Virus record (IMG/VR): IMGVR_UViG_3300023181_000082
Span: 1 to 22,636 of that record
DNA from: a virus
Reading direction: 5' to 3' (one strand)
DNA length: 22,636 nucleotides
Shown here: piece after piece, positions 1-22,636 of the stretch
Layout of the letters: each line of letters opens with the position of its first letter
Position numbering within the stretch: the first letter of the stretch is position 1
Position numbers and translations under genes: made by a program
Notes under the pieces: model-generated
What the model saw: the letters and a program-made list of their open reading frames with translations, nothing else
The model's database searches: none
Told to the model about the DNA's origin: nothing

Positions 1-2742
1 AAGCCAGCAGAAGCACCTGTTCGTAAACCCGGAGCAATAGATATAAATGAGATCGACAGACCAGCAATTACAGACGTTACGCTCGACCCTGATCTTGGGA
101 AAGGCTCTATCGGGGCTAGGCAGCTTAACGGACAAGGTGCCGGGATTGGATCGATCCGTAGTCAGAAGCTACTTGATATCGTCCAGACTTCACGACAGAG
201 AGTACGACAGCTAGGAGTATCTACAGATTGGAATGATGGGTATTCTAAGATCATTGCAAAGACCGGTCCTGTAGGCAAGGCTGTATCCCGATTTGCAGAT
301 GTAGTATCTAATAGTCCTATTGGTAGTGACTTTGGTCGTATGATGAATACAGGCTCTTCTGTAGCTCAAGCTGTTGCTTATGATTTGCTTGAGAATGCTT
401 CTGGTATTATCCGTAACGGTAGATCGGCAGCGCGTATTCAAGAGCATTATCGTACCGGTATGGCTAATGACTTTATACCGTTTGATGAGAACTATCAGGC
501 ATGGGGCAAAGATGTACACAATGCTAGTTTCTGGCAGAGAGCTACAGATAACTCTATTAAGGATCAATTCCATGAAGATGTAGTTAGAGAGCTACAGTCT
601 CGCTTCCACGACGGTCAGAGTATGCCGGGAGTGCATCCTAACATTAAAGCTGCTGCTGATGCAGTAGATAATGTGTTCAAGAAAGAAGTAGAGATATCTA
701 AAGGTCGTCCTGGAGAGACAGCTATTAAGGGCGCAGATATGCTTACTGCTAAGTCTGGTTATATGCCTCAGAAATGGTCCGGTCTTAAGATTAGACGATT
801 GATTGACGCAGGACGTAGTCGGGATGATCTAGTAGCTGCTGTGCAGGAAGAATATCAAAGACAGCATCCATCTATGGCAACTAAAGACGCTAAGATTTAT
901 GCTGATGCTACTATTCATAGAGCAGAGATTAACGACGCTAACATGAATGCTAGTGTCATTGGTATCTTGCAAGGGGATGGGAGACAGGAACTTGAGCAAG
1001 TGTTGCTTAGGCAAGGTATGGCACAGAAAGAAGTTGATGCCTTTATCGATCGTCTTACAGGCGCTATGGAAGAACGTGGTAAACCTTCTCATACTAAACA
1101 ACGCCTTGATGTTGATATGCGTAATACTTCTTCTAATGGTATTCGCTTAATGGACCTGTTGGATACAGACCTTACAACTATGGTTCCTAATCGTATTCGT
1201 AAATCTGCTGGATTGGCTGCACTCGCCCGTAAGGGTATCGCTAGCCGTGCCGATTGGGAAGATATCAAAGCTGCTATTAAGCAGGAACAGATTGCTAACG
1301 GTAAGTCTGCATCTACTGGTCCTGGTATTGCTAATGCACTTAATGATGCTATCGACAAAGATAAGCATATCGATGATGAGTTCCTTGACGGTATCTACAG
1401 CTACTTTGCTGGCGGTCCTATCAATGGTGGTATTAGCCCTACATATTCTCGTATTAAGAAGCTCACCAATCTGGCCCTGCTTAATCAGCTTGGCCTCACA
1501 CAGCTAGCTGAGTTTGGTGTTAATATTGCTTCGGTAGGTGTGCAGCAGTTCTTCCGTCATGCCTCTAATGAGATCAGAGATAGTATCAAGAAAGTTGATA
1601 GCCCTCTGGTGCAAGAGATGAGACATATGGGTATTTATCAGCCTGAGGAAAAGCTCTTTAGGGATGATATGATTCATGACTTTGAACGTTACAGTACACA
1701 GGGAGAATATACGAGACAGCTAGATAAGTTGCTTAATAAAGCTACCCGTGTTCAAGGATATACGTCTGGCTTCTTTGCTATGCGTAGAGCCCAGCAGCGT
1801 ATTGCTGTAACATCTGCAGCCGATAAACTTGCTAGGCATCTAAGAGATGGAGGGCTTATCAGTGATGAGCGACTTCGTGATATGGGCTTTACGCCTAATG
1901 ACTTGTCCAGCCTACAGAAGTATATTCAAAATGGTACTGTTCAGTTTGATAGTGATGGAAATCTTGTCAAACTTAATATTGCTAGTTGGGATCATATGGA
2001 TGCTGATATCTTCTCAATGTCTCTCAATGCTAATACCAATATGTTAGTACAGAAGGCAATGGCTGGTGAGAGTTCTATGCTGTTCCACAAGGATGGTGTG
2101 GCTAGTCTGTTCTGGCATCTTAAGTCTTTCGGTATGCTTGCCCTCGAAAAGCAGGCATTGCGTCAGGCTAGGATCATGGACACAGAAGCTCTTATGACAT
2201 TCGCATATGGGCTTGCTACTGCATCCGCAGCGTATGCTGTCAAGCAGACACTCAATGGTAAATCAGATGACCTATCATGGGGCAAGATTGCTCGTGGTGG
2301 CTTTGCTCAGTCTAATATGGCTGGCTGGATACCTATGTGGACTGATCCATTGGCTGGTATGCTTGGCATGGATAAGCTTAAGTTTGGTGGCTATGGTGGT
2401 CAGGGTGCAGGACAGGTTATTAGTTCTCCTGCTGCTTTTAGTACGCTTGATAGAATGGCTCGTATTCCAGGTGCTGTTATACACAGTGTGCTTAATGCTG
2501 GACCTAGCAATGCTGATATTAATGCTCTTACAGCTACTCCACTTGTTGGTAATGCTTTGGGTTTTTCTAATATCTTCAATGCTATGAAGCAAGATAATAA
2601 GGCAGAAGCTACTAATGCACATCGTTCTGCTAAAGCAGCAGAGGATAAACAGAAGGAGCAGAAAGTAGTCCCAGAAGCTCCTGCTACAGTGGCTATTAAG
2701 CCTTCTGATCTAGCTGAACCATTAGCTAAAGCACTCCAATAA
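1..2742 (+). CDS. Large internal virion (DNA-ejection) protein, C-terminal part
   Basis: The frame is open from the first base of the window, so this is the 3' end (913 codons) of a longer gene; the ATG at 340 is internal. The protein is hydrophilic, largely alpha-helical in composition and has no signal peptide. Its last quarter has Gly/Ala/Met-rich hydrophobic stretches (around the encoded FAYGLATASAAYAVKQ) that could insert in a membrane. It sits directly upstream of a T7-type tail fibre, which is the position of T7 gene 16, whose product is ejected to form the trans-envelope DNA channel. The size and position support that role. I see no lytic transglycosylase motif in this portion; it may lie in the missing N-terminus. 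The function is inferred mainly from context. Confidence 0.72.
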   Translation, partial: KPAEAPVRKPGAIDINEIDRPAITDVTLDPDLGKGSIGARQLNGQGAGIGSIRSQKLLDIVQTSRQRVRQLGVSTDWNDGYSKIIAKTGPVGKAVSRFADVVSNSPIGSDFGRMMNTGSSVAQAVAYDLLENASGIIRNGRSAARIQEHYRTGMANDFIPFDENYQAWGKDVHNASFWQRATDNSIKDQFHEDVVRELQSRFHDGQSMPGVHPNIKAAADAVDNVFKKEVEISKGRPGETAIKGADMLTAKSGYMPQKWSGLKIRRLIDAGRSRDDLVAAVQEEYQRQHPSMATKDAKIYADATIHRAEINDANMNASVIGILQGDGRQELEQVLLRQGMAQKEVDAFIDRLTGAMEERGKPSHTKQRLDVDMRNTSSNGIRLMDLLDTDLTTMVPNRIRKSAGLAALARKGIASRADWEDIKAAIKQEQIANGKSASTGPGIANALNDAIDKDKHIDDEFLDGIYSYFAGGPINGGISPTYSRIKKLTNLALLNQLGLTQLAEFGVNIASVGVQQFFRHASNEIRDSIKKVDSPLVQEMRHMGIYQPEEKLFRDDMIHDFERYSTQGEYTRQLDKLLNKATRVQGYTSGFFAMRRAQQRIAVTSAADKLARHLRDGGLISDERLRDMGFTPNDLSSLQKYIQNGTVQFDSDGNLVKLNIASWDHMDADIFSMSLNANTNMLVQKAMAGESSMLFHKDGVASLFWHLKSFGMLALEKQALRQARIMDTEALMTFAYGLATASAAYAVKQTLNGKSDDLSWGKIARGGFAQSNMAGWIPMWTDPLAGMLGMDKLKFGGYGGQGAGQVISSPAAFSTLDRMARIPGAVIHSVLNAGPSNADINALTATPLVGNALGFSNIFNAMKQDNKAEATNAHRSAKAAEDKQKEQKVVPEAPATVAIKPSDLAEPLAKALQ

Positions 2743-2746
2743 TGGT

Positions 2747-2767
2747 GTGGAGAGTATTGCTCTCCAT
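2747..2767 (+). other. Perfect hairpin after the internal virion protein gene
   Basis: GGAGAG (2749-2754), a 5-nt loop TATTG and CTCTCC (2760-2765) form a 6-bp stem, extendable to 8 bp with T-A and G-T pairs. It starts 4 bases after the stop codon and abuts the promoter-like motif at 2766. There is no U-run, so it fits an RNA-processing or 3'-protecting hairpin better than an intrinsic terminator. Confidence 0.5.
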
Positions 2768-2787
2768 GCCCTATATGGATAATCAAA
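2766..2787 (+). promoter_or_regulatory. Repeated promoter-like motif, copy 1
   Basis: ATGCCCTATATGGATAAT (2766-2783) followed by CAAA. The 18-mer recurs exactly at 9832-9849, and CCTATATGGATAATCAAA recurs at 14913-14930. All three copies are intergenic and on the + strand; this one is 22 bases before the tail fibre start codon and next to its ribosome site. The most economical reading is a promoter for a phage-encoded single-subunit RNA polymerase. The GGATAAT core also resembles a sigma70 -10 box, but I find no good -35 here. The motif does not match the T7 consensus. Confidence 0.55.
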
Positions 2788-2808
2788 GATTATAATAAGG
2801 AGTTTACA

Positions 2809-3642
2809 TTGGCTTATTCAACAGTCACTATTCCTGGAGATGGCGTAACTACGCTGTTACCGGTTAACTTCGCTCTTGGGAGTATTTCTGTTAATGATAT
2901 CACTTGCCGAGTAGGCGATGAGGTCGATGGCTCAGGTAATCCCACATACAGAACATTCCATTTTCAGTCAGCTAACCTTATCCAAGTAGATGGTCCGCCT
3001 GCTGCTGTAGGTAAGAACTATACATTTGTACGTACTGTAGATGCAGATGAGCTTATTGTAGATTGGGAAGATGGCGAACCTATTACTGGTGTTAATCTGA
3101 ACACTGCACAGAAGCAGTCTATCATGCTAGCGCATGAGGCTCTCGATGCAGCAGACAGAGCAATGAAAGTACCAGTCGGGTATTCTGGATATGTAATGAA
3201 TGCAGGTATTATTGGAGACTCTATTCTAGGGTATTACAATAATAAAGTAGATAGGATTGTAGGTTTTAAACCTTTTATGCCAAATAACAGTATCCTTGGA
3301 TATGTTAATGGTACAATCGTAGATGTAATGACTATCCCTGATTTCACTACATACTATAACCTCACTATCGCTGCTAGGGATCAGGCTCAGAGTGCTGCTG
3401 CCAGTGCATATAACTATTACATCTCTGCATACAATGCTAGTGTTATAGCTGCTAACAGTGCAACTATTGCTGTTAATGCTAGAGACGAGGCTACTACACA
3501 AGCCGGCAGGGCTGCTATCCTTGTTAATGCTGCTAGTGCAGCTTGGGTAGGTTATGCGCCAGGTACGTTCTATGACTTAGGTAGGGCAGAAGATGACATT
3601 CAACTATTCGCGACTGATCTTGGTCGTGCCGAAGCAATATAA
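2809..3642 (+). CDS. Tail fibre protein, T7 gp17 N-terminal domain type (short)
   Basis: 277 aa. The TTG at 2809 is the start because AATAAGGAG lies 7 bases upstream and the N-terminal domain begins at once. Residues about 1-115 have the pattern of the phage T7 tail-fibre N-terminal domain that docks on the tail: a beta-rich segment, then ELIVDWEDGEPITGVNLN followed by a helix of the QKQSIMLAHEALDAADRA type. Residues about 190-250 are an Ala/Asn/Ser-rich heptad region typical of a trimeric coiled coil. The protein is about half the length of T7 gp17 (553 aa) and lacks an obvious receptor-binding head, so it looks like an adaptor, with the next gene carrying the receptor-active part. Family assignment is firm; the adaptor role is inferred. 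Confidence 0.82.
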   Translation: MAYSTVTIPGDGVTTLLPVNFALGSISVNDITCRVGDEVDGSGNPTYRTFHFQSANLIQVDGPPAAVGKNYTFVRTVDADELIVDWEDGEPITGVNLNTAQKQSIMLAHEALDAADRAMKVPVGYSGYVMNAGIIGDSILGYYNNKVDRIVGFKPFMPNNSILGYVNGTIVDVMTIPDFTTYYNLTIAARDQAQSAAASAYNYYISAYNASVIAANSATIAVNARDEATTQAGRAAILVNAASAAWVGYAPGTFYDLGRAEDDIQLFATDLGRAEAI

Positions 3643-3652
3643 GTGAGGAAAT

Positions 3653-4915
3653 ATGGCAACTCAAATTAGTCAGCTAAAAGGTACGGCTGCTGTCCTTAAT
3701 ACCAAGACCTTTAATAATGGTGTAGTGGTAGTAGATGAGACAAACAAGAGCCTTAGGGTGCATGATGGTGCAACGCTTGGCGGTACTCTGCTTGCAAAGG
3801 CACAGTCGGCTAATGGTGCTACTATTATCTTCGAAGGTGATAGTATTACCCATCACTTGAATGCTGATATTGTAGCCAATGGATTTGCTTATCTCTTTAG
3901 CAACATGTCATGGGCTAGCTCTAAGAAGGCATTCTATAACTTCGCTCAAGGTGGTAATCAAGTATCTGATCTTGCTGGTCGTTATGCGTCTCTAGTATAT
4001 CCTCATCGTCCTACTGTTAATGGTGGTGATGGTGGTCCTAAGTCGTACCTGTTCATTCTTATTGGCACAAACGACTTTAACTTCTATCAGAACTCGTGGG
4101 CTACATACCAGACAGCACTGCAGAACTATATTAACACAGCTAAAGCTGACGGCTTTACAGTTGTGCTTAGTACTATTCTCCCTACTACTGGAGAGTTTGC
4201 TACTGGTACTCGTTTGCGTTGGGAAACTGCTAACCAATATATTCGTTCGAATGGCTTTGGTGTTGCATACGTAGTAGATTATGCTAGTATTCTTAGGAAT
4301 GCTAATGACCTTACTATGTTTGCCGATGGATTGCATCCTAACAATGCTGGTCATATGCTGCTGGCACTTTATCTTAATGCTTACATGACGGCCAATGGCT
4401 TGCCTGTATCTAATTATGATAATGATATTACAGCATCGCAATGGAAAGTTCTGGCTGTTAGGACTTTGGTTAATCAGGGTGTGTATCATCCTAATCTCGG
4501 TGACTACGATGAACTGCATATTAGCGGTCTACTGTACCCGCAGACTAACCTAAGTAAGATCAGTATGAATTTCTCTGGTACAGGCGGCGTTACAGTTCAA
4601 AATCTTGCATATCAGAAGACAAAGACTGTAAGTACTACGGCTACACCCACTGCTGGTACTGTAAGCGACGGTGTAATGCCTATTGCCGACGATGTAGGTT
4701 CTAACATTAACTTTGCTTGTGATTTCGATGTGTACATTAAGAACTGGCGGGCTGCTACATATACTAATGTGACCTTCCGGTCGTCATATGGTGCTGCTTC
4801 GGGTCGTCCTAAGATTGATGCTACATATCAAGTTCAACAGAACCTTTCTATGGATACGTTCCGTATTCTGGAAGTCCTGAATGGCACGTATACTGTACGT
4901 GGCCTGAGATACTAA
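3653..4915 (+). CDS. SGNH/GDSL-type esterase tail protein with Mtd-like N-terminus
   Basis: 420 aa, starting 10 bases after the fibre gene behind GAGGAAAT. Residues about 5-50 (ending LRVHDGATLGGTLLAK) match the short N-terminal module common in phage tail proteins, like the N-terminal domain of major tropism determinant. The SGNH hydrolase core follows: block I EGDS with nucleophile Ser64, block II Gly100/101-Asn102, block III IGTND with Asn140, and block V DGLHPN with Asp225 and His228. A beta-rich C-terminal region of about 150 residues may bind the receptor. Such virion esterases remove acetyl groups from capsule, O-antigen or exopolysaccharide. The catalytic residues are complete, so enzymatic activity is likely; the substrate is unknown. 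Confidence 0.85.
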   Translation: MATQISQLKGTAAVLNTKTFNNGVVVVDETNKSLRVHDGATLGGTLLAKAQSANGATIIFEGDSITHHLNADIVANGFAYLFSNMSWASSKKAFYNFAQGGNQVSDLAGRYASLVYPHRPTVNGGDGGPKSYLFILIGTNDFNFYQNSWATYQTALQNYINTAKADGFTVVLSTILPTTGEFATGTRLRWETANQYIRSNGFGVAYVVDYASILRNANDLTMFADGLHPNNAGHMLLALYLNAYMTANGLPVSNYDNDITASQWKVLAVRTLVNQGVYHPNLGDYDELHISGLLYPQTNLSKISMNFSGTGGVTVQNLAYQKTKTVSTTATPTAGTVSDGVMPIADDVGSNINFACDFDVYIKNWRAATYTNVTFRSSYGAASGRPKIDATYQVQQNLSMDTFRILEVLNGTYTVRGLRY

Positions 4916-4925
4916 GGAGACTATT

Positions 4926-5099
4926 ATGCTAAGTTCCTTGATGGCAGGAGTAACAAGCTGGATTGTAGCTAGCTTCGCATTGTTTGGAACTTGGCGAAGT
5001 GATGTTATGTACTTCCTTGGTCTAGTTCTGGTTATAGCCAGACTATGCCAGGAAATACCTAAAGCAATTAAAGCAATAAAGGAGTGGGCAGCTAAATGA
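4926..5099 (+). CDS. Holin-like small membrane protein (gp17.5 position)
   Basis: 57 aa, starting behind TAAGGAG that overlaps the esterase stop. It has two hydrophobic segments, about residues 5-20 (LMAGVTSWIVASFALFG) and 26-41 (DVMYFLGLVLVIARLC), then a basic amphipathic tail with repeated KAIK. T7 gp17.5, the type II holin (67 aa), lies in the same place between the tail fibre and the small terminase. The stop TGA overlaps the terminase ATG. A holin makes the inner-membrane holes that release endolysin. The sequence alone shows only a small two-pass membrane protein, so the role rests on size, topology and position. Confidence 0.7.
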   Translation: MLSSLMAGVTSWIVASFALFGTWRSDVMYFLGLVLVIARLCQEIPKAIKAIKEWAAK

Positions 5100-5440
5100 G
5101 TAAAAGCTCAGCAACTGAAACACTTATGGGGACACTTCACTCTAAGGTGGCGGCTGTTATGGTGCGCACCCTAGATGGAATTGAACTAGCACAAGCAGCA
5201 TTTGAAGAAGCCCTTAAGGGTGACGATGCTCAAGCTGTGTTGGATGCACTAGGGGCTATGCCTCAAGTATCTCCTGCATTCTTGAGTGCTGCTACGAAGT
5301 TCCTCGCAGATAATAAGATTACATGTCAGACTGATGAAGACGAGAATATTGGTGGACTAGCCGAACGATTGGCTAAGAAGCGTGAAGATGCTCGTAAGAA
5401 GTCCGTAGGTAATATTATCCCATTTGCACAAGAGGGTTGA
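5096..5440 (+). CDS. Terminase small subunit
   Basis: 114 aa, overlapping the holin-like gene by ATGA, with AAGGAG 11 bases upstream. It has an N-terminal helical region (KVAAVMVRTLDGIELAQAAF), a central PQVSPAFLSAATKFLADNKITC segment and a charged C-terminus (LAKKREDARKK). The pattern SPAFL..A.KFL.DN.ITC recurs in small terminases of T7-like and related podoviruses. The subunit recognises concatemeric phage DNA and guides the large subunit. Position immediately before the large terminase supports the call. Confidence 0.78.
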   Translation: MSKSSATETLMGTLHSKVAAVMVRTLDGIELAQAAFEEALKGDDAQAVLDALGAMPQVSPAFLSAATKFLADNKITCQTDEDENIGGLAERLAKKREDARKKSVGNIIPFAQEG

Positions 5441-5448
5441 CTTTATAG

Positions 5449-5468
5449 GGTAGTCCTGCGGGACTATC
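5449..5468 (+). other. Hairpin between the terminase genes
   Basis: GGTAGTCC (5449-5456), loop TGCG, GGACTATC (5461-5468) form an 8-bp stem with one G-T pair. It lies in the 61-base gap between the two terminase genes and ends 33 bases before the large subunit start. No U-tract follows, so it is more likely an mRNA-processing or translation-tuning structure than a terminator. Confidence 0.45.
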
Positions 5469-5501
5469 TTAGTAAACTCAGCTAGGAAAGGAAGAGTTTA
5501 T

Positions 5502-7325
5502 ATGAGAGGTAATGAAGAACTAAATGATGCACTAAGTAGATGGCATGATTTGGAACTCTTACAGGCTCACTATGCAGATTTCGATACATTCATGGTTGAT
5601 GTTATCGAAGGCTTTATGCGATTTACTTGCACTGAAATCCAGTCGGATATTGGTAATTGGGTAGCATATGGTCCTCAGTACCGTATGGTACAGGCTCAGC
5701 GTGGGCAGGCTAAGACTACTATCACCGCTATTTATGCAGTGTGGCGCTGTATCCACGATCCAACGACTAGAGTACTTATCTTGTCGGCTGGTGGAGATAT
5801 GGCAACTGAAATTGCTAACTGGATCATCCAGATTATTATGGGGATGCCGGAGCTAGAGTGCATGAGGCCAGACAGGGCCGCTGGCGACCGTTCGGGCGTT
5901 GACGCATTCGATATCCACCATTCTCTCAAAGGCCCTGAGAAGTCTCCCTCGATCGCTTGTATAGGCATCACGGCGAACATGCAGGGGAAACGCGCCGACG
6001 TTCTGATTGCGGACGATATCGAAAGCTCTAAGAATAGCCAAACTGCTACACAGCGTATTAGATTGCACCATTTGACACTAGACTTTAGTTCTATCTGCTC
6101 TAATGGTGATATCATTTGGCTAGGTACTCCGCAGTCTGTTGATAGTCTGTATAATACGCTTCCAGGACGCGGCACACAAATTCGTATCTGGCCGGGTAGA
6201 TATCCTACCCTTAAAGAAGAACAAGATTACGAGGGTTTCCTAGCACCCTTGATCGCTGAGAGGCTCACTGCTAATCCTAACCTTAGGACTGGTGGTGGGC
6301 CGACTGGTGATCGAGGACAACCTACGGATCCTGTATTGCTAGGCGAAGCAGCCTTGCTTAAGAAAGAGACTGACCAAGGCCCTGCATACTTTAACCTACA
6401 GCATATGCTTAGTACGAAGTTGTCGGATCAGGATAGGTATCCTCTTAAGACTGGCTACATTAGATTTCTCAATTGGGACACTGCTCCTGATATTCTTGGT
6501 AAGCGTACTGCTCCTATGTCTTTGAGCTTTGTACGTACCGAAGAGAATGCTATCAAACTTCCCGATGGCTACCCTATCCGAGATAAGATGTATTCTGTAC
6601 AGAAAGCCGAAGACTTCGGTGCTATGACAGACTTGCATATGTATATCGACCCAGGTGGTGGCGGACAGAATGGAGACGAAACAGCTTATGCCATTAGTGG
6701 CTTTATGGCTGGTCGTGTACATACATTCGCTGTTGGTGGTGTACCCGGAGGTATTGAAGATGAGAAACTGGCTCCGCTTGTTCAACTTGTTAAGAAGTGG
6801 CAAGTTAAAGCAATTTCTATTGAGCAGAACTTTGGTAACGGTGCATTGGCATCGGTACTTCGCCGACTACTTCTGCTGGAAAAGCTAGTAGCTGTTGGTG
6901 TAGAAGATGTATGGGAAAGCGGTCAGAAAGAACTCCGTATTATTGACATACTTGAACCTGTTCTAGGTGCTGGTAAACTAGTAATGCACCAGGAGATTAT
7001 TACTACTGACTTCCTTAGCATTCAAAAGTATGCTGGTGATAACCGTCAGACGTATTCTCTATTCTGGCAGCTTGCACGTATTACCCGAGATAAGAAGTCT
7101 TTGCTCCATGAGGATAGACTAGATGCTCTGGCCGGTACTGTACGCTATTGGGTAGATGCTCTTGCACAAGATGAGATGGCTGCTAAGGTAGCTGCTGCTA
7201 ACAAGGCATACCAGAATATGATGAATAATCCAAAGGGTGATGGTCGGCCTATGCCGGGACTTACTCCTAAACTACAGGCCAGTAACAAATATGGTATTGG
7301 CCGAATAGGGAGACTAGGAAGATGA
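5502..7325 (+). CDS. Terminase large subunit (T7 gp19-like packaging ATPase/nuclease)
   Basis: 607 aa, preceded by AAAGGAAG. N-terminal ATPase domain: Walker A QRGQAKTT at about residues 66-73 and Walker B VLIADDIE at 167-174, with the motor coupling segment IIWLGTPQS near 204. C-terminal RNase H-fold nuclease: first acidic residue in YIDPGGGG (Asp383), second in ISIEQNFG (Glu441), third in HEDRLDALAG (Asp538/Asp541). Order and length match T7 gp19 (586 aa). The enzyme cuts concatemers and drives DNA into the prohead. A patch at 5850-6010, covering the Walker B region, uses many more C- and G-ending codons than the rest of the gene. Confidence 0.93.
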   Translation: MRGNEELNDALSRWHDLELLQAHYADFDTFMVDVIEGFMRFTCTEIQSDIGNWVAYGPQYRMVQAQRGQAKTTITAIYAVWRCIHDPTTRVLILSAGGDMATEIANWIIQIIMGMPELECMRPDRAAGDRSGVDAFDIHHSLKGPEKSPSIACIGITANMQGKRADVLIADDIESSKNSQTATQRIRLHHLTLDFSSICSNGDIIWLGTPQSVDSLYNTLPGRGTQIRIWPGRYPTLKEEQDYEGFLAPLIAERLTANPNLRTGGGPTGDRGQPTDPVLLGEAALLKKETDQGPAYFNLQHMLSTKLSDQDRYPLKTGYIRFLNWDTAPDILGKRTAPMSLSFVRTEENAIKLPDGYPIRDKMYSVQKAEDFGAMTDLHMYIDPGGGGQNGDETAYAISGFMAGRVHTFAVGGVPGGIEDEKLAPLVQLVKKWQVKAISIEQNFGNGALASVLRRLLLLEKLVAVGVEDVWESGQKELRIIDILEPVLGAGKLVMHQEIITTDFLSIQKYAGDNRQTYSLFWQLARITRDKKSLLHEDRLDALAGTVRYWVDALAQDEMAAKVAAANKAYQNMMNNPKGDGRPMPGLTPKLQASNKYGIGRIGRLGR

Positions 7326-7672
7326 CAGAAGAAATTACAAAACCGACAGAACCAACATGGATGGAGCTAGTACGTAATGTATCCGATAATGGTGCTGCTA
7401 TTAAGTGGCCTCTTGATCGGTGGGGTTATACTAGCGATCTTCGTAAGGCTGTTGTCCGTGCCGCTGCTAACACTACAGGTAACGCCGCCAAGGAAGAACT
7501 CCTAGTAGCTACTCTTATGATTGCACTTGCACATGTAAAGAAACGCCGAGATAAAGATCGGCGTATGCAAGCTGAACGTGCCGAGAATACTCTAGCTGCT
7601 GAATTGGCTAGAGAACCTATGGAGCGATTCGGCCTGCAACTTGTAACTAAGAAGGAAACTGTAAATGGCTAA
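7322..7672 (+). CDS. Unknown phage protein, 116 aa
   Basis: The ATG overlaps the terminase stop (ATGA) and follows AGGAAG. The sequence is soluble, rich in Ala, Arg and Lys, with a helical middle (LRKAVVRAAANTTGNAAKEE) and a strongly basic segment HVKKRRDKDRRMQ near residues 79-91. I recognise no domain. Translational coupling to the terminase suggests a late product linked to packaging or the virion. Confidence 0.68.
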   Translation: MTEEITKPTEPTWMELVRNVSDNGAAIKWPLDRWGYTSDLRKAVVRAAANTTGNAAKEELLVATLMIALAHVKKRRDKDRRMQAERAENTLAAELAREPMERFGLQLVTKKETVNG

Positions 7673-7958
7673 ACTAACTTTTACTTCTCAGGGTGCGCCT
7701 CCTAATGGTGGCTACCGTGGTGATGTAGGTAGGTTTCGTACTATGCTTAGAGAGTTTTATGCTCTGGGTGTACGATCCCCTAAAGTACTTCCGTTTCTGA
7801 ATGCTGCATACAGCGATTTTATTAAAGCCTTTTCTGGCTCTACGGGCGCTGTGATCACATCTGGTACTAAGATTACTGTACCAATTACTGGCACTTATAC
7901 CAATGGTATTACTTTTACTATTGTCAACGGTGTTGTTATTGCCGGAGTGCTCAGCTAA
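7665..7958 (+). CDS. Unknown late protein with beta-rich C-terminus, 97 aa
   Basis: Overlaps the previous gene by 8 bases and has GAAGGAA upstream of its ATG. The N-terminal half is basic and helical. The second half is made of short Thr/Ile/Val/Gly strands (TKITVPITGTYTNGITFTI), like small virion surface or tail-accessory proteins. No family is recognised; a structural role is inferred from composition and late position. Confidence 0.65.
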   Translation: MAKLTFTSQGAPPNGGYRGDVGRFRTMLREFYALGVRSPKVLPFLNAAYSDFIKAFSGSTGAVITSGTKITVPITGTYTNGITFTIVNGVVIAGVLS

Positions 7959-7967
7959 GGAGGTATT

Positions 7968-8123
7968 ATGACTATCCCTATTGTTTCTAAGAAGGTTCGT
8001 AGGATGGGTACTCGCGGCAAAGGCCATGGTGCCGATAATTATGTACGTATTCCTAAGCAGAATTATGTTCGACCTGCTGTCGTCCTTGGTACTAATACAC
8101 CTTACGTGCCGAGTGTTATTTAA
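7968..8123 (+). CDS. Small basic late protein, 51 aa
   Basis: The ATG at 7968 follows a near-perfect ribosome site (AAGGAGGT, 7957-7964), which supports expression despite the size. The protein is basic, with KKVRRMGTRGKGHG at residues 8-21, and has repeated Tyr-Val-Arg/Pro elements (NYVRIPKQNYVRPAVV). Its stop overlaps the next ATG (TAATG). It could bind nucleic acid or be a virion peptide; neither can be shown. Confidence 0.66.
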   Translation: MTIPIVSKKVRRMGTRGKGHGADNYVRIPKQNYVRPAVVLGTNTPYVPSVI

Positions 8124-8656
8124 TGTTGGTATGGCAAGGCAATCAACAGATAAATATACCTGATCAAAGCTATGTAGCTAATGACTTGAATAATATTACA
8201 CCGGATACAGATATTCCGGCTAGTGAGTTCTATATGCCAATAGTTGTGCCTGCGGGTAACAATCAAAGACGCATAGGGCTAGTAGCCGCTTCTGTACTTA
8301 GACAGCCTAGGCTTGATCTAGCTGCTCAGGTAGGTGTAATATCTCAAATTCAGTCAGACATGTCTGCGGTAGTTGCTCAATTAGCTGCTAAGAAGGCTGT
8401 TATGGTCTTACCTAGTGTGACTGTTACAGCAGCAGAACTTGTATCATTGATTGTAACTACTAAATCTTACACTAAAGCTTGCTCTGGTGTTAAGACTACA
8501 GACATCCTGCTTATCCAATCCAGTAGTTTCCCTGCTGGATATGGCCTAGTAAGTTATGGCTGTACTGTAAATGATCAGGTAAATTTGACTTTGCAGGTAC
8601 CTATTCTATCATCTGGCGGCTCTGCTATTACATTTACTGTTACAGCATTCCGTTAA
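8123..8656 (+). CDS. Unknown late protein, probably virion-associated, 177 aa
   Basis: Begins at the TAATG overlap with the 51-aa gene and has no strong ribosome site, so it is probably translated by re-initiation. Residues about 70-90 (LAAQVGVISQIQSDMSAVVA) look like a short helical trimerisation stretch, followed by a beta-rich Thr/Val/Ser C-terminal domain. This helix-then-beta layout is common in small tail or head-fibre proteins, but no family is recognised. Confidence 0.66.
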   Translation: MLVWQGNQQINIPDQSYVANDLNNITPDTDIPASEFYMPIVVPAGNNQRRIGLVAASVLRQPRLDLAAQVGVISQIQSDMSAVVAQLAAKKAVMVLPSVTVTAAELVSLIVTTKSYTKACSGVKTTDILLIQSSSFPAGYGLVSYGCTVNDQVNLTLQVPILSSGGSAITFTVTAFR

Positions 8657-8670
8657 CAAAGGATATTAAA

Positions 8671-8889
8671 ATGGCAACTAATGAAATTGTAAGTGCTAAA
8701 CAGGAAGTTATTGCTTATACGGTAGTCCGTACTAATGCAGTGCCTGTTTCTGAGGGTAGTCCTGTTACTGAGAATGTAGTAGAGACTACGTATGGACCTT
8801 ATCTGGACCAATCTAAGGCTCTTGCAGTCAAGGACGCACTGGATAAGCGCGACGCCGACGCTCTCAACCCTGCCGAAGCTTCCGAATAG
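8671..8889 (+). CDS. Unknown acidic late protein, 72 aa
   Basis: ATG behind AAAGGAT. A short beta-type N-terminal part is followed by an acidic helical tail (LAVKDALDKRDADALNPAEA). The last 50 bases change to GC-rich codons (GCGCGACGCCGACG), unlike the A/T-ending codons before them; the GC-rich segment runs on into the downstream non-coding hairpins. Function unknown. Confidence 0.62.
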   Translation: MATNEIVSAKQEVIAYTVVRTNAVPVSEGSPVTENVVETTYGPYLDQSKALAVKDALDKRDADALNPAEASE

Positions 8890-8997
8890 GGCTTCTTCGG
8901 CCCATCCAGCGCGTTTCTAGCTCTGGATGGGCAATCATCCACGGCGAACCCAACGGTTCCCCACGGCCTTCTCTGGCGTAGGACGGCAATCCTGCCG
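8872..8997 (+). other. GC-rich cluster of four hairpins
   Basis: Four inverted repeats in a row: GCCGAAG/CTTCGGC (8872-8878 with 8895-8901), spanning the stop codon of the 72-aa gene; CCCATCCAG/CTGGATGGG (8901-8909 with 8923-8931), a perfect 9-bp stem; GAACC/GGTTC (8946-8950 with 8955-8959); and CGGCA/TGCCG (8984-8988 with 8993-8997). No U-tract follows any of them. The segment is clearly richer in GC than both flanks. It could stop ribosomes, block 3' exonucleases or be a transferred element. Confidence 0.6.
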
Positions 8998-9040
8998 AAA
9001 TTCCACTAGATCGGCCTAAAACATAAGGAAATAAGCTATT

Positions 9041-9448
9041 ATGACTATTTTTACTCGCGGCTCTACTCGTGTACATCGTTCTGTACGCCTTGTTAACCAG
9101 ACTGGTACGGCTATTACTGTCCCGCTTCCAGCCGGTGCTAAGGTAACTCGTATACACGCTCGTAATAAGGGCACTGTTGCCTTTAACTTGAGTGCTGGTA
9201 ACGTTGTATCTGGTGCTCAGTATCTGGCAGCTACGGCTGTTCCAGTTGCTTCTAGTGCTACGGATGTTACGACTGCAGGTATTATCAGCGAAGCAGCTAT
9301 CTCAGTAGCAGTTAGCATCGTTGCTTCTACTCTGTATCTCACGTTGTCTGCTGCTCCAGGTGCTCCGGGTGCTGATATCGTTATCGATTATCTCGAAACG
9401 CTTGAAAGCCTGCCTGCTCCGACTGTTAACAACCCTGTAGCATACTAA
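9041..9448 (+). CDS. Last late gene: unknown, possible decoration-type protein, 135 aa
   Basis: ATG preceded by AAGGAA about 10 bases upstream. The protein is rich in Ala, Val, Thr and Gly, with almost no charged helical segments, and looks like repeated beta strands (TAITVPLPAGAKVTRIHARN, then NLSAGNVVSGAQYLAATAVP). A hydrophobic Ala/Val/Ile run near residues 85-105 is probably strand rather than membrane. Such proteins are often capsid-decorating or head-fibre subunits; that is inference from composition and position at the end of the late region. Confidence 0.68.
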   Translation: MTIFTRGSTRVHRSVRLVNQTGTAITVPLPAGAKVTRIHARNKGTVAFNLSAGNVVSGAQYLAATAVPVASSATDVTTAGIISEAAISVAVSIVASTLYLTLSAAPGAPGADIVIDYLETLESLPAPTVNNPVAY

Positions 9449-9485
9449 GCTATTAGTCTGCTACATCCTGTATAGTTATTCCAGT

Positions 9486-9522
9486 CTCTACCAGTGTAAA
9501 AGCTGGTAGGGATACAATTTTT
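9486..9522 (+). terminator. Terminator-like hairpin after the late genes
   Basis: CTCTACCAG (9486-9494), 8-nt loop, CTGGTAGGG (9503-9511) form a 9-bp stem with one T-G pair. ATTTTT (9517-9522) follows after 5 bases. It lies 37 bases beyond the stop of the last late gene. The gap between stem and U-run makes it less than ideal for intrinsic termination, but the place is right. Confidence 0.5.
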
Positions 9523-9831
9523 CGTGAGGGTATCTAACAAACAACCGCGAGCAAGTTCCCCCATAGCCCCATCGAGAAACGCAAGTCCTTATAATATGCC
9601 GACAATGCCAACTGACATTCATCTAGCCTATGTCCAGCCTATGACGGTATAGCCGGAGGGTAGCACCTCTTATATGGCTTTAGCTGTTACATGTCTATCT
9701 CCTATGGTTATAGCTAGGATTAGCTAGCTTGTATCCGGGCATCTATATCCCTTATCGGATTAGAGCCGGTTGTCTGTCCTTGCTTAGATCATAGTGATTT
9801 GGCTTAGTCAATAGCCGAGATACAGCATTCT

Positions 9832-9853
9832 ATGCCCTATATGGATAATAAAC
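9832..9853 (+). promoter_or_regulatory. Repeated promoter-like motif, copy 2
   Basis: ATGCCCTATATGGATAAT at 9832-9849 is identical over 18 bases to the copy at 2766. It overlaps a small hairpin (GCAT, TCT, ATGC; 9826-9836), and a partial inverted echo, TATCCATAT, lies at 9902-9910. No gene follows for 960 bases, so transcription from here would cross the A-rich stretch and all six inverted repeats. It could serve replication priming or the leader array. Confidence 0.5.
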
Positions 9854-10004
9854 ATACCCTAACCGATATCGTTTGGTATCAGTACCACTATCGAAGATAG
9901 CTATCCATATATCAATATAAATAGAATATAATAGATATAGAACTATATAAGAACATATAATAACCACCCTATATACTGATGCACCATATAGTAAGAGAAT
10001 GAAT

Positions 10005-10068
10005 ATACATAGATCAATACATAGATATCACATAGATAGATATAGAGAATACATAGGAATACATAGAC
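10005..10068 (+). repeat. Helically spaced ACATAG short repeats (iteron-like)
   Basis: Five ACATAG copies start at 10007, 10019, 10030, 10051 and 10061, mostly within ATACATAG(A/G). The steps are 12, 11, 21 and 10 bases, close to one or two turns of the helix, so the copies face the same side of the DNA. They sit in the A-rich stretch of the gene-free junction. T7 has its own short repeats near its ends, used in concatemer processing or packaging; a replication-origin or protein-binding role is an alternative. The A-rich composition raises the chance rate of such words, which limits confidence. Confidence 0.5.
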
Positions 10069-10187
10069 ATATAGCCGATAGAAATGAATAGGATATAGAT
10101 AGCTATAAGCTGGATATAATCTAGATAGAAATAAGATAATGAAATCAATGATATATGAGATAATTGGGTATCTATTCATTTTATCAG

Positions 10188-10216
10188 TTGACGGATTGAA
10201 TGAGATAGTAGATATT
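10188..10216 (+). promoter_or_regulatory. Candidate sigma70 early promoter 1
   Basis: TTGACG (10188-10193), a 17-base spacer and GATATT (10211-10216). The predicted start, near 10223, is just ahead of the first inverted repeat. The position at the start of the early region fits a host-polymerase promoter such as T7 A1-A3. A further TTGACT lies at 10256 with only a weak TATGGC 17 bases on. Confidence 0.5.
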
Positions 10217-10236
10217 CAAATCACACAAGACGGAAG

Positions 10237-10333
10237 GCACTTAGCCAACTAGCTCTTGACTAGCTTAGCTAGGGATATTATGGCTCTTAATAGAGCTTGA
10301 CAAGGTAGGCCACAGTGGCTTATAGCTAAGTGC
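10237..10333 (+). other. Structured element A: closed by a perfect 9-bp stem, three inner hairpins
   Basis: GCACTTAGC (10237-10245) pairs with GCTAAGTGC (10325-10333). Inside are CTAGCT/AGCTAG (10249-10254 with 10267-10272), GGCTCT/AGAGCT (10282-10287 with 10292-10297, one G-T pair) and TAGGCCA/TGGCTTA (10306-10312 with 10316-10322, one G-T pair). This gives a cloverleaf-like four-way fold of 97 nt. It is not a tRNA: arm lengths and loop sequences do not fit. Promoter 2 lies inside it, so it could act as DNA rather than RNA. Confidence 0.5.
10297..10326 (+). promoter_or_regulatory. Candidate sigma70 early promoter 2
   Basis: A perfect -35 box TTGACA (10297-10302), an 18-base spacer and TATAGC (10321-10326). 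The predicted start, near 10333, coincides with the 3' end of structured element A, so a transcript would begin just before element B. This is the best host-type promoter in the window by eye. Confidence 0.55.
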
Positions 10334-10352
10334 ATATAGGTAATGGCTGTTA

Positions 10353-10439
10353 GCCGCTGGGATTACAACCAGTAGATAGTGCGAGTAACGTACTGTCCTT
10401 AGGAACCGGTCAATATAGCTACCTAGCCGATTGAGCGGC
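10353..10439 (+). ncRNA. Structured element B (candidate leader RNA fold)
   Basis: GCCGCT (10353-10358) pairs with AGCGGC (10434-10439). Inside is a 9-bp hairpin GATAGTGCG/CGTACTGTC (10375-10383 with 10389-10397, two G-T pairs, loop AGTAA) and a weaker TTAGG/CCTAG arm (10399-10403 with 10422-10426). It contains TACCTAGCCGA (10420-10430), which also occurs in the structured element at 15656. No match to a known RNA class is recognised. Confidence 0.42.
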
Positions 10440-10453
10440 AAAAGGTTATCCAT

Positions 10454-10504
10454 CCATATACTAAGGGCGCGTTAATAACGCCTATGTAAATCCTTAGTAT
10501 ATGG
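10454..10504 (+). ncRNA. Structured element C: perfect 13-bp inverted repeat
   Basis: CCATATACTAAGG (10454-10466) and CCTTAGTATATGG (10492-10504) are perfect inverted copies, enclosing a second inverted repeat GCGTTA/TAACGC (10469-10474 with 10476-10481). The arms carry TATATGG, part of the repeated promoter-like motif, in both orientations. It may be an RNA hairpin, a DNA cruciform or a palindromic protein-binding site. Confidence 0.55.
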
Positions 10505-10506
10505 CA

Positions 10507-10575
10507 CAGCACAATCTATCAGTCCGCTCTCAACGGCCGCATGGGTATGGTAACGGTTTAGCCGGGATTGTGTTG
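10507..10575 (+). ncRNA. Structured element D (candidate leader RNA fold)
   Basis: CAGCACAATC (10507-10516) pairs with GATTGTGTTG (10566-10575), 10 bp with one G-T pair. Inside, CGGC (10534-10537) pairs with GCCG (10561-10564). An alternative pairing, CTCAAC (10529-10534) with GTTGAG (10572-10577), would break the closing stem, so two competing folds are possible. Confidence 0.4.
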
Positions 10576-10697
10576 AGATATAGAGCTACTAAGCAAGGTA
10601 GCTGGACTATTGAGCCATTAAGGAATTATCACTCTTAACCGTAGGATAATCCAAGGCTTAACTTATCCAGTCTCTAAGCTGAACTAGCCTATATCTC
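10575..10697 (+). ncRNA. Structured element E: 9-bp closing stem with three inner hairpins
   Basis: GAGATATAG (10575-10583) pairs perfectly with CTATATCTC (10689-10697). Inner arms are AGCTACT/GGTAGCT (10584-10590 with 10597-10603, one G-T pair), TTAAG/CTTAA (10618-10622 with 10634-10638) and GGATAA/TTATCC (10644-10649 with 10663-10668). The 123-nt layout repeats the closing-stem-plus-three-arms plan of element A without sharing its sequence. Confidence 0.48.
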
Positions 10698-10702
10698 TTG
10701 TG

Positions 10703-10801
10703 AGGTTAGTTGATAGGATATCAATACAAGATACCGAACGCATTGCGATGTAGGTATGAGCAGGGAGCGTAAAGACCACTGTATATCCTATCTACTAACC
10801 T
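10703..10801 (+). ncRNA. Structured element F: 18 of 19 bp closing stem just before the first early gene
   Basis: AGGTTAGTTGATAGGATAT (10703-10721) pairs with the segment at 10783-10801, with one T-T mismatch. Inside, ATACC/GGTAT (10731-10735 with 10753-10757) encloses CGC/GCG (10739-10741 with 10745-10747). The 3' arm ends 4 bases before the GGGAG ribosome site of the first early gene. A long imperfect duplex here fits an RNase III processing site like those in the T7 early transcript; a separate RNA product is also possible. Confidence 0.55.
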
Positions 10802-10817
10802 AACGGGAGTGTTTATC

Positions 10818-10976
10818 ATGCTTTTTGCTGGTATGGTATCGGTTGTATGTGTAGCGTTTGGTTGCGCTATGCTACGCAAGAACATTAATGAGTACATGTT
10901 CATTCGTCATATGAACAATGTTCAAGAGATTAAGCGTAAACGTGCGGCTCTTGCTGCCTTCACCACAGGAGAATAA
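10818..10976 (+). CDS. First early gene: small membrane protein, 52 aa
   Basis: ATG at 10818 with GGGAG 8 bases upstream, just after structured element F. Residues 2-18 (LFAGMVSVVCVAFGCAM) form one membrane segment, followed by a basic cytoplasmic-type tail (EIKRKRAALA). The next gene starts 5 bases after the stop. As the first product after the early promoters it is a candidate host-takeover or anti-defence peptide (the T7 counterpart position holds gene 0.3), but nothing in the sequence shows the function. Confidence 0.66.
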   Translation: MLFAGMVSVVCVAFGCAMLRKNINEYMFIRHMNNVQEIKRKRAALAAFTTGE

Positions 10977-10980
10977 GACT

Positions 10981-11505
10981 ATGACTAAAGCTAATCAGAC
11001 ACCGGCTGTTACAGCCACTATTGCGCTTATCCTTAAGAAGAAGGATATCGCTACACGTACTAAGGCGCTCAAGACGAGTGCGGCTGATATGCAGCATGAG
11101 GTGCATGTACTTGCGTGCTCTGTGCTGGCTTTCGTTGCCAAGCATCGCAATATCAACGTGCTTACACAGTTCCTTGACGCCGTGCCTGATATGGTGCGCG
11201 TTAACAGTCTGCAATTGTGGTTCGAGACATTCGGCGGACTGACGTACAGCAAGGAGAAGGACACTAAGGGCTGGCACTTCGATAGCTCCAAGAAGGTACA
11301 GCTAGGTGAGGCTATGGTTAAGCCCTTCTGGCGCTTCAAGGCTCTTGAGGGCGCACCTTATCAGCCTATCGACTTCGATGCTTGGTCTAATCAGACTATC
11401 AAGAAGCTTGAGAAGGACGCTAAGGCGACCGGCAAGGACTACTCCGCCATTATCATGGCGCTTAAGACACACAAGGATGACACTAAGACTGGTTTCTCTC
11501 ACTAA
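10981..11505 (+). CDS. Early protein of unknown function, 174 aa
   Basis: The ATG at 10981 has AGGAG 9 bases upstream; an in-frame ATG at 10918 lies inside the previous gene and has no such site, so it was not used. The protein has a helical N-terminus (ATRTKALKTSAADMQHEVHV), a central region with HRNINVLTQFLDAVP and FETFGGLTYSKEKD, and a basic C-terminus. The HEV.VLA...L.....I..L..FL..VP pattern is reminiscent of a widespread uncharacterised early/middle phage protein. No catalytic motif is seen. GC-ending codons are more frequent than in neighbouring genes, suggesting high expression or different ancestry. Confidence 0.75.
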   Translation: MTKANQTPAVTATIALILKKKDIATRTKALKTSAADMQHEVHVLACSVLAFVAKHRNINVLTQFLDAVPDMVRVNSLQLWFETFGGLTYSKEKDTKGWHFDSSKKVQLGEAMVKPFWRFKALEGAPYQPIDFDAWSNQTIKKLEKDAKATGKDYSAIIMALKTHKDDTKTGFSH

Positions 11506-11509
11506 GTCT

Positions 11510-11572
11510 GTTGTGCTCATAGGCTAGTCTTGTCCTGCAATGAACCGCGACGACTAGCTTAATGAACATAAC
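11510..11572 (+). promoter_or_regulatory. Long imperfect hairpin, RNase III-site-like (R2)
   Basis: Three stacked stems: GTTGTG with CATAAC (11510-11515, 11567-11572), TCAT with ATGA (11517-11520, 11562-11565) and AGGCTAGTC with GACTAGCTT (11521-11529, 11552-11560), 19 bp in all with one mismatch and one bulge, and a 22-nt loop. It fills the gap between two early genes. The size and the interrupted-duplex shape match T7 early RNase III sites. Confidence 0.58.
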
Positions 11573-11596
11573 CTCTTTATACTTGGAGTACACGTC

Positions 11597-11953
11597 ATGG
11601 ACGTAGTATTAGCTGGCCTTATTGGCTTCGCATTCGCTGGTATAGCTACTGTAGCCACATGCTTCATTATGATGGCTCGTAGTGATATGCGTAAATGGCT
11701 TGGATATGCCAATATTGTGGATATTATGTTTACAGTGTTTATGCTGTACATATACCATGATACATTCTCTGGTGTCGTATCGGCTAGTATTGCTGGTATT
11801 GTTATGTCTGGCAGCTTGACTATCATGCGTAAGGCTATGGGCTATAAGAAGCTTAAGATTACATTCGGCCGTAAATGGCTGATATTGCCAACTGTATCTG
11901 CAACGTGGGTATATTATGAGCCCAAGTGGAAGAAGGCGTTCGCCAATGTATAA
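11597..11953 (+). CDS. Early membrane protein, 118 aa
   Basis: ATG at 11597 behind TTGGAGT. Three hydrophobic segments: about residues 4-26 (LAGLIGFAFAGIATVATCFI), 40-53 (IVDIMFTVFMLYIY) and 58-73 (SGVVSASIAGIVMSGS), followed by a basic soluble tail of about 40 residues (KAMGYKKLKITFGRKW). The first positive cluster follows segment 1. This is a small polytopic inner-membrane protein of unknown function in the early cassette; superinfection exclusion or host-membrane modification are possibilities only. Confidence 0.68.
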   Translation: MDVVLAGLIGFAFAGIATVATCFIMMARSDMRKWLGYANIVDIMFTVFMLYIYHDTFSGVVSASIAGIVMSGSLTIMRKAMGYKKLKITFGRKWLILPTVSATWVYYEPKWKKAFANV

Positions 11954-12083
11954 CAGCAATTGGGTATGGTGTGAGTATGACGTATGGTGGACAAGCTTTG
12001 AAGTGTACTTCGGCAAGTGGGTAGGACACCATAACAATCCATCATATTCTCATATTCACGAACAAGAGACACTTGGTATGTAA
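11946..12083 (+). CDS. Small Trp/Tyr-rich early protein, 45 aa
   Basis: The ATG at 11946 overlaps the end of the membrane protein gene by 8 bases, and the frame ends at 12083. The peptide is rich in Trp, Tyr and His (NWVWCEYDVWWTSFEVYFG), without a membrane segment. There is no strong ribosome site, so expression would depend on coupling to the upstream gene. Real but uncertain. Confidence 0.45.
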   Translation: MYNSNWVWCEYDVWWTSFEVYFGKWVGHHNNPSYSHIHEQETLGM

Positions 12084-12097
12084 TAGGAGATCGTGTA

Positions 12098-12265
12098 ATG
12101 CCATGGAGATGGTTGCTGTGCCTATATGGCACTTTGCACCTTATCTGGCAGCACAAATTGATTACGTGGCGCTTTGGACCGGTGTTCACGTATAGTAGAG
12201 AACATAAACACCTCTCTATTAAATTTGTGTTTCTGGTGGGTAGCAGGAGAGACTTATGTCTTTAA
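12098..12265 (+). CDS. Small basic early protein, 55 aa
   Basis: ATG at 12098 with TAGGAGAT 7 bases upstream. The sequence starts MPWRWLLCLYGTLHLIW, a short hydrophobic aromatic segment that may sit in or on the membrane, then a His/Lys/Arg-containing tail. The end overlaps a second AGGAGAG site and an eight-codon ORF (12256-12282). No family recognised. Confidence 0.48.
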   Translation: MPWRWLLCLYGTLHLIWQHKLITWRFGPVFTYSREHKHLSIKFVFLVGSRRDLCL

Positions 12266-12311
12266 ATTATAGGTCCGTATAAACAGGTAAATATAGTGGA
12301 ACGGTTCAACT

Positions 12312-12387
12312 TAATTGTTGACTGACTAGTACTGTGGAGGCGTTCTGCAGGCTGCCGGTGAAGCGGTACTAGTTTAGTGAGCAATTG
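12312..12387 (+). promoter_or_regulatory. Long imperfect hairpin, RNase III-site-like (R3)
   Basis: ACTAGTAC (12325-12332) pairs with GTACTAGT (12366-12373). After a bulged T the duplex continues outward as ACTG with TAGT (12321-12324, 12375-12378), one mismatch, then TAATTGTT with the segment at 12380-12387. That is 20 bp including G-T pairs. The 33-nt loop contains GCAGGCTGC. It lies in the 143-base gap before the 42-aa gene, which otherwise holds only the eight-codon ORF at 12256. Confidence 0.58.
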
Positions 12388-12408
12388 TGCTCTAATTGGA
12401 GAACTAAC

Positions 12409-12537
12409 ATGACTAACGTTAAAGAATTGGTTACTGCTCGTCTTGTTGCTTTGCACGATCGTCGACTTGCTGGTAGTAAGCAGGCTGTCGTCGGTACAAT
12501 GGCTGAGCGTTTCTTGGATGCTATTACTCGCAAGTAA
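12409..12537 (+). CDS. Small early protein, 42 aa
   Basis: ATG at 12409 with TTGGAGAA 8 bases upstream. The protein is one predicted amphipathic helix pair with basic character (TARLVALHDRRLAGSKQAVV, then TMAERFLDAITRK). It is flanked on both sides by RNase III-like hairpins, so it would lie on its own mRNA piece after processing. Function unknown. Confidence 0.6.
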   Translation: MTNVKELVTARLVALHDRRLAGSKQAVVGTMAERFLDAITRK

Positions 12538-12539
12538 GT

Positions 12540-12609
12540 AGCGTTCATAGGCCAGTGCTAATGGTGCAGAGTTTATCGCCCGAGCACTGGCTCAATGAGC
12601 ACTAACGCT
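12540..12609 (+). promoter_or_regulatory. Long imperfect hairpin, RNase III-site-like (R4)
   Basis: GCCAGTGCT (12551-12559) pairs perfectly with AGCACTGGC (12583-12591). An outer stem, AGCGTT (12540-12545) with AACGCT (12604-12609), closes the structure across an internal loop. It lies between the 42-aa and 66-aa genes and has the same two-level plan as R2 and R3. Confidence 0.58.
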
Positions 12610-12625
12610 CTTAATGGAGAATATT

Positions 12626-12826
12626 ATGAAAGTAGCATCTGCAGTATACATGCGTAATACGTATGGCAATCAGGCTCGTGAAGTCTTGCGCCGTATGTAT
12701 ATCTGGCACAAGCAGAAGAGCATGTGGCAGTCACCTAACCGTCGTAGCACGGCTGATGAAACCGCCCGTCATAATGGGTACATGTCTTTGATCGCAATTG
12801 AGCAGAAAGCTCTTGCCAACCTCTAG
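12626..12826 (+). CDS. Small basic early protein, 66 aa
   Basis: The ATG at 12626 has GGAG 6 bases upstream; the in-frame ATG at 12614 overlaps that ribosome site and was not used. The sequence is basic and Arg/Met/Trp-containing (YGNQAREVLRRMYIWHKQK), with a polar middle and a short helical end. No domain recognised; nucleic-acid or host-protein binding is possible from its charge. Confidence 0.62.
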   Translation: MKVASAVYMRNTYGNQAREVLRRMYIWHKQKSMWQSPNRRSTADETARHNGYMSLIAIEQKALANL

Positions 12827-12836
12827 GCGAACTAAA

Positions 12837-13037
12837 ATGTTGACATTTCGTGAGGCTAAGCAAAGATTGCAGCTATCAAATATGACCTTAAGCCGGGTAG
12901 GTGGCACCCTTGACTTTCGAGTGCAATACGCTGAGGCTAGGTTTGATGATGAACATCTGGCTTATACCTCTGATGATCTCGAAGATGCTATGCTTACAGG
13001 TATGGCTATGCGTCGTAAACGTCCAAGGCTGCATTAA
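12837..13037 (+). CDS. Conserved-type small phage protein with acidic TSDDLEDA motif, 66 aa
   Basis: ATG at 12837, 10 bases after the previous stop; the upstream in-frame ATG at 12798 is inside the previous gene. The protein has an N-terminal helix (LTFREAKQRLQLSNMTLSRV), a strand region (GTLDFRVQYAEA) and a C-terminal YTSDDLEDAMLTGMAM. The helix, strand, then T-DDL-DA--TG-AM layout recurs in many phage proteins of unknown function, so this is almost certainly a real gene. Role unknown. Confidence 0.7.
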   Translation: MLTFREAKQRLQLSNMTLSRVGGTLDFRVQYAEARFDDEHLAYTSDDLEDAMLTGMAMRRKRPRLH

Positions 13038-13189
13038 TGATGTGGTCACATCCTCCTAGATACTGGACTACTGAAAGAGTGTATGTGTACCATGCTTGGC
13101 GTCCCGGATGGACTGCTAGCGTATGGTACAGTCTGCAACCGACATGCTATGGTTTTAAACCTAGCTTTTCAATAAGGATAAAGAGATGA
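13037..13189 (+). CDS. Small aromatic early protein, 50 aa
   Basis: The first ATG overlaps the previous stop (TAATG) and is followed directly by a second ATG at 13040. The peptide is rich in Trp, Tyr, Pro and Arg (RYWTTERVYVYHAWRPGWTA) with no membrane segment. It ends in an ATGA overlap with the next gene. Like the 45-aa protein at 11946 it is Trp/Tyr-rich and coupled to its neighbours. Confidence 0.52.
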   Translation: MMWSHPPRYWTTERVYVYHAWRPGWTASVWYSLQPTCYGFKPSFSIRIKR

Positions 13190-13374
13190 CTGGACTTCTT
13201 GTTATTGTATTCCTGAGTCAAGCTGGTGTATATCAGAGCATGACAACCACTCAGGTAGATTACCAGCGTTGCATCGATAGCATCGAAAACGGTAAGCCTA
13301 AGGTAATTACTATCAAGGGCGAACAACAGGTAGCTGTTGGACTGTGCATTGATATGCAGGATCATAGCATTTAG
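13186..13374 (+). CDS. Small exported or membrane-anchored early protein, 62 aa
   Basis: ATGA overlap with the previous gene, with AAGGAT upstream. The N-terminus MTGLLVIVFLSQAGVY is a short hydrophobic segment without a positive start, either a weak signal sequence or an anchor. Two cysteines (in QRCIDS and GLCIDM) could form a disulphide in the periplasm. The middle carries a basic strand KPKVITIKGEQQ. Function unknown. Confidence 0.55.
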   Translation: MTGLLVIVFLSQAGVYQSMTTTQVDYQRCIDSIENGKPKVITIKGEQQVAVGLCIDMQDHSI

Positions 13375-13384
13375 GATATCTGAT

Positions 13385-13528
13385 ATGAGCTATTATCCCG
13401 GCGATCCTGATCCAGATGAAGATATCAAGACGATATTGTTCATTGTATTCATTGCGGCTGTATTGATTATGCTTACAGCTTGCGGTCATCAACCTCCCGG
13501 CCAAGACCTTTGGCTTACTGTTAAGTAG
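13385..13528 (+). CDS. Small lipoprotein-like membrane peptide with acidic N-terminus, 47 aa
   Basis: ATG at 13385; the in-frame ATG at 13337 lies inside the previous gene. Residues 4-14 are acidic (YPGDPDPDEDI), followed by a hydrophobic helix (residues 16-30, TILFIVFIAAVLIML) ending in LTACG, which resembles a lipobox, and a Pro/Gln tail. An acidic stretch before the helix is opposite to a normal lipoprotein signal, so it may be a simple transmembrane peptide. It resembles neither the Rz1-type protein at 17359 nor any family I know. Confidence 0.5.
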   Translation: MSYYPGDPDPDEDIKTILFIVFIAAVLIMLTACGHQPPGQDLWLTVK

Positions 13529-13536
13529 GAACTATT

Positions 13537-13656
13537 ATGCGCTTTGATTGGATTAAGCACCAGTACTTCTTTATGGTAGGCGTTAACTACTCTGAAAAAG
13601 TACTGAACTTTATGTTCGGTAGTCACTCACTTCAAATCAGATGGGATAAATTCTGA
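13537..13656 (+). CDS. Very small early peptide, 39 aa
   Basis: ATG at 13537 with TAGGAAC 8 bases upstream; its TGA overlaps the next ATG (TGATG). The peptide is aromatic and basic (FDWIKHQYFFMVGVNY), not clearly membrane-spanning. Support comes from the ribosome site and the coupled junction; function unknown. Confidence 0.45.
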   Translation: MRFDWIKHQYFFMVGVNYSEKVLNFMFGSHSLQIRWDKF

Positions 13657-14036
13657 TGCCACACCGTAAACTAATTGCTGTCGTCAAGCAAGCAGCTTTC
13701 AAGCTTAAGGAAGCAATCCCGCATAAGGATGCTTCTGCTGCTGATGCTCTTGATCTGTTCCATGAGGCTATTGGCCGTATTGATACGGTGTTCGATCACC
13801 TAAAGAAGAACCAAGACCATGCTATTAAGCAGGTTGAGCGTAGCCATCATTACCGTAACAATGAGTTGCAGAAGGCTCAGGCGTTGCGCAATGCTGCTAT
13901 GCGTCTCGAAGACAGCGCGATGGATCGGCATGAGGAAGTAGTATCTGCTGCTAATGCCCGTCAGATCAAGCTGGCTAACGAGCGTCGTAAGCTTGAGAAT
14001 GCACGCGCTGCATTGACTGCTATTCTCGGAGAGTAA
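13656..14036 (+). CDS. Coiled-coil early protein, 126 aa
   Basis: Starts at the TGATG overlap with the 39-aa gene. From about residue 35 to the end the sequence is continuous charged helix rich in Glu, Lys, Arg, Gln and Ala (NNELQKAQALRNAAMRLEDS, then ANERRKLENARAALTAILGE), typical of a coiled coil. The N-terminal 30 residues are basic. No enzymatic motif. It could be a scaffold, an inhibitor or a DNA-bridging protein; the sequence does not decide. Confidence 0.68.
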   Translation: MPHRKLIAVVKQAAFKLKEAIPHKDASAADALDLFHEAIGRIDTVFDHLKKNQDHAIKQVERSHHYRNNELQKAQALRNAAMRLEDSAMDRHEEVVSAANARQIKLANERRKLENARAALTAILGE

Positions 14037-14038
14037 GC

Positions 14039-14164
14039 ATGACTGAACGTGCATACCAATATGATGACGAGGTAGACAGCATTGAGTTGCCTACCAAGGA
14101 TAAGAACAAGCGTAGAGAGCGCCGAGAGCGCAAAGGATATCGATATGACCGAGACGAAGACTAA
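14039..14164 (+). CDS. Very small charged protein, 41 aa
   Basis: The ATG at 14039 is 2 bases after the previous stop. The peptide has an acidic first half (YQYDDEVDSIEL) and a strongly basic second half (KDKNKRRERRERKGYRYDR), and overlaps the next gene by 20 bases. Nucleic-acid contact is plausible from charge. No strong ribosome site, so confidence is moderate. Confidence 0.45.
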   Translation: MTERAYQYDDEVDSIELPTKDKNKRRERRERKGYRYDRDED

Positions 14165-14378
14165 CACCTCATTGCTGACACCTTATCAGCAGGCAGCATC
14201 TTTCGCCTTTCATATGGTACAGACAGTACCGGGTGTACGCGAGTTCTATAAGGCACCACACGCTTTGCGTGGTACACCGGCGCGTAAGCGGTATCATGCC
14301 GGTAATCGTCCGGGTGGTCGACTTAACGCTACACAGCGAGAGCTAGAAGCCAAGCGTAGGATGCACGTCAATGTCTGA
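14145..14378 (+). CDS. Small basic early protein, 77 aa
   Basis: The ATG at 14145 follows AAAGGATAT; the in-frame ATG at 14082 is inside the previous gene and less likely. The protein has a Thr-rich N-terminus, a helix (YQQAASFAFHMVQTVPGV) and a basic C-terminal half (ARKRYHAGNRPGGRLNAT, then KRRMHV). It overlaps the following gene by 8 bases. Function unknown. Confidence 0.6.
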   Translation: MTETKTNTSLLTPYQQAASFAFHMVQTVPGVREFYKAPHALRGTPARKRYHAGNRPGGRLNATQRELEAKRRMHVNV

Positions 14379-14907
14379 TAACCAAGGTGTCGTAGGACAT
14401 AGCAACAAGGCAGCGCAGGAAGAGTGGGCGATTGTTTCTGTTGAACAGTATCCTGCTATAATGCTGGCTTTTACTATATGCCTTAAGCAACGTACTGAGC
14501 GTTATAAAGTGCTGCAAGGCGTATATAAGGCCAAGACAGAGATTAGCTGGCTTATACCGATTGATGTGTATGAGTACCTGCTTGTCGAAGGCTGGTTCGA
14601 TGACCAAGATAGTGTACTGCTTCTTGGTACTATGCAGCGGTGCGGCGCGACAACTGGCCGTAAGGCGCGTCTGCGACACTTGGATGGCAGACCTGATACT
14701 GATATCGGCTTGTTTATGGAGACACTTATTAAACCGACTATCGAAATGGATCACACATATGATCCTATGAATGGTACGTGGTTTCACACTGTACCTATGC
14801 CGAAAGCTACTCGTGGCAAGAGGCTGAGCAAGTTCAGTGCTGCTGAACATTATGCTCATGAACTAGCATATAAGGCAAGCAGAGTAGCTAGTCCAGTATT
14901 GGCTTAG
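14371..14907 (+). CDS. Unknown protein closing the early cassette, 178 aa
   Basis: The ATG at 14371 overlaps the previous gene by 8 bases and no clear ribosome site is seen, so coupling is likely. The protein is mixed alpha/beta and soluble, with an aromatic-acidic patch (WLIPIDVYEYLLVEGWFDDQ) and a basic tail (KATRGKRLSKFSAAEHYAHE). No family recognised. It is the last gene before the third copy of the promoter-like motif and so probably ends the early unit. Confidence 0.68.
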   Translation: MSDNQGVVGHSNKAAQEEWAIVSVEQYPAIMLAFTICLKQRTERYKVLQGVYKAKTEISWLIPIDVYEYLLVEGWFDDQDSVLLLGTMQRCGATTGRKARLRHLDGRPDTDIGLFMETLIKPTIEMDHTYDPMNGTWFHTVPMPKATRGKRLSKFSAAEHYAHELAYKASRVASPVLA

Positions 14908-14910
14908 TCT

Positions 14911-14930
14911 GTCCTATATGGATAATCAAA
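14911..14930 (+). promoter_or_regulatory. Repeated promoter-like motif, copy 3
   Basis: CCTATATGGATAATCAAA (14913-14930) is an exact 18-base match to the copy upstream of the tail fibre. It begins 4 bases after the stop of the last early gene and 122 bases before the gene at 15033. The position at the early/middle boundary fits a phage-polymerase promoter that turns on the replication and lysis genes. Confidence 0.57.
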
Positions 14931-14932
14931 TT

Positions 14933-15000
14933 TCGTGGTACTCCTGTTGAGCTAGTTCCGGAGAGTAAATGAGGCGGACTACAGCCACGATTAGAACGAA
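14933..15000 (+). promoter_or_regulatory. Structured leader downstream of promoter-like motif 3
   Basis: TCGTGGT (14933-14939) pairs with GCCACGA (14994-15000), 7 bp with one T-G pair, and encloses CTCC (14941-14944) with GGAG (14960-14963). It begins 2 bases after the promoter-like motif, so a transcript from that motif would start with this fold. A 5'-stabilising hairpin or RNase III site is the simplest reading. Confidence 0.42.
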
Positions 15001-15032
15001 CTACAAACCTAGCTAGGAAAAAGGAATATTTA

Positions 15033-15551
15033 ATGTCTGATGAAGCATTGCTGGCCGAACTCGGCCTTGGTACTACCGCTACTGAAACTGCTACTCCGGC
15101 TGTAGGCGCTGAGCCTAACGCTGCTGAGAACGTTGCAGCTACAGAAGGTGCAGAAACTGCCGAGAAGGCTAAGCGCGCTCCCCGCGTAGAGATTAAGATC
15201 AATAAGACTTCGACTGGTGTCGGCCTTCTGCCTGCTCGTGTTGCCTTTGGTGGTGGCGGCGGTCGTCAGGGTAGCAAGTATCCATTCGAAGACCTTACTG
15301 CTCCTACGAAGAATGAAGCTGGTGAAGTTACCGGCTACTCGTTCTTTGACATTCTGCTTTCTGATGTAGAGAATGCAGATGAGAAGAAGCTGCAGGGTGC
15401 TATCCAGGCTGCTGTTGCTCAGAAGAACAAGCAGGAAAAGGAAGCTGGCACGAAGACGCATTATGTGTCCCGTACTAAGCTCGATGATGCTGGCGCATAC
15501 ATCGGCGCTTCTGTGTATCGTGTTGACGATACGATTGAAGACGCTGAATAA
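15033..15551 (+). CDS. Acidic-tailed middle protein in SSB position, 172 aa
   Basis: ATG behind AAAAAGGAA. The N-terminal 50 residues are Ala/Glu/Thr-rich and acidic. A basic segment (KAKRAPRVEIKINK) leads into a glycine patch (VAFGGGGGRQGSKYPFEDL), then GYSFFDILL, a charged helix and a C-terminal YIGASVYRVDDTIEDAE. The GSKYPF...SFF...VYRV layout recurs in small phage proteins of unknown function. The place (first middle gene, after the early cassette) and the acidic tail would suit a single-stranded-DNA-binding protein like T7 gp2.5, but I do not see a clear OB fold, so the name is withheld. Confidence 0.7.
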   Translation: MSDEALLAELGLGTTATETATPAVGAEPNAAENVAATEGAETAEKAKRAPRVEIKINKTSTGVGLLPARVAFGGGGGRQGSKYPFEDLTAPTKNEAGEVTGYSFFDILLSDVENADEKKLQGAIQAAVAQKNKQEKEAGTKTHYVSRTKLDDAGAYIGASVYRVDDTIEDAE

Positions 15552-15576
15552 TCTAGCTTAGGCTAGAATACATAAA

Positions 15577-15606
15577 GCTAGCAGGTTCTTAATTGAGCCT
15601 GCTAGT
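15577..15606 (+). other. Strong 12-bp hairpin
   Basis: GCTAGCAGGTTC (15577-15588), loop TTAATT, GAGCCTGCTAGT (15595-15606), with two G-T pairs. It lies 26 bases after the stop of the 172-aa gene and only 6 bases before the large structured element. No U-tract follows, so it is more likely a processing or protective structure than an intrinsic terminator. Confidence 0.6.
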
Positions 15607-15612
15607 CGTACT

Positions 15613-15762
15613 TATTGATACCGAGAGGCAGCGAAGGGATAAGGGTGTTTGCAGATACCTAGCCGAATGGCGCTACCTTTACTACTGCAATAGTGAATGC
15701 ACGATGTAGGCTTAATTACCTACACGGAGCAGATTGCTGTTTCTCGGTATCAATATGTTTTT
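15613..15762 (+). ncRNA. Candidate structured RNA closed by a 22-bp stem and followed by a U-tract
   Basis: Bases 15613-15634 pair with 15734-15755 over 22 positions, all Watson-Crick except three G-T pairs; the outer 14 bp (TATTGATACCGAGA with TCTCGGTATCAATA) are perfect. Inside are TTGCAG/CTGCAA (15649-15654 with 15685-15690), enclosing a small GCC-GAAT-GGC hairpin, and TGTAGG/CCTACA (15705-15710 with 15719-15724). A U-tract (15758-15762, then CGTTTT) follows the stem directly. The element fills the 234-base gap between two middle genes and has no good ORF. It could be a stable phage RNA, or an unusually large RNase III/terminator structure. No known RNA class is recognised. Confidence 0.62.
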
Positions 15763-15785
15763 CGTTTTAACCCAAGGAGAGTGAC

Positions 15786-16214
15786 ATGACTGCTATAAAG
15801 CTTGCAGGATTTGCTAATTGCGTGTCTGATGCCGACAAGCGGAAACTGTATGATGCACTCATAGCCTTTAGGGTTGCAGGAGTACAAGTGCAGCCTAATT
15901 CCATTGTTGGTAATTCTGGCGTAATAGAAATGATACGCACAGTTGCGTGGTGTAACGAGAGATTTACCTATTATCTTTGGTACTTTCATGATGCTTTGTA
16001 CGGCAAACCTTGGGAAGAGCAGGTAAAGATCATTGCGGCTGAGGTAGGGCCGACACCAGAATTTCACCCACTTATCACATGGGCATGGTTGACCTATGAT
16101 GGGTGGGTTAAGTATGTGCAGGTACATAAATCTGCACCTATAGACGTAGAAGCATATATTAATGCGCACCTCACTGCTACAAATCTGACTGAGGTGCATC
16201 TAAAGGAGTTCTAA
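15786..16214 (+). CDS. Unknown middle protein, 142 aa
   Basis: ATG at 15786 behind AAGGAGAGTGAC, one of the strongest ribosome sites in the window, right after the structured RNA element. The protein is soluble, mixed alpha/beta and rich in Trp and Tyr (RFTYYLWYFHDALYGKPWEE; PLITWAWLTYDGWVKYVQVH). In T7 the endonuclease I gene lies between the SSB and lysozyme genes, but I see no conserved nuclease motif here, so no function is assigned. Confidence 0.7.
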   Translation: MTAIKLAGFANCVSDADKRKLYDALIAFRVAGVQVQPNSIVGNSGVIEMIRTVAWCNERFTYYLWYFHDALYGKPWEEQVKIIAAEVGPTPEFHPLITWAWLTYDGWVKYVQVHKSAPIDVEAYINAHLTATNLTEVHLKEF

Positions 16215-16216
16215 AC

Positions 16217-17125
16217 TTGGATAAGACAGTACCAGAAGCAGCCGCACACCTGCTAGACTTTATCTCTGTGCATGAAGGTCCGAAGTACACAAGCATTAGC
16301 TCTAACAAGGAAAGCAAGCTGCCTAAGCCGGTAACTAGCTACACTGTAGACGAATTGCTTGCTGACGCGCCTACTTGGCGTAAGAAGTATGGCTGCCTTA
16401 GTTCGGCTGCTGGTCGTTATCAGATCATTACCAAGACACTTAAGAACCTCAAGGAAGTAATGGGCCTTAAGGGTAGTGAGAAGTTCAACGAAGACTTGCA
16501 GGACCGTATGGGTATGCAGTTGCTTCGATTCCGTGGCTATGATGCCTTTATGGCTGGTCAGCTTACTAAGGAACAGTTCGCTAAGAACCTTGCTCAGGAA
16601 TGGGCTAGCTTGCCTGTACTGGCTGGTACTAAGAACTACACTGGTAAGAATATCCAGCGGGGCTCTAGCTATTATGCAGGCGACGGGATGAATAGTGCTG
16701 GCGTCACCGCAGCAAGCTTTGAGCGTGCTTTGTCCGTCAACGGCACCAAGGTTGCCAAGGCTAAGACAATCCCCGTCACCGACGCTCTGCCGCCTATTGT
16801 GGCCCTATCTGAGCCGGAGGCGACCAAGGATATTGTATCCCCCGAAATGCTAGAGGCAAACCTCGATGTCACTAAGACGCTCACTGCATCGGCTAATGTT
16901 AAGCCAGCGGACAGTAATACAGTCATTGCTACAAAGGCTGCAACAATCGCAAGTGCTTCAGTTGCTGTTGTTAGTGGTGCTGGTGCTGCCGCTCAGTCCG
17001 TTACCGATTGGACCCCTGTTATTGGGCTGTTTAGTGCTATTAGTACTTATGGTCCTTATGTCGCTGCTGCTATTGTGGTTGGCGTCGTTCTGGTAGTAAT
17101 CGCCAAGAAAGTATGGGGCAAATGA
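16217..17125 (+). CDS. Endolysin, lambda R-like glycosidase with C-terminal membrane segment
   Basis: 302 aa. The start is the TTG at 16217, 2 bases after the previous stop, with AAGGAG 8 bases upstream. Residues 7-155 resemble phage muralytic enzymes of the lambda R type: catalytic-type Glu in ISVHEG (Glu20), then SSAAGRYQI (62-70), a QDRMGMQLL helix and FAKNLAQEWASLP (121-133). It should cut the glycan strands of peptidoglycan. Residues 155-235 form a polar linker with GC-richer codons (bases about 16670-16880). Residues about 238-256 and 277-296 are hydrophobic (YVAAAIVVGVVLVVIA), so the enzyme is probably membrane-tethered. T7 lysozyme is a different family (amidase). Catalytic family likely; membrane role inferred. 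Confidence 0.82.
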   Translation: MDKTVPEAAAHLLDFISVHEGPKYTSISSNKESKLPKPVTSYTVDELLADAPTWRKKYGCLSSAAGRYQIITKTLKNLKEVMGLKGSEKFNEDLQDRMGMQLLRFRGYDAFMAGQLTKEQFAKNLAQEWASLPVLAGTKNYTGKNIQRGSSYYAGDGMNSAGVTAASFERALSVNGTKVAKAKTIPVTDALPPIVALSEPEATKDIVSPEMLEANLDVTKTLTASANVKPADSNTVIATKAATIASASVAVVSGAGAAAQSVTDWTPVIGLFSAISTYGPYVAAAIVVGVVLVVIAKKVWGK

Positions 17126-17165
17126 GACATGCGTACATTCCCGAAACCCGCAGAGGAAGTAATCG

Positions 17166-17429
17166 ATGCTAACTACAATCGCAACTCTATGGACGGCGAG
17201 CGGTATAAACAAATACCTTCCCTATATCTTGTTGGTGGCCGCAATAATCGGAAGTATATTCGCAATATATACCAAGGGAAGTACAGCAGGCAGTTCGGCC
17301 GCATTGAACAAGCAATTGAACGACTCATTGAAAGCCCGCGTACAGGAGGCTAAAGCCCGTGCAGAAATCCAGTCTGTTTCTACTTCTGTTGCTCGTAAGC
17401 GGCTGCGCCAGCGTTGGTCCAAAAACTAA
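17166..17429 (+). CDS. Rz-like inner-membrane spanin (i-spanin)
   Basis: 87 aa; ATG at 17166 with GAGGAAGT 7 bases upstream. One membrane segment (residues about 17-36, PYILLVAAIIGSIFAIY) is followed by a periplasmic charged helix (LNKQLNDSLKARVQEAKARA) and a basic end. This is the i-spanin plan. The gene for a lipoprotein starts within it in another frame, the hallmark of Rz/Rz1 pairs. Spanins fuse inner and outer membranes in the last step of lysis and indicate a Gram-negative host. It is shorter than lambda Rz (153 aa). Confidence 0.8.
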   Translation: MLTTIATLWTASGINKYLPYILLVAAIIGSIFAIYTKGSTAGSSAALNKQLNDSLKARVQEAKARAEIQSVSTSVARKRLRQRWSKN

Positions 17430-17571
17430 CGAGTGTGGTCCTAATGACGTGGTGATCCGTTACACACCGGAACAGATAGATGCTATGTCAGACCAGCAAG
17501 TCAGTGATAATCTAGCATACAATGAAAGCCTTGAGAAGCGCGGGTGCGCTGTTCCCAATAAATCCAAATAG
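17359..17571 (+). CDS. Rz1-like outer-membrane lipoprotein spanin (o-spanin)
   Basis: 70 aa, starting with GTG at 17359 behind AGGAGG 9 bases upstream. The signal peptide MQKSSLFLLLLLVSGCAS has a clear lipobox (VSGC) with Cys16 as the lipidated residue. The mature part contains two or three cysteines and few prolines. The first 71 bases overlap the Rz-like gene in a different frame, as in classical Rz/Rz1 pairs. The lipoprotein would span the periplasm with the i-spanin at lysis. Confidence 0.82.
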   Translation: MQKSSLFLLLLLVSGCASVGPKTNECGPNDVVIRYTPEQIDAMSDQQVSDNLAYNESLEKRGCAVPNKSK

Positions 17572-17578
17572 GTGCAAT

Positions 17579-18976
17579 ATGTCTGCAGTATTATATCAAA
17601 TCAAAGCATGTGCTAAAGATGCTGGAGTAACTGGCTTTGATCAATGGAATGTTATTGATCTTAGCAAGTATGGATTTAATTATATTGCAGGCGGTTGCTA
17701 TGGAGCAGTTTATAATCACCCTACTGATCCTAATAAGGTGATTAAAGTAGGTATGAAAGATGGCGATGGGTGGCCTAAATATGCCACCTATTGCTTGCTC
17801 AATAAAGAAAATGATGACGATCATCTATTGAAGGTGTACTCATTGCACTTGTTTAAGGATATGTATGTAGCTGAGATTGAACGTCTTGAAACATATAATT
17901 ATTCTGATGACCACTATACCGACGCGCAATACGAGCATGTTAAAATGCGTGCTAACGGCCCACTAGAGCTAGTTCGTCTTTGGAATACAATAGGTGATTA
18001 CAATGACATGCATCTCGGTAATGTTATGCTTAGAGGTAATACTCTAGTTGTTACAGATCCTTATGGCTACGTTACACCAAAAGAAGCTATCTATGATGTT
18101 TCATTCGGTATGGGCCAAATAGACAAATACTCACTTAGTAAGCACTTGGAAGACAAGCGGCTTTTAAAGGAGCTACAGAGTGCAGAAAGAGAAGTGGTTA
18201 ATCACCGCGCAATCTCTGCCCCTCGGCGGCAAGAAGAAGGTATTGCACTGTGGCCAAAGCCCATCTATGACAGTGTACAACACGCTCAAAGGATGGCGGG
18301 GATACTGCCACAGATGCCACGAGACTGTTTGGGAGTCCCGACAATCGATGCTATCATTAGCACAATTGTCCAAGCCATTAGAAACGGCAACAATAACCTC
18401 GCGTTTGCCTGCGGATTACAGTTCGAATTTCGTGGACACGTCCCTTATATCCGTAAGTGCCCTGCTGTGGTATGCTCAAGCAGGTATATCAGAGACTATG
18501 AGAGAAGAATACAAGCTAGGGTACAGCGAGAGCTTGCGCCGGGCCGTGATCCCTTTATACATGCCAACTACGCAGAACTTGAACGGCGTATGCTTGCGAA
18601 AATTGGTGGCTGGGGACTTAGGCCCGAAGTATTTGGTTCGGCAAATAGAGCCATTGCCTTTCCTGTCTATAGAGACCATTTCCTCGTGGCAGATACCGGA
18701 CCCGCAATTCAGCCTGATAATAACGGAGGACGCTCTATCCGCTATAAGGGTAGGACAATTCCTGCCAAGTGCATCGCTTCTAGGGACGTCCTTAAGCGAC
18801 AAGCTGATGCCGATGTTAAGCCACAGACTGCCAAACAACAAGCCAGTAGGCATATGGCTGGACCCGGACAAAGCAGGCAACAAAGGCACTATAAACTTAT
18901 GCAAGCGCCTATCCCTCCTTGGCATAAGCTGGTCGATAATATCTTCGACAAAGGACCCAAAGAACCACACGGATAG
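17579..18976 (+). CDS. T7 gp0.7-like protein kinase with long overprinted C-terminal extension
   Basis: 466 aa from ATG 17579 (the in-frame ATG at 17522 lies inside the Rz1 gene). Residues 37-60 read AGGCYGAVYNHP.. then VIKVGMK: a glycine-rich loop and ATP-binding Lys56. They align closely with T7 gp0.7 ([22 protein letters not shown]). The catalytic loop NDMHLGNVML gives Asp143 and Asn148, and VVTDPYGY gives the metal-binding Asp160; T7 has FDMHSGNIM and ITDP. gp0.7 phosphorylates host RNA polymerase, RNase III and other proteins and shuts off host transcription. The kinase core ends near residue 200. The remaining 265 codons overlap the primase gene in another frame and have no recognised domain. 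The location beside replication genes rather than early genes is unusual. Confidence 0.82.
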   Translation: MSAVLYQIKACAKDAGVTGFDQWNVIDLSKYGFNYIAGGCYGAVYNHPTDPNKVIKVGMKDGDGWPKYATYCLLNKENDDDHLLKVYSLHLFKDMYVAEIERLETYNYSDDHYTDAQYEHVKMRANGPLELVRLWNTIGDYNDMHLGNVMLRGNTLVVTDPYGYVTPKEAIYDVSFGMGQIDKYSLSKHLEDKRLLKELQSAEREVVNHRAISAPRRQEEGIALWPKPIYDSVQHAQRMAGILPQMPRDCLGVPTIDAIISTIVQAIRNGNNNLAFACGLQFEFRGHVPYIRKCPAVVCSSRYIRDYERRIQARVQRELAPGRDPFIHANYAELERRMLAKIGGWGLRPEVFGSANRAIAFPVYRDHFLVADTGPAIQPDNNGGRSIRYKGRTIPAKCIASRDVLKRQADADVKPQTAKQQASRHMAGPGQSRQQRHYKLMQAPIPPWHKLVDNIFDKGPKEPHG

Positions 18977-19055
18977 AGAAATATGGAAGTACTTAACCGG
19001 AGATACGGTGACACCCGTGCAAGATTACGCGCCGCCTTCGAACGTAGTATTATAG
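18180..19055 (+). CDS. DNA primase (zinc-binding and Toprim domains)
   Basis: 291 aa. The start is the GTG at 18180 with AAAGGAG 7 bases upstream, inside the kinase reading frame. The N-terminal zinc-binding region has KKVLHCG (His23/Cys24) and WRGYCHRCHE (Cys43, Cys46). The Toprim fold has LIITEDALSA (Glu183) and GIWLDPDKAG (Asp228, Asp230), the metal-binding residues of the catalytic site. It makes RNA primers for lagging-strand synthesis. Unlike T7 gp4, primase and helicase are separate genes, as in some other T7-supergroup phages. The 3' end overlaps the HNH gene by 73 bases. About 91% of the gene is also open in the kinase frame. Confidence 0.88.
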   Translation: MQKEKWLITAQSLPLGGKKKVLHCGQSPSMTVYNTLKGWRGYCHRCHETVWESRQSMLSLAQLSKPLETATITSRLPADYSSNFVDTSLISVSALLWYAQAGISETMREEYKLGYSESLRRAVIPLYMPTTQNLNGVCLRKLVAGDLGPKYLVRQIEPLPFLSIETISSWQIPDPQFSLIITEDALSAIRVGQFLPSASLLGTSLSDKLMPMLSHRLPNNKPVGIWLDPDKAGNKGTINLCKRLSLLGISWSIISSTKDPKNHTDREIWKYLTGDTVTPVQDYAPPSNVVL

Positions 19056-19468
19056 TAAATGATTGCTTATTGTACCCAGGAGAAGACGGTAAATACACGA
19101 CTATACGTAATGAGCATGGTAAACCAGAAACATTACATAGAATATCTTATAGATTTAATAAGGGAGATATACCTAAAGATAAGATAGTTAGGCATACTTG
19201 CGATCATACTAGATGCTGGCGCCCTTCACATCTTATACTAGGAACGCATTTATCTAACGCGCAGGATAAGATGGAACGAGGAAGAGATATAGTATGTATT
19301 GGCGAGAACCATAAACTATCAAAATTAACTGACGATCAAGTAGACGAAATACGCAGATTAGCTCCTACCATGATGCGTAAAGACCTGGCCGCGAAGTTTG
19401 GTGTTAGCTATGATACCATGTATACAATAGTAACATATAAAACCAGAAGGAAACGGGCAAATGATTGA
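18983..19468 (+). CDS. HNH homing-type endonuclease with C-terminal HTH
   Basis: 161 aa. ATG at 18983 with only a weak ribosome site, 6 bases after the kinase-frame stop and inside the primase 3' end. The HNH domain (residues about 26-95) includes LHRISYRFNKG, IVRHTCDHTRCWRPSHLILG with paired Cys and His, and GTHLSNAQDKMERGRD. The C-terminal part (ENHKLSKLTDDQVDEIRRL, then LAAKFGVSYDTMYTIV) is the helix-turn-helix DNA-binding module usual in phage HNH homing enzymes. Codons are clearly A-rich compared with the primase, consistent with recent arrival. The last 8 bases overlap the helicase start, so it sits tightly between primase and helicase. Confidence 0.88.
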   Translation: MEVLNRRYGDTRARLRAAFERSIIVNDCLLYPGEDGKYTTIRNEHGKPETLHRISYRFNKGDIPKDKIVRHTCDHTRCWRPSHLILGTHLSNAQDKMERGRDIVCIGENHKLSKLTDDQVDEIRRLAPTMMRKDLAAKFGVSYDTMYTIVTYKTRRKRAND

Positions 19469-20729
19469 TCTTTTACTTCTCCGCATAATGAAAAACCGCA
19501 AGGACTACTCAATGCTTGCGCCACTGGTGTCAGTAGCTAGTCTTGAGGAACAGACTAAAGCCTTGCTGGATGATTTCGGCAGATACTTCGAGCTATTTCC
19601 GTCACATGAAAAGATTGATATCACCAGCTTTATAACTCGGTTTAAGGCATGGCATCCTGGTATCACAGACGATAGAATTCGAGAGTTTGCCAGGATTATG
19701 CAAAACGCTATGATTGAGCCTGACGAAGATCAGCGCAACGTAGTTATGCAAGAGCTGGCAGACAGTGACGTAACAGTCAAGATGGCTAATCTTGTAGCCT
19801 CTATTCAAGAAGGTGATGTATCCGATATCCCTTCTGAGCTTAATCGTATCGTAGACAGTTATAAGCTTAGTAGAAATATTAAGCAGATCAAGTTTATTGA
19901 TACCTCTATAAAGGACTTGCTCCAAGATGAGTTTAATGACGCTGGAGTGTCATTCAGATTGCATTGTCTTAACAGGGCAATGCGTGGGCTGCGGGGAGGT
20001 GATGCGATTATCGTTGCCGGAAGACCTGATAAAGGGAAGACCTCTTTCATTGCGTCCGAAATCTCGTATATGGCACCGCAACTGCCTACCGAACGAAACA
20101 TTCTCTGGCTTAACAATGAAGGACCGGGGAAACGAATTATTCCTAGAGTGTGGCAAGCTACACTCGGATTGAGTATGGCTGAGATGAAAGCTATGTCTTT
20201 AGCAGGTACGCTAGAGAAAGCTTTTAGAGATGTACAAGGTAGATTTGATAAAATACGCATTGTGGATATCCATGGTCTGAGCAATTCACAAGTGGCTATG
20301 ATTATCGAGCAGAACAATCCGGGCGTAGTTGTTACCGACATGATCGATAACGTACATGGCTTTGGTGATGCTGCTCGTACAGATCAGAAGCTAGAGCAAA
20401 TGTACCAATGGTTTCGAGAAGATGCAGTCAAGAATGACTACGTTAGTATTGCTACCAGCCAGATTAGCGTAGATGGTGACGGCATGCGTTTTCCTGAGCA
20501 GCATATGCTTAAGGACAGTAAGACTGGTAAGCAAGGTGCATGTGATGCCATTATCATGATTGGCTCTATTAATGACCCAAATAGCGAAAACCTTCGCTGG
20601 ATCGGAGTACCTAAGAATAAACTTCGCCGCCCAGATGGTCCTAGTGATCCGAAGGCTGAGGTAATCTTTGACGGCACTCGTAGTCTGTATAAGGACTCAC
20701 CGTTGAACCCATTGGAGAAGGCTGCATGA
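19461..20729 (+). CDS. Replicative DNA helicase (DnaB/T7 gp4 C-terminal type)
   Basis: 422 aa from ATG 19461, with AAGGAAAC about 9 bases upstream; an ATG at 19488 is an alternative. The N-terminal 150 residues are helical and may contact primase. The RecA-like core has Walker A AGRPDKGKTS (186-195), a catalytic-type Glu in LWLNNEGPGK (Glu220), Walker B GVVVTDMIDN (Asp293) and a sensor-like stretch IATSQISVDG near residue 332. It unwinds DNA ahead of the phage polymerase. It overlaps the HNH gene upstream and the 78-aa gene downstream (ATGA). Confidence 0.9.
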   Translation: MIDLLLLRIMKNRKDYSMLAPLVSVASLEEQTKALLDDFGRYFELFPSHEKIDITSFITRFKAWHPGITDDRIREFARIMQNAMIEPDEDQRNVVMQELADSDVTVKMANLVASIQEGDVSDIPSELNRIVDSYKLSRNIKQIKFIDTSIKDLLQDEFNDAGVSFRLHCLNRAMRGLRGGDAIIVAGRPDKGKTSFIASEISYMAPQLPTERNILWLNNEGPGKRIIPRVWQATLGLSMAEMKAMSLAGTLEKAFRDVQGRFDKIRIVDIHGLSNSQVAMIIEQNNPGVVVTDMIDNVHGFGDAARTDQKLEQMYQWFREDAVKNDYVSIATSQISVDGDGMRFPEQHMLKDSKTGKQGACDAIIMIGSINDPNSENLRWIGVPKNKLRRPDGPSDPKAEVIFDGTRSLYKDSPLNPLEKAA

Positions 20730-20962
20730 AACTATATCAGATGTATGGCGGCACTGTAGTAGATTTAGAAGCTATTGTTGCAATTCAGCCCATAACTGAA
20801 AAAAGACATCCTGAATACGGAATTATTATGTGCGGCTTTAATGTTATATTTAAGCTGGCAAATGGACCTGTTTGGATAGAATTTGGTACAGTATCTAAAT
20901 ATGCAAGTGATATTGCTATTGAGGCTAGAAACCAGCTACTGAAAGAATGGCAAGCTCTATGA
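20726..20962 (+). CDS. Unknown small middle protein, 78 aa
   Basis: The ATG overlaps the helicase stop (ATGA) behind GGAGAAGG. The protein alternates strands (KLYQMYGGTVVDLEAIVAIQ; YGIIMCGFNVIFKLANGPVW) with a C-terminal helix (IAIEARNQLLKEWQ). The codons are A/T-rich. It ends with an ATGA overlap to the phosphoesterase gene. Its coupling on both sides suggests a small partner of the replication genes, but no family is recognised. Confidence 0.66.
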   Translation: MKLYQMYGGTVVDLEAIVAIQPITEKRHPEYGIIMCGFNVIFKLANGPVWIEFGTVSKYASDIAIEARNQLLKEWQAL

Positions 20963-22623
20963 ACCATAAACAAATCAGTGATTACATCACAGGTAGTACA
21001 CACAAGCATGTGACACCTATGATGAGAGCGGCTCGAATGGCAGGGCATTCCTTTACTGATAAAGAATTTAAGAGGGTATATAACCACCTACGATCAGGTG
21101 ACACAGGCCCTATGGCCACAGTGTCCAAAGCCGCTATAGCCCCCTCCCTGCCCCCTGAGGTTAAGCCATCATCTGGTGGTAAGGTTAAAGCACCGGATCA
21201 TTTCCGGGCACAAGCCAAGGGTACTAAGTTTATCCTTACATCGGCGCAGAACAACACTAAGGTTCATGCTGGCTTCTGGAAAGCCCTTAACCGTATGGCT
21301 GATAAAGTCGGTGCGCAGATTATGGTTAGCCGTTTCAGCTATAACAAGAATGGCTGGGGTGGGGTCACTAAGGATAGCAAGACTAACGCTAGCGGAGACG
21401 ATTTGTGGTATGACCCAGCCATTATCCCTTATGTGCAGAACGACCAGATTAAGCTTGCCAAGGATTTCGTATTCTGTGCCGAACTCGATATATTGCCAAC
21501 TGCTAAAGATCCACTTACGGGACTTGAGAATTACACGGCGACGAACTCGGCTGCAGTACACCATGCAAAAGTCCACATGCGAAGCATGGCAGGACTGCTA
21601 TCAGGGCAGCCTCAACGGTTCCTTTATACCACAGGGACGTGTACGCTACGTAACTACATCGAAAGGCGCGCTGGTCAGATTGCGAGTTATCACCATGTCT
21701 ACGGAGCACTCTTTGTTGAAGTAGATGAAGACGGCGACTGGTTTGCTAGACAGATTAATGCCAGCGATGATGGTAGCTTCTGGGACTTGAATGAGTTCTA
21801 TCATCCGAATGATAAAGGATGGTCTGTATTTTATGCAAGCGACGCTAATAAGATCATTAACTTGGGTGATATTCATGCTGAGAAGATGGACCCTGAGGCT
21901 TTTGCTGGAGCTATGGATTTTGTTCGTACTATTAAGCCTAGTCATATCGCTATCCATGATTTGCTAGACTTTGAAGCTCGTAACCACCATAACATCAAAG
22001 ACCCGTTCTTTAGGGCCGATCAGCACTTCAATGGTATGAACACTGTTGAAGGTAATATTAAGCACGCTGTTACGCTACTTGAAGAAATCGGCCGGAACAG
22101 TGGCGCTGAGTTGCTGCTAGTACGATCTAACCATGACATGGCTTTCCAGAAGTGGCTTAGAGAGGCCGAGATTTCTGGCGATCCCGCTAATGCTAGATAT
22201 TATCATGCTATGATGTATCAAGTATATCTTGCTATTGAGCGTGGGCAATCAAGCTTCGATATATACCAGTATGCTATTAATCTAGCCGCAGATAGTCTTC
22301 GTCTGGATACAGATAAGTGGGTTCATATTAAGGAAGATGACAGCTATGTCTTGCATGAGATCGAACTTGGTTTACACGGCCACTTGGGTCCGAATGGGGC
22401 CAAAGGATCACCTAAGGGATATCGTCAACTTGGTAGAAAGCTTAATACTGGACACACGCATAGTGCAGGTATTATTGACGGAGTATGGACAGCAGGCGTC
22501 TTGGCGTCCCTCAATATGGGATACAATAAAGGCCCGTCATCTTGGTCACACAGTCATATCCTGACACATGAGAATGGTAAGCGCCAGATGATTACACAGC
22601 GCGGAAAGAAGTGGAGAGCATAA
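20959..22623 (+). CDS. Calcineurin-like metallophosphoesterase phage protein, 554 aa
   Basis: The start at 20959 is chosen for the ATGA overlap; an in-frame ATG at 20947 would add four residues. The N-terminal 300 residues include a helical basic segment (MMRAARMAGHSFTDKEFKRV), a Pro-rich linker and a domain of unknown type. The C-terminal half has the metallophosphoesterase motif order: NLGDIHAEK (about 301), IAIHDLLDF (about 331), LLVRSNHDM (about 387), LHGHLGPNG and NTGHTHSAG. Glycines usual in the second and third motifs are replaced (HDLLD, SNHD). Such proteins near phage replication genes may act as DNA- or nucleotide-processing phosphoesterases; the substrate is unknown. Confidence 0.78.
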   Translation: MNHKQISDYITGSTHKHVTPMMRAARMAGHSFTDKEFKRVYNHLRSGDTGPMATVSKAAIAPSLPPEVKPSSGGKVKAPDHFRAQAKGTKFILTSAQNNTKVHAGFWKALNRMADKVGAQIMVSRFSYNKNGWGGVTKDSKTNASGDDLWYDPAIIPYVQNDQIKLAKDFVFCAELDILPTAKDPLTGLENYTATNSAAVHHAKVHMRSMAGLLSGQPQRFLYTTGTCTLRNYIERRAGQIASYHHVYGALFVEVDEDGDWFARQINASDDGSFWDLNEFYHPNDKGWSVFYASDANKIINLGDIHAEKMDPEAFAGAMDFVRTIKPSHIAIHDLLDFEARNHHNIKDPFFRADQHFNGMNTVEGNIKHAVTLLEEIGRNSGAELLLVRSNHDMAFQKWLREAEISGDPANARYYHAMMYQVYLAIERGQSSFDIYQYAINLAADSLRLDTDKWVHIKEDDSYVLHEIELGLHGHLGPNGAKGSPKGYRQLGRKLNTGHTHSAGIIDGVWTAGVLASLNMGYNKGPSSWSHSHILTHENGKRQMITQRGKKWRA

Positions 22624-22624
22624 C

Positions 22625-22636
22625 ATGCAAGAGCTA
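22625..22636 (+). CDS. Possible start of next gene (truncated by window end)
   Basis: ATGCAAGAGCTA opens 1 base after the phosphoesterase stop, with GGAGAG 9 bases before the ATG. Only four codons are visible, so the product cannot be told; DNA polymerase or an accessory replication gene would be expected in this part of a T7-like map. Confidence 0.35.

Follow-up and report, generated by a model that had tools for sequence, protein, structure and literature searches.

The segment ahead of the first early gene in a T7-like phage encodes a structured leader RNA, far larger and more elaborate than the leader of T7 itself. As had been proposed from the sequence, it is not an ordinary leader: its fold is kept by compensatory changes on the transcript strand, leaders of this kind occur in six groups of related phages, and small modules recur in them across genera. 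The region is most likely the ∼600-nt 5′ leader of an early transcript made by the host RNA polymerase, an assignment well supported by sequence; it suggests that infection yields, as its first product, a phage RNA that has not been described. A description of such leaders was not found in the literature searched, which comprised papers available without subscription.

Leaders of T7-like phages are commonly regarded as promoter plus spacer sequence. Here, at least six phage groups maintain a large, protein-free RNA fold in the segment that is transcribed first, and some of these phages grow on laboratory hosts, including strains of Rhizobium etli and Rhizobium phaseoli as well as Agrobacterium tumefaciens C58. 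This makes testable whether host takeover can begin with an RNA before any protein, and whether this RNA matures through RNase III, which in T7 is boosted by a phage kinase. Besides, the covariation-supported stems and the modules can now serve as queries elsewhere.

Genome context and position of the leader

The window, i.e. the whole stretch of 22,636 bases analysed here, is a fragment of a T7-like phage from soil, deposited in IMG/VR. As in T7-type phages, its terminase large subunit matches the Terminase-T7_RNaseH-like family (PF22530; 2.2e-31), and it also codes for a homologue of the T7 protein kinase 0.7, a DnaB-like helicase and a primase. The closest relative is IMGVR_UViG_3300031722_000052 (hereafter L003), with a terminase identity of 91%, compared with 70% for RHEph02 (Autographiviridae, Cuernavacavirus) and 62% for the Agrobacterium phages Atu_ph02/03. 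A single-subunit RNA polymerase (PF00940), a hallmark of this family, was present in all four relatives searched, including the record of L003 (E 2e-93 to 1e-107).

The ORF that resembles the kinase remains open over ∼800 nt of the primase gene, which is read in a different frame (17522-18976 and 18180-19055). The frame of this ORF is likewise open over the primase in the record of L003 (46% identity, E 6e-62), which possibly reflects a long gene overlap or else an artefact of conserved primase DNA.

The features surrounding the leader are listed in Table 1. Position 1 of Palo, whose terminal repeat was predicted by its depositors with PhageTerm, aligns via L003 to a conserved element downstream of the late genes. 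This element is probably the left end of the genome. From there to about 10180, upstream of the promoter, the sequence is AT-rich (about 26-33% GC). Taken as a class, promoter-like matches are no more frequent in this region than expected by chance (8 found vs 5.9 expected). A box of like plan to that of the listed promoter nevertheless marks the 5′ edge of the leader in several genera, namely in Palo, L047, Atu_ph02 and Atu_ph03; the shared plan consists of a −35 hexamer, 16-18 bases, TATAAC or GATATT, and then TCAATCAC or similar. Transcription would be expected to start at about 10223. The placement of the units between host-type promoters and the first early ORF, as originally predicted, is supported by the conserved promoter box, here recognised from sequence, and is the position that the early leader holds in T7. 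Equally, the claim that no protein gene lies among the units holds, as the region contains no plus-strand ORF of at least 60 aa. In a consensus scan, we found no terminator that would end the leader ahead of the gene.

Table 1. Coordinates of the leader, its units and neighbouring features in the window.
Feature	Position	Strand	Remark
Intrinsic terminator after late (structural) genes	9484..9513	+	consensus scan; late genes end at 9448
Probable left genome end/start of terminal repeat	9532..9570 (conserved element about 9516-9567)		element kept in nearly all relatives
Host-type promoter, TTGACG-17-GATATT plus TCAAATCACAC box	10188..10227 (hexamers 10188-10216)	+	scan
Unit A, alternative cloverleaf-like fold closed by 9 bp (10237-10245/10325-10333)	10237..10333	+	z −2.2; weak
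Structured spacer (predicted unit B)	10334..10453	+	no single closing stem identifiable
Unit C, hairpin of about 13-14 bp enclosing a smaller hairpin	10454..10504	+	pairing probability 0.97-1.00; z −4.8
Unit D, domain closed by 10 bp (10507-10516/10566-10575)	10507..10575	+	covariation with L003
Unit E, long irregular helix, closing stem 10575-10583/10689-10697	10575..10697	+	z −4.7; covariation with L003
Unit F, two-turn helix (8 bp, U-U mismatch, 10 bp; 10703-10721/10783-10801), candidate RNase III site	10703..10801	+	covariation
Outer extension of F, CUCUUGU (10695-10701) with ACGGGAG (10803-10809)	10695..10809	+	all 7 pairs form in window and L003
First early ORF, 52 aa, probably a small membrane protein	10818..10976	+	sequence reading; counterpart aligned in L003
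Early gene, conserved family, no Pfam match	10981..11505	+	anchor for locating relatives
Second element of the same plan, closing stem of 24 bp (one mismatch), variable domain, U-run after	15610..15758	+	z −7.5 (15545-15790)

Folding of the leader and covariation with its closest relative

The leader structure is real, resides at the RNA level and is under selection. On the plus strand, the segment 10237-10801 folds with a minimum free energy of −197 kcal/mol against −159.6 ± 6.6 for dinucleotide-shuffled controls, none of which (0/100) came as low, so that structure is significant (z −5.68); the minus strand has a z-score of −3.57. Among 40 contig windows of 565 nt (15 shuffles each), the segment ranks second.

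The original prediction envisaged six closing stems that tile the region from A to F almost without gaps. Stems C, D, E and F are present as described and all lie in the full-length minimum-free-energy fold, with pairing probabilities near 1 for C and F, so that the tiling is solid from C to F but overstated for A and B. The wording ‘almost without gaps’ is right for D and E, since these share the base G10575. Unit A does contain its 9-bp stem and forms a cloverleaf when folded alone, but it is a weak alternative, whose closing pairs have a probability of 0.00 in the full-length fold. The 6-bp closing stem proposed for unit B has no distinct identity, being one of ten equally poor candidates of 6-7 bp. 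Unit E, also predicted to be cloverleaf-like with inner hairpins, turned out to be a single unbranched irregular helix of 40 pairs. As to the cloverleaf units, ARAGORN reported no tRNA or tmRNA gene in the window.

For covariation, stems were defined from the window alone and then checked in L003, i.e. in a comparison of two sequences only. Units A to C could not be aligned to L003, and no counterpart of C was found there, whereas D, E and F could be followed. In their closing stems, 12 pairs were changed on both sides and yet remained paired in L003, while one more was lost. G-U pairs help to maintain the stems in this comparison. All ten pairs of unit D hold, five of them with changes on both sides, as its stem went from CAGCACAAUC/GAUUGUGUUG in the window to CAAGAGCAGU/ACUGCUCUUG in L003. 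In unit E, the closing stem (9/9 pairs, one changed on both sides) and the helix as a whole (40/40, seven changed on both sides) are kept. When the partner strand was slid by 1-3 columns, only 29-39% of positions in E paired, with at most one two-sided change, and D behaved likewise. In control shuffles, 8/500 and 14/500 reached the observed values, which is modest, as only two sequences are compared.

At the apex of unit E lies a 40-nt core (10616-10655) that is identical in the window and L003. It is confined to these two phages in our searches: a covariance model of unit E (R1) had no hits beyond the window and L003, and when the core was run over IMG/VR as a degenerate pattern, the record of L003 alone was returned. 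Within unit E, a pseudoknot between UUAAG and CUUAA, both arms of which are invariant, is possible.

MAFFT sets gaps wrongly in the variable arms of F and in those of a hairpin module described below, and the stems of both were therefore compared arm by arm. Unit F forms 18 of 19 pairs and thus a helix of about two turns, as found at T7 cleavage sites. In L003, its lower 8 bp and the U-U mismatch are kept, whereas the upper helix has a new sequence: seven of its pairs differ on both sides, of which six still pair and one is lost. An F-type helix with the same U-U mismatch occurs in the Cuernavacavirus leaders of RHEph02, I38 and N37.

Leaders of related phages and their shared modules

Neither megablast nor blastn of the leader against phage records returned a match, and leaders of relatives were therefore located through the early protein encoded at 10981-11505. 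This protein, in itself, is conserved in rhizobial and Stappia phages and distantly in Vibrio and Pseudomonas phages. The leaders obtained fall into six groups: the window and L003; RHEph02, TM33, I38 and N37; Palo and L047; L051 and L052; L053 and RHEph15; and Atu_ph02 and Atu_ph03. In all of them, the leader measures 600-900 nt.

Consensus folds were scored against column-shuffled alignments, a procedure that loses dinucleotides and hence inflates the z-scores. On the plus and minus strand, respectively, these were −4.9 and −2.6 for the window and L003, −14.2 and −8.2 for the four Cuernavacavirus leaders, −11.2 and −5.8 for Palo and L047, −6.3 and −2.2 for L051 and L052, −7.7 and −4.6 for L053 and RHEph15, and −4.5 and −0.1 for Atu_ph02 and Atu_ph03. 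The signal is thus stronger on the plus strand, that of the early transcript, in six of six groups. Units D to F alone scored −6.4, and coding-sequence controls ranged from −0.2 to −3.6. The AT-rich upstream control (9830-10180) reached −5.5 on the minus strand, which warns of inflated scores and probably stems from simple AT inverted repeats. Single-sequence z-scores were strong in some leaders and weak in others (L051, −0.6; X3_9, −0.8; Paso, −1.7); sliding windows of 160 nt broke up the domains and told nothing useful about most leaders.

The phage labelled ‘Nostoc phage NMeng1’ (L038, OQ540924.1) clusters with Atuphduovirus Agrobacterium phages by both its terminase (62.8% identity to that of the window) and its early gene, and its declared cyanobacterial host looks doubtful.

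While the leader groups do not align as wholes, pieces are common to them. A hairpin with a 5x5 internal loop, UANNA facing GAAAC, occurs once per leader in ten leaders, near-duplicates counted; it was found ten times on the plus strand and never on the minus strand (0.44 expected), and its outer stem covaries. Similarly, a hairpin with a GGAU loop was seen 11 times on the plus strand and not at all on the minus strand (0.7 expected). Since both motifs were derived from these very leaders, their counts are descriptive and no blind test. Neither hairpin is found in the leader of the window, but L003 has both alongside D, E and F, and thereby links the leader of the window with the leaders found in Rhizobium and Agrobacterium phages. 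Judging by these shared pieces, the leaders look modular.

Two candidate identities of such pieces were dropped. The GGAU hairpins were considered as CsrA-type decoys, yet their loop register presumably differs from that of CsrA sites. The L003 segment CUGAUAAGCGAAAC was considered as a hammerhead ribozyme, with a core that we take not to fit this class and no match in Rfam.

Proposed processing and possible roles of the leader RNA

The best explanation, which as one claim we give about an even chance, is that a T7-like phage (Autographiviridae) infecting rhizobia or related bacteria makes a structured 5′ leader with the host polymerase, that unit F is cut by RNase III, and that the structured RNA left behind has a further job. 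The leader would be made ahead of any phage protein and fold as a train of independent RNA domains. Host RNase III would then cut F, a two-turn helix that adjoins the first gene and whose sequence is free to change. Cleavage would expose the Shine-Dalgarno sequence of the first ORF, and the units up to E would remain as a separate structured RNA of about 0.5 kb. The invariant loops (the core of E and, in relatives, the UANNA/GAAAC and GGAU hairpins) may serve to bind a factor of the host or to dock onto each other.

Several points count for RNase III processing. The Sinorhizobium enzyme requires longer double-stranded RNA than that of E. coli (PMC6121014); in T7, RNase III is stimulated by protein kinase 0.7 (PMC4858673), which has a homologue in the window; and covarying stems of comparable length are also found between other early genes. 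The early leader and RNase III sites of T7 (0.3, 1.1 and others) offer the closest comparison, as they share the location between left-end host promoters and the first early gene, the kinase in a T7-like genome, and irregular two-turn helices adjoining early genes. However, the T7 leader is 428 nt long with folding z-scores of −2.9 (plus) and −0.4 (minus), in contrast to the multi-domain fold of 600-900 nt described here, and conserved loop modules like the present ones are not needed by processing sites. An array of structured RNAs or a relay of processing sites, as first suggested, is plausible, though only F, its counterparts and some intergenic stems have the look of double-strand processing sites. 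Specific loop sequences are kept in unit E and in the two recurrent modules, and these would be needless at a bare cleavage site. Given that processing leaves the invariant core of E and the modules unexplained, we infer a further binding or docking role for them, in cis or in trans.

A more tentative reading takes the leader chiefly as a trans-acting structured noncoding RNA, e.g. a decoy or inhibitor of a host factor or defence, whose position ensures that it is synthesised first. The core of E that stays invariant in two phages while the surrounding leader is largely re-written would fit this, as would the two small modules kept across genera despite changing flanks and the 600-900 nt of leader in every group. 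Yet, as no terminator closes the leader ahead of the gene, a discrete RNA would still have to be processed out of it; besides, unit E is confined to two phages. Taken further, the leaders might form a superfamily of modular phage RNAs of 0.5-0.9 kb with exchangeable modules, made by each T7-like phage of rhizobia and relatives as the first product and acting in trans on the host before any phage protein, a possibility that we likewise hold to be doubtful. Such RNAs would recall GOLLD and ROOL (and OLE), which also span hundreds of nt with elaborate covarying structure, occur in phages and are of unknown function (PMC12286853). Unlike these, the present RNA is the leader of an early transcript, has no tRNA genes nearby and is modular rather than one fixed fold. 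Besides, neither the window nor three relatives matched any Rfam family, GOLLD, ROOL and OLE included, at the gathering score of the covariance models, and 9950-10830 gave no match at E ≤ 1.

It seems improbable that the leader is a cis-acting antitermination element like the put RNA of phage HK022, through which host RNA polymerase would read across the early region. Here too, a structured RNA directly follows the early promoter, and further structured stems in the early region could act as terminators; however, no put-like pair of stem-loops or other put feature was recognised, and put sites are about nine times shorter than this leader.

Equally improbable is a cis-acting translation switch, in which F and its overlap with E would open or close the Shine-Dalgarno sequence of the first ORF upon cleavage, ligand binding or a change in temperature. 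The outer extension of F covers this sequence in the window and L003 (pairing probability 0.10-0.97), with a 5′ arm that shares bases with the 3′ arm of the closing stem of E. Nevertheless, the extension was seen in these two phages only and in none of the other leader groups, and units A to D would be needless for such a switch.

Finally, a DNA-level feature (cruciforms, or a signal for entry, replication or packaging) would suit the vicinity of the probable genome end, but is very improbable given the preference for the plus strand in all six leader groups, the maintenance of stems by G-U pairs, and the distance of several hundred bases between the leader and the terminal repeat predicted in Palo and Paso. 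The pRNA of phi29, about 174 nt long, is likewise a structured phage RNA encoded close to a genome end, yet the phages studied here have a T7-type terminase and terminal repeats, the RNA amounts to 600 nt, and no link to packaging was seen.

Further structured elements lie between the early genes. In the closing stem of the one at 15610-15758, changes are two-sided in RHEph02, L047 and Palo and one-sided in the record of L003; it is possibly a giant terminator or a processing site. A strong hairpin at about 15577-15606 precedes it. In addition, two like intercistronic hairpins, at 11508-11575 and 12543-12610, carry CATAGGCyAGT and AATGA on their 5′ and 3′ sides, respectively, and are candidate processing sites.

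Follow-up and report, generated by a model that had tools for sequence, protein, structure and literature searches.

In a T7-like phage, a structured RNA element of 143 nt lies between a gene of no assigned function and the endolysin region, at positions 15613-15755 of a 22,636-base virus record that was analysed over its whole length and is called the window here. Its long closing helix is conserved across related phages, whereas the core inside the helix is exchanged between them. On balance we favour that the element is an RNase III processing site and leaky terminator at an mRNA boundary, and its exchangeable core would probably be freed there in the form of a compact RNA. The element represents a structured RNA family that is not in Rfam, carries a putative covarying tertiary contact and occurs in cultivable phages (isolates RHEph02, RHEph08, Palo and Alfirin). 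It makes testable the idea that mRNA processing sites serve as phage carriers of released, exchangeable RNAs.

Genomic setting and fold of the element

The gene set of the window comprises an internal virion protein, a tail fibre, a terminase, an endolysin, a kinase, the DnaB helicase and a T5 A1-like protein. This marks it as part of the genome of a T7-like phage (Autographiviridae) with relatives among Rhizobium and Agrobacterium phages. Those nearest to it among annotated phages are Rhizobium phages (those of Cuernavacavirus, and Palo) as well as phages of Agrobacterium, for instance Alfirin. The upstream neighbour of the element is a 172-aa gene (15033-15551, + strand) of the phrog_15747 family (E 3.6e-41), which has no assigned function and is also present in the Rhizobium and Agrobacterium relatives; the predicted structure of its protein is of low confidence (pLDDT 61.6) and gave no fold match. 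Downstream follow a 142-aa gene without family (15786-16214, +), the endolysin gene (16217-17125, +) and a T7 gene-0.7-like kinase (17522-18976, +; phrog_15752, E 1.9e-17). Further along, an HNH endonuclease ORF (18983-19468) stands immediately 5' of the DnaB helicase gene and overlaps it, and a T5 A1-like DNA transfer protein (20947-22623; phrog_1745, E 4.6e-183) is encoded in this T7-like phage. The stretch of about 1.2 kb that separates the late from the early genes (9450-10690) contains no clear genes, is AT-rich and filled with repeats, and perhaps represents an early control region or the ends of the genome.

The motif CCTATATGGATAATMAA is found in three exact copies in the window (2770-2786; 9836-9852, with one free position; and 14913-14929), compared to 0.42 expected, and these copies are probable promoters of a phage RNA polymerase. 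In RHEph02, a phage promoter has been predicted just upstream of the phrog_15747 gene (PMC11475235). The exactly recurring copy CCTATATGGATAATCAA (14913-14929, +) is located at the matching place in the window.

The segment 15613-15762 has a minimum free energy of -61.1 kcal/mol, while shuffled sequences reach -35.3 +/- 3.8 kcal/mol (z -6.8; 0/200). Its closing helix P1 consists of 22 consecutive pairs between a 5' arm (15613-15634, with a mismatched extension from 15610) and a 3' arm (15734-15755), both on the + strand. P1 is the top long-range stem of the whole window, scoring 48.5 versus 40.5 in the best of 40 shuffled windows. Inside P1, the core contains several short helices on the same strand. 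The strands of P2, AAGG (15634-15637) and CCUU (15676-15679), covary with ACGG/CCGU and ACUG/CAGU in relatives, and the first base of P2 (15634) competes with the innermost P1 pair. P2 encloses hairpin H1, GGUG[UUUGCAGA]UACC (15644-15659, loop hexamer 15649-15654), which is supported by covariation and loop complementarity, and a small hairpin GCC[GAAU]GGC (15662-15671), which comes from the minimum free energy fold and is present in the window only. Next stands H2, UACUA[CUGCAA]UAGUG (15680-15695, loop 15685-15690), likewise supported by covariation, and then H3 (UGUAGG/CCUACA, 15698-15731), which is taken from the fold. Relatives also have a third hairpin after H2 that differs in sequence from H3.

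An initial annotation of the window had described the 22-pair closing stem, a separate 12-bp hairpin ending 6 bases upstream, a TTTTT tract shortly after the element and a ribosome site behind it. Each of these is present: the hairpin, which has no good U tract, forms the 3' end of the upstream gene (15577-15606, +), the U tract occupies 15758-15762 (+), 3 nt after 15755, and the Shine-Dalgarno AAGGAG (15774-15779, +) precedes the ATG at 15786. The two inner arms of that description were an undercount, as the core holds more helices (H1, H2, H3 and the short P2), and the complementarity between the H1 and H2 loops had been missed.

The H1 loop UUGCAG and the H2 loop CUGCAA of the window are exact complements. 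Kissing cores of this kind are carried by six lineages, namely the window, Palo, RHEph08, N37, I38 and Alfirin, with H1 loops UUGCMG and six-nucleotide H2 loops CKGCAA (TTGCMG with CKGCAA as DNA) located 21-30 nt apart. Given this loop size and spacing, the two loops could pair within one molecule. Over the six lineages, 98% pairing is seen in P2, H1, H2 and the loop-loop contact, and 10 of the 17 pairs are changed on both sides (0/500 shuffles), in an alignment whose automatic version missed the window and Alfirin and whose helical segments were aligned by hand, which favours structure. Shuffling of the window core produced the kissing pair in 52 of 20,000 sequences and the family loop sequence in none. 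The complementarity and covariation of the two loops indicate a tertiary loop-loop contact. The core alone reaches a z of only -1.3, so that the significance of nested folding sits in the closing helix; the core is backed instead by loop-loop pairing and covariation. Among viral contigs, the motif AGCKGCAACTGAACYGG had 24 matches, of which 23 were without the helix and judged to be chance and the remaining one was RHEph08 itself. A motif scan of bacterial genomes gave six matches, about the number estimated by chance; none has the structure, thus giving no sign of a host source.

Conservation of the closing helix and exchange of the core

BLAST of the element against phage records gave no match, and the elements of relatives were located via their upstream phrog_15747 protein neighbour. 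In most relatives, a helix of 21-27 positions stands in the gap 3' of this gene and closes over a core of 37-110 nt; this helix length holds in every element, whatever its core. In some more distant relatives, that gap is occupied by an ordinary terminator rich in GC (L053-L056, SI01) or by another small structure. The separate hairpin upstream of the element is nearly unchanged in L034, and a comparable hairpin is present in most relatives.

Across eight Rhizobium-lineage alleles, 97.2% of P1 cells are paired and 11 of the 22 pairs show changes on both sides (0/500 shuffles), and no slid version of the alignment comes near the observed pairing and covariation. Pairing in close relatives, on which the initial annotation had let its reading depend, is retained with compensatory changes. 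A covariance model built from relatives, which it had also proposed, recovers the element: with four relatives and the window excluded, the model's own pairs covary beyond every shuffle, and in a search of 1.3 Mb it finds the window with 33.5 bits (E 8.7e-5) and Alfirin with 37.3 bits. With the opposite strand of the window the score is 22 bits, so that about 11 bits derive from more than the helix, although the match is mostly through P1. Rfam contains no match to the element at gathering score; with the threshold relaxed to E 10, only chance matches appeared and nothing relevant.

The strand that is under selection can be read from the mismatches. In 19 helices, found with a symmetric score that treats both strands alike, the coding strand has G-U in 38 cells versus A-C in 4 (P = 6e-8, an optimistic value because the elements are related to each other). 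As G-U is tolerated on the coding strand and A-C is not, pairing of the + strand RNA is selected. This argues against a DNA-level element, i.e., a cruciform, a replication origin or a mobile element with inverted-repeat bounds, which exchanged contents between long inverted repeats might suggest and which we regard as very unlikely since the loop-loop pairing is conserved and the location constant as well.

While the helix persists, the cores differ. In RHEph02 and RHEph08, 160 upstream bases including the outer ten helix bases are identical and 160 downstream bases are 94% identical, yet the inside is only 44% identical and both helix arms have changed together. This pair represents a natural swap experiment. 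Similarly, L036 and Palo are 97% identical upstream versus 52% inside. Such comparisons show that cores are swapped between phages as cassettes with the clamp helix retained. Since cores are exchanged and the helix is constant, the helix would provide a constant function and the core carry a second one. The shortest cores, of 37-54 nt, belong to L036, RHEph02 and the second element of L034. The upstream protein of L034 is 83% identical to that of the window, and two long-helix elements are arranged in tandem there (3585-3815), the second with another core. The first contains a T-arm-like TTCGAAT hairpin within its core; identity with a tRNA was rejected for it, as this motif stands alone and cmscan gave no tRNA. 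The Paso core is tRNA-like (24.9 bits, just under gathering score) and in NMeng1 a tRNA (43.6 bits) stands directly before the helix. The window element has neither a tRNA covariance match nor an ARAGORN call.

Only two long-range stems of the window beat all 40 shuffled windows, P1 and the stem of a second element of like design (10695-10809, +; score 48.0 versus 40.5 for the best shuffle). It has 27-nt arms around a 61-nt core and precedes the first early ORF (10819), with the ribosome site GGGAG contained in its 3' arm. Counterparts are found in L048 (292-415), Palo (1580-1675) and RHEph02 (1921-2009), and compared to L048 the outer helix is kept and the inside is not. Both elements of the window are intergenic and stand before genes, i.e., the design recurs within the genome.

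Probable processing at an mRNA boundary and its alternatives

Only one feature is shared by all elements, the helix of 21-27 positions, and it is consistent with RNase III processing. RNase III of S. meliloti does not cut 16-bp dsRNA and degrades 30-bp dsRNA (PMC6121014). The observed helix lengths are within a plausible range for this enzyme, with 22-26 bp being an interpolation between 16 and 30 bp. In T7, early and later polycistronic mRNAs are processed by RNase III at intergenic helices, and the kinase T7PK raises RNase III activity (PMC4858673). Hence, the T7PK-like kinase of the window, a possible RNase III booster by analogy, counts for this reading, as does the second helix before the early operon because T7 has several such sites. 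The initial annotation had mentioned an RNase III site combined with a terminator as the sober alternative to a stable non-coding RNA. This alternative turned out to account better for the invariant helix, as quite different cores stand inside it. Of the non-coding RNA itself, the conserved structured RNA is strongly supported by its position in relatives, compensatory changes, G-U bias and the lack of an Rfam match, and the reading as a whole only partly.

We infer the following course of events. Phage RNA polymerase would start at the promoter near 14913 and transcribe the phrog_15747 gene and the element; promoter, gene, hairpin, element and then the lysis and replication genes would form one transcription unit. 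The RNA would fold so that a helix of 22-25 bp closes a compact core, which in the window is of the kissing-loop type, and the core might draw the helix arms together. Rhizobial RNase III would then cut the closing helix on both strands. Such cuts would leave a structured 3' end on the upstream mRNA and a new 5' end, near the ribosome site, on the downstream lysis and replication mRNA. Moreover, with both arms cut, the folded core would come free, an RNA of roughly 100-125 nt. In the Rhizobium lineage the U tract would add partial termination. Conserved loops and exchange suggest that the released core may act in trans; the short cores of some alleles speak against one task common to all. In this course of events, RNase III cleavage and termination as well as a function in trans are inferences.

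Several observations speak against RNase III processing. The conserved kissing loops with their near-invariant sequence exceed the needs of an RNase III site, and tRNA-like cores would invite RNase P as well. At the place of the window's kinase, Palo encodes a primase, and by annotation RHEph02, RHEph08 and RHEph09 do as well, so that kinase and element are not tied. Furthermore, the gap holds an ordinary terminator in some relatives (L053-L056, SI01).

Alternatively, the element might encode a stable phage RNA acting in trans, with the core as the product (a decoy, an antitoxin-like RNA, an anti-defence RNA or a host regulator) and the helix and U tract forming only its ends. This is possible, if less than probable. 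In its favour, the loop sequence is conserved and the kissing loops covary in phages whose neighbouring protein is 35-54% identical, and cassettes are swapped in near-identical backgrounds, as expected of diversifying selection. T4, moreover, has stable RNAs of comparable size, one of which bears the T arm of a tRNA. However, the helix also holds cores that differ strongly or are very short (37-54 nt; L036, RHEph02, second element of L034), and the element is without a dedicated promoter or a known partner. Somewhat more speculatively, the elements might form an allelic cassette family, in which a fixed clamp of RNase III length carries interchangeable folded RNAs of the kissing-loop, tRNA-like and other kinds. 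Once released, these would work in trans against the defences of the host or against rival phages, and some would assemble via their complementary loops.

That the element merely terminates the upstream transcription unit appears improbable. In the Rhizobium lineage a U tract follows immediately on the helix, and L053-L056 and SI01 have ordinary terminators at this place, which would agree with it; in the window the tract begins 3 nt after 15755 behind a loop of about 100 nt. But a separate hairpin is already located 3' of the upstream gene, the U tract is missing in about ten of the compared elements (e.g., Alfirin, Atu_ph02, X3_9, Paso and NMeng1), the remaining 25-30 nt have no other visible promoter for the downstream genes, and a 100-nt kissing-loop core is unnecessary for a terminator. 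Still less can be said for a protein- or ligand-binding switch in the 5' leader of the downstream gene. The element does belong to the leader that precedes the 142-aa gene or the endolysin gene in the relatives, with the ribosome site a few bases after the helix in Alfirin, Atu_ph02 and NMeng1, but the ribosome site of the window is not sequestered, and the core is wholly changed between RHEph02 and RHEph08 in front of downstream sequences that are nearly the same.

Comparison with known phage RNAs and further long helices

Searches of the accessible literature found no described RNA in these phages. The closest parallel to the favoured processing site is provided by the T7 RNase III sites (R1.1 and others), which are likewise intergenic double helices in mRNA of Autographiviridae with an expected effect on mRNA ends and a T7PK-like kinase encoded nearby. 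R1.1 differs in being a hairpin of 60 nt that an internal loop interrupts (PMC6121014), whereas 21-27 bp close a core of 37-110 nt in the element, and this core has its own putative tertiary contact and is exchanged. Intrinsic terminators share the GTTTTT after the helix in the Rhizobium lineage, but the loop of the element is huge and folded and other lineages lack the U tract. T4 species 1 RNA (rnaC) is a stable phage RNA of about 140 nt, and its T arm recalls the tRNA-like cores of some relatives; in contrast, the window core is not tRNA-like, and rnaC lies within a tRNA cluster.

The initial annotation had also named the packaging RNA of phi29 as one of similar size, seeing no sequence basis for identity. 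A closing helix and two hairpins with complementary loops are indeed common to both, and in pRNAs loop sequences vary while the structure stays (PMC5340915). Identity with pRNA was rejected, because the window encodes T7-type packaging genes (large terminase, phrog_17672/phrog_38; small terminase, phrog_891), no Rfam family matches and only the complementary loops are shared, which moreover are 6 nt long and only 21-30 nt apart in the element.

Other long helices were observed in the relatives. In L058 (5188-5369) and Palo (2939-3106) the gene that follows has its start codon and ribosome site inside such a helix; in Palo this gene is the holin. A perfect 21-bp helix in L061 (4377-4475) surrounds what seems to be the 3' half of a tRNA in antisense; since an integrase is encoded by related phages, this locus may be an attachment site.
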